DNA of 64,000 nucleotides from Aridibaculum aurantiacum. Its GTDB lineage: Bacteria > Bacteroidota > Bacteroidia > Chitinophagales > Chitinophagaceae. The position numbers and the translations under genes are program-made. Shown one piece after another: positions 1-64,000 of the stretch. A model generated the notes under the pieces. That model worked only from the letters and a program-made list of their open reading frames with translations, was not told where the DNA came from and searched no databases. The stretch is from contig NZ_JAFEWC010000003.1 in the NCBI RefSeq assembly GCF_017355875.1, positions 563,001 to 627,000 on the forward strand. Direction: 5' to 3'. How positions within the stretch are numbered: the stretch's first letter is position 1; every line of letters starts with the position of its first letter.

Positions 1-933
1 TTGCGTTTCAATACAGTAAGTCATGCACTTGGGTATGTGTGGACACCCACAGACGGATTGAGCGATCCAGGTGTGAAGCATCCGATGGCTGCTCCGCTCA
101 CTACCACTAAATATCATGTGAAAGCTAATCTCGGTAAGTGTCCTCATGAAGATTCAATAACTGTTTATGTAGTTCCTTATCCACAAGCCAGTGTTGGTCC
201 GGATGTAGAGATCTGCTATGGCGATCGGGTACCGCTAACTGCCAATATTGTCGGCTCTTCATTTACCTGGACACCTTCCAATTCTTTGATGAACCCCAAC
301 ACGCTGACGCCTGTTGCAGGTCCTATGCAAACTACTTCTTACGTAATTGCTGCATACGATACCTTAGGGTGTCCAAAGCCATACAGGGATACGGTAGTAG
401 TAACTGTTCGACCGCGGGTGCAGGCTTTTGCTGGGCGCGATACGGTTGTTGTTGCTAACCAGCCTTTGCAGCTAACAGCTACAGGAGGTGCTTCTTACCT
501 ATGGTCGCCTACAATTGGAATGAACAATCCTACCATTGCAAATCCCATTGTTACCTTGGGACCCAACATTGACTCAGTTCGATACTTGGTGCGTGTAACT
601 ACAACTGAAGGATGCTTTGAAGATGATGATGTAAAGGTGTATGTATTCAAAACGCCACCTGACATATTTGTTCCTTCTGCTTTTACACCTAACCGCGACG
701 GTAAGAATGATATACTGCGACCAAAGCCGGTAGGTATCCGACTTTTCTACTACTTCAGAGTCTTCAATCGGTGGGGCCAATTGGTGTACAGCACCAGCGA
801 TATTGGTGCCGGCTGGGATGGAACATTAAATGGTAAAGACCAGGGATCCGGTACTTATGTGTATATGACAGAAGGAGTGGATTATACCGGGAAACCTGTA
901 TTCAGAAAAGGTACGGTTGTGCTTATTCGATAG
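1..933 (+). CDS. T9SS type B (gliding motility-associated) C-terminal domain protein, 3' fragment
   Basis: The reading frame is open from the first base of the window and ends at TAG 931-933, so this is the C-terminal part (310 residues) of a larger surface protein. Two or three PKD/Ig-like modules are visible, with repeated W(T/S)P and TSYxV patterns around residues 14-40, 60-135 and 145-215. They are followed from about residue 222 by a classic gliding motility-associated C-terminal domain: FVPSAFTPNRDGKND, then FxVFNRWGQLVY, then GWDGTLNG and GTYVYM. That domain is the type B sorting signal for export and attachment by the type IX secretion system. The protein is probably a large adhesin-like cell-surface protein, but its N-terminal function cannot be seen here. 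A hairpin terminator follows the stop. Confidence 0.9.
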   Translation: MRFNTVSHALGYVWTPTDGLSDPGVKHPMAAPLTTTKYHVKANLGKCPHEDSITVYVVPYPQASVGPDVEICYGDRVPLTANIVGSSFTWTPSNSLMNPNTLTPVAGPMQTTSYVIAAYDTLGCPKPYRDTVVVTVRPRVQAFAGRDTVVVANQPLQLTATGGASYLWSPTIGMNNPTIANPIVTLGPNIDSVRYLVRVTTTEGCFEDDDVKVYVFKTPPDIFVPSAFTPNRDGKNDILRPKPVGIRLFYYFRVFNRWGQLVYSTSDIGAGWDGTLNGKDQGSGTYVYMTEGVDYTGKPVFRKGTVVLIR

Positions 934-954
934 TGTTTATTTCAAATATTTTTT

Positions 955-988
955 AACTCCTTCCTGTTCTGAGGTAGGAGTTTTTTTA
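955..988 (+). terminator. Rho-independent terminator after the T9SS type B protein
   Basis: The arms CTCCT-T-CCT (957-965) and AGG-T-AGGAG (972-980) pair with one T-T mismatch around a six-base loop. They are followed by a run of seven T. It lies 22 bp after the stop of the first gene and upstream of the murF promoter. Confidence 0.7.
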
Positions 989-1015
989 TGGCCTGACATA
1001 TCCATACAAACCAGC

Positions 1016-1023
1016 TAATTTTG
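1016..1023 (+). promoter_or_regulatory. Bacteroidota -7 promoter element for murF
   Basis: TAATTTTG followed by C matches the Bacteroidota sigma-70 type -7 consensus TAnnTTTG. It lies 16 bp before the TTG start of murF, which implies a 5' leader of only about ten bases. No clear -33 TTTG is visible. Confidence 0.5.
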
Positions 1024-1039
1024 CTGTAAAGCTTCTACT

Positions 1040-2317
1040 TTGACCATTTCAGAATTGTATGAAATATACCTGCAAAACCCGCAGGTACAAACAGACACAC
1101 GGAAACTTCAGGCAAGGGATATTTTCTTTGCACTTTCAGGACCTAATTTCAACGGTAACCAATTTGCCTTACAGGCCTTAGAGCAAGGAGCCTCGTATGC
1201 TGTCACTAGCGAAGCAGTAGACCCGGGAAATGAGCGGGTGATAGTGGTGGACGATGTGCTGGAAACGCTTCAGCAGTTGGCTAAACATCATCGGCTGCAG
1301 TTTCCAATTCCTTTCATTGCCATCACGGGAAGTAATGGAAAAACCACCACTAAAGAGTTGGTACATACCGTGCTTGCCTCGCATTTTACAACCTATACTA
1401 CAGAAGGTAACCTGAATAACCACATCGGTATTCCGCTTACGCTACTGCGCATAAAAAAAGATGCGCAATTGGCTGTGGTAGAAATGGGCGCGAACCACCA
1501 GCAAGAGATCGCTTCTTATTGCCAATATGTTTTACCTACGCACGGGATTATTACCAACTGCGGCAAAGCTCATTTAGAAGGATTTGGTGGAATAGAAGGT
1601 GTGAGAAAAGGTAAAGGGGAATTATTTGATTACTTACGTGCAAACGGTGGTGCGGCATTTATTTACAACGACTACGATTACCTGGTAGAGATGTCAGCAG
1701 GAATAGAAAACATCTATACTTATGGAACAATGGATGCTGCTGTAGTGGGGAGAGCCATGGAAGGCAATACATTCCTTGAAGTGCAGTTGCTGGATGAAGT
1801 TTCGCCTGCCATCATCACCACAAAACTGGTAGGTGATTATAATCTTCCAAATGTGCTATGTGCAGTGGCTGTTGCCAAAGCTTTTGAAGTACCCATGGAA
1901 AAAGTTGTTGCCTCTATTGCCGCATATGAACCTACCAACAGCCGGAGCCAGATGGTAAAGCGGGGCAGCAATCACATTATATTGGATGCTTATAATGCTA
2001 ATCCATCAAGTTTGAAATTGGCTATAGAAAACCTGGCAGGCATAGCAGCTGATCATAAGATCCTGATGATTGGAGGTATGATGGAACTGGGAGAGGAGAG
2101 CGTGCAGGAGCACCAGGCTATCATCGACCAGGTGAAGCTGCACAATTGGGATAAGGTAGTGCTGGTAGGAGGAGATTTCGGAAAGATCATTCACCCTTAT
2201 ATATTTTTTAGTACCGCTACTGAAGCACGGGAATGGTTTCAACAACAAGATTTTCAAAACGCCTACATCCTTATCAAAGGCAGCAGGAGTATGAAAATGG
2301 AAACCATTTTGAAATGA
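1040..2317 (+). CDS. murF: UDP-N-acetylmuramoyl-tripeptide--D-alanyl-D-alanine ligase MurF
   Basis: MurF adds D-Ala-D-Ala to UDP-MurNAc-tripeptide in the cytoplasm, the last cytoplasmic amino-acid addition in peptidoglycan precursor synthesis. The 425-residue length fits the family. Visible are the N-terminal substrate domain with the TDTRK and ARDIFFAL segments, the ATP-binding loop GSNGKTTT (residues 97-104), the EMGANHQ motif, the NAYNANP motif and the C-terminal KGSRSMKME segment. The start is a TTG at 1040, chosen because it gives the expected N-terminus (MTISELYEIYLQ) and sits directly below a good -7 box; no ATG is available nearby. It is an isolated mur gene here, since no other division and cell-wall genes flank it. 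Confidence 0.95.
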   Translation: MTISELYEIYLQNPQVQTDTRKLQARDIFFALSGPNFNGNQFALQALEQGASYAVTSEAVDPGNERVIVVDDVLETLQQLAKHHRLQFPIPFIAITGSNGKTTTKELVHTVLASHFTTYTTEGNLNNHIGIPLTLLRIKKDAQLAVVEMGANHQQEIASYCQYVLPTHGIITNCGKAHLEGFGGIEGVRKGKGELFDYLRANGGAAFIYNDYDYLVEMSAGIENIYTYGTMDAAVVGRAMEGNTFLEVQLLDEVSPAIITTKLVGDYNLPNVLCAVAVAKAFEVPMEKVVASIAAYEPTNSRSQMVKRGSNHIILDAYNANPSSLKLAIENLAGIAADHKILMIGGMMELGEESVQEHQAIIDQVKLHNWDKVVLVGGDFGKIIHPYIFFSTATEAREWFQQQDFQNAYILIKGSRSMKMETILK

Positions 2318-2403
2318 TGTATGATGTGAACCGGGTTCTAACATTTTGGTAAGGCAGGTGGCAGAGCTTTTGCGTCAAATTCTATTGGTAAAAATGATGG
2401 ACT

Positions 2404-2718
2404 ATGAATACACAAGCTAAAGAAACATTCAGTGATATCATTAATGGGTCAAAGCCGGTACTGGTTGATTTTTTTGCTGATTGGTGCGGGCCGTGCAAAA
2501 TGATGAAGCCGATTTTAGATGAGCTACGCCAATTACTCGGCGACCAGGTACGGATACTAAAACTTGATGTAGATAAAAATCCTGCGGTAGCGCAAAACTT
2601 CCAGATTTCAGGTGTGCCAACACTTATTTTATTCAAAAAAGGGCAGCCGGTTTGGAGGCAAAGTGGAGTGGTGCAAGCGCGGCAACTAAAGACGATCATT
2701 GAGCAAAAGGCATTGTAA
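2404..2718 (+). CDS. trxA: Thioredoxin
   Basis: This is a small cytoplasmic dithiol oxidoreductase of 104 residues, a typical thioredoxin length. It has the active site WCGPC at residues 27-31, the preceding VDFFADW strand, and the cis-proline loop GVPTL near residue 71. No signal peptide or membrane anchor is present, so it should act in the cytoplasm as a general protein-disulfide reductant. It is followed 20 bp later by a DUF983 gene in the same direction and may be cotranscribed with it. The exact partner proteins cannot be read from the sequence. Confidence 0.93.
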   Translation: MNTQAKETFSDIINGSKPVLVDFFADWCGPCKMMKPILDELRQLLGDQVRILKLDVDKNPAVAQNFQISGVPTLILFKKGQPVWRQSGVVQARQLKTIIEQKAL

Positions 2719-2738
2719 AAACAACTTTAAACACTAAA

Positions 2739-3194
2739 ATGAGTGAAACCAAAAATAAGCCACTGTACCTATGGAGTGTGCTTACCAACAGGTGCCCGCG
2801 GTGCAGGCAAGGGAAATTGTTTGTAACAGAAAACCCTTACGACCTGAAGAAGAACACCGCCATGCATGAGAAGTGTCCCGAGTGCGGCCAGCCAACAGAA
2901 ATAGAGGTGGGTTTTTACTATGGCACCAGTTACGTTAGCTATGCGCTCACAGTAGCTTTTAGCGGCTTTACTTTTGTGGCCTGGTGGGTGCTTATTGGTT
3001 TCTCATTGTACGACAACCGGATATTCTATTGGCTGGGTTTAAATGCATTTCTCTTGATCGTTTTGCAGCCGGTGTTCATGCGTTTGTCGCGCAGTATGTG
3101 GCTGAGTTGGTTTGTGAAGTATAACCCCAACTGGAAGCAAGAAAAAGTAAAAGACTATGAACGGATCGTTAAGGAGCAGATGAATAATTGGTAG
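2739..3194 (+). CDS. DUF983 family membrane protein with zinc ribbon
   Basis: The 151-residue protein begins with a four-cysteine zinc-ribbon-like segment: RCPRCRQGKLF (C19, C22) and CPECGQ (C46, C49). Two strongly hydrophobic segments follow at about residues 66-90 and 93-113, then a basic tail. This arrangement is that of the DUF983 family, inner-membrane proteins of unknown biochemical role widespread in Bacteroidota and Alphaproteobacteria. It lies 20 bp after the thioredoxin gene on the same strand. A link with thiol or metal chemistry is tempting but is only inference from the neighbour and the cysteines. Confidence 0.82.
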   Translation: MSETKNKPLYLWSVLTNRCPRCRQGKLFVTENPYDLKKNTAMHEKCPECGQPTEIEVGFYYGTSYVSYALTVAFSGFTFVAWWVLIGFSLYDNRIFYWLGLNAFLLIVLQPVFMRLSRSMWLSWFVKYNPNWKQEKVKDYERIVKEQMNNW

Positions 3195-3196
3195 AG

Positions 3197-3688
3197 TTAT
3201 TCGTGGTTTAAAATGATATCAAACGGATCAGAATGATAAACGCCTTTTCTTGATCCAATACCAATAGTAAAACTTGCATCTATGGTTACCTGGTGAGAAC
3301 CATCTCTTGTTTCTAGTATTCTAGGGATACTTGTATAAAAAACAGCTTTTTGTGGATCGTCCTGCATATCAGGATGTGTAACATAAACAGCTCCGGGAAT
3401 AGTAACAGACATACCACCTGGCGCAGTAGCTGTAATGGCAAAACTTCCTGATAGTTTTTGCCTGTGAAAAATATCAGTATTTGTTTCTGATTTGATCTTG
3501 GTGCTGGTAAGGTTGATCACATCGTCCTGCTCTATCACATCTCCTGATTTCTTGCTTAGCCATGTTTTATTCAACTCCGCTTCAGAAATAATAGTGGCAG
3601 AAGCGGTACCATAAGCTGTATTCTGCGCCTGTGCAACTGTTATAGTTGCAAAAGCAAGAACCATACTTATGATCACTTTTATTATCAT
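3197..3688 (-). CDS. Secreted DUF4402-like protein
   Basis: The 163-residue protein has a clear Sec signal peptide (residues 1-21, cleavage after AQA). The mature part starts GTASATIISEAEL, like the start of DUF4402 domains, and continues as alternating beta-rich sequence with a glycine-rich centre (APGGMSVTIPG) and a final DPFDIIL strand. DUF4402 proteins are exported beta-sandwich proteins of unknown function, often fimbria- or surface-associated. It runs convergently with the DUF983 gene, 2 bp between stops. The family assignment is tentative; signal peptide and export are well supported. Confidence 0.6.
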   Translation of the reverse strand: MIIKVIISMVLAFATITVAQAQNTAYGTASATIISEAELNKTWLSKKSGDVIEQDDVINLTSTKIKSETNTDIFHRQKLSGSFAITATAPGGMSVTIPGAVYVTHPDMQDDPQKAVFYTSIPRILETRDGSHQVTIDASFTIGIGSRKGVYHSDPFDIILNHE

Positions 3689-3995
3689 CGGTTAGTCGGT
3701 AGAAAACAGTTGTTTAATCAACTATTCGAAAATAGCACGAAGTGGCAGCACAGGATGTTTTAAATAGATATGGAGATAGCCCTATCAGACATTTTGCGGG
3801 ATTTACGGTATCTGTTTGCGGGTTTCCACAAGAAGAAGAAGCAGATGTTCGTAAAGAGCGGTGTATTTGTGAAGGATTTGTATAAGTGATAATGCTTATT
3901 GAAGATTCGCAAAAGCGTCTTAAAGGCTTTTAAAATAAATTCTTGCTGTATATCCCACCACCTTATTTTTGCACCCTTCTCAACCAGAGATGTAT
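3689..3995. other. Intergenic region upstream of tRNA-Ser
   Basis: About 300 bp separate the start of the DUF4402-like gene from tRNA-Ser. It holds the divergent promoter region of that gene and the tRNA promoter at its right end. One open frame of 39 codons at 3770-3889 (+), basic and without recognisable homology, is the only coding possibility, and I do not consider it supported. Confidence 0.5.
3943..3971 (+). promoter_or_regulatory. Promoter of tRNA-Ser
   Basis: TTG at 3943-3945 and TATTTTTG followed by C at 3964-3971, 18 bp apart, match the Bacteroidota -33/-7 pattern (TTTG, about 19-21 bp, TAnnTTTG). The -7 box lies 24 bp before the mature tRNA, leaving a short 5' leader for RNase P to remove. 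Confidence 0.65.
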
Positions 3996-4082
3996 GGAGA
4001 GTTGTCCGAGTGGTTGAAGGAGCACGCCTGGAAAGTGTGTATACTCGAAAGGGTATCGAGGGTTCGAATCCCTCACTCTCCG
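3996..4082 (+). tRNA. tRNA-Ser (anticodon GGA)
   Basis: This is an 87-nt class II tRNA with a long variable arm. The acceptor arms GGAGAGT (3996-4002) and ACTCTCC (4075-4081) pair completely and the discriminator base is G4082. The anticodon loop CTGGAAA gives anticodon GGA, reading UCC/UCU serine codons. The T arm carries GGTTCGAATCC. The 3' CCA is not encoded and must be added after transcription. It stands alone, with its own promoter upstream and a terminator immediately downstream. Confidence 0.95.
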
Positions 4083-4086
4083 CAAC

Positions 4087-4118
4087 AAAAAAAGCTCGCT
4101 TATTAGCGGGCTTTTTTT
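4087..4118 (+). terminator. Terminator of tRNA-Ser
   Basis: GCTCGCT (4094-4100) pairs with AGCGGGC (4105-4111), including one G-T pair, around a four-base loop. It is flanked by A and T runs, so it could also act on the convergent tatD transcript. Confidence 0.8.
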
Positions 4119-4149
4119 ATTTCTACTGTTGTTATTTTCTTCCAGCGTT

Positions 4150-4929
4150 TTACGAAGTGCTTGCCGCATTGAAAATTATATCAGCATTTGCAGACGTGAT
4201 TGCAGCGACTTCTTCCAGTGATACCTGTTTTACTTCAGCCAGTTTTTCCGCAATGATCTTTATATAACTGCTCTGGTTCCTTTTACCACGAAAAGGTACA
4301 GGGGTAAGAAAGGGAGCATCTGTTTCAAGAACAATATGATCAAGGGAAATATCTTTCAATACATCGGCAAGTCCAGCTTTCTTATACGTTAGTACTCCAC
4401 CAATACCTAAGAGAAAATTCATTTCTATGACCTGTTGTGCAAACTCTTTGCTTTCGCCAAAGCAATGAAAGATGCCTTTCAATCCTCTTGCTGCAAATGG
4501 TTTTACTGCATCTATAGTTTCTTGCATGGCATTGCGTGTATGAATAACAATGGGCAACTTGTATTCCAGCGCCTTTTCCATCTGCCAGTTAAATGCCTCG
4601 TACTGCTGGGCTACAAATGTTTTATCCCAATAGAAGTCAAGCCCTGTTTCGCCAATGGCAACAAACTTTCTTTTTTGTAACCATTCATCTATAAGCTCCA
4701 GTTCTTGTTTGAAATTCTCTTTTACAGAGCAAGGATGAAGGCCAATCATAGGTATGCATACTCCAGGATATTTTACTTCCAGAGCCAGCATAGCATCCAG
4801 TACTGCGCTATCTATAGCAGGCAAATAGAACTGTTGCACACCCTCGTGCCGGGCAGTTTCAATCACCTGGTGAATATCATTTTCAAATTCTTTTAAATAA
4901 AGATGTGTATGTGTATCAACTAGTCGCAT
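4150..4929 (-). CDS. tatD: TatD family metal-dependent hydrolase/DNase
   Basis: The 259-residue protein matches the TatD (YcfH/YjjV) family of TIM-barrel metallohydrolases, which include 3'-5' DNases and D-aminoacyl-tRNA-deacylase-like members. Metal ligands and core motifs are visible: DTHTHLY (His7, His9), IGLHPCS, IGETGLDFYWD, VIHTRNA, GIFHCFGES, and LETDAPFLTPVPFRGKRN. The length fits the family. It is monocistronic here, convergent with tRNA-Ser. The substrate is not deducible from sequence alone. Confidence 0.92.
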   Translation of the reverse strand: MRLVDTHTHLYLKEFENDIHQVIETARHEGVQQFYLPAIDSAVLDAMLALEVKYPGVCIPMIGLHPCSVKENFKQELELIDEWLQKRKFVAIGETGLDFYWDKTFVAQQYEAFNWQMEKALEYKLPIVIHTRNAMQETIDAVKPFAARGLKGIFHCFGESKEFAQQVIEMNFLLGIGGVLTYKKAGLADVLKDISLDHIVLETDAPFLTPVPFRGKRNQSSYIKIIAEKLAEVKQVSLEEVAAITSANADIIFNAASTS

Positions 4930-5032
4930 CCGGCAAAAGTGATATAATTTTTAAAACCTGTTAAACTATTTATAAGAAAGCACATCTATGCGTCGTTAAT
5001 CAATTCTCTTTTCAACCAAAATTTTTTCTACC

Positions 5033-5932
5033 ATGAAAAAAATAAAACTAACAGCTTCTGCGTTTATGATTATGCTCTCAGCAACCATTGCAATCACCGG
5101 TTGTAAAAAAAATGCCGGGGATGAGTTGCCACAGGAAGAAGTAAAAAATCTTCAAATGGTAACCGAAGCAGAGGCTGAAGCAGATGTTCTTTACAATGAT
5201 GTTTTTGACAATGCAATGGGTGTAGATAACGAGATAGGTATAGGTGGAGGTATAGGTGTATTTAGAACTGCAGGCGAAGGTATTTCTGAAATTGGTCGTA
5301 CAGATAGCGGAGGTCAAAGATGTTTTACGGTGACTATTACTCCAACTACGCAAGGAGTATTTCCTAAAACGGTAACCCTCGACTTTGGTAATGGATGCCC
5401 TGGAAGAGATGGCAGGATTAGAAAGGGTAAGATCATTACAACTTATACAGGTCGTATGGTGATGCCAGGCAGTAAAGCCACTACTACTTTCGATAATCAC
5501 TTTGTAGATAGTGTGAAAGTAGAAGGAACCCACAGCATACAAAATGTGAGCACCAGCAACAACCGTAGCTTCAACGTAAAGGTGGAGAATGGTAAGTTGT
5601 TAAGACCGTCGGGCAACTACACATTGCACAACAAAAACAAAACCTGGGTACAAACAGATGGTAACGGAACACCCAACTTACCGGTAGACGATGTTTACAG
5701 CATTACCGGCACAGCGGGTGGTACTGTGAAAAGAGGACAAGTTACCAATACCTGGAGTAGCAATATTTTACAAGCTATCGTACGCAAGTTTGCTTGCAGG
5801 TGGCCAATAAGCGGAAAAAAAGAAATAACAAGAAATACAAGAACAGGAGTGCTTGATTATGGCGCTGGAACATGCGATAACCAGGCAACTTTCACCATCA
5901 ATGGTACCGTACACAACATCACATTGAGGTAA
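5033..5932 (+). CDS. Lipoprotein of unknown function
   Basis: The 299-residue protein has a lipoprotein signal: a basic start, a hydrophobic core and lipobox ITGC with Cys24, followed by KK. In Bacteroidota such lipoproteins are usually routed to the outer membrane. A glycine-rich stretch (IGIGGGIGV) and then a beta-rich body follow, with regularly spaced aromatic and threonine residues and four cysteines in the C-terminal two thirds. I do not recognise a named domain. The gene stands alone, with a terminator directly downstream. A cell-envelope location is well supported; function is unknown. Confidence 0.7.
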   Translation: MKKIKLTASAFMIMLSATIAITGCKKNAGDELPQEEVKNLQMVTEAEAEADVLYNDVFDNAMGVDNEIGIGGGIGVFRTAGEGISEIGRTDSGGQRCFTVTITPTTQGVFPKTVTLDFGNGCPGRDGRIRKGKIITTYTGRMVMPGSKATTTFDNHFVDSVKVEGTHSIQNVSTSNNRSFNVKVENGKLLRPSGNYTLHNKNKTWVQTDGNGTPNLPVDDVYSITGTAGGTVKRGQVTNTWSSNILQAIVRKFACRWPISGKKEITRNTRTGVLDYGAGTCDNQATFTINGTVHNITLR

Positions 5933-5969
5933 GCATATTTGAACTACGTTTTCATAGGGTACGGATTAA

Positions 5970-6003
5970 AAAAGGGCCGGGGTTTCTACCCTGGCCCCAT
6001 TTA
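5970..6003 (+). terminator. Terminator after lipoprotein gene
   Basis: GGGCCGGGG (5974-5982) pairs with CCCTGGCCC (5989-5997) through one G-T pair around a six-base loop, preceded by an A run and followed by ATTTATTTAT. It is GC-rich and strong on the plus strand. Confidence 0.75.
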
Positions 6004-6071
6004 TTTATAGTAGTGCCGATGATTATTTATTGCTGCAGTACGAATGTAAGCGACAAGTTTCTTATACAGGT

Positions 6072-6686
6072 TTAAATCATGATGCTTTTACTTGTCCAAC
6101 CTTTATCTTTTAAATATTCAAGTGTTTTAGGAAGTGCAGTCTCTAACCGCGGAAACGCTTTTTCACTATCATGAAAAACGACAATAGAGCTTGGCTGTAC
6201 ATTAAGAATTACATTTTGTAAACATCTTTCTGCTGAAATGCTGATATCGAAGTCTCCACTGATAACATCCCACATAATGATATTGAATACAGGCAGCAAT
6301 TGCTTTACCTGGAATTTGCTGATTCTTCCATACGGTGGACGAAACAGGTTGCTGTCAATAAATTCACGTGCTACCAATACATCATTCAGGTACACAGCAT
6401 CACCTGTTTTCCAGCCATTCAGGTGACCCATAGTGTGGTTTCCAACACGATGACCTTCTTCTATAATACGTTTATAAATACCCGGATGTTTACGCACATT
6501 CTTACCAATGCAAAAGAAGGTTGCTTTCATTTCGTACTTCTTCAGTTCATCTAATACAAAAGGTGTAATGGTAGGATGTGGGCCGTCATCAAAGGTTAAG
6601 AACACTTCGTTTTCTTTGGCTGGAATACTCCAGGTAAGTGTTGGGTAAATTTTTCTTAACCACCAGGGTGTCTTTACAAAATACAT
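6072..6686 (-). CDS. Polysaccharide deacetylase (NodB homology domain)
   Basis: The 204-residue protein is essentially a bare NodB domain of carbohydrate esterase family 4, which removes N-acetyl groups from peptidoglycan, chitin or other acetylated glycans in a metal-dependent reaction. All signature motifs are present: TFDDGP (31-36) with the metal and catalytic Asp pair, NHTMGH (83-88) with the two metal His, RPPYG (116-120), a WD-containing strand (WDVISGDFD) and VVFHDS near the end. No signal peptide is evident, although the N-terminus is short and aromatic, so location is uncertain. The neighbouring DUF6569-like gene lies 30 bp upstream on the same strand and may be cotranscribed. Confidence 0.9.
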   Translation of the reverse strand: MYFVKTPWWLRKIYPTLTWSIPAKENEVFLTFDDGPHPTITPFVLDELKKYEMKATFFCIGKNVRKHPGIYKRIIEEGHRVGNHTMGHLNGWKTGDAVYLNDVLVAREFIDSNLFRPPYGRISKFQVKQLLPVFNIIMWDVISGDFDISISAERCLQNVILNVQPSSIVVFHDSEKAFPRLETALPKTLEYLKDKGWTSKSIMI

Positions 6687-6716
6687 ACAGCAAAAGAAAG
6701 AAAAATCATGCTAGCA

Positions 6717-7661
6717 TCAATCGCCATAAGCTATAAGGTGAAAAACATTTCCTGCGTTTTGTTGCATGCGCCCAAACTGCGAAATGTATGTCTTCTGGCT
6801 TACTACATCCATTAGAAAATGGTCAAGAAAATCTTTCAGTTGTTCGCGGTCAACAGTGGGCGTGCCGGCAGAAGGATTGTTGACAGCTGTAGCTACGGCA
6901 CTGTTTAGCATAGAAGGAAAAGCAATACGTGTGAGATCTGCTGAAGAAAATAATTCGCAAAAGATGATGCGGTTGCCAGTGATGGTAATGAACCCAGCAA
7001 AGGCGCTATCCGTTTGCCGGTATCTTTGGTTAAAGTAGTTGATGTAATTGGTATCTGTTACTCTTCCCCAGGTAAATAATTGAAGAATACTAGAGGTAGA
7101 ACTTACTTTACCTGCAGCTGCATATTGCCTTTCTATTTCGCGCCATACATCATTTTGGCGTTTGTTCACATCCACTGTCCGTCTCAATTCTGCATTAGCC
7201 GACCCGCGAAAAGCAAACGGTTTAGGTTTATCATCCCATCTTCCTTTCTCCACACAGTACACACTTACATAGTCTGTAGTGCCTGCCTTGATCACTTTGG
7301 TCTCAGTAAAGATTCTGTCCTGTTTGCCACCGGATAGCATGTCGCCGCCCTGCACCATTACATTTTCTTTGGAGTCGTTCTTCATTTCGAGCGTGTAGAT
7401 GTCTGCACCATCTTTACTCTGCACTTCGCGAACCTTGATTTTTTTTGTGGCCATAGCTTCGGCAAGTGAAATGACATGATTGTCTTCCTTGCCAATCTTT
7501 GGATCTTTATACCGAACTGGAATAAGTTGAAGATTTTTATATGTCCAGGCGGAGTCATATTGTATTTCCAGTTGATTGTACGTTAGCTCAGATACCTGGC
7601 TGTGTCCATGGAAGGCAGCCAGCAAGAGCGTTAGCAACAATAAAATCCTGGAATCGGCCAT
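6717..7661 (-). CDS. Secreted ARPP-1/DUF6569-like protein
   Basis: The 314-residue protein starts with a Sec signal peptide (cleavage probably after GHS, about residue 21). Its first half reads like the ARPP-1 (DUF6569) domain: a NLQLIPVRY strand, an alternating strand-rich region and the signature VQGGDMLSGGKQDR, where the GGKQDR core is characteristic. The C-terminal half (about 190-314) has no recognisable domain. ARPP-1 domains are known from genome-context work around ADP-ribosylation and phosphatase systems, but no enzymatic role is assigned here. It is divergent from gltX with only 58 bp between starts. The domain call is by motif memory and should be treated as probable. Confidence 0.6.
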   Translation of the reverse strand: MADSRILLLLTLLLAAFHGHSQVSELTYNQLEIQYDSAWTYKNLQLIPVRYKDPKIGKEDNHVISLAEAMATKKIKVREVQSKDGADIYTLEMKNDSKENVMVQGGDMLSGGKQDRIFTETKVIKAGTTDYVSVYCVEKGRWDDKPKPFAFRGSANAELRRTVDVNKRQNDVWREIERQYAAAGKVSSTSSILQLFTWGRVTDTNYINYFNQRYRQTDSAFAGFITITGNRIIFCELFSSADLTRIAFPSMLNSAVATAVNNPSAGTPTVDREQLKDFLDHFLMDVVSQKTYISQFGRMQQNAGNVFHLIAYGD

Positions 7662-7705
7662 AGGTAAATATATATTTTAAATGAAAAACCTCCTCCTGCA
7701 AATTC

Positions 7706-7713
7706 TATCTTTG
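7706..7713 (+). promoter_or_regulatory. -7 promoter element of gltX
   Basis: TATCTTTG followed by C matches TAnnTTTG. It lies only 6 bp before the gltX ATG at 7720, so transcription should begin at or within a base or two of the start codon, giving a leaderless or nearly leaderless mRNA. Confidence 0.6.
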
Positions 7714-7719
7714 CGCCCT

Positions 7720-9252
7720 ATGGAAAAGAAAGTAAGAGTTCGTTTTGCCCCATCGCCTACTGGTGGTTTGCACCTGGGTGGGGTAAGAACAGTTTTGTAC
7801 AATTACCTGTTTGCAAAAAAGAACAACGGGGTTTTTGTTTTACGTATAGAAGATACAGATCAGAGCCGGTATGTTGCCGGCGCAGAAGAATATATACAGG
7901 AGTGCCTGAGATGGTGCGGCCTGCAGCCTGATGAAAGTCCTATACATGGTGGTGAGTTTGCACCTTACAGGCAGAGTGAACGCAAGCCTATGTACCGTAA
8001 CTATGCAGAGCAGTTGGTACAGCAGGGAAATGCTTATTATGCTTTTGATACGCCTGAAGAACTGGAGGCCATGCGCACCAACTTTAAAACAGAAAGCAAT
8101 CCTTCGCCGCAATACAACCACGCAGTAAGACAGCAAATGCGCAATTCACTTTCGCTTTCTAAAGAAGAAGTAGAAAAGTTGCTGGCTGATGGTGTGCCAC
8201 ATGTTATTCGTATAAAAATGCCGCAAGATGAAACGATCAGCTTTACAGATATGATACGCGGCGATGTCTCTTTCAACTCATCTCAGGTAGATGATAAAGT
8301 GCTATTAAAAGCTGACGGTATGCCTACTTATCACCTGGCGGTGGTAGTAGATGATTATGCTATGAAAATCAGCCACGCTTTTCGTGGGGAGGAATGGTTA
8401 CCAAGTGCGCCTGTACACCTGCTGTTGTGGAAGTACCTGGGCTGGCAAAACGATATGCCGCAATGGGCACATCTTCCACTTATTATGAAACCTGATGGTC
8501 ATGGTAAACTGAGCAAGCGCGATGGCGACAGGTTAGGCTTTCCTGTATTTGCAATGAATTGGAAAGATCCGCGTAGTGAAGAAGAAGCAACAGGATTTAG
8601 AGAACTTGGTTTTTTACCAGAAGCATTTATCAATATGCTGGCTGTACTCGGCTGGAACGATGGTACTGAGCAGGAGCTGTTTTCACTAGAGGAACTGGTG
8701 GAGAAATTTGCTTTAGAGAAAGTGCATAAGGGCGGCGCAAAGTTCGATTACGAGAAAGCTAAATGGTTCAACCACGAATGGATAAAACGCCTGCCGGTAT
8801 CGCACTATAGCGAGCAGGTAAAAAGCTTATTACAAGCAGCAGGAGTGGAGGTAGAAAGTAATGAAAAACTGGAGCAGGTAATGGAGCTGGTGAAGGACAG
8901 GTGTACCTTATTGACAGACTTTGTACAGCAGGCAGGGTTCTTCTTTAAAACTCCAGCCAATTTAGATGTAGCTTCTGTACAGCCGAAGTGGAATGAAGAC
9001 AAGGCTATGTTCTTCCAGGTGTTATCCGAAAAGCTGGTAACGCTGGAGCAATGGAACGCTTTCAATATTGAGACGTTATTTAAAGAAACCGCAGTTGAGA
9101 AGAATATTAAAGTAGGAGAACTGCAGCTGCCATTCCGGATAATGCTGGTAGGCGGCAAGTTTGGGCCTACTGTATTTGATATAGCAGCACTTGTTGGTAA
9201 AGAAGAAACCATCAACAGGATCAGGCAAGGATTGACGTTCATAGCTTCATAA
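7720..9252 (+). CDS. gltX: Glutamyl-tRNA synthetase
   Basis: This class I aminoacyl-tRNA synthetase charges tRNA-Glu in the cytoplasm. Visible are the N-terminal FAPSPTGGLHLGG segment with the HIGH-type motif HLGG (18-21), LRIEDTD, the FRGEEWL and KPDGHGKLSKRDGD segments with the KMSKS-type motif KLSKR (263-267), and the C-terminal anticodon-binding domain. An upstream in-frame ATG at 7681 is possible, but the start at 7720 gives the canonical N-terminus and lies just below the -7 box, so 510 residues is preferred. A terminator hairpin follows the stop. Confidence 0.96.
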   Translation: MEKKVRVRFAPSPTGGLHLGGVRTVLYNYLFAKKNNGVFVLRIEDTDQSRYVAGAEEYIQECLRWCGLQPDESPIHGGEFAPYRQSERKPMYRNYAEQLVQQGNAYYAFDTPEELEAMRTNFKTESNPSPQYNHAVRQQMRNSLSLSKEEVEKLLADGVPHVIRIKMPQDETISFTDMIRGDVSFNSSQVDDKVLLKADGMPTYHLAVVVDDYAMKISHAFRGEEWLPSAPVHLLLWKYLGWQNDMPQWAHLPLIMKPDGHGKLSKRDGDRLGFPVFAMNWKDPRSEEEATGFRELGFLPEAFINMLAVLGWNDGTEQELFSLEELVEKFALEKVHKGGAKFDYEKAKWFNHEWIKRLPVSHYSEQVKSLLQAAGVEVESNEKLEQVMELVKDRCTLLTDFVQQAGFFFKTPANLDVASVQPKWNEDKAMFFQVLSEKLVTLEQWNAFNIETLFKETAVEKNIKVGELQLPFRIMLVGGKFGPTVFDIAALVGKEETINRIRQGLTFIAS

Positions 9253-9257
9253 ATGAG

Positions 9258-9281
9258 AACCGGCAACTGCCGGTTTTTTTG
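9258..9281 (+). terminator. Terminator of gltX
   Basis: ACCGGC (9259-9264) and GCCGGT (9269-9274) form a six-pair stem with loop AACT, followed by seven further T. It lies 6 bp beyond the stop codon. Confidence 0.85.
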
Positions 9282-9329
9282 GCTTTAGAAGTTATTGCAG
9301 CAATTGAAAGAGATGATCTGCTACAAAAG

Positions 9330-9361
9330 AAAAAGTCCACCTTTTAAGGGTGGACTTTTTC
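9330..9361. terminator. Terminator of the rpsF-rpsR-rplI operon (bidirectional)
   Basis: AAAGTCCACC and GGGTGGACTTT form a long stem around TTTTAA, with A and T tracts on both sides. It sits just beyond the rplI stop on the minus strand and also backs up the gltX terminator on the plus strand. Confidence 0.85.
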
Positions 9362-9379
9362 AAAAGATCTATTGAAAGA

Positions 9380-9826
9380 TTATTCAGATACTACTTCAAA
9401 TTCAACTTCGGTAGTGTTGCCATTACCAAAATCAATAGTTGCTTTATGAGTACCCAATTCTTTTACTTCATCTACAATGTTGATGCGTTTGCGATCGATC
9501 TCGAAACCTTTTTGGTCGCGGATAGCGCGGCTGATCTGTAGAGATGTAACGCTACCGAAGATCTTTCCACTTGTACCAGTTTTAGCACCGATTCTCAGTG
9601 GAGATTCTTTTAGTACAGCGATAACACTGTTGATCTCAGAAAGCAACTTAGCTTCTTTCTTAGCTTTTTGCTTTTCTCTTTCCTGCATTTGCTTCAGGTT
9701 AGAAGAATTAGCTTCAACAGCTTTTTTCTGAGGGATCAGGAAGTTACGAGCATAACCATTTTTTACGGTTACAAGCTCATTGGCTCCACCCAGGTTATCT
9801 ACGTCTTGAATTAATATTACTTGCAT
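9380..9826 (-). CDS. rplI: 50S ribosomal protein bL9
   Basis: bL9 binds 23S rRNA domain V near the L1 stalk. The 148-residue protein starts MQVILIQDVDNLGGANELVTV, the canonical bL9 N-domain, followed by the GYARNFLIP segment, a long helix (about 45-75) and a C-terminal domain with KIFGSVT. A longer frame exists upstream, but the canonical MQVIL start at 9826 is chosen. It is the last gene of rpsF-rpsR-rplI. The gap to rpsR holds an inverted word-repeat (see 9906-9963). Confidence 0.96.
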   Translation of the reverse strand: MQVILIQDVDNLGGANELVTVKNGYARNFLIPQKKAVEANSSNLKQMQEREKQKAKKEAKLLSEINSVIAVLKESPLRIGAKTGTSGKIFGSVTSLQISRAIRDQKGFEIDRKRINIVDEVKELGTHKATIDFGNGNTTEVEFEVVSE

Positions 9827-9905
9827 GGTAAATTTTTTAGTTCCCAAGAGCCCAATCTAAGATTGTGACTGTCACCCGATGCAAACGGGATTAGGGATGG
9901 TTACT

Positions 9906-9963
9906 AAATTGGTGATTGGTGATCAGTGATTAGTTGTTCGTACAAATAACTGATCACTGATCT
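9906..9963. repeat. Imperfect inverted word-repeat between rpsR and rplI
   Basis: The left arm carries tandem words of the type GGTGATT/GGTGATCAGTGATTAGT. The right arm, AACTGATCACTGATC, reads as its reverse complement, so the transcript can fold into a long imperfect hairpin. It lies between two cotranscribed ribosomal protein genes on the minus strand. The architecture is the same as in the S10-spc cluster gaps, with a different word. Confidence 0.7.
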
Positions 9964-9965
9964 TT

Positions 9966-10232
9966 TTATTTCAAAAGGTCTGTTACATAAGGCAACAACG
10001 CCATCTGGCGTGCTTTCTTAATTGCATCAGCCACTTTACGTTGGTACTTCAGTGAGTTACCAGTAAGACGACGAGGTAACATTTTACCTTGCTCGTTCAG
10101 GAATTTCTTCAGGAACTCAGCGTCTTTGTAGTCGATGTACTTAATGCCATACTTTTTGAAACGGCAGAATTTCTTAGCGCGCTTCTCTTGCTTGATGGCG
10201 GTCAGGTACTTAATTTCATTAGCTTTTGCCAT
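9966..10232 (-). CDS. rpsR: 30S ribosomal protein bS18
   Basis: The 88-residue protein has the bS18 core: [52 protein letters not shown] and MALLPYV. bS18 forms a heterodimer with bS6 on the 30S platform, consistent with rpsF lying 5 bp upstream in the same transcript. A single cysteine (FCRF) is present; the full zinc set is not. Confidence 0.96.
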
Positions 10233-10237
10233 GATGA

Positions 10238-10591
10238 TTATGCCTCCACTTTTTCGGTTCCTGTAGGTACGCCACTTCTTTTGCGGTTATTATACTCGAC
10301 GGCGTATTTATCGAGCTTAGTAATCATGTGACGAAGCACTTGCTCGTCTCTCAGGAGCTGGATCTTCAGCTTCTCATTGAAGTCGGATTGCGCTTTAAAT
10401 TCCGATACCCAGTAGATCGCAGTTGTCTTCTTCTGGATGGGATACGCAAGTGATTTAAGTCCCCATGGGTTGCTGTTCACGATCTCTCCGCCGTGCTCAA
10501 CAATCATATCGGTGAATTTTTTCTGAGCTGCCTTGAAGTCTTCCTCAGAAAGCACCGGGGTAAAAATCACCATCAATTCATAATTGTTCAT
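10238..10591 (-). CDS. rpsF: 30S ribosomal protein bS6
   Basis: The 117-residue protein begins [19 protein letters not shown] and contains the [19 protein letters not shown] and YWVSEFKA segments typical of bS6. It is the first gene of the rpsF-rpsR-rplI operon and is transcribed from a strong -7 box about 40 bp upstream. In several bacteria the S6:S18 complex binds its own mRNA leader, but I could not confirm that structure here. Confidence 0.96.
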
Positions 10592-10631
10592 TAATCCCTG
10601 ATTTGTGGTTAAAAAAAATAATTTGGGAGCG

Positions 10632-10639
10632 CAAAGGTA
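10632..10639 (-). promoter_or_regulatory. -7 promoter element of rpsF operon
   Basis: On the minus strand this reads TACCTTTG, followed by CGCTCCCAA. The 17 bases TACCTTTGCGCTCCCAA are identical to the rpsJ promoter at 44313-44329, 34 kb away. No good -33 element is visible. Confidence 0.7.
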
Positions 10640-10703
10640 GGGGAATGAGCTGACAAAGCCGCAGCTAAAAGGGTTTTAGTGTAATTTTAAGGAAGGAGGG
10701 AAG

Positions 10704-10759
10704 TCAAAGGTTAAGTCAAAATTCAAAAGTCAAAAATGTAAAATGCAAAATGCAAAATG
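10704..10759. repeat. A-rich degenerate tandem words (GTCAAA / AATGCAAA)
   Basis: The run contains GTCAAA words with spacers, then three near-copies of AAAATG(C/T)A. It resembles one arm of the inverted word-repeats of the ribosomal cluster, with no matching second arm nearby. Confidence 0.55.
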
Positions 10760-10847
10760 AAAAACTGATTGTGCGTCAGCTGAAGTTTAGGGAAGATCTC
10801 GATTTCCAGTATCAAATCCAACTTGCCTAAAGTAAGCCTCCTTATCC

Positions 10848-10923
10848 ATCATCCATCCTGTATCCAGCATCCACTATCCAGCATCTGCTTTCTAACATCT
10901 AACACCTAACATCTATCACCTAA
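10848..10923. repeat. Pyrimidine-rich degenerate tandem words (ATCCAGCATC / CTAACATC)
   Basis: About seven variants of an ATCC/ACATC word follow one another with a period drifting from roughly 7 to 14 bp, ending 7 bp before the EEP stop codon. The low-complexity, variable period indicates slippage-type growth rather than a fixed minisatellite. Confidence 0.55.
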
Positions 10924-10930
10924 GCACCAA

Positions 10931-11992
10931 CTACCTCGCTATAGCATCCTGCTGCTTTACCTTCTTTAGCATAATTAAGTAAGTAGGAAAGTGGTCGCTA
11001 TAGCCGGCGCGGTAGGTGTTTCCATCCCATGTGCGCATTGGATAGCCTTTGTAACGGCCAATGTTCTCTACCATGTATTCCTTGTTGAACACCTTAGGCA
11101 TAAAGTAGAAGAAACCTTCCTGCTCTTTGCTCAGCCATGCATGGCTAACGATTATCTGGTCAAATAATCCCCAGGCGTCCTGGTAAGCCAGTGTTCCTAT
11201 ACCTTTTTTATAAAGGTCTACCCAAGGGTTGAAAAGACCGCTTGTCCTTACTTCCTTTTCTTTGCCTTTTGCTTTTAAAATTTGCGCTACGCTCGGACTG
11301 GTAGGATCATCATTCAGGTCGCCCATCACTACCACCTTCGCATCTGGCGTTTTGGCCATAACGCCATCTATATGTGCTTTTACCACGGCAGCTGCTGCAT
11401 TACGTGCAGGCTGGCTTCTTTCTTCTCCACCACGACGGCTAGGCCAGTGGTTTACATATATATGTACGGTCTCACCATCTAATTTTCCTTTTACCCAAAG
11501 CACATCGCGGGTATGCCATGCATCTTTACTACCACCAGGAAGCTGTACATACAGCGGCGCGCTTACTTCTACGGTGAAGTATTTCGGGTTGTACAGCATC
11601 CCCACATCTACGCCACGCGCATCTTTACTATCGTAATGAACAATTTTGTAATTGCGCTGCTTGATAAGCGGGTGGTTCACAAGATCTGTAAGTACGGTAT
11701 CGTTTTCAATTTCCGCTACGCCAAGTATGGCTGGTCCATCAGGCGACATTTCTGTACCGATCTGCGAGATGACGGTTGCTAAGCGTTTCACTTTATCCCA
11801 GTAAATAGAACTATTGTAATTCTTGTCGCCTGTAGGAAGAAACTCCCTGTCGTCTATAGCAGGATTTCTAACTGTATCGTAAAAATTCTCCAGGTTATAA
11901 AAGGAGATAACCGCCACTTTGTATTGAGGTTTTTGTGCTATACAAGTAGCAGATACCAGTAGGGTTAGGCAAGCAACAAATAAATTTTTCAT
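10931..11992 (-). CDS. Secreted endonuclease/exonuclease/phosphatase family protein
   Basis: The preferred start at 11992 gives a 353-residue protein with a Sec signal peptide (MKNLFVACLTLLVSATCIAQ). The EEP fold motifs appear in order: FYNLENFYD, GVAEIEN (catalytic Glu), VGMLYN, VNHWPSRRGG (His), VMGDLNDDP (Asp and Asn) and YSDHFP (the general-base Asp-His). This DNase I-like superfamily hydrolyses phosphodiesters or phosphomonoesters in nucleic acids, lipids or sugars. The catalytic set looks complete. It is divergent from the TonB receptor gene, and a second EEP enzyme lies on the other side of the receptor pair. The exact substrate is not visible. Confidence 0.88.
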   Translation of the reverse strand: MKNLFVACLTLLVSATCIAQKPQYKVAVISFYNLENFYDTVRNPAIDDREFLPTGDKNYNSSIYWDKVKRLATVISQIGTEMSPDGPAILGVAEIENDTVLTDLVNHPLIKQRNYKIVHYDSKDARGVDVGMLYNPKYFTVEVSAPLYVQLPGGSKDAWHTRDVLWVKGKLDGETVHIYVNHWPSRRGGEERSQPARNAAAAVVKAHIDGVMAKTPDAKVVVMGDLNDDPTSPSVAQILKAKGKEKEVRTSGLFNPWVDLYKKGIGTLAYQDAWGLFDQIIVSHAWLSKEQEGFFYFMPKVFNKEYMVENIGRYKGYPMRTWDGNTYRAGYSDHFPTYLIMLKKVKQQDAIAR

Positions 11993-12010
11993 GTGAGGTT
12001 GAATGTGCTG

Positions 12011-12018
12011 CAAACATA
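12011..12018 (-). promoter_or_regulatory. -7 promoter element of the EEP gene
   Basis: On the minus strand this reads TATGTTTG followed by C, matching TAnnTTTG. It lies 18 bp before the chosen ATG and supports the start at 11992 over the longer frame starting at 12013, which would overlap the promoter. Confidence 0.55.
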
Positions 12019-12112
12019 CTAAACCGCCTGTAGCCCCTTAAAATCCGCCGATTAAATTATGATTAGATACCGTTAAAGTGCGCAGGTTCACTCTTACCAC
12101 ACTACTTTTGCC

Positions 12113-12120
12113 CAGCCAAT
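12113..12120 (+). promoter_or_regulatory. -7 promoter element of the TonB receptor gene
   Basis: TACTTTTG followed by C matches the consensus. It is 10 bp before the ATG at 12131, so the 5' leader is at most a few bases. Confidence 0.55.
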
Positions 12121-12130
12121 TAAACCTTTT

Positions 12131-14722
12131 ATGCTTAAAATGAAAATGCTGGTACCAGCGCTTTTTGCCCTTGTGGCAGCGCAGGCCCAGCAACCTGATC
12201 GTCCTGCAAGGACTGATACCCTCCCCGCCCGAGACTCCCTGCTTATCGAAATGAAAGACCAGATCATGGATAACATCCCTGTTATCTCGCTTGATGAAGG
12301 TGGAATGGGAGATGGGCAGAACATTTCGTCAATATTGACTGCCGGACGCGATCCTTTCTTCTCTGCTGCATCATTCAATTTCAGTGCTGTTCGTTTTAGG
12401 TTGCGTGGCTACGACAACGACCTGAACACCACTTTTATGAATGGCATTCCGATGGACAACCTGGACAATGGATTTACTCCATTTGGACTATGGGGTGGAC
12501 TAAACGATGTAATGCGTAACCGTGAACTTAATCTTGGTCTGCGTCCTAATACTTTTGCTTTTGGTGATATTGGAAGTAATACCAATATAGATGCAAGAGC
12601 CAGCAGGCAAAGAAAACAGACCAGCTTTGGTTATGCGCTTTCAAACAGGGCGTATACGCATCGTTTTAATTTTACCCACAGCACCGGCATTAGCAAAAAA
12701 GGCTGGGCTTTCACCGTTTCAGGAAGCCGCCGTTGGGCCGACGAAGGTTATGTACCCGGAACCTACTACAATGGCTGGAGCTACTTTTTTGCAGTAGATA
12801 AAAAGATCAGCAACAGGCATACTTTATCATTCACAGCTTTTGGTGCTCCTACAGAAAACGGTCGCCAGACAGGTGCTGTTATGGAAGCAATGGAACTTAC
12901 AGGTTCACATTACTACAACCCTGCATGGGGCTACCAGGAAGGCAAAAAGCGTAATGCTAACGTGGCAAAGACGCACCAGCCTTTCTTCATTTTCACCCAC
13001 GACTTCCGTATCAACAACAGTACAACACTTACTACCGCTGCAGGTTATTCTACCGGTGAAAGAAGTACTACAGCATTGGATTGGTATAATGCTGCTGATC
13101 CTCGTCCTGATTATTACAGGTACCTGCCAAGTTACCAGCAAGATCCTGCTGTGCAGCAGCAAGCAAGGGAAGCTATAATGGCAAACCCAAACCTGCTACA
13201 GATAAACTGGCTGGCTCTTTACGAAGCTAACAGGGGCAACTGGGAAACAATCAGAAACGTAAATGGTATTGCTGGAAATGATACTTCTGGTCGCCGTTCT
13301 CGCTATGTTTTGCAAGACAGGGTAATTGCAACTAACCGTTTCAATGCCAATACTGTTTTGAATACACGCGTCAGCGATCATCTTGAATTTTCTGCAGGTG
13401 CTACTTTCCAGGCACAACGTAATAACTATTTCAACAGGGTGAACGACCTTTTAGGTGGCGCTTTTTATGTAGATCTTAACCAGTTTGCTGAAAGAGATTT
13501 CCCAAACAACCCGAACGTAAACCAAAATGACCTGAACCGCCCTAATCGTATAGTAGGTGTAGGTGATAAATATGGTCATAACTACGATATCAATGTAAGA
13601 CGAGCTTCTGCATGGGCACAGGGAGTTTTCAAGTTTAGCAAGGTTGACTTCTTCCTTTCAGGAGAACTTTCTAATACTAATTTTTATAGGGTAGGTAATG
13701 TGCGCAATGGCTTGTATCCAAACAATTCATTTGGCAAATCATCAGTGAATAATTTCACCAACTATGCATTGAAAGGTGGAATGACCTATAAGATAGATGG
13801 TAGAAATTATGTGTATGCAAATGCGGCGCGATTAACACGTGCACCATTCTTCGAAAATGTTTACATAGCACCTCGTACACGTGACTTCATCCAGGACAAC
13901 ACTACAAGTGAAACCGTTACAAGTGTAGAAGGTGGTTATGTGCTAAATGCTCCAAGGGTAAAACTTAGGTTGAGTGGTTACTATACCAACTTCGACAACC
14001 AGATGAACGTAATGACCTTCTTCCACGACGAAGTGAGAAACTTTGTGAACTATGCACTTAGCAATATTGATAAAGTTCACTTCGGTACTGAATTCGGTAT
14101 GGAAGCAAAGATTTTACCTAACGTTACTATGAATGCTGCTGCTTCAATTGGTCGTTACTACTTCAACAGCAGGCAGAATGCGATTGTAACTGTAGATAAT
14201 AATTCAAGTACATTGGATGTTGATCGTGCAAGGCAAACCATTTACTCGCAGAATTTCCGTGTGTCATCTACACCACAGGAAGCGTATAGCTTAGGATTTA
14301 CCTATCGCTCTCCTAAATACTGGTTCGTTAGCCTTACCGGAAACTACTTCGACCAGATGTGGTTAGAGTTCAACCCTATTCGTCGTACACAAGGCGCGGT
14401 AGATGGATTGGATCTGAATGATAAACCACAGGCTGAAATGTATCGCAGCATTATTGACCAAACCCGCTGGGATCCTCAATTCACTCTTGACTTCTTTGGT
14501 GGTTACTCATGGAAATTGCCAAGAAGATATAACCTTGGAAGCAATTCCTTCCTTGTATTCAACGGAGGCGTAAGCAACCTAACTAACAACCAGGATATCA
14601 TCACCGGCGGCTTCGAGCAACTGCGCTTTGACTTCGCCACAAGGAACGTTAACAAGTTTCCTCCAAGGGTATTCTACTCTTTTGGCCTTAACTACTTTGT
14701 TGGCGTAACCTACCGTTTCTAA
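12131..14722 (+). CDS. TonB-dependent receptor
   Basis: The 863-residue protein is an outer-membrane beta-barrel importer. After a signal peptide (cleavage near AAQAQ, residues 16-20) there is a short linker without the carboxypeptidase-like extension of most SusC proteins. A plug domain follows (about residues 50-160, with RFRLRGYDNDLNTTFMNG and GLNDVMRN), then a long barrel of alternating aromatic strands ending in a terminal Phe (VGVTYRF), the usual barrel-assembly signal. The next gene, a DUF5689 lipoprotein 29 bp downstream, is its likely surface partner, playing the part SusD plays elsewhere. Flanking EEP enzymes suggest uptake of products of phosphoester or nucleic-acid hydrolysis; this is inference. 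Confidence 0.92.
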   Translation: MLKMKMLVPALFALVAAQAQQPDRPARTDTLPARDSLLIEMKDQIMDNIPVISLDEGGMGDGQNISSILTAGRDPFFSAASFNFSAVRFRLRGYDNDLNTTFMNGIPMDNLDNGFTPFGLWGGLNDVMRNRELNLGLRPNTFAFGDIGSNTNIDARASRQRKQTSFGYALSNRAYTHRFNFTHSTGISKKGWAFTVSGSRRWADEGYVPGTYYNGWSYFFAVDKKISNRHTLSFTAFGAPTENGRQTGAVMEAMELTGSHYYNPAWGYQEGKKRNANVAKTHQPFFIFTHDFRINNSTTLTTAAGYSTGERSTTALDWYNAADPRPDYYRYLPSYQQDPAVQQQAREAIMANPNLLQINWLALYEANRGNWETIRNVNGIAGNDTSGRRSRYVLQDRVIATNRFNANTVLNTRVSDHLEFSAGATFQAQRNNYFNRVNDLLGGAFYVDLNQFAERDFPNNPNVNQNDLNRPNRIVGVGDKYGHNYDINVRRASAWAQGVFKFSKVDFFLSGELSNTNFYRVGNVRNGLYPNNSFGKSSVNNFTNYALKGGMTYKIDGRNYVYANAARLTRAPFFENVYIAPRTRDFIQDNTTSETVTSVEGGYVLNAPRVKLRLSGYYTNFDNQMNVMTFFHDEVRNFVNYALSNIDKVHFGTEFGMEAKILPNVTMNAAASIGRYYFNSRQNAIVTVDNNSSTLDVDRARQTIYSQNFRVSSTPQEAYSLGFTYRSPKYWFVSLTGNYFDQMWLEFNPIRRTQGAVDGLDLNDKPQAEMYRSIIDQTRWDPQFTLDFFGGYSWKLPRRYNLGSNSFLVFNGGVSNLTNNQDIITGGFEQLRFDFATRNVNKFPPRVFYSFGLNYFVGVTYRF

Positions 14723-14751
14723 ACTCTTAAATAAAAAAGTAAAACCAGAAT

Positions 14752-16986
14752 ATGAAAAATAGATTTTCGTTGGTGGGACTGGCAAGCCTGCTGATAGTAC
14801 TTGCTACAGCGCTGGCTATTTCCAGTTGTAAAAAAAGGTTTGATGAGCCCGCTACATTCGCTCCTGTTAACATTGACACCAACACCACCATCAGGCAATT
14901 GAAAAACCTGAGCCCTTCAAGTGGACAATTGATAGAGATAACCAATGATGTTGTTTTTAAAGGACGTGTAACAGCAAATGACAGAAGCGGTAACATTTAC
15001 AAAATGATTTACCTGCAGGATGAATCTGCAGCTATCGGTATTGAGCTGGACGCTACTGGTTTGTACAACCAATATCCACTCGGCCGCGAGGTGTATGTAA
15101 AAGCTAAAGGCCTTTACCTGGTAAATGAAGCAGGTATGCTGAAGCTGGCTACAAGAACTGTAGTTCAGGGAACACCTACTGTTTCAGCTATTCCTTCTAC
15201 ACTTATAGATCGTTATATAGTAAGAGGTGAGCTGAAAGATCGAGTAGAGCCGGTAGATGTAACGCTTGCTCAACTGGACAACCTAAGCCAGTACCAGAGC
15301 ATGCTGATCCGCCTTACAGATTTTGAAGTTGCCAATGCTGATCTGAATAAAACATTTGCTGATACATCTGCTAACAGGGCAACAACTAACATCAACTTCA
15401 GGAACTGTTCTGGTGGAAGCATCATTGTAAGATCCAGTGGTTATGCAAATTTTGCAGGTATCCGTGTTCCTCAGGGACGTGGTACTGTGACAGCTATTTT
15501 CACTGTCTTCAATACAACTAAGCAGTTGTTGATCCGCGATACAACAGATGTTCAGTTGAATGGTCCTCGTTGTGGTGCTGCTAATCCAAACCTGCAGGTT
15601 AAAACAATCCAGGAGATCAGGGCGCTTTATACAGGTGCTCCGGCTACCATTCCAGCTAATACAGGTATAGAGGGTATAGTAGTTTCTAACACCGCTAACG
15701 AAGCAGCTGGTAACTATCGTATTCAAGATGCAAGTGGTTCAGGTATTCAGCTTCGTTTTACTACAGCTGCTAATCCAGGTGCTGTATTAGGCGATAAATT
15801 GCTGGTTGATCTTTCCGGACTTACGGTTGAATTATTCAATGGCGACATGCAGGTGAACAACGTTTTCTCAGCTACTAAAACAGGAACAGGAACCATTACT
15901 CCTCGTGCTACTACAGTTGCAGCTATTAATACAAACCTAGCTGGTTCTCCATCTAACAATTGGGCATCTACGGTGGTTACTTTAAGTAATGTTACCATCT
16001 CCCAGGTTAGCACAAGTGGTGCTGGTACTAACTATTCAGTAACTGATGCTACAGGTTCTATCATCTCTTTTGTAAGAACAGGATTAGGAATTACGCTTCC
16101 TCCTGCTGCTTCATCATTTACGGGTTATGTATCAATTTTCAATGGTACTCCGCAAATAACCATTCGTTCTGCTGCTGATGTAGTAGCTGCTACCACACCT
16201 GAAGCTGCTGTAACAACAGCTGCAGTTACCGGTATTACTCAAACTGCTGCTACCAGTGGTGGTAATGTTACATATGCAGGTACTACCGCTGTTACTGCTC
16301 GTGGTGTTGTGTGGAGTACTTCACAAAATCCTACTGTAGCACTTAGCACCAAAACTGTTGATGGTTCTGGTACAGGTACATTTACTAGTGCAATCACTGG
16401 ATTAACAGCAAACACTACTTACTATGTAAGGGCTTATGCTACCAACAGTTCAGGTACATCTTATGGCAACCAGGTAACATTTACTACAGCTGCTGCCGGT
16501 GCTAATGTTATTGAGAACTTTGAAACTGGTGCAAAGACCAATTATACTGATGCTGCTGTAGCACTTACAACAGGTTCTTGGTTCTTCACTGATGGACTTT
16601 TAGGCACTGATGCAAATGATTTAAAAGCTGGTGCTCAATCAGCACGTCTTCGTGGTACTGCAACAAAAGATGCTTCAATAAAAATGGAGTTTGATGTGCA
16701 AGGTGTACAGAAGGTAAAGTTCAAATTCGGTGGATCTACTTTCAACGAAGGAACCGACGATGCACAAGAGATCAGCGTTCAACTGAAATATTCTAAAAAT
16801 GGTGGTACTACCTGGACTACACTTGCTAAAAAAGTAGGTGCAAGAGGTTCACTTACTGCCACTGAATATGATATTCCTGCTACAGCTACTGAGAATGTTA
16901 GAATTGAAATAGTCAATACTTCATTCCTGCGCTCTACTGGTAACAGGCTAAGAGTAAACATTGATGATGTAGAACTGGTGAAGTAA
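14752..16986 (+). CDS. DUF5689 surface lipoprotein with fibronectin type III-like module
   Basis: The 744-residue protein has a lipoprotein signal with lipobox ISSC (Cys26). DUF5689-type beta domains follow: residues about 40-150 (FKGRVTANDRSGNIYKMIYLQD and PLGREVYVKAKGLYL are typical) and a second related unit at about 280-370 (GIEGIVVSN...YRIQDASG). A third OB-like unit runs about 390-480. A fibronectin type III-like module covers about 485-575, ending TYYVRAYATNSSG. A jelly-roll C-terminal domain (about 580-744) starts IENFETG, as in choice-of-anchor domains. Cotranscription with the TonB receptor and convergence on a second EEP nuclease suggest a surface binding protein that delivers ligand to the receptor. 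Confidence 0.85.
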   Translation: MKNRFSLVGLASLLIVLATALAISSCKKRFDEPATFAPVNIDTNTTIRQLKNLSPSSGQLIEITNDVVFKGRVTANDRSGNIYKMIYLQDESAAIGIELDATGLYNQYPLGREVYVKAKGLYLVNEAGMLKLATRTVVQGTPTVSAIPSTLIDRYIVRGELKDRVEPVDVTLAQLDNLSQYQSMLIRLTDFEVANADLNKTFADTSANRATTNINFRNCSGGSIIVRSSGYANFAGIRVPQGRGTVTAIFTVFNTTKQLLIRDTTDVQLNGPRCGAANPNLQVKTIQEIRALYTGAPATIPANTGIEGIVVSNTANEAAGNYRIQDASGSGIQLRFTTAANPGAVLGDKLLVDLSGLTVELFNGDMQVNNVFSATKTGTGTITPRATTVAAINTNLAGSPSNNWASTVVTLSNVTISQVSTSGAGTNYSVTDATGSIISFVRTGLGITLPPAASSFTGYVSIFNGTPQITIRSAADVVAATTPEAAVTTAAVTGITQTAATSGGNVTYAGTTAVTARGVVWSTSQNPTVALSTKTVDGSGTGTFTSAITGLTANTTYYVRAYATNSSGTSYGNQVTFTTAAAGANVIENFETGAKTNYTDAAVALTTGSWFFTDGLLGTDANDLKAGAQSARLRGTATKDASIKMEFDVQGVQKVKFKFGGSTFNEGTDDAQEISVQLKYSKNGGTTWTTLAKKVGARGSLTATEYDIPATATENVRIEIVNTSFLRSTGNRLRVNIDDVELVK

Positions 16987-17001
16987 TATTTTCTTAGGAT
17001 G

Positions 17002-17036
17002 AAAAGGGCTGTTTCGTAAGAAGCAGCCCTTTTTGT
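17002..17036 (+). terminator. Terminator after DUF5689 gene
   Basis: AAAAGGGCTG (17002-17011) pairs with CAGCCCTTTT (17024-17033) around a 12-base loop, giving an A/T-flanked hairpin just beyond the operon end. Confidence 0.75.
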
Positions 17037-17140
17037 TTGTCCTTATAATTTCGTGCTCACAAATAGCCTTTTGAAGCCTTAGACTTTCTTACATATTCCA
17101 ATTACTAGCCGGAATCAAATGCAGAAAGTTCGATTCTTTC

Positions 17141-17160
17141 CAGGTGTGCAGGCAACGATG
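17141..17160 (+). repeat. Decayed copy of the GTGCGACGCAACGATG repeat
   Basis: CAGGTGTGCAGGCAACGATG differs from the dispersed core by a few substitutions and one missing base. It lies in the convergent gap between the DUF5689 and second EEP genes. On its own it would not be called; it is listed because clear copies occur elsewhere. Confidence 0.35.
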
Positions 17161-17242
17161 AAGGTGAATAATGAATAGGTCTTAGCAAACCTATTAAGTG
17201 GCACTCCCTGTTGCTTGCTTGGACTGAAATTTCATTTGAACC

Positions 17243-18481
17243 TTACTTCACCAACTTCAGCTGGTGTGTCTCTTCTTTGCTTAGAAGCCTAAAGATGTAA
17301 ACACCCGGAGGTAGCGATGAAGGCACCTGCGTTTGCTGTGCTACGTTCGCAGGAATGGTTGCTAGTTCGCGCTGCCAAACCTTGGCACCTACAGCATTAT
17401 ATAATGCCATGGTTACATCAGTAAGTGTTTTTCCTGAGCGGTAGTACAACACATTGCTAAATGGATTAGGTCCAATCTTGAAGCCTTGCACAATAGGTGG
17501 AGCAGGCGGTGGCGGTGGTGGCGGAGCAATGAATACAGAAGTATCGCCGGCTATAACCGAATAACTGGAGAAAACAGGATAGTGGTCGGAGGTGTTACGT
17601 GCATTGTAATCAGGAACTACGGTTAGTACATCTTTACGTATAGCAGCAGAGCCAGCGATATACATACTGTCCATCCGCTTGTTGATGATCTGGTGATCAA
17701 TAACAGTAGAGAAACCAATGGTAGAGTTCTCGCCGGCATAGCTTAGCGGCAGCGTAATGGAGCGGTAGTAATTAGCATTGTTCCGATTGGAGTCAGCAAC
17801 AATGACCTGGTAAGGAGAGGTGCCAAAGCCGCTGATAGAACGGTGTAATTCATCATTATAATCACCTACAAGTATAACCGGTGTTCGACTGAAGAACTGA
17901 TCGAGTGTGTCTTTTAATTCTATAGCACCATTGCGGCGGCGGGTATAGTCGGTGCTGGTAGTACCAGACTTTGCGTGAATGTTGATGACGTTGATGTTGC
18001 GCTTCTTACCATTCTTATTTACGTTGGCGTTGAGCAGGTATGGAAAACGGCCGCTAGCGAAGTTGTAATATGCATTCTGGCTGGCGCGCAACATGCCGCG
18101 TACTCTCACATTGCTCACCACATCTTTGCGGTATACATACGCCAGCTTCTGGCAGGTAAGCCAGTTAGGAAAATCGGGAGAGGCTACCGCACTGCAAAAG
18201 TCGGAAATGGTGAAGCCATAGTTAGCTCCTAAAGAATCAACTACACGGCGCATGCGCATGGTGTCAACTATTTCTCCTAAAGCATAAATATCAGCATCTA
18301 AAAATCGGAGGATACGAACAACGTTGCGCTCCTGCAGGTTCTTGTTAGGCGGTCCGGCCTCGGTTGATCCAAACCATTCTATATTCCATGAAACAATGCG
18401 TAATGCAGTGTCAGCCTGCGTTTGCGCATTTGCAACAGTGACAGCCACAACTGCTAAGCAACCAAGTAAAAATCTTCTCAT
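17243..18481 (-). CDS. Secreted endonuclease/exonuclease/phosphatase with T9SS type A sorting domain
   Basis: With the start at 18481 the protein is 412 residues with a Sec signal peptide (MRRFLLGCLAVVAVTVANAQ). The EEP catalytic series is present: VSWNIEWFG, ALGEIVD (Glu), INIHAKSG (His), VGDYNDEL (Asp, Asn) and TSDHYPVF (Asp-His). A proline run (APPPPPPPAPP) links it to a C-terminal type IX secretion type A domain: GPNPFSNVLYY, VTMALYNAVGAKV, LPPGVYIFRL and KLVK. It should therefore be exported to the surface or released by T9SS, unlike the first EEP enzyme, which lacks this tag. It is convergent with the DUF5689 gene. Substrate unknown; DNA or RNA is the simplest guess. Confidence 0.88.
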   Translation of the reverse strand: MRRFLLGCLAVVAVTVANAQTQADTALRIVSWNIEWFGSTEAGPPNKNLQERNVVRILRFLDADIYALGEIVDTMRMRRVVDSLGANYGFTISDFCSAVASPDFPNWLTCQKLAYVYRKDVVSNVRVRGMLRASQNAYYNFASGRFPYLLNANVNKNGKKRNINVINIHAKSGTTSTDYTRRRNGAIELKDTLDQFFSRTPVILVGDYNDELHRSISGFGTSPYQVIVADSNRNNANYYRSITLPLSYAGENSTIGFSTVIDHQIINKRMDSMYIAGSAAIRKDVLTVVPDYNARNTSDHYPVFSSYSVIAGDTSVFIAPPPPPPPAPPIVQGFKIGPNPFSNVLYYRSGKTLTDVTMALYNAVGAKVWQRELATIPANVAQQTQVPSSLPPGVYIFRLLSKEETHQLKLVK

Positions 18482-18550
18482 ATATGTAACTGCTTCCAAA
18501 ACTTTACCACTCGGAGGCTGAAGCTAAAGTTCCTCAAAGATTAGCCGATG

Positions 18551-18575
18551 AAGTGATTGCGACGCAACGATGCTG
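18551..18575 (+). repeat. Dispersed repeat copy (htpG leader)
   Basis: The sequence AAGTGATTGCGACGCAAC followed by GATGCTG matches the dispersed repeat core with small changes at its left end. It lies about 115 bp upstream of the htpG start, in the same orientation as htpG. Confidence 0.65.
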
Positions 18576-18692
18576 CCATGAAAACCACTGCCCGTACCAT
18601 AAATAATAATTCTGCGAAAATACAATTGCCAAGCTGTCAGTTACTGCTGCTCTGGTACTTAGTTTGATAAAAAGCTGCAAAATCTTTCTATT

Positions 18693-20648
18693 ATGCAAAA
18701 AGGTCAGATAAGAGTTCAGACGGAGAATATTTTCCCGATCATTAAGAAGTTCCTGTATAGCGACCACGAGATCTTCCTGCGTGAGTTGGTGAGCAATGCC
18801 GTGGATGCGTCAAGAAAACTGAAGACACTTTCATCAATTGGTGAGGCAAAAGGTGACATTGGCGAGCTACGCATTGATGTAGAACTGGATGCGAAAGAAA
18901 AGACGATCAGCATTATTGACCGCGGTGTGGGTATGACACAGGAAGAGGTGGACAAGTACCTGAACCAGGTGGCCTTTAGCGGTGCAGAGGAATTTGTAAA
19001 CAAATACAAGGGACAGAACGAGGAAAATATCATCGGTAAGTTTGGGCTTGGTTTCTACAGCTCGTTCATGGTGAGCGAAAGGGTAGAGGTGTATAGTAAG
19101 AGTTTTAAAGATGAACCAGGTACGTACTGGAGCTGCGATGGTAGCCCTGAGTACGAACTGTATGCGATAGATAAGGCAGATCGCGGAACTAAGATCGTGC
19201 TGCACGTAAATGAAGAAAGTAAAGAGTTTTTAGAGGCGGACAGGCTGAAAGGTATACTGGAAAAGTTCTGCCGTTTCTTACCTATTCCAATTTATTTCAC
19301 TGACAAAAGTGAGAAGCAGGAAGATAAGAAGGATGATGAGATAGAAGAGATCAAGCCGATCAATAACACCAATCCAGCATGGACGAAGAAGCCTGCTGAT
19401 CTTACCAAAGAAGATTACGAAAACTTCTACCGCGAGTTGTATCCTTTTGGCGAAAAGCCGCTGTTCTGGATACACCTGAACGTAGACTATCCATTCAACT
19501 TAACTGGTATCCTGTACTTCCCTAAGATCAAGCAGAGCTACGAGATTCAGAAAGACAAGATACAGCTGTACAGCAACCAGGTATTTGTAACCGACGAGGT
19601 GAAGGATATTGTTCCTGAGTTCCTGATGTTGTTGCATGGTGTGATCGACAGCCCGGACATTCCACTGAACGTGAGCCGTAGCTACCTGCAAGGCGATCCG
19701 AATGTGAAGAAGATTAACGCGCACATCACCAAAAAAGTGGCTGATAAGCTGGAAGAGATCTTCCGCAACGAGCGTCCATCTTTTGAAGAGAAGTGGGAGA
19801 GCCTGGGTCTGTTTGTGAAGTACGGTATGATGACTGATGACAAGTTCCTGGACAAGGCAAACAAGTTTTTGGTATTGGAAGATGCAGTTGCAACTAAGCC
19901 TGCTGAAGTCGCTACTGAAGTTGCTGAAGGTGAAGAGAAGCCTGAAAGCAAGTCAACAAAAGTATTCTATACACTGGAAGAATATCGCACTGCTACTGAA
20001 GCTTTGCAGAAGAACAAGGATGGCAAACTGGTGATCTTATACACCACTGATCCTGTTCAGCAAGATGCGTATATACAAGGCGCTGTAGCTAAAGGTTACA
20101 AGGTGATAAAGCTGGAAACGCTGATCGATGCAGCATTCATCAACCACATGGAAACTAAGTGGGAGAATGTACAATTTACTCGTGTAGACTCCGATATTGT
20201 TGATCACCTGATAGACAAAGGAGAGACTGCTGCCAGTGTGCTAAGTAAAGATGAAGAGGAGAAACTGAAGACATTATTTGGCTTCCCGATCTCTACGGTT
20301 CACGCTACTGTAGAAGTGAAAGGATTAAGTGAAGATGCGCCTCCTGTTGTGGCTACTCGTCCAGAGTTTATGCGCCGTATGAAAGACATGGGTGTTATGG
20401 GCGGCGGTATGGCTAGCTGGTATGCTAACATGCCAGATGAAGTAACGCTGACCGTAAATGGTAACCACAAAATTTACCAGCGCATCCTGAAGGAAGATGA
20501 TACACAACTGCAGGAAAAGCAGGTGCGTAACCTTGCAGATCTTGCGCTGTTGAGCCAGGGCTTGCTGAAAGGTAGTGACCTTACCAACTTCATCAACCGC
20601 AGTGTAGACCTGCTGCAGGGAGAGAAGAATTCTGAACTGGTTGCGTAA
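18693..20648 (+). CDS. htpG: Molecular chaperone HtpG (Hsp90)
   Basis: The 651-residue ATP-dependent cytoplasmic chaperone carries the GHKL ATPase motifs: a LRELVSNAVDAS helix, IIDRGVGMT (Asp-x-Gly) and GKFGLGFYSSFMV. The middle-domain catalytic loop with SRSYLQGDPNVKKI is also visible. It is slightly longer than E. coli HtpG; the extra residues include an acidic linker (about residues 395-425, EVATEVAEGEEKPESK) typical of Bacteroidota forms. Monocistronic, with a terminator downstream. A dispersed repeat lies in its upstream region. No recognisable heat-shock operator is visible. Confidence 0.95.
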   Translation: MQKGQIRVQTENIFPIIKKFLYSDHEIFLRELVSNAVDASRKLKTLSSIGEAKGDIGELRIDVELDAKEKTISIIDRGVGMTQEEVDKYLNQVAFSGAEEFVNKYKGQNEENIIGKFGLGFYSSFMVSERVEVYSKSFKDEPGTYWSCDGSPEYELYAIDKADRGTKIVLHVNEESKEFLEADRLKGILEKFCRFLPIPIYFTDKSEKQEDKKDDEIEEIKPINNTNPAWTKKPADLTKEDYENFYRELYPFGEKPLFWIHLNVDYPFNLTGILYFPKIKQSYEIQKDKIQLYSNQVFVTDEVKDIVPEFLMLLHGVIDSPDIPLNVSRSYLQGDPNVKKINAHITKKVADKLEEIFRNERPSFEEKWESLGLFVKYGMMTDDKFLDKANKFLVLEDAVATKPAEVATEVAEGEEKPESKSTKVFYTLEEYRTATEALQKNKDGKLVILYTTDPVQQDAYIQGAVAKGYKVIKLETLIDAAFINHMETKWENVQFTRVDSDIVDHLIDKGETAASVLSKDEEEKLKTLFGFPISTVHATVEVKGLSEDAPPVVATRPEFMRRMKDMGVMGGGMASWYANMPDEVTLTVNGNHKIYQRILKEDDTQLQEKQVRNLADLALLSQGLLKGSDLTNFINRSVDLLQGEKNSELVA

Positions 20649-20664
20649 GCAATTACTGATATAG

Positions 20665-20695
20665 AAAAAGCCAGCTGATGAAGCTGGCTTTTTTA
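20665..20695 (+). terminator. Terminator of htpG
   Basis: AGCCAGCT (20669-20676) and AGCTGGCT (20682-20689) pair perfectly around GATGA, with A-run and T-run flanks. Confidence 0.88.
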
Positions 20696-20722
20696 TTTTG
20701 TTACGGGCAGTAGAATGTGTCT

Positions 20723-20749
20723 CGGCATCGTTGCGTCGCACACTTGTGC
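20723..20749 (-). repeat. Dispersed repeat copy between htpG and recJ
   Basis: On the minus strand this reads GCACAAGTGTGCGACGCAAC followed by GATGCCG, with about two differences from the core over 27 bases. It lies downstream of both convergent genes, after the htpG terminator. Confidence 0.75.
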
Positions 20750-20816
20750 TGTCAGTTGCTATTCAGCTACAGGATCATAAGGTTTGATGCTGACTGAACC
20801 ATATAGATCGTTATTC

Positions 20817-22583
20817 TTAAGCAGTTGCCACCTCTGCCATTCTTCCTGCATTAATAGAAGAAGCACCAGCAGGTGAAGTGGTAGCAGCTTCACTCAGCCG
20901 TACATCACAAACCCGCAGTTGCAGGCTTCTTTCACCGTTCCATTCATTTACATCAAGCGTAAAAACAACATCCAGCGGACGCTTGCCAGTGAGCAGGTCA
21001 AACTTCTCTGCCATGTTAAAGCCAATACCATTGAACGTGTAGTTATTCTGGCGAAGCGAGAACTTGATGTGCTGCTCTTTTACCACGCGGCTCCATCCTG
21101 TATCTACCACGTTTTTGGCAATGAAAACAGGACGCATATTCTCTGGTCCGTATGGCTCCATCTGGTTGATGATATTGTAGAAAGAAAAGCTGAGATCGCT
21201 AAGCTGCACCTCTGCATCTATTACTATTTCTGGTATAAGTTGTTCAGGAGTTATAGTAGCACTTACTACCTCTTCAAATTTCTTTGCAAAGGCTTCAACA
21301 TTCTCGGGCAGCAATGTCATTCCTGCTGCAGCAAAGTGGCCGCCGTAGCCAAGCAAATGTTCTTTACAAGCATGTATTGCTTCATAAAGATTGAAGCCCG
21401 CAACACTGCGAGCACTGCCTGCTGCTACATCTCCACTCCGGGTTAATACCACCGTTGGGCGGTAATAGGTTTCAATCAATCTTGATGCTACAATGCCTAC
21501 CACACCTTTGTGCCAGTGCTCCTGGTATACTACTGTAGACTTGCGGTTTACCAGCGCAGGATCGTTCTTTATTTGTTCTAATGCTTCTTCTGTGATGCTT
21601 GAGTCTGCTTCTCTTCTGTCTGTATTATCGCTATGAAGCATCTCCGCAAATTCCATTGCTTTATCACAATCATTTTCTATAAAAAGATTGACTGCTTTTT
21701 TCGCATCATCCATTCTGCCGGCAGCATTTACCCGCGGTGCAATCATGAAAACAAGATTGGAAATATGCATGGTTTTTTCCGCCTTAGCCAATTGCATCAA
21801 TGCTTTGATGCCTGCACAAGGTTTCTCATTTACCACCTTCAAACCATAGTACGCCATGATGCGATTTTCTCCTGTCATCGGTACTATATCGGCAGCAATT
21901 GCGGTAGCCAAAAGATCCATATAGCACAGGTAAGAATCCTTGCCTAAACCAAGCTCTTGCGCCATCGCCATCATCAGTTTGAAACCAACTCCACAGCCAC
22001 ATAATTCTTTGTAAGGATAAGCACAATCAACCTGCTTCGGGTTAAGAATTGCTACTGCTGCAGGTAGTTCGTGGTCAGGCATGTGGTGATCGCACACAAT
22101 GAAATCTATACCTAGTTCTTTAGCGTATTGAATAAGCTCAATTGATTTGATTCCGCAGTCGAGAGAGACTATTAGGGTGAAGCCATTTTCTTTGGCAAAA
22201 TCGATCCCTGCTTTAGATACGCCGTAGCCTTCCCTGTAGCGGTGAGGAATGTAAAAATCTACTTCGTTGTATATCTTTTTCAGGAACTGGAACATGCTGG
22301 CAACAGCCGTTGTTCCATCTACATCATAATCGCCGTAAACAAGAATTTTTTCTTTCTTATCAAAGGCTGAAAGTAGTCGATCAACTGCTTTACGCATGTC
22401 CTTCATCAGCCATGGATCGTGTAGTTCTGAAAGCTGTGGACGGAAAAAAGCCTTTGCTTTTTCAAATGTATCAAACCCCCTCTGGACAAGCATTTTGCAT
22501 AAAACCTTATGCACCTTCAACGCATCCTGCAACGACGCTACTTTAGCCTCATCGGCTTTCTCTATTTTCCATCTTTTTTGCAT
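20817..22583 (-). CDS. recJ: Single-stranded-DNA-specific exonuclease RecJ
   Basis: RecJ is the 5'-3' ssDNA exonuclease of recombination and mismatch repair. The 588-residue protein has the DHH phosphoesterase motifs GDYDVDG (84-90), SLDCGIKS (140-147) and CDHHMPDHE (164-172), then the DHHA1 motif GYGGHFAAAGM and a C-terminal OB domain. The HWHKGVVGIVASRL segment between them is typical. It lies 2 bp downstream of the prenyl synthase gene and is almost certainly cotranscribed. An Ala/Ser-rich C-terminal tail of about 20 residues is unremarkable. Confidence 0.95.
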   Translation of the reverse strand: MQKRWKIEKADEAKVASLQDALKVHKVLCKMLVQRGFDTFEKAKAFFRPQLSELHDPWLMKDMRKAVDRLLSAFDKKEKILVYGDYDVDGTTAVASMFQFLKKIYNEVDFYIPHRYREGYGVSKAGIDFAKENGFTLIVSLDCGIKSIELIQYAKELGIDFIVCDHHMPDHELPAAVAILNPKQVDCAYPYKELCGCGVGFKLMMAMAQELGLGKDSYLCYMDLLATAIAADIVPMTGENRIMAYYGLKVVNEKPCAGIKALMQLAKAEKTMHISNLVFMIAPRVNAAGRMDDAKKAVNLFIENDCDKAMEFAEMLHSDNTDRREADSSITEEALEQIKNDPALVNRKSTVVYQEHWHKGVVGIVASRLIETYYRPTVVLTRSGDVAAGSARSVAGFNLYEAIHACKEHLLGYGGHFAAAGMTLLPENVEAFAKKFEEVVSATITPEQLIPEIVIDAEVQLSDLSFSFYNIINQMEPYGPENMRPVFIAKNVVDTGWSRVVKEQHIKFSLRQNNYTFNGIGFNMAEKFDLLTGKRPLDVVFTLDVNEWNGERSLQLRVCDVRLSEAATTSPAGASSINAGRMAEVATA

Positions 22584-22585
22584 CG

Positions 22586-23548
22586 TTAGTATTTTCTATC
22601 AGTAGTATATCTTACCAATTCTTCTAATCCATCTCTTACTTCTGAAGGCGGAAATGAATGCAATACAGCAAGCGCTTCATCCCGGTAGTTCAGCATTTTT
22701 TCTGTAGCGTAATCTATGCCTCCTGCTTTTACTACTTCATCAATCACAAACTTCACTTTTTCCTTTTGCTTATTCTCGTTCTTGATGATGTAAATAAGTT
22801 TTCTTCTAAGCGAGGCATCAACTTTATTCAGCGTGTAAATCAATGGTAATGTAAGCTTTTTCTCTTTTATATCATTGCCTGTAGGTTTACCCACATCCAT
22901 ATTGCCATAATCAAAAAGGTCATCCTTTATCTGGAAAGCTATCCCAGCTTTTTCTCCAAAGAGCCGCATCTTTTCTACAGCTGATTGATCATCAAAAGTA
23001 GTAGACGCTCCTGCAGCACAAGAGGAGGCAACCAACGATGCCGTTTTATTTTTTATGATCTCAAAATATATATCCTCTTTCAGGTTAAGGTTGCGGGCTT
23101 TTTCCAATTGTAGAAGTTCGCCTTCGCTCATAAGTTTTACAGCCTGCGAAAGCAGTTGCAAAACCTGGTGATCCCTGTTGTCAAGCGACAGTAGGAGACC
23201 TTTAGAAAGTAGGTAGTCACCTACCAGTACGGCTATCTTATTTTTCCAAAGAGCATTGATGGAGAAAAACCCGCGTCTTTCCAGCGATTCATCTACCACG
23301 TCGTCGTGTACTAGGGTAGCAGTATGCAGAAGCTCCACCAGGGAAGCAGCCCGGTACGTTTTGTCATTGATCTGGCCACCAAGTTTTGCGCTCAGTAGCA
23401 CAAACATTGGTCTCATCTGCTTTCCCTTCCTTTTCACGATGTACTGCATGATCTTGTCGAGCAGGCCGACATTACTTTTTACAGCATCGCGAAAATGGAT
23501 TTCAAAATCCTTTAATTCCTGTGATATTATCCGCTGAGCTAATTCCAT
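22586..23548 (-). CDS. ispB: Polyprenyl (octaprenyl-type) diphosphate synthase
   Basis: This trans-prenyltransferase extends allylic diphosphates with isopentenyl diphosphate to make the long side chain used for menaquinone in this phylum. The 320-residue protein has the first Asp-rich motif DDVVD (82-86), the downstream ERRG, the KTASLVASS segment and the second Asp-rich motif IKDDLFDYG, then GKPTGNDIKEKKLTLPLIY. The small residues before the first motif suit a long-chain product, but chain length cannot be fixed from sequence. It is the first gene of a two-gene unit with recJ. Confidence 0.9.
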   Translation of the reverse strand: MELAQRIISQELKDFEIHFRDAVKSNVGLLDKIMQYIVKRKGKQMRPMFVLLSAKLGGQINDKTYRAASLVELLHTATLVHDDVVDESLERRGFFSINALWKNKIAVLVGDYLLSKGLLLSLDNRDHQVLQLLSQAVKLMSEGELLQLEKARNLNLKEDIYFEIIKNKTASLVASSCAAGASTTFDDQSAVEKMRLFGEKAGIAFQIKDDLFDYGNMDVGKPTGNDIKEKKLTLPLIYTLNKVDASLRRKLIYIIKNENKQKEKVKFVIDEVVKAGGIDYATEKMLNYRDEALAVLHSFPPSEVRDGLEELVRYTTDRKY

Positions 23549-23733
23549 TCTTTTTACTTGCTGCGCAAGATAATCCTTTACCTATAACTGGATTTTTTGG
23601 CAGCAAAAAAATACCCGCTTCTTGTGCAATTAATTCTACACTAAAACCCTTGCTGGGCTTGAAAAAGCGCTTGTAAAGTGTTCATACAGAAACTGGTATA
23701 ATTTTTTAACTTTTGCGATCAACGTTGTAAAAA

Positions 23734-23764
23734 TTTGGTAGTTACTACCCTTTGTCTATTTTTG
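23734..23764 (+). promoter_or_regulatory. Promoter of the first OmpA-family gene
   Basis: TTTG (23734-23737), a 19-bp spacer and TATTTTTG followed by C (23757-23764) give a full match to the Bacteroidota -33/-7 consensus. It is the best complete promoter in the window. The leader to the ATG at 23816 is about 45 nt. Confidence 0.75.
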
Positions 23765-23815
23765 CAACGATGTCTTTAACGAGATTTTCTTTTAAAAAAT
23801 TAATAAAACACTTCT

Positions 23816-25438
23816 ATGGCAAGCAAAAAGTACATGTTAATGGCAGGCTTAATCAGCCTCTTCTCCTCTGCAGCTTACTCGCAGCAGAGCGATGCAGGGT
23901 ATGATTGGAGAGACAGCTCCAAAATTCCTACTAAATTACTTCCTCAACACAGCGAGTTTTTAAACAACGCATACCCTTATCCTTCTAGGCCGCGCGATCA
24001 GTGGGAGCTTGGTTTACACGCTGGCCATTCATTTATCATTGGTGATGTATCACCTCGTCCAGGTTTTGGTGGTGGTATCTCGTTAAGAAAATCTTTAGGA
24101 CATACTTTCTCTTTAAGAGGTGATTATACAGGTTCTTTCAACTATGGCTTGGATTATCGTCCAAGAACAAATGCCCAACTTCCTGGAAACGTTGCTAACA
24201 ATCCATGGGCTGGTTATGGTAACAATAATTTCGTAGCTAATTATAGAAACGCTTTGCACCAGGGTAATCTAGACCTGATTGCAGTTTTGAATAATCGTAG
24301 CCACTACAGGGGAAATCCTAAAACCAATTTTTATGCTCTAACCGGATATTCAGTTTTAATAGCTGATGTTGACGTAGATGCAGTAGGTGCAAATGGACAA
24401 CCTTACAATTTCAACAACTTCAATTTTGCTCGTCCTAGAGCTGACATCAAGGATGACCTGAAGAACCTGATGAACATGGATTATGAATCAAATGCTGGTG
24501 CATTGAATGGTAATCGTGCTAATGTTGGACGTATCAAGAATAACCAACTGGTAAGACATGCTTTCAGTGCTGGTGCTGGATTCGCTCTGAAACTTAGCCG
24601 TACTATCAACTTAGCTCTTGAGCAAAGGTTTACCTTCACTTTTGATGATAACATGGACGGATTGTACGTAGGTCGTTCTAACGATGTTATCAGCTATACA
24701 AGTGGTCGTCTGAACATCAACCTTGGTAACAGGGCAAGAAGAGTAGAGCCACTATGGTGGATCAATCCAAACAACTTCATCTACAACGAGCTTAACAGGC
24801 CTTCTCACATGAAGCTGCCAACTCCAGTTCTTCCAGATGCTGATGGTGATGGTGTAACAGACCAATTTGATATGGAACCAAATACTCCGGCTGGTGTACC
24901 AGTAGATGCACGTGGTGTAGCTAGAGATACAGATGGTGATGGCGTTCCTGATTACAAAGACAAAGAATTGCTAACTCCACAAAGATGCTTCCCAGTAGAT
25001 GCTGATGGTGTTGGTAACTGTCCAGAAGCTGCTTGTTGTAAAGAAATCCGTGATATGCTTGAAAGTGGTGAATTTGGCCGCAGAGGAGCATGTAACATCG
25101 GAAACCTTCCAAGCATCCAGTTTGCTTCAGGTGGTGCTACTTTGACTAACAATCACAGAAACATCCTGAACTCTGCTGCTGCTCAAATTAAAGCTGACCC
25201 AACTTGTAAGATCCGCGTAACTGGTCACGCTGCTTCTGACAAGCGTTCTCAACAGCTTAGCTGGGATAGAGTAAATGCTGTTATCCGTTACCTGGTTGAA
25301 AGACAAGGTATCAGCCAAGACAGGTTTATCTTTACCTATGGTGAGCAAGGAGATCCTAACACTGTAGATCTGATGGGTACAACAGAAGAAGGTCCTAATA
25401 CAGTACCTGCTCCTCACCCTCAATACAGAAGAGGATAA
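23816..25438 (+). CDS. OmpA family outer-membrane protein (paralog 1)
   Basis: The 540-residue protein has a signal peptide (cleavage near AAYSQ, residue 22). An N-terminal beta-rich domain covers about residues 55-330. Calcium-type thrombospondin-3 repeats follow at about 342-395 (DADGDGVTDQFD, DTDGDGVPDYKD). The C-terminal OmpA/MotB-like domain (about 425-530) includes SIQFASGG, KIRVTGHAAS and LSWDRVNAVIRYLV. Such proteins bridge the outer membrane and peptidoglycan. The usual GHTD motif is GHAA here, so the Asp that normally helps bind diaminopimelate is missing, while the following Arg (SWDRV) is kept. A close paralog follows 195 bp downstream with its own promoter. Confidence 0.9.
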   Translation: MASKKYMLMAGLISLFSSAAYSQQSDAGYDWRDSSKIPTKLLPQHSEFLNNAYPYPSRPRDQWELGLHAGHSFIIGDVSPRPGFGGGISLRKSLGHTFSLRGDYTGSFNYGLDYRPRTNAQLPGNVANNPWAGYGNNNFVANYRNALHQGNLDLIAVLNNRSHYRGNPKTNFYALTGYSVLIADVDVDAVGANGQPYNFNNFNFARPRADIKDDLKNLMNMDYESNAGALNGNRANVGRIKNNQLVRHAFSAGAGFALKLSRTINLALEQRFTFTFDDNMDGLYVGRSNDVISYTSGRLNINLGNRARRVEPLWWINPNNFIYNELNRPSHMKLPTPVLPDADGDGVTDQFDMEPNTPAGVPVDARGVARDTDGDGVPDYKDKELLTPQRCFPVDADGVGNCPEAACCKEIRDMLESGEFGRRGACNIGNLPSIQFASGGATLTNNHRNILNSAAAQIKADPTCKIRVTGHAASDKRSQQLSWDRVNAVIRYLVERQGISQDRFIFTYGEQGDPNTVDLMGTTEEGPNTVPAPHPQYRRG

Positions 25439-25457
25439 TTAGAAAATAATAAATAGA

Positions 25458-25490
25458 TAAACCCTTCGTTATAATGACGAAGGGTTTTTT
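25458..25490 (+). terminator. Terminator of OmpA paralog 1
   Basis: ACCCTTCGT (25461-25469) and ACGAAGGGT (25477-25485) pair perfectly around a seven-base loop, followed by a T run. Confidence 0.88.
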
Positions 25491-25577
25491 GTGCCTATAC
25501 GTGAACCATTCAAGAAAAATTGTTAAGTCAAAAGCAGCTTTTTTAACATTTTTCTTTTCTCTAGAGGCAGGACATAC

Positions 25578-25585
25578 TATCTTTG
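25578..25585 (+). promoter_or_regulatory. -7 promoter element of OmpA paralog 2
   Basis: TATCTTTG followed by C matches TAnnTTTG, 48 bp upstream of the ATG at 25634. The -33 region is only T-rich. Confidence 0.6.
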
Positions 25586-25633
25586 CACACTTAATACTAG
25601 AATTAACTGATTGGTGAACCAATTTCTTTGATT

Positions 25634-27289
25634 ATGAGAAAAATTTTAAGCTTACTAACTGTTTTACTTGTCTTTTCTTCAGCTCTTCGAGCTCAATTAG
25701 GCGGAACGCATAATTACTTAGATACATCTTACATTTCTCCAAGAAACCTTTCTCAACAACAAGACTTTTTAAACAACTCACACAACTTCCCAAGCAAGCC
25801 TAGGGATATGTGGCAATTGGGTGTTTTTGTTGGTTTCCCTTGGATTGATGGAGATTGCCCTCCTGCATTGAAAGGTGCTGGTAGTGGATTAGGTAGCTAT
25901 GCTCATGGTGTAGGAGTTTCACTTCGTAAATCGTTAGGGTATGTGATATCTCTGAGAGGATCACTTTCTTATTACAACATGATAGGATTGGACTACCAGC
26001 GTAACCGTAACTTCAATAACCACGAAGTAATATTGCAGAACTACGCTCCACCAGCTTCTCCTAGAGGATATTTCCACAACCACCGTACACAAGCTGTGGT
26101 TCCTTCATTAGAAGCCCTGTTTTCATTAAATAACATTATGTTCCATAGCAAGCAAGGCAGGTGGAATTTGTATGGTATGATCGGCTATTCTGCATTGATG
26201 TATGAAACTAAAATAGATGCACTTGATGCGAATGGTGACAGGTACATGTTTGAAAATATCACTACCACTGGTGTTCCTCGTAAAGAAATCCGTGATCAAC
26301 TAAGGAACATGCTTGATGGTAACTACGAAACAGTTGGAGAAACCAATGATCGTCGTCCGGAAATCGGCAACTTCAATCTTCGCCACAGCTTTACTGCTGG
26401 TGTTGGTTTGGAGTATCGTGTAGGTAGAAAATCTTCACTGGGAATTGAGTACAAGCGTATTTTACCTCGTGATGATTATGTTGATGGATGGTATCGTCAG
26501 AGCGGTGACCTAGCAAACCCTGTATTCACTTCAGAATGGGATAACATTGGTTTCTTGTCTGTAGGAATGAACTTCAACCTGGGTAACTCAGCTAAGAGAA
26601 TACCACCACTTTGGTGGATGAACCCTCTTGAGTTTGCTTATAGCGAGTTGAACAATCCTAAGCACATGAGGTTGCCAAAAATTAAATTGGATGATGCTGA
26701 TGGTGATGGTGTAACTGACCAGTTTGACCTTGAACCTAATACACCTCCAGGTGCGCCTGTTGATACACATGGTGTTTCAAAAGATACAGATGGTGATGGT
26801 GTACCTGATTACAGGGATAAAGAATTGCTGACTTTGCAAAACTGTTTCCCAGTTGATGAAGATGGTGTAGGTAATTGTCCTGAGCCAGATTGCTGTAAAG
26901 ACATTGAAAGAAGAAAAGTAACTACTGAAACTGATTGTAGAATAACTGATCTTCCAAGCGTACAGTTTGCTGGAAATAGTGTGAAACTAAGCCGTGAAGC
27001 ACAACAGATACTTGCAAGCGTTGCTAACCAACTGAAAGAGCAACCAGCTTGTAAAGTGAGAGTTTCAGGTCATGGTCCTTCAAGTAAAGCTGCTCAGCAA
27101 TTAAGCTGGGATAGGGTAAATGCAGTTATCAAATACCTGGTAGAGCAGCAAGGTTTGACTGAGAACAGGATCATATTTGAATACGGTACTGAAGGTGATC
27201 CTAATACAGTAGACCTGATGGGTACTGTAGAAGAAGGTCCTAATTCAGTTCCTGCTCCACATCCAAACTTGCAAAAAACAAGAAGGTAA
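25634..27289 (+). CDS. OmpA family outer-membrane protein (paralog 2)
   Basis: The start at 25634 gives a 551-residue protein with signal peptide MRKILSLLTVLLVFSSALRAQ. The domain order is identical to the preceding gene: beta-rich N-terminal domain, thrombospondin-3 repeats (DADGDGVTDQFD, DTDGDGVPDYRD), then an OmpA-like domain (SVQFAGNSV, KVRVSGHGPS, LSWDRVNAVIKYLV). Long stretches around the calcium repeats and C-terminus are nearly identical between the two, so they arose by tandem duplication. Here too GHTD is replaced (GHGP). The N-terminal halves differ more, suggesting divergent surface or binding roles. Confidence 0.9.
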   Translation: MRKILSLLTVLLVFSSALRAQLGGTHNYLDTSYISPRNLSQQQDFLNNSHNFPSKPRDMWQLGVFVGFPWIDGDCPPALKGAGSGLGSYAHGVGVSLRKSLGYVISLRGSLSYYNMIGLDYQRNRNFNNHEVILQNYAPPASPRGYFHNHRTQAVVPSLEALFSLNNIMFHSKQGRWNLYGMIGYSALMYETKIDALDANGDRYMFENITTTGVPRKEIRDQLRNMLDGNYETVGETNDRRPEIGNFNLRHSFTAGVGLEYRVGRKSSLGIEYKRILPRDDYVDGWYRQSGDLANPVFTSEWDNIGFLSVGMNFNLGNSAKRIPPLWWMNPLEFAYSELNNPKHMRLPKIKLDDADGDGVTDQFDLEPNTPPGAPVDTHGVSKDTDGDGVPDYRDKELLTLQNCFPVDEDGVGNCPEPDCCKDIERRKVTTETDCRITDLPSVQFAGNSVKLSREAQQILASVANQLKEQPACKVRVSGHGPSSKAAQQLSWDRVNAVIKYLVEQQGLTENRIIFEYGTEGDPNTVDLMGTVEEGPNSVPAPHPNLQKTRR

Positions 27290-27312
27290 TCTTCCTTCAA
27301 GTTGAAAATAAT

Positions 27313-27341
27313 AACCTCCCGTATGAAGCGGGAGGTTTTTT
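27313..27341 (+). terminator. Terminator of OmpA paralog 2
   Basis: AACCTCCCG (27313-27321) and CGGGAGGTT (27329-27337) pair perfectly around a seven-base loop, then a T run. Confidence 0.88.
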
Positions 27342-27387
27342 ATTAGGTAAATCTTAACGGCTTTATCTTCATCCAATCAAGGTTCAC

Positions 27388-27418
27388 TTGATATATTGCC
27401 AGCAAAAGGCTAGTTTTG
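27388..27418 (+). promoter_or_regulatory. Promoter of bamD-rpoZ
   Basis: TTG (27388-27390), a 20-bp spacer and TAGTTTTG followed by C (27411-27418). The bamD ATG at 27428 is only 9 bp after the -7 box, so the leader is very short or absent. Confidence 0.7.
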
Positions 27419-27427
27419 CCCACTTTT

Positions 27428-28243
27428 ATGAATAGAAATCTTCTTTTACTGGCTTGCATCATTTTATTAAGTTCATGTGCATCGCAGCTTACCAAGGTGA
27501 TGAAAAGCACTGATCCGGACTATAAGCTGAAAATGGGTGAGAAATACTTTGCTGAAAAAAAGTATTCGAATGCACAAGTAGTTTTTGAAGATCTTTTCCC
27601 CGTTTTGAAGGGTACGGCTAAGTTTGAAGATCTTTATTATAAATATGCTTACACAGCATACCACCTTAAGGATTATATGAATGCTGAAAACCTCTTCAAA
27701 ACCTTTGTAGAGACCTTCCCTACAAGTCCGAAAGCGGAGGATGCAGATTTCATGCGCGCTTATAGTTTTTATAAACAATCTCCAAAGCCTGAGTTAGACC
27801 AGACGAATACATTGAAGGCAATGGGACAAATGCAGGTGTTCATTAATACGCATCCCACTTCGCCTCGTATACATGAAGCCACCGCTATCATTGATGAATC
27901 GCGCCAGAAGCTAGAGATCAAGGATAGTAAGAATGCTGAGTTGTACTACAACATGGGTTTCTATAAGTCGGCAGCAATTGCTTACAATTCCATTATAGAC
28001 AACTTCCCTGATACTGACAAAGGGGATGAATATAAGCTGATGGTTATCAAATCATATTTTCTTTATGCTGCTAATAGTATAGAAGAAAAGCAGGCAGAAC
28101 GTTATGATAAAGTAGTAACAGAATGTCTTGAATTTGTAGATCGTTTTCCAGAAAGTACATTGACTAAAACTGTAGAAGACTACAGGCAACAATCTTTAAA
28201 TAAAATAAATAATAAAAATGAGCAAGCTAAGAAGGCAGCTTAG
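27428..28243 (+). CDS. bamD: Outer membrane protein assembly factor BamD
   Basis: BamD is the lipoprotein TPR subunit of the BAM machine that inserts beta-barrels into the outer membrane. From the start at 27428 the protein has 271 residues with lipobox LSSC (Cys17). TPR-like helix pairs include YKLKMGEKYFAEKKYSNAQVVFE, YYKYAYTAYHLKDY with NAENLFKTFVETFP, and YNMGFYKSAAIAYNSIIDNFPD. An earlier in-frame ATG at 27416 lies inside the -7 box and is rejected. The 3' end overlaps rpoZ by 26 bp. Confidence 0.9.
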   Translation: MNRNLLLLACIILLSSCASQLTKVMKSTDPDYKLKMGEKYFAEKKYSNAQVVFEDLFPVLKGTAKFEDLYYKYAYTAYHLKDYMNAENLFKTFVETFPTSPKAEDADFMRAYSFYKQSPKPELDQTNTLKAMGQMQVFINTHPTSPRIHEATAIIDESRQKLEIKDSKNAELYYNMGFYKSAAIAYNSIIDNFPDTDKGDEYKLMVIKSYFLYAANSIEEKQAERYDKVVTECLEFVDRFPESTLTKTVEDYRQQSLNKINNKNEQAKKAA

Positions 28244-28559
28244 TGCTAACACCAGCAATGTTGTTGAAACTAAAAACCTGGTTGATATAAAAGCTAAGAC
28301 TGGTAATCTTTACGAGTCTATCGCTATTGTAGCAAAGAGAGCTAACCAAATCAACATTTCTCTAAAAGAGGAGTTACATAATAAGTTGGAAGAGTTTGCA
28401 AGCCACACCGATAGCCTTGAAGAGATCCATGAGAATAAGGAGCAGATAGAAATTTCAAGAGCGTACGAGAAAATGCCTAATCCTGCTATTCTTGCAACAC
28501 AAGAGTTTATGGAGGATAAAATTTATTATCGTAAAAATGATTCAGATCTATTTAGCTAG
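28218..28559 (+). CDS. rpoZ: DNA-directed RNA polymerase omega subunit
   Basis: The 113-residue protein fits the Bacteroidota omega/Rpb6 family: the NLYESIAIVAKRANQI helix that contacts beta-prime, then the acidic EEIHENKEQIEISRAYEKMPNP segment and ATQEFMED. Omega helps assemble and stabilise RNA polymerase. The start codon lies 26 bp inside bamD in another frame, so translation is probably coupled. A hairpin with T run closes the two-gene unit before coaBC. Confidence 0.88.
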   Translation: MSKLRRQLSANTSNVVETKNLVDIKAKTGNLYESIAIVAKRANQINISLKEELHNKLEEFASHTDSLEEIHENKEQIEISRAYEKMPNPAILATQEFMEDKIYYRKNDSDLFS

Positions 28560-28581
28560 AATCTAATCTTAATTAACAGCA

Positions 28582-28610
28582 AACGGCAGTTCTATAACTG
28601 TCGTTTTTTG
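28582..28610 (+). terminator. Terminator between rpoZ and coaBC
   Basis: ACGGCAGT and ACTGTCGT (one G-T pair) form an eight-pair stem around TCTATA, followed by six T in total. Confidence 0.75.
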
Positions 28611-28623
28611 TTACTTTATTACA

Positions 28624-29826
28624 ATGTTGAAAGGCAAGAAAATCTTATTAGGAATTACCGGCAGTATTGCAGCCTATAAATCCATTCTTCTTGTTCGTCT
28701 TTTAGTTCAAGCGGGGGCAGAGGTTAAAGTGGTAATGACACCAGCAGCTACTGATTTTGTATCTAAGCTTACACTCGCCACACTATCTAAAAATAAGGTA
28801 CTGGTAGAACTGGCCGACGAAGCCACATGGTCCAATCATGTGATGCTTGGGCGATGGGCTGATGTGATGCTGGTAGCACCGGCCAGCTGTAATACACTTG
28901 CTAAAATGGCTGCTGGTATATGCGATAATCTATTACAGGCAACTTACTTATCTGCCACATGCCCTGTTGTTGTTTCTCCTGCCATGGACGAGGATATGTG
29001 GCATCATGCCTCTACTCAACGGAATCTTTCAATGCTTAGAGAGGCAGGAAATGCAGTTATACCAGTAGGAAAAGGTGAACTAGCCAGCGGGTTGTATGGT
29101 GAAGGAAGGATGGCTGAGCCTGAACATATCATAGAATACCTGGAAGAAAACTTTTTTAGAGGTAGTAATTTAAAAGATACACTGTGTCTTGTAACTGCGG
29201 GTCCCACCTATGAAGCAATTGACCCAGTTCGGTTCATAGGAAATCATTCCAGCGGGAAAATGGGTATAGCCGTAGCTAACGAGCTATATATGAATGGTGC
29301 GCAGGTGCACCTGGTACTTGGCCCTGTAGAAAGCAGTAACATCAGGAGTGGTATAAAGGTAACTAAAGTCAATACCGCTGAAGAGATGTACAATGCTTGC
29401 GCTTCAGCTTTTCCTGCGACTAAACTGGCCGTGATGGCGGCTGCCGTAGCAGATTATACATGTAAAGAGGTAGCACCTTGTAAGATCAAAAAGTCCGAAG
29501 GTCATCTTAACCTGGAGCTGGAAAAATCAAAGGATATACTGGCTTCACTGGGAGCAGTTAAAAAGGAAGATCAATTTTTAGTTGGTTTTGCCCTAGAAAC
29601 CAACAATGAAGAGGAAAATGCTTTGAAGAAATTAGCTAGTAAAAACGCTGATCTTATTGTGCTGAATAGCATGAGAGACGAAGCCGCCGGCTTTAAAAAG
29701 GATACCAACAAAGTGACTATTTTTGATAGGGAGCAGAAGCGTATTTCTTACGAGGCAAAAGAAAAACATTTGGTAGCAAAAGACATTGTTGAACTAATCA
29801 TACAAAAATTACATGCTAAAGCGTAG
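28624..29826 (+). CDS. coaBC: Bifunctional phosphopantothenoylcysteine decarboxylase / phosphopantothenate-cysteine ligase
   Basis: This coenzyme A biosynthesis enzyme joins 4'-phosphopantothenate to cysteine (CoaB, C-terminal) and decarboxylates the product (CoaC, N-terminal, FMN-dependent). Visible are the GITGSIAAYKS start, the SNHVMLGRWAD segment with the active-site His, APASCNTLAKMAAGICDNL, PAMDEDMW, and the CoaB landmarks TAGPTYEAIDPVRFIGN, HSSGKMG, AAAVADY and KIKK. Length of 400 residues is standard. It overlaps the DUF4835 gene by 14 bp and starts a compact operon running to scoB. Confidence 0.95.
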   Translation: MLKGKKILLGITGSIAAYKSILLVRLLVQAGAEVKVVMTPAATDFVSKLTLATLSKNKVLVELADEATWSNHVMLGRWADVMLVAPASCNTLAKMAAGICDNLLQATYLSATCPVVVSPAMDEDMWHHASTQRNLSMLREAGNAVIPVGKGELASGLYGEGRMAEPEHIIEYLEENFFRGSNLKDTLCLVTAGPTYEAIDPVRFIGNHSSGKMGIAVANELYMNGAQVHLVLGPVESSNIRSGIKVTKVNTAEEMYNACASAFPATKLAVMAAAVADYTCKEVAPCKIKKSEGHLNLELEKSKDILASLGAVKKEDQFLVGFALETNNEEENALKKLASKNADLIVLNSMRDEAAGFKKDTNKVTIFDREQKRISYEAKEKHLVAKDIVELIIQKLHAKA

Positions 29827-30733
29827 TGTATTCGTACTGCTGATGATTGCAGTATCTGTTGTGAGTATTGGCCAGGAGTTGCAGGCAAGAGTAACGGTAA
29901 ATGCAAGTCGTGTACCTACCACTGTTGATAAAAAGATCTTCAACACTCTTCAAACCCAACTAACAAACTTTCTCAATAACCGTAAGTGGACATCTGATGT
30001 TTTCCAGGCGCAGGAAAAGATTGAGTGCAGTTTCTTCTTAAACATAGAATCTGTTGTTGAGACCAATGTATATAAAGCTGCGCTTACAGTTCAGGCTGCG
30101 CGTCCCGTTTTCAATTCATCTTACATTACCGCTCTTATCAATTTCCAGGATCCTGATGTTACATTCAGATATGTAGAATACCAGCCTGTGGAATTCAACG
30201 ACAACAGGGTTCAGGGAAGTGATCCTTTAGCTGGTAACCTTACTGCTGTATTTGCATATTATGTAAATACCATCTTAGGTTTAGATTACAATTCATTCAG
30301 CGCAAAGGGTGGTGATATATATTTTCAGCGCGCACAAAATATAGTGAACAATGCACCTGAAAGCAGAAACATAAACGGCTGGAAAGCCTTTGATGGCCAG
30401 CGCAACAGGTACTGGTTAATGGAGAACATAATGAATACGCGTTACAACCTGATCCATGATGTGATGTACGCGTATTACAGGCAAGGGCTGGACAATATGT
30501 ATAGCAACGAAACAGGAGCTCGCGAACAAATACTGCAGGCACTTACTCAACTACAGAACGTGAATGCGGAAAACCCGAACATCATGTTTACCCAGTTTTT
30601 CATGCAGGGAAAATCACAGGAACTGATACGCATTTTTAAGAAATCTCCACCACAGGAAAAAACTCGTGCAGTAGAACTATTGCAGAAGCTGGATGTAACC
30701 AATGCCAACAAGTACAAACAAGAGCTGAAATGA
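29813..30733 (+). CDS. DUF4835 family protein (T9SS-associated PorD-like)
   Basis: The 306-residue exported protein (signal peptide, cleavage near SIGQ) contains the DUF4835 pattern: LQARVTVNASRVP, FNTLQTQLTNFLNNRKWTSD, and a conserved RYWLMENIMNTRYN region near residue 200. The family is specific to Bacteroidota, usually lies next to coaBC as here, and is labelled PorD (type IX secretion) in some annotation pipelines; a biochemical role is not established to my knowledge. Start overlaps coaBC; stop overlaps the DUF4296 start (ATGA). Confidence 0.85.
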   Translation: MLKRSVFVLLMIAVSVVSIGQELQARVTVNASRVPTTVDKKIFNTLQTQLTNFLNNRKWTSDVFQAQEKIECSFFLNIESVVETNVYKAALTVQAARPVFNSSYITALINFQDPDVTFRYVEYQPVEFNDNRVQGSDPLAGNLTAVFAYYVNTILGLDYNSFSAKGGDIYFQRAQNIVNNAPESRNINGWKAFDGQRNRYWLMENIMNTRYNLIHDVMYAYYRQGLDNMYSNETGAREQILQALTQLQNVNAENPNIMFTQFFMQGKSQELIRIFKKSPPQEKTRAVELLQKLDVTNANKYKQELK

Positions 30734-31113
30734 GGCTGAAGATCTGGATCTGTATCTTATTTGCAGCTTGTTCTTCAGGAAGCATTCCCGGCGATGTACT
30801 TCCTCCTGAAAAAATGAAGAAGGTAGCTTTTGATGTTATTCGGGTGGATGAATTTTCACTCAATTTTCTTGCTAATGACTCTTCCAAAGACCTTGTAAAG
30901 GAGCGATCGATTTTGTATGAAAAGGTCTTCACTTTGCACAACACGAGCAAAGAGGAATTTTTTAATAGTTATGATTATTACCTTCAACATCCCGATGTGA
31001 ATAAGCAATTATTCGATTCACTGTTGACCTATGGTAAGCGTATCAATGAAACCAAAGCTGAAACAAAACCGGGAGCCAAACCTGTAAAAGATTTCAAACC
31101 AACTGACAAATGA
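30730..31113 (+). CDS. DUF4296 lipoprotein
   Basis: The 127-residue protein has a short lipoprotein signal with Cys14 (LFAAC). The DUF4296 core follows: [20 protein letters not shown], then [29 protein letters not shown]. The C-terminal 20 residues are charged and Pro/Lys-rich, likely disordered. Function is unknown; family members are restricted to Bacteroidota and likely anchor in the envelope. It is linked by 4-bp overlaps to DUF4835 upstream and scoA downstream. Confidence 0.82.
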
Positions 31114-31811
31114 ACAAAACAGTAGCTAACGCTGATGAGGCCATAAAAGATGTTGCTGATGGCAGTACATTGATGCTGGGTGGATTTGGTTTATGTGGTA
31201 TTCCAGAAAACACTATAGCCGCTCTGGTAAGGAAAAATGTAAAAGGTCTTACCTGTATTTCAAACAATGCTGGCGTTGATGATTTTGGATTAGGATTGCT
31301 GCTGCAGACACGCCAGATCAAAAAGATGATCAGCAGTTATGTAGGTGAAAATGCAGAGTTTGAAAGACAGTTATTGTCAGGCGAATTGGAAGTAGAACTT
31401 ACACCACAAGGAACATTGGCTACACGTATACAAATGGCAGGTAATGGTATTCCTGCTTTTTTTACTCCGGCAGGTTATGGAACTGAAATAGCTATTGGTA
31501 AAGAAACACGCGAGTTCAATGGAAAAATGTACCTGATGGAACATGCACTACACGCAGATTTTGCTATTGTAAAAGCGTGGAAAGGTGATACTATGGGCAA
31601 CCTTGTTTTTAGGAAGACAACCCGCAATTTTTCTACCTCAATGGCTAAGGCTGGCGATATAACCATAGCTGAAGTTGAACACCTGGTTCAGCCGGGAGAG
31701 CTTGACCCAGATGAGATACACGTTGCGGGTATATATATACATCGCATCTTCCAGGGGAGCAACTATGAGAAAAGGATAGAGAGAAGAACGGTTCAACTTA
31801 ACAAACAATAG
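31110..31811 (+). CDS. scoA: 3-oxoacid CoA-transferase subunit A
   Basis: This is the A subunit of a succinyl-CoA:3-ketoacid CoA-transferase, which moves CoA between succinate and acetoacetate or related 3-oxoacids. The 233-residue protein shows [10 protein letters not shown], the SNNAGVDD loop, [15 protein letters not shown], the [19 protein letters not shown] stretch and [16 protein letters not shown]. It belongs to the SCOT type. Its B subunit is not adjacent: an unrelated gene lies between. A thiolase gene downstream fits acetoacetyl- or oxoadipyl-CoA metabolism. Confidence 0.92.
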
Positions 31812-31812
31812 C

Positions 31813-32559
31813 ATGTTCTTAAGTACAGATTTTCTTACTGTTCATTATGGTGTAGATGCCAGGATAGCAAAATATTTTGTAGACCGCGATCCACCTGCCG
31901 GCAATCTTTATTGGAAAGATAAATTGCTATACCTGCGTTTTGAACCAGGGTACATTTTCATTCCTCTTATTGTAGATATTCTTTTCAAAAATGGTTTTGA
32001 TCGCGACCAGTTGTTGTCGTCGGAGTTTATAAACCTGATGGAGGGGATAGGACATGTGAGTGCATTAGAAGAAACTAATAGAATAACAGAAGCAGAGGCT
32101 ATTGCAGCCTGTTATGATCTAGCTGTTCCTGTTTGTAAAAATGAACAGTTCCTACAAGATGTTACTCGACTGTTGAAAGGTGAAGAGTCTAAGTATACTT
32201 CTTTCAAAACCGGGTTTAATGCCCTACATCGGGGTGATCTTTTCCTTTATAGCATTGCTGCCTTATCTGCCGATGAGGCTGCATATGATACAGCAGTAAA
32301 ATACTGGTTTGCCCTTATCAGCTCGCTTCTTTTACTAGATGATGCAGAGGATGTTCCCGCAGATCTTAAATCAGGTGATGCAAATGCTTTTATAGAAAGT
32401 GGTATGGATGAAGACGGGATAGCACGTATAAAGCAGCTTGTAAAAGATAACCTGCAATTGATTTCTACTACCAATAAAGCAATGGCGCTAAGGCTGGATA
32501 AACAGCTGGTGGATATGCTGAAGAAACCACATTTTCAACACCTTCTCAACCTACAATAA
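31813..32559 (+). CDS. Unknown protein encoded between the CoA-transferase subunits
   Basis: I do not recognise this 248-residue protein. It lacks a signal peptide and membrane segments, looks mainly alpha-helical with several acidic stretches ([20 protein letters not shown]) and opens with an aromatic-rich region ([23 protein letters not shown]). It starts 1 bp after the scoA stop and its stop TAA overlaps the scoB ATG (TAATG), so it is translated as part of the scoA-scoB unit. That tight position suggests a role tied to the CoA-transferase or its substrate, but nothing in the sequence proves it. Confidence 0.75.
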
Positions 32560-33215
32560 TGGCATTAGATAAATTTGGAATTGCAAAAAGAATAGCAAAA
32601 GAACTTCAGGACGGGATGTATGTAAATCTTGGTATTGGCATACCAACGCTTGTCAGCAATTATGTTCCCACAGGTATGACTGTGATCTTCCAAAGCGAGA
32701 ATGGTATTCTTGGAATGGGGCCTTATCCTGTAGCTGAAGAGGTAGATGCGGACCTGATAAATGCTGGTAAAGAAACAGTAACAGTAATACCTGGCGGGGC
32801 TTTCTTTGACAGTGCTGAAAGTTTTGGTATGATAAGAGCTGGCAAGGTGGATCTTACCGTTTTAGGTGCCATGGAAGTAAGCGAAACAGGTGATATTGCC
32901 AATTGGAAAATACCAGGTAAAATGGTGAAAGGTATGGGTGGCGCAATGGACCTTGTTGCCAGTGCAAAGAACATTATAGTTGCCATGCAACATACTAATC
33001 CAAAAGGTGAAAGTAAATTATTGCCTGCATGCACTTTGCCACTCACTGGTGTAAGGTGTGTAAAAAAAGTGATCACTGATCTAGCAGTGATTGATATCAC
33101 CGATGCTGGCTTTGTGCTTAGGGAATATGCTCCGGGTGTAACCATTGAAGAAGTGAAAGCTAAGACAGCCGGTAAGCTGATTGTTGCTGATGACGTAAAA
33201 GAAATGGATCTCTAA
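32559..33215 (+). CDS. scoB: 3-oxoacid CoA-transferase subunit B
   Basis: The catalytic B subunit, 218 residues, carries the active-site Glu in FQSENGILG (Glu47 in the ExG motif), [27 protein letters not shown] and GMGGAMDLV. It pairs with scoA to form the SCOT-type heteromer. The start codon overlaps the stop of the unknown gene by one base. No obvious terminator follows. Confidence 0.93.
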
Positions 33216-33375
33216 ACTTTTAGTTTCTTCAGCTTCCACAGGTGGAGCAAAATAATCCACAGTTTTTTTAACTGCAGGAGCTACCCTCAAGATGCTGTAG
33301 ATGTTGATAGCCAACGAGTGGGAGCACAAGAAAAAAGTTGGAGCCGATTTTGTGTCACTAGAGTAAAACGTTCTA

Positions 33376-33810
33376 ATGGTGGATGCGGCTTTACAGAGGT
33401 ATACTATAGATTTGATTGATGATGATTTGGATGAAGCTGAATTCTTGCAGCAGGCCATAGCAGAAAATAATCTTCCCATCACTTTACGACATTATAAAGA
33501 TTTCTATCATTTTTCTGATACTGTATCAGGTGGTTCTTTGCCTGATCTGTTAGTAATAGATATCAACTTACCAAGGAAAAACGGCATAGAGGCGCTGCAT
33601 GAAATCAAAACAGATGTTACGCTTTCTGCAGTTCCGGCTGTTACTTTTACCACCAGCACTTATACTAAATACCTTGAAGAAAGTAAGGAAGCTGGTGCCA
33701 TCCAGTTGATTGTTAAACCTACTACAAGTACGGGGTATAAGCATGTTGTAGATCTGTTGTTCAACATTTGCAGGAGCTACAAAATGCCTTCTATGAGTGT
33801 TGCTTGCTGA
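33376..33810 (+). CDS. Single-domain response regulator (receiver protein)
   Basis: The 144-residue protein is a CheY-like receiver without an output domain. The acidic pocket is IDDDLDE (Asp15-Asp17), the phosphoacceptor is Asp62 in VIDINLPRKNG, the switch Thr/Ser is in VTFTTST (residues 89-95) and the conserved Lys is Lys114 in IVKP. All residues needed for phosphorylation are present. No histidine kinase lies nearby, so the partner is unknown; such proteins in Bacteroidota often relay phosphate or bind a target protein. Confidence 0.88.
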   Translation: MVDAALQRYTIDLIDDDLDEAEFLQQAIAENNLPITLRHYKDFYHFSDTVSGGSLPDLLVIDINLPRKNGIEALHEIKTDVTLSAVPAVTFTTSTYTKYLEESKEAGAIQLIVKPTTSTGYKHVVDLLFNICRSYKMPSMSVAC

Positions 33811-34102
33811 TTAAGCTTTTGTGGCTCAATTTTTTTTACTGTTCCACAAATACTGCTTATGGAATATTTTATAAACGGAACTGTTGTTTTAATGCTGTTT
33901 ATTTTTTTTTCGCTGGTAAATCGTGAGACCAGGATCAAGGAATAAAACTCCCTTCTCAAGCTACAATTCATCTTTCTCCTCTTATCTATCTTGATCTGAA
34001 GGCTTTTCTGCATTTTCATTAGACTTATCTTCATTAGCCTGGAGAATTGAAGTCAATCATCTACCTCATATCTTCGCTGTCTTCCAATTAATTACTTGTT
34101 AT

Positions 34103-35299
34103 ATGACAGATGCTTATATCATAGATGCTATACGTACACCTGTAGGCCGCTTTGGCGGTAAGCTAGCTAGTGTTCGGCCAGATGACCTTCTTGCACACGT
34201 ACTGAAAGAAATTGTAAAACGAAATCCTGCTGTGGATGTAAATGCTATAGAAGATGTGATAGCAGGGGCAGCCAACCAGGCTGGTGAAGATAATCGCGAT
34301 GTGGCAAGGATGGCGCTGTTACTGGCGGATCTGCCTACACATATTGGAGGTGCTACTGTTAATCGACTATGTGCTTCAGGGTTACAGGCAATCATGGATA
34401 GTGCAAGGGCTATTATGTGCGGCGATGGTGACCTGTACATAGCTGCTGGTGTTGAAAGCATGACACGGGCGCCTTTTGTAATGGCTAAAAGTGATACCCC
34501 ATGGAGCCGCAACGTTGAGGTATATGATACTGCTTTGGGATGGCGCTTTGTAAACAAGAAACTGGCAGAAAAATATTTCCCTTTCAATATGGGTGAAACG
34601 GCGGAGAATGTAGCAGAGAAATATTCTGTATCTCGCGAAGAACAGGATGCTTTTGCGCTGCAAAGCCAGCAACGGTACCAGCAGGCGCTAAAGGAGGGTA
34701 AATGGCAGGAGGAGATCACGCCTGTAGAGATAATAGAAAACAAGCAGCCTGTACTGTTTAGTGTAGATGAGCATCCAAGAGAAACTTCATTAGATAAGCT
34801 GGCGTCATTGAAGCCTGCCTTCAAAAAAGATGGAACCGTTACAGCTGGCAATTCTTCTGGTATAAATGATGGTGCAGCAGCTATGCTGGTAGCCAGCCAT
34901 CAGGCAGTAGAGAAATATAAACTAAAACCAATGGCAAGGGTGAAGGCAATGGCAGTGGCTGGTGTTGATCCTGCCATCATGGGGATTGGTCCTGTTCCGG
35001 CGGTACGCAAAGTGCTACAGCGTGCTGGTCTTTCTGTAAATGATATAGACCTGTTTGAATTAAATGAAGCTTTCGCCGCACAATCAATTGCCTGTATCCG
35101 CGAACTGGAACTAGACCCGGCGAAGGTGAATGTAAATGGTGGATCAATAGCTATAGGGCATCCATTGGGTTGTAGTGGTGTTCGCATTTCCACCAGCTTA
35201 TTGTACGAGATGAAAAGACGAAAATCCCTTTATGGCCTGGCTACTATGTGTGTAGGAGTAGGGCAGGGAGCGGCAGTTATATATGAGCGGGTTGAGTAA
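34103..35299 (+). CDS. Acetyl-CoA acyltransferase (thiolase; 3-oxoadipyl/acetoacetyl-CoA type)
   Basis: The 398-residue protein is a degradative thiolase that cleaves 3-oxoacyl-CoA with CoA. Catalytic residues are visible: the nucleophile Cys90 in NRLCASGLQA, His353 in GHPLGCSG and Cys383 in MCVGVGQGAAV, together with the GGSIAIGHP segment. The N-terminus (DAYIIDAIRTPVGRFGGKL) resembles 3-oxoadipyl-CoA thiolases, but general beta-ketothiolases are similar. Neighbouring scoA/scoB make a route from acetoacetate, or another 3-oxoacid, to acetyl-CoA plausible. It has its own upstream gap of 292 bp. Confidence 0.92.
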   Translation: MTDAYIIDAIRTPVGRFGGKLASVRPDDLLAHVLKEIVKRNPAVDVNAIEDVIAGAANQAGEDNRDVARMALLLADLPTHIGGATVNRLCASGLQAIMDSARAIMCGDGDLYIAAGVESMTRAPFVMAKSDTPWSRNVEVYDTALGWRFVNKKLAEKYFPFNMGETAENVAEKYSVSREEQDAFALQSQQRYQQALKEGKWQEEITPVEIIENKQPVLFSVDEHPRETSLDKLASLKPAFKKDGTVTAGNSSGINDGAAAMLVASHQAVEKYKLKPMARVKAMAVAGVDPAIMGIGPVPAVRKVLQRAGLSVNDIDLFELNEAFAAQSIACIRELELDPAKVNVNGGSIAIGHPLGCSGVRISTSLLYEMKRRKSLYGLATMCVGVGQGAAVIYERVE

Positions 35300-35382
35300 A
35301 AGGTCCGGATTAATTTATTGTAAAGTGAGGTCAAATTCTGATGGTAGCCAAATGCTGCACAAGAATAGTTTTATATTTAAAT

Positions 35383-35904
35383 ATGTTTTTAAAACCACTG
35401 TTCCTCGTCGCTTTATGTATTAGTTCCCTGCTATGCCAGGGGCAGAAACTTGGCATCTTTGATTTTGTAATAGGTAGACCACTGCCCGCTGATATGCACA
35501 CCTTATATGATGTAAAAAACCATCCTGTTCAGAAAGAAGTGCTGTTGGTAAAAGGACGAAATGAAAAGCTACGTGCATTCCATGTAGAGTTGGATAGTGT
35601 GCAGGTAAAAACAGATCAATTAGGCATCATAAAGGAAATAACTGTTTCAACGCCATTCGTCCATTACGCAGATAATATCCGCCTCGATTTTGATTGGGAG
35701 CTACTGCTACAGGAACTTAAAAATGAATTTGGAGCCGCATTTACGGTAGGCAGAACAAGAACCAATGGAATGGTCGCCATATGGTTGTTCCAGCAGAATG
35801 TTCACCTCTCCGTTTCTATCTACAGGGTTTTTCCAAAAGATGAAAATAAAGAAAGACGTTTTGTTCTGCACTGGGAAAGTAAACCAACCCCACTAGTTAA
35901 TTAA
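35383..35904 (+). CDS. Secreted protein of unknown function
   Basis: I do not recognise a domain in this 173-residue protein. The start at 35383 gives a signal peptide (MFLKPLFLVALCISSLLCQGQ); a longer frame begins at 35341 but lacks the typical signal start. The mature part alternates strands and helices, with a WELLLQELKNEFGAAF helix and a following strand pair, and no cysteines. It may be a small periplasmic protein. The gene stands between the thiolase and another small secreted-protein gene, with no clear operon. Confidence 0.6.
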   Translation: MFLKPLFLVALCISSLLCQGQKLGIFDFVIGRPLPADMHTLYDVKNHPVQKEVLLVKGRNEKLRAFHVELDSVQVKTDQLGIIKEITVSTPFVHYADNIRLDFDWELLLQELKNEFGAAFTVGRTRTNGMVAIWLFQQNVHLSVSIYRVFPKDENKERRFVLHWESKPTPLVN

Positions 35905-36041
35905 ACGTGCAACGATAGTGGGATTGTATGTTTGCTTTAAAAGGAACTTGCTCGTTTTAGGCTATAAGTTCTTGTATAACAATTTGTTGGCTTTTTTTGG
36001 CACAAGCTTGGGAAGTCGAGAGCTAACCAAAAAACGCTCTA

Positions 36042-36623
36042 ATGACAAAACTATACTTACTAGTCTCGCTATTGTTTTTCACTACTATTAGCTCTGCTCA
36101 AACTATTGCCACAACTTCAGATGGTCGACAAGTTGTTTTGCTGCCTGATGGCACCTGGCGGTATACCTTCATTAACCAGCAAGGAGGTCAAACAACTAAT
36201 CTGGTTGATACGTATAATAAAGCTTACACTTACGCTTACGATGTAGTGTATGCTGATGAGTTTTTTTCTTCTGAGAGAAGGCTTAAAGCGCAAAGCTGGG
36301 CGCTTGACAATATGCGTCCAGGTATCAGCCTGCCTATTGGTACAAAAAGCCTGGAGCAGTGGTTTGACGAGCTGAACAGCTTTGCCTATGACATGGTTTA
36401 CAAGAATGAATTCTTTCCCGCGGACAGGAGGAAGAAAGCAGCCACGTGGGCAGCACAGCTGCTAAAAGAATCCAGCTGGTACGAAGATTTCCGCCTCAGT
36501 ACAATTGACAAGCACCGGATGGCATACGACCTGGCATACGACCGGATCTTTAAAGAAGAGATGTTTAGGCAGGAGCGTAGAAGAAAGGCGCTGGAGTGGG
36601 CAAATGAATTTGTGAGAAGGTAG
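36042..36623 (+). CDS. Secreted protein with three 50-residue-spaced repeats
   Basis: The 193-residue protein has a signal peptide (cleavage after SSAQ, residue 20) and then the motif TSDGRQVVLLPDGTWRY, found at the start of many Bacteroidota secreted proteins. Three repeats of the pattern AYDxVYxxEFFxxERRxKAxxWA follow at residues 64-87, 114-137 and 161-187. Corresponding aromatic residues (Tyr70, Tyr120, Phe170) are exactly 50 apart. The repeats are helical and amphipathic, with conserved Arg-Arg pairs. I do not know a function; the regular spacing suggests a repeat fold or a scaffold. Confidence 0.7.
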   Translation: MTKLYLLVSLLFFTTISSAQTIATTSDGRQVVLLPDGTWRYTFINQQGGQTTNLVDTYNKAYTYAYDVVYADEFFSSERRLKAQSWALDNMRPGISLPIGTKSLEQWFDELNSFAYDMVYKNEFFPADRRKKAATWAAQLLKESSWYEDFRLSTIDKHRMAYDLAYDRIFKEEMFRQERRRKALEWANEFVRR

Positions 36624-36755
36624 TACCTGTTACTCAAGCATCAACACCAGCTTTAGTGGATTGGAAGAGGTAGTTTACTGTAACAAGATTATCTTAAGGA
36701 TTTGATGCCATGATGCGAGTTTCAAGCAACATGGAAAGAAAGAAAGTGAAACGAC

Positions 36756-37175
36756 TTACTTCATCTTCATCTGCGCAAAATAAGGATGGTCAGGATTGAC
36801 AATGAGTTCCTGGCGTAGCGGGTGGATCAAAACATCCATATCTTCTAAAGGAATAGCACCTAATAGAACTTCAGAATCGCCTGGCAGAACCATTGCTCTG
36901 CAGGTGGTCGCACGGTTTTCAAATCTTAGTTCAACAGGGGCAACTACATCGCACTCAACTATAGAACCATTTGCGAGTTGAGCTTTGCGCTTTTCAACTA
37001 CAGGAAGTTGAAGTTGCTCCTGCAGGTTTTCATTTATTGCCAACATGTATGAACCTGTATCAACAAGTGCTGATACCCTCATCCGCTTTACTTCCTCTTC
37101 TCCAATTATATGCCTTCGGGCTAATGCCAAGTCTTCGCCATTGATCAGTTCTATTTCTGCATATACTAAACCCAT
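36756..37175 (-). CDS. Retropepsin-like aspartic protease family protein
   Basis: The start at 37175 gives 139 residues: MGLVYAEIELIN, then the aspartyl protease signature ALVDTGSYMLAI with DTG, then LANGSIVECDVVAPVELRF and VLLGAIPLEDMDVLI (the flap-to-second-loop region typical of single-domain retropepsin-like proteins). Such proteins dimerise to form the active site. The upstream longer frame (to 37307) lacks coding character. The fold assignment is good; whether it is proteolytically active is not shown, since the family has many uncharacterised bacterial members. Its start faces the fusA promoter. Confidence 0.75.
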   Translation of the reverse strand: MGLVYAEIELINGEDLALARRHIIGEEEVKRMRVSALVDTGSYMLAINENLQEQLQLPVVEKRKAQLANGSIVECDVVAPVELRFENRATTCRAMVLPGDSEVLLGAIPLEDMDVLIHPLRQELIVNPDHPYFAQMKMK

Positions 37176-37306
37176 AGAAAAAGCTTTTCGTAAAAATACT
37201 AATTGCACCAGGTTAAGCAAGATATATCTACCCTTCATTAACCCATTCTTAATCCCACTTTCGATTTTAATTAACCATCTGCTCCTGTTATTACAGATGA
37301 AATTCA

Positions 37307-37314
37307 TACCTTTG
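37307..37314 (+). promoter_or_regulatory. -7 promoter element of fusA
   Basis: TACCTTTG followed by CGCCTCCAAAT, closely like the rpsJ and rpsF promoters. It predicts a leader of about 165 nt before the fusA ATG at 37486. The leader contains a copy of the dispersed repeat. Confidence 0.7.
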
Positions 37315-37390
37315 CGCCTCCAAATCCCTCACCTGCTGGTTTTTACCAGGTTTTAGTGCCAGGAAAACTACAGCAGATTAGCGGATCGTG

Positions 37391-37418
37391 GTACAAGTGT
37401 GCGACGCAACGGCTGCCG
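37391..37418 (+). repeat. Dispersed repeat copy in the fusA leader
   Basis: The full core GTACAAGTGTGCGACGCAAC is present, followed by GGCTGCCG. It lies in the predicted fusA 5' leader, same orientation as fusA, 68 bp before the ATG. Confidence 0.8.
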
Positions 37419-37485
37419 AATAAAGATCGGATGCTGGTTACACACAAAAAAACTCACGTCAATTAACAACACAAATAAACAAGTC

Positions 37486-39633
37486 ATGGCGGACTTAAGG
37501 TATCAAAGAAACTTCGGTATTGCGGCGCACATCGATGCGGGCAAAACGACGACTACAGAACGTATTCTGTATTACACGGGTGTGAACCATAAGATTGGTG
37601 AGGTGCACGATGGTGCAGCTACCATGGACTGGATGGCGCAAGAGCAGGAGAGAGGTATCACAATTACTTCGGCTGCTACCACCTGTTTCTGGAATTTTCC
37701 TACTACACAGGGTCAAAAAAATCCTGACACTAAGCAATACAAATTCAACATTATTGATACTCCGGGTCACGTGGACTTTACCGTAGAGGTGGAGCGTTCT
37801 CTGCGTGTACTTGATGGTTTGCTGGCTTTGTTCTGCGCTGTATCTGGTGTAGAACCTCAGTCTGAAACTGTTTGGCGCCAGGCTAACAGGTATAAAGTTC
37901 CAAGGATTGGTTTTGTAAACAAAATGGACCGTAGCGGTGCTGACTTCCTCAACGTTGTTAAGCAAGTACGTGAAATGCTGGGTGCAAAAGCAGTTCCACT
38001 TCAATTACCAATTGGTGCTGAAGACAACTTCAAAGGTGTGGTTGACCTGATTACTATGAAAGGTATCATTTGGGATGAGGCTAGCCGTGGAATGACTTTC
38101 CAGGAAGTGCCTATTCCTGCTGATATGCAAGAAGAAGTGGATCAGTACCGCCAGGAGCTTGTAGAAGCTGTAGCTGAATACGATGAGGCGCTTCTAGAGA
38201 AGTTCTTCGACGATCCTAACACCATCACTGAAGAAGAAATGCACGAGGCTATCCGTAAGGCTACCATCGACCTTTCTATCATCCCAATGATGTGTGGTTC
38301 TTCATTTAAAAACAAAGGTGTACAAACTGCACTAGATGCCGTTGTACGTTACCTTCCTGGTCCACTGGATATTGAAGCTGTAAAAGGAACTAATCCTGAT
38401 ACTGGTGAAGAAGTTCTTCGTCATGCTGATCCAAAAGGTCCTTTCGCTGCCCTTGCATTCAAGATCATGACTGACCCATTCGTAGGTCGTCTTGCATTCT
38501 TCCGGGCTTATTCTGGTCGCTTAGATTCTGGTTCTTATGTACTGAACGTACGTACTGGAAAGAATGAGCGTATTAGCCGTATCATGCAGATGCATGCTAA
38601 CAAGCAAAACCCTGTAGATTTCATCGAAGCTGGTGATATTGGTGCTGCTGTTGGTTTTAAAGATATCAAAACTGGTGATACCCTTTGTGATGAGAAACAT
38701 CCAGTTGCTCTTGAAAGCATGACTTTCCCTGAGCCGGTAATCTCTATCGCTGTTGAGCCTAAAACACAGGCCGACGTAGATAAAATGGGTATGGCTATCG
38801 CTAAACTGGTAGAAGAGGATCCAACATTGCGCGTTAAGACTGACGAGGACACTGGTCAGACTATCCTTAGCGGAATGGGTGAATTACACCTTGAGATCAT
38901 CGTTGACCGCATGAAGCGTGAATTCAAAGTTGAGATCAACCAGGGTGCTCCTCAGGTTGCTTACAAAGAGGCTTTCACTTCTAAGGTTGAGCACAGAGAG
39001 ACATTGAAAAAGCAAACGGGTGGTCGTGGTAAGTTCGCGGATATCGTATTCGAAATCGGACCTGCTGACGAAGAGTTCCTGAAAGAAGACAAAGGCAACT
39101 TCCAGTTTGTAAACGACATTTTTGGTGGATCAATTCCTCGTGAATTTATTCCAGCTATCCAGAAAGGTTTTGAACAAGCAATGAACACAGGTGTACTGGC
39201 AGCTTATCCTGTTGATAGCATGAAGATCCGTGTATTCGACGGTAGCTTCCACGCTGTTGACTCCGATGCAATGTCATTTGAATTGTGTGCTCGTGCAGGT
39301 TTCCGTACAGCTGGTAAAAAAGCTAAGCCGGTATTGCTTGAGCCGATCATGAAAGTTGAGGTTATCACTCCAGACCAATACATGGGTGATGTAACTGGTG
39401 ACTTGAACCGTCGTCGTGGTATGCTGGAAGGTATGGACAGCCGCGGTGGTGCACAGGTTATCAAGGCTAAAGTTCCTCTGAGCGAAATGTTTGGTTATGT
39501 AACTCAACTTCGTTCATTGTCTTCTGGTCGTGCAACTTCTACCATGGAGTTCAGCCACTACAACCCAGCTCCAAACAACGTAGCTGAAGAAGTGATGGCT
39601 AAGCAAAAAGGTAAATTGAAAGTGGAAGACTAG
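37486..39633 (+). CDS. fusA: Translation elongation factor G
   Basis: EF-G catalyses GTP-driven translocation and, with RRF, ribosome recycling. The start at 37486 gives 715 residues; the longer frame reads through the leader and the dispersed repeat and is rejected. G motifs are canonical: [11 protein letters not shown] (14-24), EQERGITIT (53-61), DTPGHVDF (91-98, with catalytic His95) and NKMDRSGAD (145-153). C-terminal domains IV and V are complete ([20 protein letters not shown]). It is the housekeeping EF-G; a paralog lies 0.8 kb downstream. Confidence 0.97.
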
Positions 39634-39648
39634 TAGTAAGTACTAAGT
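39631..39648 (+). repeat. TAGTAGTAAGTACTAAGT at the fusA stop
   Basis: This 18-bp sequence contains the fusA stop codon and is an exact match to the sequence at the rplW stop, although the two genes are 7 kb apart and unrelated in sequence. Confidence 0.55.
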
Positions 39649-39662
39649 CTAATTAATAAGAT

Positions 39663-39692
39663 AGCCCTGCTCTTTTGAGCAGGGCTTTTTTG
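39663..39692 (+). terminator. Terminator of fusA
   Basis: AGCCCTGCTC (39663-39672) and GAGCAGGGCT (39677-39686) form a perfect ten-pair stem with loop TTTT, followed by a T run. It is among the strongest hairpins in the window. Confidence 0.92.
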
Positions 39693-39722
39693 TTGCGGTC
39701 ATTTGTTATTTTGGCGGCGGTT

Positions 39723-39742
39723 GTTGCGTCGCACACTTGTAC
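39723..39742 (-). repeat. Dispersed repeat copy after fusA
   Basis: On the minus strand these 20 bases are an exact copy of the core GTACAAGTGTGCGACGCAAC. Together with the leader copy at 37391 it places fusA between two inverted copies. Confidence 0.8.
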
Positions 39743-39847
39743 TGCAGTGCAGGAGGCGGCGAGCAAGTAGGAAAGCTTTCAGTAGTTACGAGCAAGGGTA
39801 TAAAATCTATACGGCAGGAGGTTTGTATATTTACTAAAAAGGATTTT

Positions 39848-40072
39848 ATGTCGATAAAGGTAAACGTGGTATTTAGCAGGGATGATGATGGGTACTATGT
39901 ATTTTGTCCTGAACTGCCCGGATGTCATTCACAAGGAGATACTTTTGAAGAGGCTCGCATCAACATCAAAGAGGCGGTAGAGTTGTACCTGGAAACGATG
40001 ACAAAAGAAGAGATAGATAAGGCGCTTGGTAAAGAACTAATAACCACAACCATGGAGGTAGAAGTTGGCTAA
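39848..40072 (+). CDS. hicB: HicB-family antitoxin
   Basis: The 74-residue protein (start at 39848) has the HicB partial RNase H fold: VNVVFSRDDDGYYVFCPELPGCHSQGDTFEEARINIKEAVELYLE, with the typical PELPGC motif. It is short and ends in a charged helix, with no visible ribbon-helix-helix or helix-turn-helix DNA-binding domain, so autoregulation may be weak or depend on the complex. It precedes the toxin gene (hicB then hicA), overlapping it by 8 bp, which suggests coupled translation. The upstream longer frame runs through a dispersed repeat and is rejected. Confidence 0.82.
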   Translation: MSIKVNVVFSRDDDGYYVFCPELPGCHSQGDTFEEARINIKEAVELYLETMTKEEIDKALGKELITTTMEVEVG

Positions 40073-40256
40073 ACAGGTCATACTTACTGCCAGAGAAGCC
40101 GAAAGTCTTCTATTGAAGGCAGGGTTCCAGCTAATACGCAGTAAAGGGAGCCACCGCATATACATGCGTGAAAAGCAAAGGGTGGTAGTTCCTTTTCATT
40201 CTGGAAAAACGCTTCACCCGAAGATTGCAAAGCAGGTACTGGATGCCTGCGAATAA
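40065..40256 (+). CDS. hicA: HicA-family toxin
   Basis: HicA is a small double-stranded RNA-binding-fold mRNA interferase. The 63-residue protein has KAGFQLIRSKGSHRIY with the catalytic-type His30, then VVVPFHSGKTLHPKIAKQVLDA. The TTG start at 40065 is the only start giving the complete domain and lies inside hicB. Length and motif agree with active HicA toxins. The pair is isolated between fusA and its paralog. Confidence 0.82.
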   Translation: MAKQVILTAREAESLLLKAGFQLIRSKGSHRIYMREKQRVVVPFHSGKTLHPKIAKQVLDACE

Positions 40257-40434
40257 GACAAACCTCAGCATCTATCAGCGCCATTATTACCTTCTGATTT
40301 TATGTTTCATCCCTCCCCCTGATTTTAAGCTCCTCTTCTGCTGACAACACTCATATTTTGGTAACTTGTATAGCGTTTAGCTTTGATTAGAAGGCCCTGT
40401 TCTCCATTTTACTTCACCATTCAAACCTATTGCT

Positions 40435-42573
40435 ATGCCAGAATTTGATACCGCACACGTAAAGAACGTTGTACTGCTGGGCCACTCCGGCAGTGGAAAA
40501 ACGACACTTGCTGAAAGCATGTTGTACGAAGCCGGCATGATACATAAACCCGGCAGTATAGAAGAAAAAAATACAGTAGCAGACTATACAGAACTGGAGA
40601 AGGAGCGAGGGAATTCCATCTTTTCAAAACTATTGCACACGCACTGGAAGGGATACAAAATCAATGTGCTTGACACACCCGGTTACGATGATTTTGCCGG
40701 GGAAGTAATCAGTGCTTTGCGTGTGGCCGATACAGGAGTGATGTTGCTGAATGCAAGTACAGGCGTAGAGGTGGGAACAGACATCATCTGGGAGTATATA
40801 CTCCAATTCAAAACACCCACCATTTTTGTTGTCAATCAATTAGATCATCCGCAGGCGGATTTCAATAAAACGGTACAGGAAGCGAAGAACCATTTTGGTA
40901 AAAATGTAGTGCTGGTGCAATACCCGGTCAATGTAGGTCTTGGTTTCAATGCTATCATTGATGTATTGAATATGGTAATGTACCAGTACAAGGATGGAGA
41001 GCGGAAGCCGCATAAACTACCTATTCCAGAAGAAGAAAGAGCACGTGCAGAAGAGCTGCACAAGGAGCTGATAGAAGCCATTGCCAGCAACGATGAAACG
41101 CTAATGGAAACATATTTTGATAAAGGTGAGCTAACAGAAGATGAGATGCGTGCCGGTCTACATCTTTCCATGGTTCGTCACGACTTGTTCCCCGTTTTTT
41201 GTCTGTCAGCAAAACAGCACCGTGGTGTGGCAAGGCTGATGGGGTACATAGATAATGTTTGTCCTCCCTCCAATGAAATGCCACCACAGATCACCCGCAA
41301 AGGCGAGCTATTGCCATGTGATAGTAGTGGTCCTGCTTGCTTGTTCATTTTTAAAACGGTGACAGAACCACATGTAGGTGATCTTAGTTACTTCAAGGTT
41401 TATTCTGGTGTTGTAAAGGCAGGAATGGAACTGGTAAATGAGAATACCGCTGTGACAGAAAAGCTCAACCAGTTGTTTGTTATAGAAGGGAATAAAAGAA
41501 TACCTGTACAGGAACTGGTAGCAGGTGATATTGGAGCCACTTTAAAATTGCGAAACACCCACACCAACAACACGCTACACGAAAAGGGCAAGAACCTGGA
41601 ACTGGAACCAATTGTTTTTCCTGAACCTAAGCTGAGTATAGCCATTGCCAATAACAAAAAAGGTGAAGAAGAAAAGCTAGCCACTGTTCTACACCAGCTA
41701 CAAGAAGAGGATCCTAGTATACAAGTAGAAGTTTCAACTGAAATTGGACAAACGCTACTGCATTGCCAGGGAGATATGCACCTGGCAATAATCAAGTGGA
41801 AGCTGCAGCACTTGTTTCACCTGGATGTACTGTTCACTAAACCACGCATTTCATATCGTGAGACCATACGTAGTGAAGCAGAAGCCACGTATAGACACAA
41901 GAAACAATCGGGTGGTGCCGGACAATTTGGTGAAGTAACACTTCGTATAGAACCATGGAAGGAAGATATGCCTGAGCCTCACGGGCTGACTGTTAGGGGC
42001 AAGGAGGTGCATGAACTGCCATGGGGTGGAAAACTGGTTTATTACAATTGTATTGTAGGAGGTGTAATTGACACTCGTTTCTTGCCATCCATTTACAAAG
42101 GGATTATGGAGCGGATGCAGCAAGGGCCTCTTACCGGTTCTTTTGTACGCGATATAAGAGTATGTGTATTTGATGGAAAGATGCACCCGGTGGACAGCAA
42201 CGATATGGCTTTTAAATCGGCAGGTATGATGGCTTTTAAAGAAGCATTTCAGAAGGCTGATCCGCAACTGTTAGAACCTGTTTATTATGTAGAAGTTCGT
42301 TGCCCTGAAGATCTTACTGGTAATGTAATGGGCGACCTTCAAATGCGCCGTGGCATGGTGGAGGGTATGGAAACAGAAGGTCATTTTACTGTTATTCATG
42401 CTAAAGTACCGCATGCAGAGCTTTACCAGTATGCTTCTGCCTTACGTGGTCTTACCCAGGGCAGGGCTCGTTTTAAAATGAAATTTGATCATTATGCTCC
42501 TGTTTCAGGTGAGCTGCAACGCAGGTTGACTGAAGCATACAGGAAGGAAGGTGTAGAAGCAGTGGCAGTTTAA
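40435..42573 (+). CDS. EF-G paralog (EF-G2-like) with altered GTPase motifs
   Basis: The 712-residue protein has the full five-domain EF-G layout, but its G motifs differ from the true EF-G upstream: P-loop GHSGSGKT (16-23) instead of [17 protein letters not shown] in switch I; DTPGYDDF (80-87), where Tyr84 replaces the catalytic His; and NQLD (134-137) instead of NKMD. The C-terminal GGAGQFGEV and RGLTQGRARF regions are conserved. This pattern is that of the EF-G2 group, some of whose members (in mycobacteria and in Bacteroides) were reported to lack ribosome-stimulated GTP hydrolysis. An alternative or regulatory translocase is likely, but activity here is untested. Confidence 0.9.
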   Translation: MPEFDTAHVKNVVLLGHSGSGKTTLAESMLYEAGMIHKPGSIEEKNTVADYTELEKERGNSIFSKLLHTHWKGYKINVLDTPGYDDFAGEVISALRVADTGVMLLNASTGVEVGTDIIWEYILQFKTPTIFVVNQLDHPQADFNKTVQEAKNHFGKNVVLVQYPVNVGLGFNAIIDVLNMVMYQYKDGERKPHKLPIPEEERARAEELHKELIEAIASNDETLMETYFDKGELTEDEMRAGLHLSMVRHDLFPVFCLSAKQHRGVARLMGYIDNVCPPSNEMPPQITRKGELLPCDSSGPACLFIFKTVTEPHVGDLSYFKVYSGVVKAGMELVNENTAVTEKLNQLFVIEGNKRIPVQELVAGDIGATLKLRNTHTNNTLHEKGKNLELEPIVFPEPKLSIAIANNKKGEEEKLATVLHQLQEEDPSIQVEVSTEIGQTLLHCQGDMHLAIIKWKLQHLFHLDVLFTKPRISYRETIRSEAEATYRHKKQSGGAGQFGEVTLRIEPWKEDMPEPHGLTVRGKEVHELPWGGKLVYYNCIVGGVIDTRFLPSIYKGIMERMQQGPLTGSFVRDIRVCVFDGKMHPVDSNDMAFKSAGMMAFKEAFQKADPQLLEPVYYVEVRCPEDLTGNVMGDLQMRRGMVEGMETEGHFTVIHAKVPHAELYQYASALRGLTQGRARFKMKFDHYAPVSGELQRRLTEAYRKEGVEAVAV

Positions 42574-42599
42574 CAAGGAGCTACCGTTCAACAATATTC

Positions 42600-42625
42600 A
42601 ATACCTCTTCGGAGGTATTTTTATT
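42600..42625 (+). terminator. Terminator of the EF-G paralog
   Basis: AATACCTC and GAGGTATT pair perfectly around a TTCG tetraloop (C-TTCG-G), followed by TTTATTT. Confidence 0.85.
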
Positions 42626-42734
42626 TGAGCCTCTAATGTGTTCTTTTGAAGTTTAGTCCTTGTTGAATAAGAAATAACTTTTTTATACGTTCATTAAGTT
42701 CATTTTAATAATCAAAAACACACAGATGGTTCAC

Positions 42735-44114
42735 ATGAAAAAGATAGTTTTTTTATCGGCACTGGCACTGGCAACTTTTGTTGCTGGAGCACAAGATTTT
42801 CCTGGATTCAGAGTTGGTAACTATACAGGCGTAAACGGCGTCTTCTTCAATCCTGCTAACATTGCGGATAGCCGTTACCGGTTCGATATCAACCTGTTTT
42901 CTGTATCAACCATGGTTGGTCAAAACCAGGCTGCCTTCAAATTGAGCGACATCAATACTTTCGACAGCGATAAGCTGAGTGACAACTTGTTTTCTGGCGG
43001 CGAAGGAAATGTGAATGCACTGGTAAGTGCTAATGTGCAAGGGCCGTCCTTCATGTTCAATCTCAACAAGAAGTCAACTATTGCGGTTACTACCCGTGCA
43101 CGGGCAATGGTAAATGTGGTTGATATCAATGGGAAGTTATTGCAGAACATCATGAATGATCTGAATGCCAATGCTACTTTGCCATATTCCATCAACTCGA
43201 ATGATAATATGCGTGTTGCATTAAATGGATGGTCTGAAATAGGAGCTAGTTATGCTCGTGTTATTTCAGAAAAAGGACCGCATTTTCTAAAGGGTGGAGT
43301 TACATTGAAATATTTAGGCGGTGCAGGCAATGGATTTATAAATGTAGCAAACCTTAAGAGCACCATCAACCAGGATGCATTGGGCGATGTATACCTGAAC
43401 AATACTACCGGTCAAATTGCTGTTGGTTTTGGAGGTAAAAATCTTTCTGGCCTGGAAGCTTCCAACCTGCTGGCAATGGAAAGTAGCGGCTTTGGTGCCG
43501 ACCTTGGCTTTGTATATGAATACAGGCCAGCATCTGCAGGAAACGATGCCAACAAATACAAATTCAAAGTAGGCGTAGCATTGATGGATCTGGGTTCTGT
43601 TCGTTACAAAAAAGATATGGATCGCTCTGGTGCTTATAATCTTGACATCACCGGTTCTGAAAGATTTTATTTACGTGAGATCGAGAACGAAGATCTTGAG
43701 AACTACAACAGGTTCTTTAGGTCACGTCCTCAGTTCTTTACACCATCTGCTTCCAATAGTGAAACTTCTTATTCTGTTTCTCTTCCAAGCACTCTTAATG
43801 TGGATGTAGATTACCACATCAACAAAGGCTTCTATGTTAGTGCTTCAGGCTTGATTTCATTGATGAATAAGAGCAAAGTTGAAAACCCGATGTACTATTC
43901 CAGCTTTGCTGTTACACCCCGTGTAGAAGGAAGGATCTTTGGCGTATACCTGCCCATCAGTTATAATCAACTAACCAATCTTAATGCTGGTTTGTCATTG
44001 CGTATGGGGCCAGTATTCATTGGTTCTGGAAGTATAGTAAGCTTGCTGGTAGGGGAGTCTAAGCAAGCAGACGTACATATAGGTGTGCGTTTTGGCGGAT
44101 TAGTGAAAAAATAA
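42735..44114 (+). CDS. DUF5723 family outer-membrane protein
   Basis: The 459-residue protein (start at 42735; 42726 possible) has a signal peptide ending at AGAQ. Typical DUF5723 features follow: YTGVNGVFFNPANIADSRYRFDINLFSVS at the mature N-terminus, then a long series of beta strands with NP and GG turns, ending LRMGPVFIGSGSIVSLL and VRFGGLVKK. The family is Bacteroidota-specific and predicted to form an outer-membrane barrel like PorP/FadL-type proteins. Role unknown. Monocistronic, with a strong terminator. Confidence 0.82.
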   Translation: MKKIVFLSALALATFVAGAQDFPGFRVGNYTGVNGVFFNPANIADSRYRFDINLFSVSTMVGQNQAAFKLSDINTFDSDKLSDNLFSGGEGNVNALVSANVQGPSFMFNLNKKSTIAVTTRARAMVNVVDINGKLLQNIMNDLNANATLPYSINSNDNMRVALNGWSEIGASYARVISEKGPHFLKGGVTLKYLGGAGNGFINVANLKSTINQDALGDVYLNNTTGQIAVGFGGKNLSGLEASNLLAMESSGFGADLGFVYEYRPASAGNDANKYKFKVGVALMDLGSVRYKKDMDRSGAYNLDITGSERFYLREIENEDLENYNRFFRSRPQFFTPSASNSETSYSVSLPSTLNVDVDYHINKGFYVSASGLISLMNKSKVENPMYYSSFAVTPRVEGRIFGVYLPISYNQLTNLNAGLSLRMGPVFIGSGSIVSLLVGESKQADVHIGVRFGGLVKK

Positions 44115-44135
44115 TTTATAGTTATCAAACCTAAA

Positions 44136-44172
44136 AGAACCTGCTGATCTTTCAGCAGGTTCTTGTTTTTTA
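44136..44172 (+). terminator. Terminator before the S10-spc cluster
   Basis: AGAACCTGCTGA (44136-44147) and TCAGCAGGTTCT (44152-44163) form a perfect twelve-pair stem with loop TCTT, then a T-rich tail. It separates the DUF5723 gene from the ribosomal promoter. Confidence 0.92.
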
Positions 44173-44289
44173 TATAGCTTTATGCTGTACAGAAATAGCT
44201 GTATCATTAAGCGCAGCTTAAAGAACAGCAGGAGTGGCAGCTTTTTTGCATAATTTTTGTCTTTTTCTACAACTTTTCTACAAAAATTG

Positions 44290-44320
44290 TTGGCTGCTAT
44301 AGTGCAACCTCTTACCTTTG
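44290..44320 (+). promoter_or_regulatory. Promoter of the S10-spc ribosomal protein cluster
   Basis: TTG at 44290-44292, a 20-bp spacer, then TACCTTTG at 44313-44320, followed by CGCTCCCAA. The -7 region and its downstream extension are identical over 17 bases to the rpsF promoter. The rpsJ ATG is at 44351, giving a leader of roughly 25 nt. Confidence 0.8.
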
Positions 44321-44350
44321 CGCTCCCAATCACAAAATTGGGTACCGATT

Positions 44351-44656
44351 ATGTCCCAGAGAATCAGAATTAAATTACAGTCTTACGATCACAATTTGGT
44401 AGATAAATCTGCTGAGAAGATCGTAAAAACAGTTCGTAGTACAGGTGCAGTAGTTACAGGTCCTATTCCTCTTCCTACTCAAAAGAAAATCTTCACTGTA
44501 TTGCGTTCACCACACGTTAATAAGAAGGCTCGTGAGCAGTTCCAACTGTGTACTCACAAGAGGTTGTTAGATATTTATACTTCAAGCAGCCGTACTGTAG
44601 ATGCTCTAAGTAAGTTAGATCTGCCTTCTGGAGTAGAAGTAGAGATCAAAGCATAA
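44351..44656 (+). CDS. rpsJ: 30S ribosomal protein uS10
   Basis: The 101-residue protein opens [17 protein letters not shown] and contains [28 protein letters not shown] and [12 protein letters not shown], the uS10 signature. It is the first gene of the S10-spc cluster. The longer frame from 44318 overlaps the promoter and is rejected. A 360-bp gap separates it from rplC, which is unusual. Confidence 0.97.
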
Positions 44657-45016
44657 GGCTTTGCCAGAATTGTCTGGGCCAGTTTACTGGTAACATTTAG
44701 TTCTTTTTTAAATCGGGTTCTTATTTACCAACTAAATGGTAAAATGAATAACCTGGTATTTCATCTGCGAAAACTGTTGGTGCAGGAATAAGCAGCGCTG
44801 AAACATTTGAAATTTTCATTCTTCAACAAGTGTTGAAGGCAAACATATGAACAAGCCCTTCGAGGTTTGTTTACCTCCGGTACTTCCCCTTCTGCTTTGG
44901 CAGGATACTCAGGAAAAGGTCGGCGGCAAACAGAGGATTGAAATCCTTCTTTTGTCCACCAAACAAAAGAAATAAAAAGGATTGTCCTTACACCATCGGG
45001 GCATAAACCACAAACA
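44657..45016 (+). other. Structured rpsJ-rplC intercistronic region
   Basis: This 360-bp gap holds no supported gene. Several hairpins are visible: TTTACCA/TGGTAAA (44724-44743), CTTCAAC/GTTGAAG with loop AAGT (44821-44838), GAGGT/ACCTC (around 44858-44873) and TTCTTTTGT/ACAAAAGAA (44947-44971), the last 45 bp before rplC. It differs from the other gaps in the cluster, which hold word-repeats. In enterobacteria L4 regulates the S10 operon through its leader; a comparable control region here is an inference. Confidence 0.5.
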
Positions 45017-45634
45017 ATGAAAGGTATTATTGGTAAAAAGATCGGGATGACCAGCATCTTCGGCACCGATGGTAAGCAAACAGCTTGCACCATCATCGAA
45101 GCTGGTCCGTGCCTGGTAACCCAGGTGAAAACGCAGGAAACTGACGGTTACAACGCTCTTCAGATCGCTTACGGCGACAAGAAAGAAAAGAACTCCACAA
45201 AGGCCGAAATCAATCACTTTGCAAAGGCCAACACTACCGCTAAACGCGTAGTAAAAGAATTAAGAAACTCCTCTCTGGAAAAAGCACTTGGTGAATCAAT
45301 TACCGTTGACATTTTTGCTGAAGGCGAGAATGTAGAAGTAGTAGGTACTACAAAAGGTAAAGGTTTCCAGGGTGTTGTTAAGCGTCATGGCTTCCATGGT
45401 GTGGGTGAGGCTTCTCACGGACAACACGATCGTCAAAGAGCTCCAGGTTCTGTAGGTGGATCATCATATCCTTCACGAGTTTTTAAAGGTATGCGCATGG
45501 CTGGCCGTATGGGTCAAGACCGCGTGAAGGTGAAAGGACTGAAAATCGTTAAGATCTTCCCTGAAAAGAATTACATATTAATCAGTGGTTCAGTTCCTGG
45601 CCACAATGGTTCCATCGTTTTAATTCAGAAATAA
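45017..45634 (+). CDS. rplC: 50S ribosomal protein uL3
   Basis: The 205-residue protein begins [16 protein letters not shown] and carries the long uL3 loop [18 protein letters not shown] followed by [15 protein letters not shown], which reaches the peptidyl-transferase centre. The C-terminus [13 protein letters not shown] is standard. It lies 2 bp before rplD. Confidence 0.97.
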
Positions 45635-45636
45635 TT

Positions 45637-46275
45637 ATGCAACTAGATATTTTCAATATAAAAGGCGAAAAGACCGGTAGAACTATTGAACTTCCGGAAG
45701 AGATCTTTGGTGCTGAGCCAAATGAGCATGTCGTTTACCTTGCTGTAAAGCAATATTTAGCTGCAGCTCGCCAGGGTACACACAAAGTAAAAACCCGTGC
45801 TGAAGTACAAGGTGCAAGCCGCAAACTTCATAAGCAAAAGGGAACTGGTGGTAGCCGTAAAGGTAACATCCGTAACCCTCTATACAAAGGTGGTGGTACT
45901 ATCTTCGGACCTAAACCTCACCGTTACGATATTAAGTTGAACCGTAAAGTGAAAGATCTTGCTAAGATCAGTGCACTTTCTGCTAAGGCTAAGGAGAATT
46001 CAATTGTAGTTATCGAAGACATCAACTTCGCTACACCTAAAACAAAAGAATTTACCACTGTGATGAGTGCTTTGAATGTAGATGGTAAAAAAGCTCTTTT
46101 TGTTATACCTGAATACAACGAAGCATTATACCTGAGCAGCAGAAACATTCCTAATGCTGATACAGCTTTACTAAGCGACATCAACACTTACGAGATTGTA
46201 AATGCAGATGTACTGGTATTTACCGAAGGTGCAGCAAAAATACTAACAGAAGCTGACGCAGAGGTAGCAGCATAA
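45637..46275 (+). CDS. rplD: 50S ribosomal protein uL4
   Basis: The 212-residue protein has the uL4 tunnel-loop sequence VKTRAEVQGASRKLHKQKGTG followed by GSRKGNIRNPLYKGGG and FGPKPH. In other bacteria uL4 is the autogenous regulator of the S10 operon; here the long structured gap upstream of rplC is the only obvious candidate target. Confidence 0.96.
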   Translation: MQLDIFNIKGEKTGRTIELPEEIFGAEPNEHVVYLAVKQYLAAARQGTHKVKTRAEVQGASRKLHKQKGTGGSRKGNIRNPLYKGGGTIFGPKPHRYDIKLNRKVKDLAKISALSAKAKENSIVVIEDINFATPKTKEFTTVMSALNVDGKKALFVIPEYNEALYLSSRNIPNADTALLSDINTYEIVNADVLVFTEGAAKILTEADAEVAA

Positions 46276-46300
46276 TTGACAACTATTCAAATTAAGAATA

Positions 46301-46600
46301 ATGAGACTCGCAGAAGTTTTAGTAAAGCCGATACTTACCGAAAAAGCAAATGCTCAGCAAGACAAGTTGAGGAGATATGCTTTCAAAGTGGCACGTAAAG
46401 CAAACAAGCTTGAGATAAAAAAAGCTATTGAAGAATTTTACGGTGTAACTGTTACAGATGTGAACACTTCTGTAGTACCAGGTAAAAACAAGACCCGCTA
46501 CACAAAAGCAGGTTTTGTAAAAGGCCAAAAGCCAGCTTACAAAAAAGCGTTGGTTACCGTAGCTGAAGGTGAAACAATTGACCTGTACGGAACTCTTTAG
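46301..46600 (+). CDS. rplW: 50S ribosomal protein uL23
   Basis: The 99-residue protein shows VLVKPILTEKANAQQDKLRRYAFKVARKANKLEIKKAIEEFYGV and the basic VVPGKNKTRYTKAGF loop of uL23, which lines the exit tunnel and docks SRP and trigger factor. Its stop codon begins the word TAGTAGTAAGTACTAAGT, also found at the end of fusA. Confidence 0.95.
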   Translation: MRLAEVLVKPILTEKANAQQDKLRRYAFKVARKANKLEIKKAIEEFYGVTVTDVNTSVVPGKNKTRYTKAGFVKGQKPAYKKALVTVAEGETIDLYGTL

Positions 46601-46626
46601 TAGTAAGTACTAAGTATTAAGTAACA
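46598..46626 (+). repeat. TAAGTACTAAGTATTAAGT word run after rplW
   Basis: Three AAGTA/AAGT words follow the rplW stop. The first 18 bases, TAGTAGTAAGTACTAAGT, are identical to the sequence spanning the stop codon of fusA (39631-39648). Confidence 0.55.
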
Positions 46627-46664
46627 CAAAGTATGGTCGGCAAGACCGCAAAAATTGCAATAAA

Positions 46665-47504
46665 ATGGCATTAAGAAAATACAAACCAACAACAGCAGGC
46701 ACCAGGTGGAGAATTGGTAACGCCTATGCTGAGATCACTTCCGATACTCCTGAAAAGAGTTTGCTTGAATCTAAGAAAAGAACTGGTGGTAGAAACTTCC
46801 AGGGTAGAAGAGCAATGAGGTACATCGGTGGTGGACACAAGAAGCAGTACCGTATCATCGATTTCAAGAGAAACAAATTTGATATCCCTGCTACTGTTGC
46901 AACTATAGAATACGATCCAAACCGTACTGCATTTATAGCCCTGCTAAACTATGCTGACGGTGAAAAAAGATACATCATTGCTCCGCAAGGACTACAGGTA
47001 GGTGCTACTATTGTTAGTGGTGCTACTGCTCCTCCGGATCTTGGTAACGCGCTTCCAATGAAGAACATGCCACTGGGTACTGTTATTCACAACGTAGAAA
47101 TGCAGCCAGGTCAGGGTGGTAAACTGGTAAGAAGTGCGGGTACATCTGCACAGCTTAGCAACAAAGAAGAAAGATACGCTGTACTGAAAATGCCAAGTGG
47201 TGAGCTGCGTAAAGTATTGATCAACTGTTTTGCTACAGTAGGTGTAGTAAGCAACAGCGATCATAGCTTGCAAAGCATGGGTAAAGCTGGCCGTAACGTA
47301 TGGAAAGGTATTCGCCCTCGCGTACGTGGTGTAGCTATGAACCCTGTAGATCACCCAATGGGTGGTGGTGAAGGTAGAGCATCTGGAGGTCAGCCTCGTA
47401 GCAGAACCGGTCAGTACTCTCGTGGTCTTAAGACACGTACCAAAGGAAAATCAAGCGATAAGCTGATCATCCAAAGAAGTAACGGTAAGAAACTGGCAAA
47501 ATAA
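46665..47504 (+). CDS. rplB: 50S ribosomal protein uL2
   Basis: The 279-residue protein is uL2, a 23S-binding protein essential for subunit association and the peptidyl-transferase centre. Landmarks are the [13 protein letters not shown] start, [47 protein letters not shown] and the C-terminal [17 protein letters not shown] with the conserved His. The downstream gap to rpsS holds a word-repeat hairpin. Confidence 0.97.
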
Positions 47505-47588
47505 AATTTGAAAATGTGGCAATTTGAAAATTTGAAAATGGTTTTCAAATCACAAAAACAAAGATCATTTTCAAATTTTCGAATTCTC
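47505..47588. repeat. Inverted word-repeat, rplB-rpsS gap (AATTTGAAA)
   Basis: Left words AATTTGAAAATG, AATTTGAAAATTTGAAAATG (to 47540). Right arm CATTTTCAAATTTTCGAATT (47566-47585) is their near reverse complement, with about 90 percent pairing over 20 bases. The element fills the gap except for about 18 bp before the rpsS ATG. Confidence 0.75.
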
Positions 47589-47606
47589 TAATCAACTAAT
47601 TATAAC

Positions 47607-47876
47607 ATGGCTCGTTCGATTAAAAAAGGTCCTTATGTAGCTGCTAAGCTGGAAAGCAAAGTGGTTGCTATCAACGAAGGTTCAGCTAAGAAATCAGTTA
47701 TCAAAACCTGGTCTCGCCGCTCTACCATAACCCCTGACTTTGTGGGACATACATTCGCTGTTCACAATGGTAACAAATTCATTCCTGTGTACGTAACCGA
47801 ATTTATGGTAGGTCACAAACTGGGCGAATTTGCACCAACCCGCAACTTCAAAGGACACTCTAACAAGAAAAATTAA
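47607..47876 (+). CDS. rpsS: 30S ribosomal protein uS19
   Basis: The 89-residue protein is uS19: [59 protein letters not shown] and FKGHSNKK. It binds 16S rRNA in the head with uS13. It is cotranscribed between rplB and rplV. Confidence 0.97.
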
Positions 47877-47880
47877 AATC

Positions 47881-47954
47881 GTTGAACGTTTAAAGTTTAA
47901 AGTCTAAAGTTGAAAGAACTTAACCTTAAACTCTAAACCTTAAACTTGAAACTG
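47881..47954. repeat. Inverted word-repeat, rpsS-rplV gap (TTTAAAGT)
   Basis: Left arm words CGTTTAAAGTTTAAAGTCTAA; right arm words CCTTAAACTCTAAACCTTAAA. The arms are imperfect reverse complements around GAAAGAA. It ends 7 bp before the rplV ATG. Confidence 0.75.
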
Positions 47955-47961
47955 AATACAA

Positions 47962-48306
47962 ATGGAAGCAGTAGCAAAATTGAGAAATCAGCCGACATCG
48001 CCACGCAAAATGCGTTTGCTGGCAGATCTTATCCGCGGCATGTCTGTTGAAAATGCCCTTGCAACTTTGGAACATCATCCAAAGCACCCGGCAACACCAC
48101 TAGGTAAGTTGCTGAAGAGCGCAATCAATAACTGGGAGCAAAAGAATGAAGGTACTAGTGCCGCAGATGCTAACCTGGTAGTAAAAACAATATTTGTTGA
48201 TGGAGCCCGCACTTTGCGTCGTATGCGTCCAGCACCTCAGGGTCGTGGATACAGAATTCGTAAGCGTAGCAACCACGTAACGATCATTGTAGATTCAAAA
48301 AACTAA
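47962..48306 (+). CDS. rplV: 50S ribosomal protein uL22
   Basis: The 114-residue protein shows the uL22 core: [19 protein letters not shown], a central helix with [13 protein letters not shown], and the C-terminal loop [23 protein letters not shown] that lines the exit tunnel. Order and length fit the S10 operon. Confidence 0.96.
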
Positions 48307-48330
48307 TCGTAAAACTTTTATAACCATTAT

Positions 48331-49140
48331 ATGGGTCAGAAAACAAATCCTGTTGGTGCAAGGTTAGGTATCATCCGCGGATGGGAGAGTAACTGGTACG
48401 GTAATCACAAAGATTACGCAAACAAGTTGATTGAAGATCACAAGATCAGAACTTACCTGAATGCTCGTATCAACAAAGGTGGTATTGCTAAAATAGTGAT
48501 AGAGCGTACCCTTGGTAAACTTATCATCACTATTCATACTTCTAAGCCAGGTATCATCATCGGTAAAGGTGGTGGCGAGGTAGACAGAATTAAAGAGGAG
48601 CTTAAGAAGCTGACTGGTAAAGAAGATGTTCAAATAAACATTCTTGAAATACGTCGTCCTGAGCTGGATGCAAACATTGTAGCTGATACAATTGCACGCC
48701 AGATCGAGAACCGTATCAACTATAAAAGAGCTATCAAAATGGCAATCGCTTCTGCACTTCGTATGGGTGCTGAAGGTATAAAGATAAAAGTTGGTGGCCG
48801 TTTGGGTGGTGCTGAAATCGCTCGTTCAGAAGAGATCAAACAAGGTCGTACACCATTGCATACTTTCCGTATGGATATTGATTATGCAAACGTATTTGCC
48901 CTTACTGTTTATGGAAAGATCGGTATCAAAGTATGGATCTGTAAAGGTGAAGTACTAGGTAAGCGCGAACTTAATCCAAACTTTGTTGGCGGTAAAGAAG
49001 GCGACAACAACAGGAGAGAAGGCGGACGTGGTGGAGACGACAGAGGTTTCCGCGGCGGCGATAGAAGAGATGGCGGTGGCCGTGGTGGCGACAGAAGAGA
49101 CAATGGACGCCAAGGTGGTGGTGGTGGTGGAAGAAGATAA
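48331..49140 (+). CDS. rpsC: 30S ribosomal protein uS3 with Gly/Arg/Asp-rich tail
   Basis: The first ~218 residues are standard uS3: [17 protein letters not shown], the KH-domain segment [20 protein letters not shown], and the C-domain [26 protein letters not shown]. An additional tail of about 51 residues (219-269) is made of GGR, GGD and RR-rich repeats (such as [16 protein letters not shown]) and ends GGGGGGRR. E. coli uS3 has 233 residues, so this tail is a clear extension at the mRNA entry side. Confidence 0.96.
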
Positions 49141-49207
49141 GAGATACCTCTTACTCACCCCGCACACGAAGACCCGATAAGGGTACATTAAAAATAAATA
49201 TTGACAA

Positions 49208-49258
49208 GATTGAAGTGTAAGACCCCGAAACTTCAATTCAGAAACTCGAAACTTAATA
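49208..49258. repeat. Inverted word-repeat, rpsC-rplP gap (GAAACTTCAA)
   Basis: Left TTGAAGT (49210-49216) faces ACTTCAA and then GAAACTCGAAACTTAA words. It is shorter and less symmetric than others in the cluster but of the same style, ending about 4 bp before the rplP ATG. Confidence 0.5.
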
Positions 49259-49261
49259 AAG

Positions 49262-49681
49262 ATGTTACAGCCGAAAAGAACGAAGCACAGAAAAATGCAG
49301 AAAGGGCGCATGAAGGGCGATACCAAGCGTGGTGCAACCTTAGCCTTTGGCTCGTTTGGTTTGAAAGCATTAGACTCCGTTTGGTTAACTAACCGCCAGA
49401 TAGAATCTGCCCGCCAGGCAATGACCCGTTCAATGAAAAGAGAAGGTAATGTTTGGATCCGCGTTTTCCCTGATAAAGTAATTACTCACAAGCCTGCAGA
49501 GGTAAGGATGGGTAAGGGTAAAGGTAACCCGGAATATTGGGCTGCTGTGGTACAACCAGGCCGTATCATTTTTGAAGCGGATGGCGTATCAGAAGAAGTT
49601 GCAAAGGCAGCATTTGCACTTGCAGCTCAAAAGCTACCAATCATGACCAAGTTTGTAGTTCGCAGAGAATTGCAGGGATAA
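49262..49681 (+). CDS. rplP: 50S ribosomal protein uL16
   Basis: The 139-residue protein is uL16: [70 protein letters not shown] and the conserved terminal helix. It contacts A-site tRNA and 23S rRNA. Confidence 0.97.
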
Positions 49682-49690
49682 TACAATATG

Positions 49691-49769
49691 CTAATTAGCT
49701 AATTTGAAAATTTGAAAATGCGATAGCGTCTTCAATATCAAATTTTCAAATTCTCAAATTTTCAAATTA
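49691..49769. repeat. Inverted word-repeat, rplP-rpmC gap (AATTTGAAA)
   Basis: Left arm AATTTGAAAATTTGAAAATG (49701-49720) and right arm CAAATTTTCAAATTCTCAAA-type words (49739-49767) are reverse complements of a common word. The same word is used in the rplB-rpsS gap. A CGATAGCG loop region lies between. It ends 8 bp before the rpmC ATG. Confidence 0.75.
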
Positions 49770-49777
49770 AACACACA

Positions 49778-49990
49778 ATGGCAAGTAAGAAATTTGATTT
49801 TAATAAGAGCCTGAAGGAGATCAACGAGAATGATCTGAAGGCCCGCATCCAGGAAGATGAGCTTCGCCTGAAAAAGCTTGAGTTTGCTCATGCTATTTCT
49901 CCACTGGAAAATCCACAGAGTATCCGTTCTTTAAGAAGAGACGTAGCTCGTTTAAAAACTGAATTAAAGAAAAGAGCGTTAGGCATCTAA
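49778..49990 (+). CDS. rpmC: 50S ribosomal protein uL29
   Basis: The 70-residue, two-helix protein has [52 protein letters not shown], the uL29 pattern with the [13 protein letters not shown] motif. It binds at the exit tunnel. rpsQ follows after 17 bp without a repeat. Confidence 0.95.
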
Positions 49991-50007
49991 CCCATAAAAA
50001 TATCACA

Positions 50008-50265
50008 ATGGTGGAAAGAAATTTGCGCAAAACAAGAGTTGGGATCGTTAGCAGCAACAAGATGGATAAAACCGTTACTGTAGCTGTTGAAAGAAAAGTA
50101 AAGCACCCAATCTACGGTAAGTTCGTTAAGAAAACTACCAAGTTTCATGCTCACGACGAGAAAAACGAGTGCAGCATTGGCGATACTGTAAAGATCATGG
50201 AAACCCGTCCGCTGAGCAAAACAAAGCGCTGGAGACTGGTGGAGATCGTAGAAAAAGTAAAGTAA
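50008..50265 (+). CDS. rpsQ: 30S ribosomal protein uS17
   Basis: The 85-residue protein shows uS17 features: [45 protein letters not shown] and [20 protein letters not shown]. It is an early-binding 16S rRNA protein of the 30S body. Confidence 0.97.
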
Positions 50266-50369
50266 GGTATGAAGCCGCATGCTTCAGGTTGTTTAACCTC
50301 AAGCCTCTGCATTTCTTATTCAAATTGATTATCTGCTATTAGCCCATCTAATAGCTAAAAGCTAAAAAA

Positions 50370-50738
50370 ATGATTCAGCAAGAAAGCCGATTGAATGTAG
50401 CTGATAACAGCGGTGCCAAAGAAGTTTTGTGTATCCGTGTATTAGGTAACTCTGGCCAGGACTACGCAAGAATTGGTGACAAGATCGTAGTTACTGTAAA
50501 AGATGCAATGCCAGCTGCTGGTGTTAAGAAGGGTACTGTTTCTAAAGCAGTTATCGTTCGTACCAAGAACAAATTACGTCGTAAGGATGGTTCTTATATC
50601 CGTTTTGATGACAATGCTGTTGTATTGTTAAACAACTCTGACGAGCCAAGGGGTACACGTATTTTTGGCCCCGTTGCAAGAGAGTTGAGAGATAAAGGTT
50701 ATATGAAGATCATATCTCTTGCTCCGGAAGTACTGTAA
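50370..50738 (+). CDS. rplN: 50S ribosomal protein uL14
   Basis: The 122-residue protein has the uL14 signature: [61 protein letters not shown] and [13 protein letters not shown]. It lies at the subunit interface. The gap before it holds only short CTAATAGCTAAAAGCTAAA-type words. Confidence 0.97.
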
Positions 50739-50805
50739 ATCGTAAATCGTGAGACGTGAGAAGGCAGCGCGCTTTTTTTTCACGGTTCACCTTTCACGTT
50801 TGACG
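50738..50805. repeat. Inverted word-repeat, rplN-rplX gap (CGTGAGA)
   Basis: Left words AAATCGTGAGACGTGAGAAGG and right words TTCACGGTTCACCTTTCACG are reverse-complement families. The loop region contains GCAGCGCGC and a T8 run, so it may also act as a weak terminator or attenuator. Confidence 0.7.
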
Positions 50806-50831
50806 AACAAAAGATGACCAACGAGCAGGAC

Positions 50832-50857
50832 GTACAAGTGAGTGACACAACGATGCC
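50832..50857 (+). repeat. Dispersed repeat copy between rplN and rplX
   Basis: GTACAAGTGAGTGACACAAC followed by GATGCC matches the core at 23 of 26 positions. It lies inside the ribosomal protein cluster, about 80 bp before rplX and in the same orientation. Confidence 0.65.
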
Positions 50858-50937
50858 CCACGAAGTACAACTGCCGACCACATAAAGTATTATTTGCGAA
50901 GTCGGAAATTTCGCATGAAGCATAAAAAACAAATATC

Positions 50938-51276
50938 GTGAGCAACAGATTTAAACCTAAGTACAACATCAAAAAAGGCGACCAGGTAGTGGTTATTGCC
51001 GGTGATGATAAGGACCTGAAAAAAGCACGTACCGTACTGGAAGTGATTTTGGATAAAGGCCGTGTTGTAGTTGAAGGCGTAAATATCGTTACCAAGCACA
51101 CTAAGCCTAGTGCTACAAACACTAAAGGCGGTTTGGTAAAGACAGAAGCTTCTATCAACATCAGCAATGTGATGTTGTGGGATGCTAAAGCTGGCAAGGG
51201 TACTAAAGTAACCCGCAGCCGCCAGGAAGGTAAACTAGTTCGTATTGCAAAAAAATCAGGGGAGGTAATTAAATAA
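50938..51276 (+). CDS. rplX: 50S ribosomal protein uL24
   Basis: The 112-residue protein starts with [51 protein letters not shown], the KOW-type uL24 core, then [20 protein letters not shown]. It initiates 50S assembly. The stop codon overlaps the rplE ATG (TAATG). Confidence 0.95.
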
Positions 51277-51854
51277 TGGCTACAGCAACATATACTCCGA
51301 GATTAGCAGGAAAGTACAAGAATGAAGTTGTACCTGCTTTAATGAAAAAATTTGGATACTCTTCTATCATGCAAGCTCCAAGGCTTGAGAAGATCTGTAT
51401 CAACCGTGGTGTAAACGGTGCTGTATCTGATAAGAAACTGGTGGATATTGCAGTTGAAGAACTAACAACCATTTCTGGTCAGAAAGCAGTAGCTACTTTT
51501 TCTAAGAAGGACATCTCAAACTTTAAGTTGAGAAAGAACATGCCGATCGGTGCAAGGGTTACCCTTCGCGGCGTGAAGATGTACGAATTCTTAGACAGGT
51601 TAATCTCTGTTTCGCTTCCACGTGTACGTGACTTCAAAGGTATCAATGACAAAGCTTTTGACGGCCGTGGTAACTATACCCTGGGTGTTACAGAGCAAAT
51701 CATCTTCCCAGAGATCGATATCGACAAAGTGAATAAAATCACTGGTATGGATATCACTTTTGTAACCACTGCGCAAACAAACGAAGAGGCTTACGAACTG
51801 CTGAAAGAAATGGGAATGCCATTTAAAGGTGCAAAAAAAGAAACACAAGAATAA
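51276..51854 (+). CDS. rplE: 50S ribosomal protein uL5
   Basis: The 192-residue protein is uL5: [76 protein letters not shown]. It binds 5S rRNA with uL18. Translation is coupled to rplX by a one-base overlap. Confidence 0.97.
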
Positions 51855-51935
51855 TTTTGAGATTACGGGATTTTGAGATTTTGGGATTACCAAAGTTTGA
51901 AATCACCAAATCACTAAATCACAAAATCAGAAATA
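51855..51935. repeat. Inverted word-repeat, rplE-rpsN gap (GATTTTGAGATT)
   Basis: Left words TTTTGAGATTACGGG, ATTTTGAGATTTTGGG; right words AAATCACCAAATCACTAAAT then CACAAAATCAGAAA. The two arms are reverse-complement-like with many mismatches. It ends 7 bp before the rpsN ATG. Confidence 0.7.
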
Positions 51936-51942
51936 TAATAAC

Positions 51943-52212
51943 ATGGCAAAAGAATCTGTAAAAGCCAGACAAAGAAAGAGAGAAAGAATGGTGGCTAAGT
52001 TTGCTGAAAAGCGTACTGCTCTTAAAGAAGCAGGTGACTTTGCAGCACTTGACTTGTTACCAAAGAATGCTTCTCCTGTTCGTTTGAAAAATCGTTGCCA
52101 GCTTACAGGCCGTCCACGTGGTTACATCCGTTATTTCGGATTGTCTAGAAACCAGTTTCGTGATATGGCATTGGCTGGTAAGATCCCTGGCGTAACAAAA
52201 GCTAGCTGGTAA
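51943..52212 (+). CDS. rpsN: 30S ribosomal protein uS14 (zinc-independent form)
   Basis: The 89-residue protein has the uS14 core: [22 protein letters not shown] and [40 protein letters not shown]. Only one cysteine remains, so it is the C-minus, zinc-free type. Order within the spc block is canonical. Confidence 0.97.
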
Positions 52213-52213
52213 A

Positions 52214-52242
52214 TCAGTTGACAGTTGCCAGTTGGTAGTTGT
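52214..52242. repeat. CAGTTG word run, rpsN-rpsH gap
   Basis: Four variants of (C)AGTTG occur in a row: CAGTTGACAGTTGCCAGTTG then GTAGTTG. Only one arm is present; a GC-rich hairpin follows at 52283. Confidence 0.6.
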
Positions 52243-52282
52243 TAATAGAAAGAACTTATTTTTTAAAATTTTATTCCAATTA

Positions 52283-52307
52283 TCCCGACACTTCGGGACG
52301 TAGGAGG
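52283..52307 (+). promoter_or_regulatory. GC-rich hairpin and Shine-Dalgarno before rpsH
   Basis: TCCCGA (52283-52288) pairs with TCGGGA (52293-52298) around CACT. It is followed by AGGAGG (52302-52307), nine bases before the rpsH ATG. A true Shine-Dalgarno sequence is rare in this window. Confidence 0.6.
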
Positions 52308-52316
52308 ACAATAATT

Positions 52317-52715
52317 ATGGTAACAGATCCTATAGCAGATTTTTTGACGAGGATTCGTAATGCGCAGATGGCTAACCACAGGATAGTTGAAATTCCTGCA
52401 AGTAACCTGAAGAAGCGTATGACTGAGATACTGTACGAAAAAGGTTATATCCTTAAGTACAAATTTGAAGATGATAGCAAACAAGGTTTGATCAAAATAG
52501 CGTTGAAGTACGATCCAAATACCAAGGTTCCTGCAATCCGCAGCCTTGAAAGAGTAAGCCGCCCGGGTTTACGCCAGTACTCTAAGCCAGCTGATTTTAG
52601 CCGTGTGAAGAATGGTTTGGGTATAGCTATCATTTCTACATCTAAAGGTGTAATGACAGATAAAGAAGCAAGAGCACAAAACGTAGGTGGCGAAGTTCTT
52701 TGCTACGTTTATTAA
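52317..52715 (+). CDS. rpsH: 30S ribosomal protein uS8
   Basis: The 132-residue protein is uS8: [79 protein letters not shown]. It binds helix 21 of 16S rRNA and in E. coli also represses its operon by binding mRNA. The start at 52317 is fixed by homology and by the AGGAGG nine bases upstream. Confidence 0.97.
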
Positions 52716-52825
52716 TAAATACAGACAACCTGGAATAAGAAAATGGTTCCAGGATGTCTTTAAGAAATACGGTTGATGTGACAATCTAAGTTTGCTATAC
52801 GGTAACTGAACACTGTCAACACCAC

Positions 52826-52858
52826 ATTTTCAAAATTTCAAATTTTTCAAATCAAGAA
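52826..52858. repeat. TTTCAAAT word run, rpsH-rplF gap
   Basis: The run CATTTTCAAAATTTCAAAT then TTTTTCAAATC is one arm of the AATTTGAAA word family seen in the rplB-rpsS and rplP-rpmC gaps. No clear left arm is present. It ends just before the rplF ATG at 52861. Confidence 0.55.
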
Positions 52859-52860
52859 TT

Positions 52861-53415
52861 ATGTCTCGTATAGGAAAACAACCAATTACAGTTCCGGCGG
52901 GTGTTACCATCACAGTTGGTAACAACAATGAGATCACTGTAAAAGGACCTAAAGGAACTTTGACTCAACTTATTGATCGCGATATCAAAGTTGAAGTAAA
53001 AGATGGCGAAGTAAATGTTACTCGTCCTACTGACCAGATCCGTCACCGCGCTATGCACGGTTTGTACCGTTCACTGGTTTCTAACATGGTAAAAGGTGTA
53101 ACAGAAGGCTTTAAGAAGCAGCTGGAACTAGTGGGTGTGGGTTATAAAGCCGCTAACACTGGTAACACTTTAGACCTAGCCCTGGGTTACTCTCACAACA
53201 TCATTATGGAAGTACCTAAGGAAGTAACAGTAGCTACTGAAACTTTAAAAGGTCAAAACCCAAAAATTACTTTAGAGAGCATCGACAACCAACTATTAGG
53301 AGCAGTAGCTGCCAAAATACGTAGCCTGCGTAAGCCTGAGCCGTACAAAGGAAAAGGTGTTCGCTACTCTGATGAATTCATTCGTCGTAAAGCTGGTAAA
53401 GCTGCTGGTAAATAA
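52861..53415 (+). CDS. rplF: 50S ribosomal protein uL6
   Basis: The 184-residue protein is uL6: SRIGKQPITVPAGVTI, VKGPKGTLTQLID, a central VGVGYKAANTG segment and KIRSLRKPEPYKGKGVRYSDEFIRRKAGKAAGK. It sits near the sarcin-ricin loop. Confidence 0.97.
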   Translation: MSRIGKQPITVPAGVTITVGNNNEITVKGPKGTLTQLIDRDIKVEVKDGEVNVTRPTDQIRHRAMHGLYRSLVSNMVKGVTEGFKKQLELVGVGYKAANTGNTLDLALGYSHNIIMEVPKEVTVATETLKGQNPKITLESIDNQLLGAVAAKIRSLRKPEPYKGKGVRYSDEFIRRKAGKAAGK

Positions 53416-53490
53416 TTAAGTTGATAAGTTGATCGGTTGGCAAGTTGAATTGTGACCGATCAACCCATCAACTAGACAACTAATCAACTT
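53415..53490. repeat. Inverted word-repeat, rplF-rplR gap (AAGTTGAT)
   Basis: Left words TTAAGTTGATAAGTTGATCG, GTTGGCAAGTTG; right words GATCAACCCATCAACTAG, ACAACTAATCAACTT. Arms are reverse complements with mismatches around TGTGACC. Confidence 0.78.
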
Positions 53491-53493
53491 TCG

Positions 53494-53510
53494 CCCCGGC
53501 AGCATCGGGG
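53494..53510 (+). promoter_or_regulatory. GC-rich hairpin before rplR
   Basis: CCCCG (53494-53498) pairs with CGGGG (53506-53510) around a seven-base loop, 16 bp before the rplR ATG. It resembles the GC-rich hairpin before rpsH. Confidence 0.5.
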
Positions 53511-53526
53511 AGTAAATAAAATAACA

Positions 53527-53877
53527 ATGGACAAATTAATAAAAAGGCAGAAGATCCGTTACCGCATTCGTAAGAAGGTAGCTGGTACTTCTACTAAGCC
53601 TCGCCTTTCTGTTTTCAGAAGCAATGCAGAAATCTATGCTCAACTGATTGATGATACTACCGGTCAAACACTGGCTGCTGCTTCATCAAGAGAAAAGGAT
53701 ATCGCTGCCCAAACTGCTCCTAAGATTGATAAAAGCAAAATGGTTGGAGAATCTATTGCTCGTAAAGCTTCTGCTCTTGGTATCACTACATGTGTTTTCG
53801 ATAGAGGTGGTAACCTGTACCACGGTCGTGTGAAAGCTGTAGCTGATGGCGCAAGACAAGGTGGATTGCAATTTTAG
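53527..53877 (+). CDS. rplR: 50S ribosomal protein uL18
   Basis: The 116-residue protein is uL18: [38 protein letters not shown] and the C-terminal [27 protein letters not shown]. It binds 5S rRNA. Confidence 0.97.
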
Positions 53878-53962
53878 ATTTAATGATTGCTGATGTAGGA
53901 TTTGTTTCCACCTCGGTAATCGAAAAAATATCAGACATCATAAAATCAGAAATCTCAAATAG
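53878..53962. repeat. Inverted word-repeat, rplR-rpsE gap (ATGATTGCTGAT)
   Basis: Left ATTTAATGATTGCTGATG then GATTTG; right ATATCAGACATCATAAAAT then CAGAAATC. The arms are reverse-complement-like but loose. It ends about 6 bp before the rpsE ATG. Confidence 0.55.
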
Positions 53963-53967
53963 AGACA

Positions 53968-54486
53968 ATGTCAAAAGCAATTTTAAATAAAGTAAAAGGC
54001 GGTGACCTGGAACTAAAAGAAAAAGTAGTAGCCATTAACCGTGTGGTTAAAACCACCAAAGGCGGACGTACTTTTAGTTTCTCTGCGCTTGTAGTAGTAG
54101 GAAATGAAAAAGGTGTGGTAGGTCATGGTTTGGGTAAGGCTAAAGAAGTTCAGGAAGCTATCACCAAAGGCATCGAAGATGCTAAGAAGAACCTGATCAA
54201 AGTTCCTGTTATGCACGGAACTATACCTCACGACCAACTGGCTAAAGAAGGTGCTGCTAAAGTATTCATCAAGCCTGCTGCTCATGGTACCGGTGTAATT
54301 GCCGGAGGTAGTATGCGTGCAGTATTGGAAAGCGCGGGTGTTACCGACGTTTTGGCAAAGAGCCTTGGATCTGCTAATCCTCACAACGTGGTTAAAGCTA
54401 CTTTCAAAGCTTTAGCATTGTTGAGAGAGCCTATCCAGGTTGCTAAAACAAGAACAGTTGGACTAAAGAAAGTTTTTAACGGGTAA
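53968..54486 (+). CDS. rpsE: 30S ribosomal protein uS5
   Basis: The 172-residue protein is uS5: [54 protein letters not shown], and the C-domain [29 protein letters not shown]. It takes part in decoding fidelity. Confidence 0.97.
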
Positions 54487-54489
54487 CTG

Positions 54490-54567
54490 CACGTTTAACG
54501 TTTTAAGTTTAAGGTTTAAAGTTGGAAACACAGAACCTTAAACGTTAGACATTAAACCTTAAACTAA
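54490..54567. repeat. Inverted word-repeat, rpsE-rpmD gap (AAGTTTAAGGTTTAA)
   Basis: Left words CGTTTAACGTTTTAAGTTT, AAGGTTTAAAG; right words AACCTTAAACGTTAGAC, ATTAAACCTTAAAC. Related to the word used in the rpsS-rplV gap. It ends 5 bp before the rpmD ATG. Confidence 0.78.
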
Positions 54568-54572
54568 TTATC

Positions 54573-54755
54573 ATGAAAAAGATTAGAATAACACAAGTAA
54601 AAAGCGTTATCGACAGACCTGAAAGAGCTAAACGTACAATCGAAGCACTTGGTTTGAAAAAGATGAACGCTTCTGTAGAAGTAGAAGCTACTCCACAGAT
54701 CCTGGGTATGATCACTAAGGTTAATCACCTGGTGAAAGTAGAGGAAGTGAACTAA
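54573..54755 (+). CDS. rpmD: 50S ribosomal protein uL30
   Basis: The 60-residue protein is uL30: [55 protein letters not shown], with the usual basic N-terminal strand. It is followed by a 234-bp gap rich in non-coding signals. Confidence 0.95.
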
Positions 54756-54762
54756 ATCATAT

Positions 54763-54832
54763 TCGAAAGTCAAAAGTCAAAAAATGGTACTACTGTGCCT
54801 TTTTGATTTTTGACTTTTGTCTTTTGACTTAA
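54763..54832. repeat. Inverted word-repeat, rpmD-rplO gap (AAGTCAAA)
   Basis: Left GAAAGTCAAAAGTCAAAAAA; right TTTTTGATTTTTGACTTTTG then TCTTTTGACTT. The arms pair well and the right arm carries three copies of the word. Confidence 0.78.
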
Positions 54833-54855
54833 AATTTGCTGAAGTGACTACAACA

Positions 54856-54883
54856 GTACACGAGTGCGACGCAACGTATGCTG
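54856..54883 (+). repeat. Dispersed repeat copy in the rplO upstream region
   Basis: GTACACGAGTGCGACGCAAC followed by GTATGCTG matches the core with a few changes. It lies 107 bp before rplO, same orientation as the genes. Confidence 0.7.
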
Positions 54884-54891
54884 AATAGTAT

Positions 54892-54899
54892 TACCTTCG
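54892..54899 (+). promoter_or_regulatory. Possible internal promoter before rplO-secY
   Basis: TACCTTCG followed by CCC differs from TACCTTTG by one base. It sits in the 234-bp rpmD-rplO gap, about 90 bp before rplO, and could drive rplO-secY separately. Weak evidence. Confidence 0.35.
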
Positions 54900-54989
54900 C
54901 CCGCTACAAAAACATCCTTGTTTTTATAGATCATTTATTTATCATTAATGCGAGGGGATTGAACCCCGTAAGTAAAAATCAAACGTAAG

Positions 54990-55439
54990 ATGAAACTACA
55001 CACTCTTAGACCCGCTCAAGGCGCTACACACAAAGAAAAAAGATTAGGCCGTGGTGAGGCTTCAGGTAAAGGTGGTACTGCCACAAAAGGTAACAAAGGT
55101 GGACAAAGCCGTGCCGGTTACTCTAGTAAAATGGCTTTTGAAGGTGGCCAGATGCCAATTCAGCGTCGTGTACCTAAGCGTGGCTTTAAAAACCCACATC
55201 GCGTAGAGTACAAAGTATTGAACCTGGGCCAGATCGATCACCTGGTTGAAAAATATGGTTTTACTGAAATCACTCCAGAAAATCTTTATATCAATGGCCT
55301 GATTGGTCAAACTGATCTTATCAAGATTTTAGGTACTGGTGAATTGAAGAGCAAAGTTACTTTTAGAGTAAACGCTTTTAGCGCTAAAGCTAAAGAAGCA
55401 ATTGAAGCAGCTGGTGGCAGCATTGAAATAGCACAGTAA
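54990..55439 (+). CDS. rplO: 50S ribosomal protein uL15
   Basis: The 149-residue protein is uL15: MKLHTLRPAQGATHKEKRLG, RGEASGKGGTATKGNKGGQSRAG, FEGGQMPIQRRVPKRGFKNP. It is a late 50S assembly protein, followed by secY as in most bacteria. Confidence 0.97.
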   Translation: MKLHTLRPAQGATHKEKRLGRGEASGKGGTATKGNKGGQSRAGYSSKMAFEGGQMPIQRRVPKRGFKNPHRVEYKVLNLGQIDHLVEKYGFTEITPENLYINGLIGQTDLIKILGTGELKSKVTFRVNAFSAKAKEAIEAAGGSIEIAQ

Positions 55440-55454
55440 CTAATGTAATTAGCC

Positions 55455-55477
55455 GGACGCACTCCTAAAGTGCGTCC
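55455..55477 (+). other. Perfect hairpin between rplO and secY
   Basis: GGACGCACT (55455-55463) and AGTGCGTCC (55469-55477) form a nine-pair stem with loop CCTAA. Only three T follow, so it looks more like an attenuator or mRNA-stabilising hairpin than a full terminator. The chosen secY start is 41 bp downstream. Confidence 0.65.
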
Positions 55478-55517
55478 TTTGGCTTTAGAGAGATTAACAC
55501 CTACAACTCAACTTTCA

Positions 55518-56867
55518 GTGAAAAAATTCATTCAGACTCTTAAAAATATCTGGACAATAGATGAGCTGCGTAGCAAGATCATTGTAACGCTAGCCCTGGT
55601 ATTTGTTTACCGTCTTGGAACGCATATCGTATTGCCGGGTATGAACCCTAACCTGCTTGACCAGGCACAGGCTAATGCAGCTCAAAATGGTTTGCTTGGA
55701 CTATTTGACACCTTTGCTGGTGGTGCATTCTCACAAGCTTCTATTCTTGCCCTGGGTATCATGCCTTATATATCTGCTTCCATTTTTATGCAGTTGATGA
55801 CCATCCTGGTTCCGCAGCTTCAAAAGATCCAGAAAGAGGGCGACAGTGGTCGTAAAAAAATTAACCAGTGGACGCGTTACCTTACTGTTATTGTAACCGC
55901 TTTCCAGGCAAGTGCTTATGTAGCTTACCTTAATAGTCCTGGTTATGCTGAGGCTATCATTCCTGCTTATCAACCATATTTCCTTGTATCTACTATCATT
56001 ACACTTACTGCAGGTACTTTGTTTGTAATGTGGCTGGGTGAAAAAATACAGGATAAAGGATTGGGTAACGGTACTTCTATCATCATCATGGTAGGTATCC
56101 TTGCACGTTTCCCTCAATCTATCATTCAAGAATTTACTGCTAAGCAAGCGCGTGGTGGTGGTGGATTGTTGATCTTCCTTATCGAGATCGCGATCCTTAT
56201 CGTTATCATCATGGGTATTATCATCCTGGTACAAGGTGTACGTAAGATACCTGTTAGTTATGCTAAGCAGATAGTTGGTAATCGCCAGTTTGGAGGTGCT
56301 CGCCAGTTCCTTCCAATGAAGGTGAATATGGCGGGTGTAATGCCTATCATCTTTGCACAGGCTATCATGTTCCTTCCTACTTTGTTCTCTTTCACAGGTA
56401 CAGAGTCTGGAACTACCATCGCTAAGATCTTTGGTGATCACAGCAACTTCTGGTACATGGTTGTATATGCTGTAATGGTAATTGCATTTACTTTCCTATA
56501 CACTGCTTTGATCTTTAATCCTAAGCAGATGTCGGAAGACCTTAAGCGTAACAATGGTTTTATACCTGGTGTTAAGCCTGGTCAGCCAACCGCTGATTAT
56601 ATTGGTTCAGTAATGGATAAGATAACTTTACCAGGTGCAATTTTCCTTGCATTGGTAGGTATCCTTCCTGGCTTTGCACAAAGACTGGGTGTTACTTCTG
56701 GTTTCTCTACCTTCTTCGGTGGTACATCGCTACTGATCATGGTGGGTGTAATCCTTGATACACTACAGCAGATAGAAACACAGCTGTTGATGAGACAATA
56801 CGATGGTCTTATGAACAGTGGAAGAATCCAGGGCAGGCAGCAAACTGTTACTCAGGCTTCTTATTAA
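55518..56867 (+). CDS. secY: Preprotein translocase subunit SecY
   Basis: SecY is the channel of the Sec translocon in the inner membrane. The GTG start at 55518 gives 449 residues beginning VKKFIQTLKNIWTIDELRSKI, typical of the family; the longer frame from 55470 reads through the hairpin and is rejected. About ten hydrophobic membrane segments are visible, with the plug region FAGGAFSQASILALGIMPYI and the cytoplasmic loop RNNGFIPGVKPGQPT. It is followed by a terminator, then map. Confidence 0.95.
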   Translation: MKKFIQTLKNIWTIDELRSKIIVTLALVFVYRLGTHIVLPGMNPNLLDQAQANAAQNGLLGLFDTFAGGAFSQASILALGIMPYISASIFMQLMTILVPQLQKIQKEGDSGRKKINQWTRYLTVIVTAFQASAYVAYLNSPGYAEAIIPAYQPYFLVSTIITLTAGTLFVMWLGEKIQDKGLGNGTSIIIMVGILARFPQSIIQEFTAKQARGGGGLLIFLIEIAILIVIIMGIIILVQGVRKIPVSYAKQIVGNRQFGGARQFLPMKVNMAGVMPIIFAQAIMFLPTLFSFTGTESGTTIAKIFGDHSNFWYMVVYAVMVIAFTFLYTALIFNPKQMSEDLKRNNGFIPGVKPGQPTADYIGSVMDKITLPGAIFLALVGILPGFAQRLGVTSGFSTFFGGTSLLIMVGVILDTLQQIETQLLMRQYDGLMNSGRIQGRQQTVTQASY

Positions 56868-56912
56868 TTGATAACTGAGGCTGGTAGAAATATCATCCTG
56901 CTAGATAAAAAC

Positions 56913-56945
56913 GTAAACCTGCCCAACCTTGAGGCAGGTTTATTT
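56913..56945 (+). terminator. Terminator between secY and map
   Basis: AAACCTGCC (56915-56923) and GGCAGGTTT (56933-56941) pair perfectly around nine bases, followed by ATTTG. The T tract is short, so readthrough is possible. TTATTTG at its end is one base off a -7 box and may serve map. Confidence 0.65.
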
Positions 56946-56968
56946 GTAAAATGAGTAGAATTAGAAAT

Positions 56969-57802
56969 ATGATCCATTACAAATCAAATGCAGACCTGGA
57001 GATAATGCGTGAAAGTTGCAGGGTAGTAGAGCTTGCACTTAGTGAAGTGGCCAAATTTTTAAAGCCCGGAGTTACCACCAAACAAGCAGACAAACTTGCA
57101 GAACAGGTAATCAGGGATAATAAAGGTGTTCCTTCATTTCTCAATTATCGTGGTTATCCATTTGCTTCGTGTATTTCTGTTAACGATGCAGTAGTGCATG
57201 GTTTCCCTTCTAATGATGTGTTGAAAGATGGAGATATCGTTTCTGTGGACCTGGGTGTTTTCAAAAATGGATTTCATGGTGATTATGCTTACACTTTTGC
57301 GCTAGGTGAAATAAGTGAAGAAGTGCAGCAGCTGATGCGTATAACTAAAGAAAGCTTGTATAAAGGAATTGAGAAAGCTCATCATGGAAACAGGATAGGA
57401 GATATAGCTTTTGCTATCCAGGATTATACTGAAAGGAAATATGGCTATGGTGTAGTGCGCGAACTGGTTGGTCATGGTCTTGGAAGAAGCCTGCACGAAG
57501 ATCCGCAGGTGCCTAATTTTGGTAAACGCGGAACCGGTCCAAAGTTGAAAGAAGGAATGACCATTGCTATTGAGCCAATGATAAACATGGGCGTAAAAGA
57601 AGTGTATTACGATACAGATGGCTGGACCGTGAGAACCAAAGATGGTAAGCCATCAGCCCATTACGAGCACAATGTATGTGTGAAGAAAGGGAAAGCTGAG
57701 ATCTTGTCTTCTTTTAAACTGATAGAAGAGGCTGAACTTGCAAACGAGAATTTAAATTCGAAATACCTACAAGCTGTACAGCAGGAATTGGTGGAACAAT
57801 AA
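56969..57802 (+). CDS. map: Methionine aminopeptidase type I
   Basis: The enzyme removes the initiator Met from nascent proteins. The start at 56969 gives 277 residues with the canonical MIHYKSNADLEIMRESC N-terminus. Substrate and metal residues are in place: VVHGFP (His77), VSVDLGVF (Asp94), GDYAYTF (Asp105), LVGHGLGRSLHEDPQVPNFG (metal His), IAIEPM (Glu) and AHYEHNV (Glu). In many bacteria infA, rpmJ, rpsM and rpsK follow; here the cluster stops after map. Confidence 0.96.
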   Translation: MIHYKSNADLEIMRESCRVVELALSEVAKFLKPGVTTKQADKLAEQVIRDNKGVPSFLNYRGYPFASCISVNDAVVHGFPSNDVLKDGDIVSVDLGVFKNGFHGDYAYTFALGEISEEVQQLMRITKESLYKGIEKAHHGNRIGDIAFAIQDYTERKYGYGVVRELVGHGLGRSLHEDPQVPNFGKRGTGPKLKEGMTIAIEPMINMGVKEVYYDTDGWTVRTKDGKPSAHYEHNVCVKKGKAEILSSFKLIEEAELANENLNSKYLQAVQQELVEQ

Positions 57803-57824
57803 GTAATATAAGATACTTTGATAT

Positions 57825-57860
57825 AAAAAAAGAGGCTGTTTCAAAAACAGCCTCTTTTTT
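57825..57860. terminator. Bidirectional terminator after map
   Basis: AAAAAAGAGGCTGTT and AACAGCCTCTTTTTT form a near-perfect stem around TCAAA. It serves map on the plus strand and the convergent octapeptide-repeat gene on the minus strand. Confidence 0.9.
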
Positions 57861-57878
57861 ATTTCGTTTTGTTCAGTA

Positions 57879-58640
57879 TTAATTTAAACCACCAGCAGCA
57901 ATCACATTTCCACCGCCAGCTGCAATTACATTACCGCCACCAGCTGCAATCACGTTGCCACCGCCTGCGGCAATTACATTTGCTCCACCTGCTGCCACTG
58001 CATTAGCTCCACCTGCTGCCACAACTCTTGCTACTTCATTAGCTACAGGGTTTGATATTGCCACCTGTGTAAGATGCCTTGAGTTAGAAGGAACATACCA
58101 CCTTCCAAACCAGGAGTTTTCTTTGTGCCATACATCTACAACTGCAGCTACTAGCATATAAGGTTTTGCTTCAGATTGTTTCCAAGATCTTCTGTCATTA
58201 TCAGTGGCCCAGCGGCTGCAAACATTCCAGTATACTTTTGCAATCATGTCATCCCACGCTTTTTTATTTGACCTTAAGTAAGAGGTGTGGTTGTTCATCC
58301 AATCAGTATAGTTAAAAGAAGAAGACATGCTTTGGTTTACCTGTTGGTCGCTTGGGGTGTAGCCATAAGCATGAGCAAATGCTCTTCTGATAGTTGCTCT
58401 TTTTTCGTTGGCATCAGATTGAAGGTAGCGGCTGTGGTTTGCCACCAATTGCTCCACGGTCAGGTTTTCTCTTCCCATCCAATGATTCAGTTCGCCCTGG
58501 TTTGGCTGCCTGCCAAAGGTGAGCATGTAGGAGCTGATGATCCTTTCTCTCTTTGTTTGTTCTGGGCTTTGCGCAAAAGTTGGTGCCGCCAGTGCGGAAG
58601 CAAAAAGTACTACCACCAGGAGTCTGTACATTTTTTTCAT
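57879..58640 (-). CDS. Secreted protein with DUF4214-like repeats and six C-terminal octapeptides
   Basis: The 253-residue protein has a signal peptide (cleavage after TFAQ). Three helical segments resemble the DUF4214 theme: SYMLTFGRQPNQGELNHWM (about 37-55), FAHAYGYTPSDQQVNQSM (about 88-105) and KVYWNVCSRWATDNDRRSW (about 139-157). The last 48 residues (206-253) are six octapeptides of consensus VIAAGGGN: VVAAGGAN, AVAAGGAN, then VIAAGGGN three times and VIAAGGLN. At DNA level these are 24-bp tandem units. No function is known to me; the glycine-alanine tail suggests a flexible or self-associating surface region. Confidence 0.7.
   Translation of the reverse strand: MKKMYRLLVVVLFASALAAPTFAQSPEQTKRERIISSYMLTFGRQPNQGELNHWMGRENLTVEQLVANHSRYLQSDANEKRATIRRAFAHAYGYTPSDQQVNQSMSSSFNYTDWMNNHTSYLRSNKKAWDDMIAKVYWNVCSRWATDNDRRSWKQSEAKPYMLVAAVVDVWHKENSWFGRWYVPSNSRHLTQVAISNPVANEVARVVAAGGANAVAAGGANVIAAGGGNVIAAGGGNVIAAGGGNVIAAGGLN
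57882..58025 (-). repeat. Six 24-bp tandem units coding for octapeptide repeats
   Basis: Six in-frame 24-bp units encode (V/A)(V/I)AAGG(G/A/L)N. The middle units differ mostly at silent positions, which points to duplication followed by purifying selection. Copy number may vary between strains. Confidence 0.8.
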
Positions 58641-58755
58641 AAGTTTTTATTTTTAAAAAAGGTGCTTGATAAATAACGAATGCAATAATTCGAAAAGTAT
58701 CAAGCGGAAAAAATAATCAATTTGTATTAGTGCCCCGTGCTACACGCATGGTAAC

Positions 58756-58763
58756 TACATTTG
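58756..58763 (+). promoter_or_regulatory. Possible -7 promoter element of the HI0933 gene
   Basis: TACATTTG matches TAnnTTTG but is followed by A, not C, and no -33 element is visible. It is 4 bp before the ATG at 58768, so if used the mRNA would be leaderless. Confidence 0.4.
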
Positions 58764-58767
58764 AAAA

Positions 58768-59997
58768 ATGAAAGCATCAGCAACATTGGTAGTAATAGGA
58801 GGGGGCGCAGCTGGATTTTTTTGCGCAGTGAATGCTGCTCGCATGAATAATAAATTGAAAGTAATCATACTGGAGAAAACGTCGAAACTGCTTTCTAAAG
58901 TAAAGGTAAGCGGCGGCGGAAGATGCAATGTTACCCATGCATGCTTTGAAATTTCAAACCTGGTAAAGCGGTACCCCCGCGGAACCAACTTCTTAAAGAA
59001 AACCTTCCACCAGTTCAATACTACCCACTGTATTCAATGGTTTGAAGAAAGGGGAGTGAAGCTGAAAACAGAAGCTGATGGAAGGATGTTTTCAAATACC
59101 GACAGTTCACAAACTATTATTGATTGCCTGCTGCGAGAGGCAGATAAATATGGCGTAGAAGTGCAGATGAGCAGGGAGGTGAAGGAGATTAAAAATGGAA
59201 AAGAAGGGTTTGATGTAGTGCTTGCCAATGGGGAACTGCTGAAGGCTGATTACGTAGTGGTGGCCTGTGGTGGTTTTCCAAAAGCTGGTATGTTTCAATG
59301 GTTAACAAACCTGGGGCATTCTATAGAAAACCCGGTTCCTTCTCTTTTTACTTTCAATATGCCGAAGCACCCGATAACCGAACTTATGGGAGTGAGTGTA
59401 GAAAAAGCTTCTATTAAAATAACAGGTAGTAAACTGACATCAGATGGCCCTTTGCTGATCACGCATTGGGGGATGAGTGGCCCAGCAGTATTGAAACTAT
59501 CAGCATGGGGCGCAAGAGAGCTGGCTGAAAAAGATTACCATTTTACTATCCTTGTAAACTGGCTGCAGGATTATAACGAGCAGTCGTTGCGCGAAGCATG
59601 GCAAGTACTTCGGAATAAACATGCTGCACAAAAGATAGTTAACCGGAACCCGTTTAACCTTCCTAACAGGCTTTGGAATTTTTTAGTAACTGAAAGTGGG
59701 ATAAAAGAGGAGCTACGTTGGGCAGATGTGCCGGCAAAGGAGCAGAACAGGCTTATTAAGAATCTAACAGCACACGAATTCGAGGTGAAAGGGAAAACAA
59801 CTTTCAAAGAAGAATTTGTAACCTGCGGCGGCATTAAACTTTCAGAGGTTGATGCCAATACAATGGAAAGCCGGATCGTTCCAAACTTATACTTTGCCGG
59901 CGAGATAATGGATGTGGACGGCATCACAGGCGGCTTCAATTTTCAGCATGCGTGGACGAGTGGGTGGATAGCAGCAAAGAGTATTGCAGCTAAATAA
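58768..59997 (+). CDS. HI0933 family NAD(P)/FAD-dependent oxidoreductase
   Basis: The 409-residue flavoprotein has an N-terminal Rossmann dinucleotide site (VVIGGGAAGFFCAVNAAR), the family hallmark SKVKVSGGGRCNVTH (residues 45-59), ADGRMFSNTDSSQTI, ACGGFPKAG, and the C-terminal FAGEIMDVDGITGGFNFQHAW closing the FAD site. The family (also called BaiN/YhiN) is conserved but poorly characterised biochemically. It is convergent with the DUF547 gene, 3 bp between stops. Confidence 0.92.
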   Translation: MKASATLVVIGGGAAGFFCAVNAARMNNKLKVIILEKTSKLLSKVKVSGGGRCNVTHACFEISNLVKRYPRGTNFLKKTFHQFNTTHCIQWFEERGVKLKTEADGRMFSNTDSSQTIIDCLLREADKYGVEVQMSREVKEIKNGKEGFDVVLANGELLKADYVVVACGGFPKAGMFQWLTNLGHSIENPVPSLFTFNMPKHPITELMGVSVEKASIKITGSKLTSDGPLLITHWGMSGPAVLKLSAWGARELAEKDYHFTILVNWLQDYNEQSLREAWQVLRNKHAAQKIVNRNPFNLPNRLWNFLVTESGIKEELRWADVPAKEQNRLIKNLTAHEFEVKGKTTFKEEFVTCGGIKLSEVDANTMESRIVPNLYFAGEIMDVDGITGGFNFQHAWTSGWIAAKSIAAK

Positions 59998-60000
59998 ATG

Positions 60001-60756
60001 CTACAGGTCCTGGTATTGTTGTAGTGTTAGTGTCCAATCATAATCTTTATACTTTATGGCAGGCTTACTTCCTCCAGGAATGATCTGCAGGTCCTGCAGT
60101 ATTTTCCTGGTGCCGTCTTTGCCGCCAAAGTCTGCCCTGAACCAGCTCATAAGCTTAGGTACTTTTACAACATTATTAGAGCTGTCATATTCTACATCTC
60201 CGGTGAGGTAGCTGCGGGTTGCCATGTCTAGTTGTTTATCAACTTTAGCAGCATCGTAAAACGCTATAGGCGGGCAGCTGCTGGCGCCGCAGTTGAGCGC
60301 AAAATGTATTCGCCAGTCTACACTGTCTACGCGCCATTTCTTTTCAAGTGAGGATGGAAATAGTTTATTGAAATAGCCCATGCTCAATTTATTTTTTGAG
60401 CGGCGCAATATTCCATGTTCTATAAAATCCAGGCTTAGCTGATGCCCCGCCACCTTTACTTGCTTAATGGAAAAGAAGCTGTTCCTGCTTTTGTATTTTA
60501 ATGGGTCCTTCTTCAGAAGCATCTGCACATATCCATTGTAAACGTTCAGCCAGAAGGCCTTCTTTTTACAGTCTGTATCTAATTCCTGAGTAATGGCAGC
60601 CTCTGTTAGATTAGAAAGTTGTTCCGCCAGGGAATCTGTTTCTTCTCCTGTTTTTACAGCATACAAAAATTGCTGCGCAGTTGCTTGTATAGAACCCGGA
60701 GATGCCAGTGCTGAAGACATAATGAACAACGATAAAATGATAGCTGCCAATTTCAT
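60001..60756 (-). CDS. Secreted DUF547 protein
   Basis: The 251-residue protein has a Sec signal peptide (cleavage after ALA, about residue 18). DUF547 motifs are clear: KAFWLNVYNGYVQ (about 86-98) and RIHFALNCGASSCPPI (about 148-163) with two conserved cysteines. The family is widespread in bacteria and plants but has no established reaction; a cysteine-peptidase-like fold has been suggested. It is an isolated gene facing the flavoprotein gene. Confidence 0.85.
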   Translation of the reverse strand: MKLAAIILSLFIMSSALASPGSIQATAQQFLYAVKTGEETDSLAEQLSNLTEAAITQELDTDCKKKAFWLNVYNGYVQMLLKKDPLKYKSRNSFFSIKQVKVAGHQLSLDFIEHGILRRSKNKLSMGYFNKLFPSSLEKKWRVDSVDWRIHFALNCGASSCPPIAFYDAAKVDKQLDMATRSYLTGDVEYDSSNNVVKVPKLMSWFRADFGGKDGTRKILQDLQIIPGGSKPAIKYKDYDWTLTLQQYQDL

Positions 60757-61015
60757 GAAACATATACGTGTGGTTTAGTGGAAGAGTTTCAAGCTATTGT
60801 TTTAAATAAACCTGCCAGGCATCGGTAGTAAGGGAACTGTTCATCAACCAGCCTAATCTAAAAGCAGTTTTCCTTACATAGATCATCAGGGTTGATTAAT
60901 AGAATGGGGTGACTATGTACAAGTGCACCAGCTAATGACCGCTCATAACAAAAGTGGACGCGCAGTAAAATCACCCATTTGTTAAAGCTATATTTAGAAA
61001 CATAATTTTCACCAC

Positions 61016-63592
61016 ATGAAGAAACTATTACTTGGTACCGCACTTGTCTTGGCTACTGCTGGTACTGATGTGTTGGCTCAACAGCCACCTGCCGGTGCTG
61101 CCAGCCAGCAAAAGCCAGCTTCCGATTCTGCTAAACCAAAAAAAGCAACCATAGCAGAAAAGGTAAAATCGAGCAATAAGGTTGCAGGACTTTTCACTGT
61201 TTACCAGGATACGGCAACAGGCAGCGTTCATCTTTACGTTCGAAAAGATCAACTTGGTAAAGATTACATCTACCAAAGTTTCAGCGTAAGCGGCCCTACA
61301 AGTCTCTATCTCAACCAGAGTATGCATCGCTCTAATGCAGTTTTTAAAGTGGTGAAAGCTTTTGACAAACTGGAGTTCCAGCAAGTAAATACTAATTTTT
61401 ACTACGATCCTAAAAATGCTGTCAGCAAGTCTGCAGGTGTAGATATTCCGGATGCTGTTCTACTTGCTGAAAAATATGTAGCCGAAGATGAGAATGGTTA
61501 CCTGATAAGTGCTGACGGACTTTTCTTAAGTGAAAAACTTGACCCCGTGAAACCTTTAGCTGCTCCAGGCGTGCCAGCAACAGCAATGTTCAATCTTGGG
61601 AGTTTTACGCCTGCTAAATCTAAGTACTACGAGGTGCGTTCGTTTCCTAAGAACACAGACATCATTGTGGATCTTGCCTATGATAATCCTGCACCTTTTA
61701 ATAAAGGTGGTAAGGATATAACTGACGCCCGGTATATACGCGTAAGAATGCAACACACATTCATAGATATACCTGAGAACGGTTTCAGGCCACGATTGGA
61801 TGATCCTCGTATTGGTTATTTTACCTCAGAGGTTAATAATTTAACCAGCATAGAGTCTACGCCGTATCGTGATCCAATCAATCGCTGGCACCTAGTAAAG
61901 AAAGATCCATCTGCAGCGTTGAGCGAGCCGGTTGAACCAATCGTGTGGTATATTGAAAACACAACACCAGTTGAATATCGCCAGATAGTAAAAGAAGCTG
62001 GTGAGAAATGGAACGAAGCTTTTGAGAAAGCAGGTTTTAAAAACGCGGTTGTAATGAAGATCATGCCTGACGATGCAGATTGGAATCCAAATGATATCCG
62101 CTACAACGTTATTCGATGGGTATCTTCTGCCAATCCTCCCTATGGAGCAATCGGGCCAAGCTTCACCAATCCTAAGACAGGACAGATACTTGGATCTGAC
62201 ATTACAGTGGAGTGGTACAGCGGCAGCTCAACACCACTACAGGATGAGCTATTTACTGCAGGACCTTCTCAAAATACTCCGGAGCTTCACTTCCCGGGCA
62301 TGACACATCACTTTCATACTTGCACGCTTGCATCGGAGTTGAAAGCACAATTCACAACAGGTCTTACAACATTGGAAGCGGCTGGTGCACCAGAAGTTGA
62401 GATAAAAGAAATGCACAAGCAGTTCCTTTATTACCTGATCCTTCACGAGATGGGGCACACATTAGGACTCAACCACAACATGAAGTCGAGCCAGATGCTG
62501 AGCCCTGCGGAGCTGAACAACAAAGCAATTACAAGAGTGAAAGGGTTGACTGGTAGTGTAATGGATTATCCTGCTGTAAACGTAAGTCTAGACAGGAGTA
62601 AGCAAGGCGATTACTACACAACCAAACCCGGACCTTATGATGTTTGGGCTATTCAATATGGCTATACACCTACTGAGCCAGAAGCAGAAGAAGCTTTTCG
62701 CAAGAAGATTTTAAGCCGCAGCACTGAACCAGATCTTGCATTTGGTAACGATGCAGATGATATGCGTTCACCAGGTAAAGCCATTGATCCTCGGGTGAAT
62801 ATTGGTGATATGAGTAATGACGCTATCGCGTTTGCAGAAGAGCGTTTTAAGCTGGTAAACAACTTGATGCCAAAGCTGAAGGATAAGTACAGCAAAACTG
62901 ATAAGAGTTATGCAGAACTAAGAAGCCGTTTCAACAATTTGCAGGGACAGCGGAATGCTATGATTGCTGCCGTTAGCAGGTACGTAGGCGGAGTGATGAT
63001 TGACAGGAGCTTTGTTGGTCAGAACACAACCACTAAACCATTTACCCCTGTTCCTTTGGCTACACAAAAAAGAGCAATGGATGTGTTAGCAAAGTATGCT
63101 TTTGCTCCAAATGCCTATGAAGCAGATGTTCCATTGTATCCATACCTGCAAATGCAGCGTCGCGGTTTTGGTTTCTTTAGTTCTACAGAAGATGCCAAGC
63201 TTACCACCGGCTATGCGTCTTTCGGCACCTCAGCCCTGGCTCATATATTACATCCTGCAACACTACAGCGTATCACCAATAGCCGCCTGTATGGCAACCA
63301 GTATTCTGTTGTAGATGTGATGGGTGATTTGGTTAAAGGAATTTTTGATGCAGACATTGCTGGTAATGTAAACATCAACCGTCAATACCTTCAGACGGCT
63401 TTTGTAAAAGGAGCGACTTCCTTACTTGATGATAAGTCACCTGTTGATGATATCAGCAAAGCTGGTGCTCTGTATACCATAAAAAAGTTGAAAACTCGTT
63501 TGACTGCAGCTACGGCTGGTAATGAAGAAACGAAAGCACATAGGGCAAACCTGTTGTTCATCATCAACAAGGCGCTCGACACAAAAGGATAG
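61016..63592 (+). CDS. Secreted zinc metalloprotease (DUF5117/DUF4953 type)
   Basis: The 858-residue protein has a signal peptide (cleavage near VLAQ, residue 22) and a Gln/Pro/Ala/Lys-rich linker to about residue 55. A beta-rich DUF5117-like region follows (about 60-300). The catalytic domain carries HEMGHTLGLNHN (His477, His481, His487), the extended zinc signature HExxHxxGxxH of the metzincin type, with a downstream SVMDYPA Met-turn. The DUF4953-like C-terminal helical region extends to the end. It should act outside the inner membrane on proteins or peptides. The downstream hairpin at 63616 is a likely terminator. Confidence 0.9.
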   Translation: MKKLLLGTALVLATAGTDVLAQQPPAGAASQQKPASDSAKPKKATIAEKVKSSNKVAGLFTVYQDTATGSVHLYVRKDQLGKDYIYQSFSVSGPTSLYLNQSMHRSNAVFKVVKAFDKLEFQQVNTNFYYDPKNAVSKSAGVDIPDAVLLAEKYVAEDENGYLISADGLFLSEKLDPVKPLAAPGVPATAMFNLGSFTPAKSKYYEVRSFPKNTDIIVDLAYDNPAPFNKGGKDITDARYIRVRMQHTFIDIPENGFRPRLDDPRIGYFTSEVNNLTSIESTPYRDPINRWHLVKKDPSAALSEPVEPIVWYIENTTPVEYRQIVKEAGEKWNEAFEKAGFKNAVVMKIMPDDADWNPNDIRYNVIRWVSSANPPYGAIGPSFTNPKTGQILGSDITVEWYSGSSTPLQDELFTAGPSQNTPELHFPGMTHHFHTCTLASELKAQFTTGLTTLEAAGAPEVEIKEMHKQFLYYLILHEMGHTLGLNHNMKSSQMLSPAELNNKAITRVKGLTGSVMDYPAVNVSLDRSKQGDYYTTKPGPYDVWAIQYGYTPTEPEAEEAFRKKILSRSTEPDLAFGNDADDMRSPGKAIDPRVNIGDMSNDAIAFAEERFKLVNNLMPKLKDKYSKTDKSYAELRSRFNNLQGQRNAMIAAVSRYVGGVMIDRSFVGQNTTTKPFTPVPLATQKRAMDVLAKYAFAPNAYEADVPLYPYLQMQRRGFGFFSSTEDAKLTTGYASFGTSALAHILHPATLQRITNSRLYGNQYSVVDVMGDLVKGIFDADIAGNVNINRQYLQTAFVKGATSLLDDKSPVDDISKAGALYTIKKLKTRLTAATAGNEETKAHRANLLFIINKALDTKG

Positions 63593-63615
63593 ATTTCTTA
63601 CAAAGTTAAAAAAGT

Positions 63616-63650
63616 AGAGCCTGGTCCAAATGGAGCAGGCTCTTTAGTCT
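63616..63650 (+). terminator. Terminator of the metalloprotease gene
   Basis: AGAGCCTG (63616-63623) pairs with CAGGCTCT (63636-63643); an inner TCC/GGA pairing extends the stem. The T tract is broken (TTTAGTCTTTTG), so strength is moderate. Confidence 0.65.
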
Positions 63651-63668
63651 TTTGATAGGATGGGGGGA

Positions 63669-63884
63669 TTAATCTTTTTTATTCTGCTTGAAGCGCATGT
63701 CAGGTTTGCCATCTTTGCGCAGCTTTTTGTTTGCCTTTACGCGTTTGTCTGGTGTGCCATCCTTCTTTACCCTTACTTCTGTTTGTTGGGTAGCGGGCTT
63801 TTGCTTTGTTTCTTTAGAAGTTTGGCTAAAAGCTGTACCAACAACAATGGTGAGAGCCAGTAGCGAGGTAAGAAGTTTTTTCAT
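63669..63884 (-). CDS. Small basic secreted protein with duplicated KDGxPDxR motif
   Basis: The 71-residue protein has a signal peptide (cleavage after AFSQ). The mature part is very basic and contains two copies of the unit KKDGTPDKRVKANKK / RKDGKPDMRFKQNKK (about residues 40-70). Similar short lysine-rich secreted proteins occur in Bacteroidota, but I know of no function. It runs convergently with the metalloprotease gene. Confidence 0.65.
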   Translation of the reverse strand: MKKLLTSLLALTIVVGTAFSQTSKETKQKPATQQTEVRVKKDGTPDKRVKANKKLRKDGKPDMRFKQNKKD

Positions 63885-64000
63885 TGTATAATTTTGAGCG
63901 ATAAAAGTACTACACTCTTGTTCTTTAGCTCTTTTATCCGAATGAATTAAAACTTAATTTTCTCTGCTGCTACCAGCAACTAGTATAACAACAAATTTTA

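Follow-up and report, generated by a model that had tools for sequence, protein, structure and literature searches.

The closest described relative of the protein considered here is EF-G2 of Bacteroides thetaiotaomicron (BT2167, fusA2), a paralogue of elongation factor G (EF-G) that has been reported to enable GTP-independent translation (PMC10294740); an EF-G paralogue that translocates without GTP hydrolysis is also cited from the same study (PMC12775393). The fusA2 gene is reported to be induced 238-fold under carbon limitation in a BT4338-dependent manner (PMC10294740; also PMC6989115, PMC10994844). For T. thermophilus EF-G-2, which carries DAPGY and TKLD, ribosome-dependent GTPase activity has been reported (PMC3832671, PMC9067457), as has a higher intrinsic activity (PMC3150367). 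For Mycolicibacterium smegmatis EF-G2, which carries DTPGY and TKLD, ribosome-dependent GTPase activity is reported to be absent (PMC3832671, PMC9067457). As described by Margus et al. 2011 (PMC3150367), EFG II proteins carry Gly at position 16 of the P-loop and Leu at position 25, where EFG I proteins have Ala and Thr, and they lack the G2 consensus RGITI, with Ser (or Thr) in its fourth place.

The EF-G2 gene and its family

The window, a stretch of 64,000 nucleotides from Aridibaculum aurantiacum, holds an open reading frame at 40435..42573 (+) that starts with ATG at 40435, has its stop codon ending at 42573 and encodes 712 residues comprising all five EF-G domains. A preliminary description had placed an EF-G paralogue with DTPGY (Tyr84) and NQLD (residues 134-137) at 40435-42573, downstream of a canonical fusA. 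We recovered the same coordinates and both motifs, and found DTPGH and NKMD in the fusA product (37486-39633), across a gap of 801 bp (~0.8 kb). An alignment of 129 proteins, less two duplicates and one partial sequence (L031), left 126: 10 canonical EF-Gs, 12 EF-G2s free of a domain IV insert and 104 insert-bearing EF-G2s, the last made up of 102 fetched loci, the window protein and that of B. thetaiotaomicron. The loci were hand-picked as the best-scoring plus about one per genus, and the sample is not random; classes assigned from motifs agreed with those from BLAST scores in every case. The features of the gene are:

40435..42573, + strand: EF-G2 gene of the EFG II subfamily, 712 aa (sequence, profile search, tree)
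40480..40503, + strand: G1/P-loop GHSGSGKT, residues 16-23; Gly16 and, shortly beyond the motif, Leu25 are marks of EFG II (PMC3150367)
40606..40620, + strand: G2 motif RGNSI, residues 58-62, replacing RGITI (alignment)
40684..40686, + strand: codon of Tyr84, replacing the switch II His (alignment)
40834..40845, + strand: G4 motif NQLD, residues 134-137, replacing NKMD (alignment)
41890..41913, + strand: domain IV loop I YRHKKQSG, residues 486-493, identical in 68 of 104 insert-bearing EF-G2s, with KQ(S/T)G in all 104
41977..42027, + strand: 17-aa insertion in domain IV, residues 515-531, compared with E. coli EF-G (alignment)
42184..42186, + strand: codon of His584 in loop II of domain IV, a residue shared with EF-G and present in 104 of 104 insert-bearing EF-G2s

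DTPGY spans residues 80-84 (D80, Y84). Further departures from EF-G, additional to those described before, lie in the P-loop, where Gly19 replaces the EF-G Asp, in the G2 motif, where Ser61 replaces Thr and Asn60 the first Ile, and in the domain IV insert. On the alignment, the motif substitutions are a trait of the family and not peculiar to this gene.

The gene is intact, and its product is 64-81% identical to 18 named relatives. With several catalytic residues lost, one could suppose a decaying EF-G duplicate with a dead G domain. We consider this very improbable: an internal stop occurs in none of 70 EF-G2 matches from 146 family genomes, Trp530, Gly531 and His584 are invariant in the 104 EF-G2s, and dN against five relatives is 0.14-0.20, dN alone being given because dS was finite in none of the five comparisons. 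Length is no evidence in this respect, since the 104 proteins were full-length by selection and the 530-aa L031, from a short contig, was dropped.

In profile searches, the protein scores 975.2 bits against NCBIfam NF058620 (EFG2_Bacteroid), a narrow model of B. thetaiotaomicron-type EF-G2, and is therefore not filed under that model, whose curated cut-off of 1000 it narrowly misses; 12 of 39 close-relative genomes hold a protein that passes. It passes NF009381 (elongation factor G, subfamily; 897.6 bits, cut-off 583) and fails both the canonical EF-G model TIGR00484 (567.9 bits, cut-off 659.4) and NF009377, which we take to be the actinobacterial EF-G2 model (518 bits, cut-off 890). Among solved structures, the best sequence match is 7uvp_A (also 8dmf), at 739.7 bits and 49% identity. 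For an AlphaFold2 model built from 22 sequences (mean pLDDT 89.2), Foldseek ranks 8dmf first, with 49% identity and a TM of 0.90; in VIA-align many EF-Gs score alike, with 8dmf at rank 13 and several canonical EF-Gs above it. The PDB molecule name of 7uvp and 8dmf is 'TetQ', which might point to a tetracycline ribosomal protection protein, a reading to which we assign next to no probability: the title of 8dmf is 'Cryo-EM structure of the ribosome-bound Bacteroides thetaiotaomicron EF-G2', and the window protein scores far below the cut-offs of the Tet protection models (NF012153, 295 of 775 bits; Tet(Q) NF012154, 143.9 of 1425).

A tree of 74 proteins was computed by a quick search with SH-aLRT supports and no bootstrap, 95 being the tool's star level. 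It separates EFG II from EF-G with a support of 100, and the window protein falls on the EFG II side, not with ordinary EF-G, the grouping that the preliminary description had named as refuting. The insert-bearing Bacteroidota EF-G2s form one clade (support 94, below the star level), within which the window and B. thetaiotaomicron proteins share a subclade (support 92, likewise below it), the latter on a long branch (1.01). The rows nearest to window EF-G2 are L044 (uncultured Bacteroidetes), L029, L048 and L021; L029 and L021 belong to the window's own family, and L048 is from Chitinophagaceae. In a G-domain tree of 76 rows, M. smegmatis and T. thermophilus EF-G2 lie on the EFG II side but not within the Bacteroidota clade. 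With the T. thermophilus protein included, the branch to EF-G is supported at 100, and the insert-bearing group is not quite one clade, L117 standing outside; this tree is weak, as two long branches (the M. smegmatis and T. thermophilus fragments) meet in it and 39 of its 73 inner branches lack resolution.

Gly16, Leu25, RGNSI and the tree grouping thus mark the protein as EFG II, and the common clade and domain IV Trp-Gly insert ally it with B. thetaiotaomicron EF-G2. It is a member of an already known family, Bacteroidota EF-G2 (EFG II), and the kinship with Bacteroides, rather than with ordinary EF-G, that had been proposed from the motifs stands on profile scores, tree and Foldseek alike. 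The B. thetaiotaomicron protein resembles it over nearly the full length and shares NQLD, the domain IV insert and the loss of the switch II His. T. thermophilus EF-G-2 (1wdt, 2dy1) is likewise EFG II, with Tyr at the His site, a GHxGSGKT P-loop and a guanine motif other than NKMD; it differs in its reported GTPase activity, in its position outside the Bacteroidota clade (on a long branch of the G-domain tree) and in having Thr in G2. M. smegmatis EF-G2 (9k0z) shares EFG II membership, DTPGY and the G2 Ser, but lies on another, long branch of that tree and has a GPSGGGKT P-loop and TKLD. Canonical EF-G, as encoded by the organism's own fusA, has the same five-domain plan and the domain IV loop II His, whereas its G motifs differ, it is devoid of the Trp-Gly insert and its identity to window EF-G2 is 33%.

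Matches above 700 bits to the EF-G2 model occur in 109 of 296 sampled phylum genomes (at least 90% complete, own genome included), and EF-G2 is found in 19 of 39 close-relative genomes (own included, one copy partial) and in 3 of 10 genomes of the same genus, again with the own genome; some of the genomes surveyed are incomplete. Among 146 family genomes of at least 95% completeness, its presence is sporadic: 70 hold a match of at least 904 bits to the window protein, and the next match below has 415 bits, the level of an ordinary EF-G.

The switch II residue and GTP hydrolysis

The preliminary description linked Tyr84 to a possible loss of GTPase activity. This step is not supported: as reported, Tyr occurs both in the GTPase-active T. 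thermophilus EF-G-2 and in the inactive M. smegmatis EF-G2, so that Tyr84 alone does not decide the matter. B. thetaiotaomicron EF-G2 has Ser instead of Tyr (DCPGS). The switch II site is His in 10 of 10 canonical EF-Gs and in none of the 104 insert-bearing EF-G2s, where it is occupied by Y (62), T (13), L (12), F (11), S (3), A (2) or P (1); the 12 insert-free EF-G2s have Y (10) or L (2). Mapped on the 74-protein tree, the residue must have changed 14 times or more, His included. Judged from these varied residues and repeated changes, the site is free in EF-G2 of the constraint seen in EF-G. Because most deep branches carry Tyr, this residue is probably the oldest state of the site in EF-G2. 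The deep branch formed by L128 and L129 has Leu.

The Lys of NKxD is retained in all 12 insert-free EF-G2s and replaced in 58 of the 104 insert-bearing ones (K 46, Q 44, H 13, A 1), and 29 of the 104 have NQLD. Positions 18 and 60, which we take to correspond to the hydrophobic gate for the catalytic His in EF-Tu, carry Ile in all 10 EF-Gs and in 0 of 104 insert-bearing EF-G2s; position 60 is Ile in 6 of the 12 insert-free proteins. By these comparisons Tyr84 and NQLD are family traits without predictive value for activity, and for the window alone the outcome is chiefly this correction.

With Tyr84 instead of His, window EF-G2 might still be able to hydrolyse GTP when bound to the ribosome, as is reported for T. 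thermophilus EF-G-2, and so be a slower but ordinary GTP-driven translocase. The two proteins have in common the Tyr and a P-loop His (GHxGSGKT), the T. thermophilus protein is reported to be a ribosome-dependent GTPase, and in both EF-G2 groups Tyr occupies the site more often than any other residue; we regard this reading as a real possibility, though less likely than not. B. thetaiotaomicron EF-G2, the closer relative, is reported to be without GTPase (PMC12775393, PMC10294740). In IF2, replacement of the His by Tyr is reported to have abolished the ribosome-dependent GTPase while ribosome-independent activity was kept (PMC7037019), and among E. coli EF-G H91 mutants hydrolysis was impaired for A, R and E and wild-type-like for Q, according to the published account (PMC4532990). 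Moreover, the G2 Thr is changed to Ser in the window protein as in both proteins reported to be inactive, whereas T. thermophilus EF-G-2 has Thr, a comparison of three proteins only.

That window EF-G2 lacks efficient GTP hydrolysis on the ribosome seems to us slightly favoured over its opposite, an estimate by analogy that draws on the kinship with B. thetaiotaomicron EF-G2 and on the shared domain IV insert, not on Tyr84. The biochemistry of the B. thetaiotaomicron protein may not be transferable, because that protein has Ser for Tyr (after DCPG), YGYSV for RGNSI, GSSGSGKT as its G1 motif and nine extra insert residues, and stands on a long branch.

Domain IV and the proposed role

Relative to E. 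coli EF-G, domain IV is longer by 26 residues in B. thetaiotaomicron EF-G2 and by 17 in window EF-G2. The segment has the window's length in 98 of the 104 insert-bearing proteins, nine further residues in three (B. thetaiotaomicron, L051, L052) and one or two further residues in another three; Arg521 is present in 103 of 104 and Trp530-Gly531 in 104 of 104. In the AlphaFold2 model, residues 522-527 form a strand, and mean pLDDT is 88 for residues 511-520 and 92 for 521-530. Across the alignment, the insert with its Trp530-Gly531 is a more telling common feature than Tyr84.

Han et al. 2023 reportedly found that a 26-residue region unique to EF-G2 causes its lack of GTPase and is needed for release. 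Because B. thetaiotaomicron EF-G2 exceeds E. coli EF-G in domain IV by just this number, we infer that the region is the domain IV insert; if so, window EF-G2 carries a shorter, conserved form of it. The literature matches listed and excerpts from three citing papers contain no description of the region.

Fourteen genomes hold both proteins, giving 91 pairs that are not independent. Mean pairwise identities for EF-G and EF-G2, respectively, are 78.0 and 63.6% in the G domain (I), 78.1 and 57.2% in domain II, 82.1 and 52.1% in III, 70.8 and 72.9% in IV, and 79.0 and 54.0% in V. EF-G is the more alike of the two in 91, 90, 91 and 90 of 91 pairs for domains I, II, III and V, and in 33 of 91 for domain IV. 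In these genomes, domain IV of EF-G2 is thus conserved as in EF-G, while the remaining domains have drifted; Margus et al. 2011 (PMC3150367) described a like contrast for EFG II as a whole. The pattern fits a protein maintained for the ribosomal role of its domain IV, while constraint on the GTP-hydrolysing part is weaker or of another kind.

EF-G pairs with one function each have been described (PMC9067457), and the window model also aligns in VIA-align with mtEFG2 (7nsh, Z 50.3, rank 9), so that a specialised ribosome recycling or rescue factor, comparable to mitochondrial or Borrelia EF-G2, comes into consideration. The fold score is blind to the difference between recycling and translocation, since similar values are reached by many canonical EF-Gs. 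All 104 insert-bearing proteins retain the loop II His of domain IV, and the conservation of loops I and II is close to that seen in EF-G. We judge a recycling or rescue factor improbable.

The comparisons establish the family, the clade, an intact gene, the retention of domain IV tip residues and an altered nucleotide site; activity as a translocase and conditional use are proposals built on them. Our preferred reading, held with fair confidence, is that window EF-G2 is an accessory elongation factor within EFG II and an orthologue of Bacteroides EF-G2, that it probably forms its own transcription unit, and that it would act as a slow, conditional translocase. It would most likely bind GTP and the ribosome, its conserved domain IV would move tRNA-mRNA, and it would serve as a back-up for the EF-G encoded by fusA. 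Such an accessory translocase would most probably be used under lean conditions, and independence of GTP is plausible.

A broader scenario can be drawn, although we think it rather unlikely in its entirety. The Bacteroidota EF-G2 clade would be an old class of translocases independent of GTP hydrolysis, in which the His and the hydrophobic gate were lost once, Tyr being the ancestral replacement, and the domain IV insert (Arg521, Trp530-Gly531) took over factor release; B. thetaiotaomicron EF-G2, with its longer insert, would represent a late form tuned to the gut. Were the GTP-saving translocase of B. thetaiotaomicron a phylum-wide trait, slow GTP-sparing translation would be general in Bacteroidota and not a gut adaptation. 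The literature matches listed include no study of EF-G2 in free-living Bacteroidota, Flavobacterium included, although such a study may exist elsewhere. Nature has also set up an experiment in this family, with seven residues replacing the catalytic His in 104 members, an insert that is near constant and 12 relatives that are insert-free; comparing natural members could test whether the His, the gate or the insert sets GTPase activity.

Neighbourhood and expression

The surroundings of the gene comprise the following features:

37486..39633, + strand: canonical fusA (EF-G), neighbouring gene (profile search)
39663..39686, + strand: terminator-like hairpin after fusA and before hicBA and EF-G2 (6 such sites in the stretch, 2.6 expected)
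39848..40072, + strand: gene for a HicB-like antitoxin, 74 aa, neighbour outside the EF-G2 unit (domain match)
40065..40256, + strand: gene for a HicA-like toxin, 63 aa, neighbour outside the EF-G2 unit (domain match)
40357..40385, + strand: weak promoter-like match of Bacteroidota type, TTTG-N17-TAnnTTTG (4 matches in the window, 3.7 expected)
42600..42619, + strand: terminator-like hairpin downstream of EF-G2 (another of the 6 sites noted above)

We take TTTG-N17-TAnnTTTG to be the Bacteroidota promoter consensus. Because hairpins follow both fusA and EF-G2 and a promoter-like match lies at 40357-40385, the EF-G2 gene is probably a transcription unit of its own. Of 31 EF-G2 upstream regions, the window's is the only one with such a match.

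The closeness of the gene to fusA and hicBA, which had been called notable, has no parallel in 38 relative loci searched by tblastn with the window genes. Neither fusA, hicB, hicA nor the DUF5723 gene was found near EF-G2 in any of 19 loci (18 named plus L154), nor were hicBA, EF-G2 or the DUF5723 gene near fusA in any of 19 others (L139-L153, L155-L158); some of the loci span little sequence (L040, 4.2 kb; L142, 3.4 kb), and because HicA and HicB are short, diverged copies of them can be missed. Among the matches listed from the 146 family genomes, no other carrier has fusA and EF-G2 within 10 kb on one contig. A functional link of EF-G2 with fusA or hicBA as a conserved feature was rejected on the two counts of 0/19.

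The B. thetaiotaomicron gene is reported to be under the control of Cur (BT4338; PMC6989115), whereas no Cur site was found near window EF-G2: the operator TATGTTnTAnAACATA, allowing up to 3 mismatches, has 6 sites in the window (5.6 expected), none of them near the gene. A looser Cur core and a CRP-like palindrome were each found in 0 of 31 EF-G2 upstream regions (the window and 30 relatives), and the commonest 8-mers common to these regions are A/T-rich and occur in at most 7 of them. The genome has 11 matches to cNMP-binding domains, so that regulators of this broad class are present, and regulators other than Cur are possible for EF-G2. A search of positions 36000-46000 against Rfam at gathering thresholds gave no RNA element match. 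Use of window EF-G2 in starvation is plausible by analogy with the induction of B. thetaiotaomicron fusA2, and the energy-saving role put forward in the preliminary description is possible. Measured against ribosomal protein genes, the codon adaptation of EF-G2 is 0.594 and that of fusA 0.754, values above those of 9 and 26, respectively, of 30 window open reading frames, a set that may include both genes. The codon usage of EF-G2, untuned relative to that of fusA, would fit a conditional factor and equally any ordinary gene.

Replacements at the switch II histidine site and variants of the domain IV insert

Threonine occupies the position of the canonical switch II His in 13 of the 104 aligned insert-bearing Bacteroidota EF-G2 proteins (loci L079, L082-L085, L087-L089, L092-L094, L096 and L097). 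Those Thr-bearing proteins that were included in the 74-row tree fall within a single six-row clade, which also holds L095, a protein with Ser at this site. Thr is the clearest non-Tyr replacement of the His that spans a clade.

In the same alignment, nine additional residues lie within the domain IV insert of 3/104 proteins, namely Bacteroides thetaiotaomicron EF-G2 (PDB 8dmf) and those encoded at L051 and L052, the two top-scoring loci for the EF-G2 model in the 296-genome phylum sample. Twelve EF-G2 proteins from other lineages of the phylum (L119-L130) align without the insert and also without the His; these insert-free proteins offer a naturally occurring control for what the insert does.

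Genes around fusA and the EF-G2 gene

Two features flank fusA in the window:

36756-37307, (-) strand, clan AA aspartic protease-like gene upstream of fusA (TIGR03698, 54.6 bits against a cut-off of 57.35)
39848-40256, a HicB-like gene followed by a HicA-like one, in the interval that separates fusA from the EF-G2 gene

No hicBA was seen by tblastn with the window genes as queries in the 19 EF-G2 and 19 fusA loci of relatives, although genes this short may escape detection. The protease-like gene adjoins fusA in one of the 19 relative fusA loci (L145, 81%; tblastn). Downstream, the order runs from fusA through hicBA, EF-G2 and a DUF5723 gene to rpsJ-rplC-rplD-rplW-rplB (37486-47504). By tblastn, rpsJ lies near fusA in 4/19 relative fusA loci, unaccompanied by hicBA, EF-G2 or DUF5723; it was not found within the locus stretch retrieved for the remaining 15.

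Copy number and structure names

Three EF-G-type matches were returned for each of three genomes (G015, G357 and G452) in a search of 146 genomes of the family; those of G015 comprise one EF-G2 and a pair with scores like those of canonical EF-G. The chain files of PDB 7uvp and 8dmf carry the molecule name 'Tetracycline resistance protein TetQ', whereas the title of 8dmf gives B. thetaiotaomicron EF-G2; taken over into annotation, the molecule name misleads.
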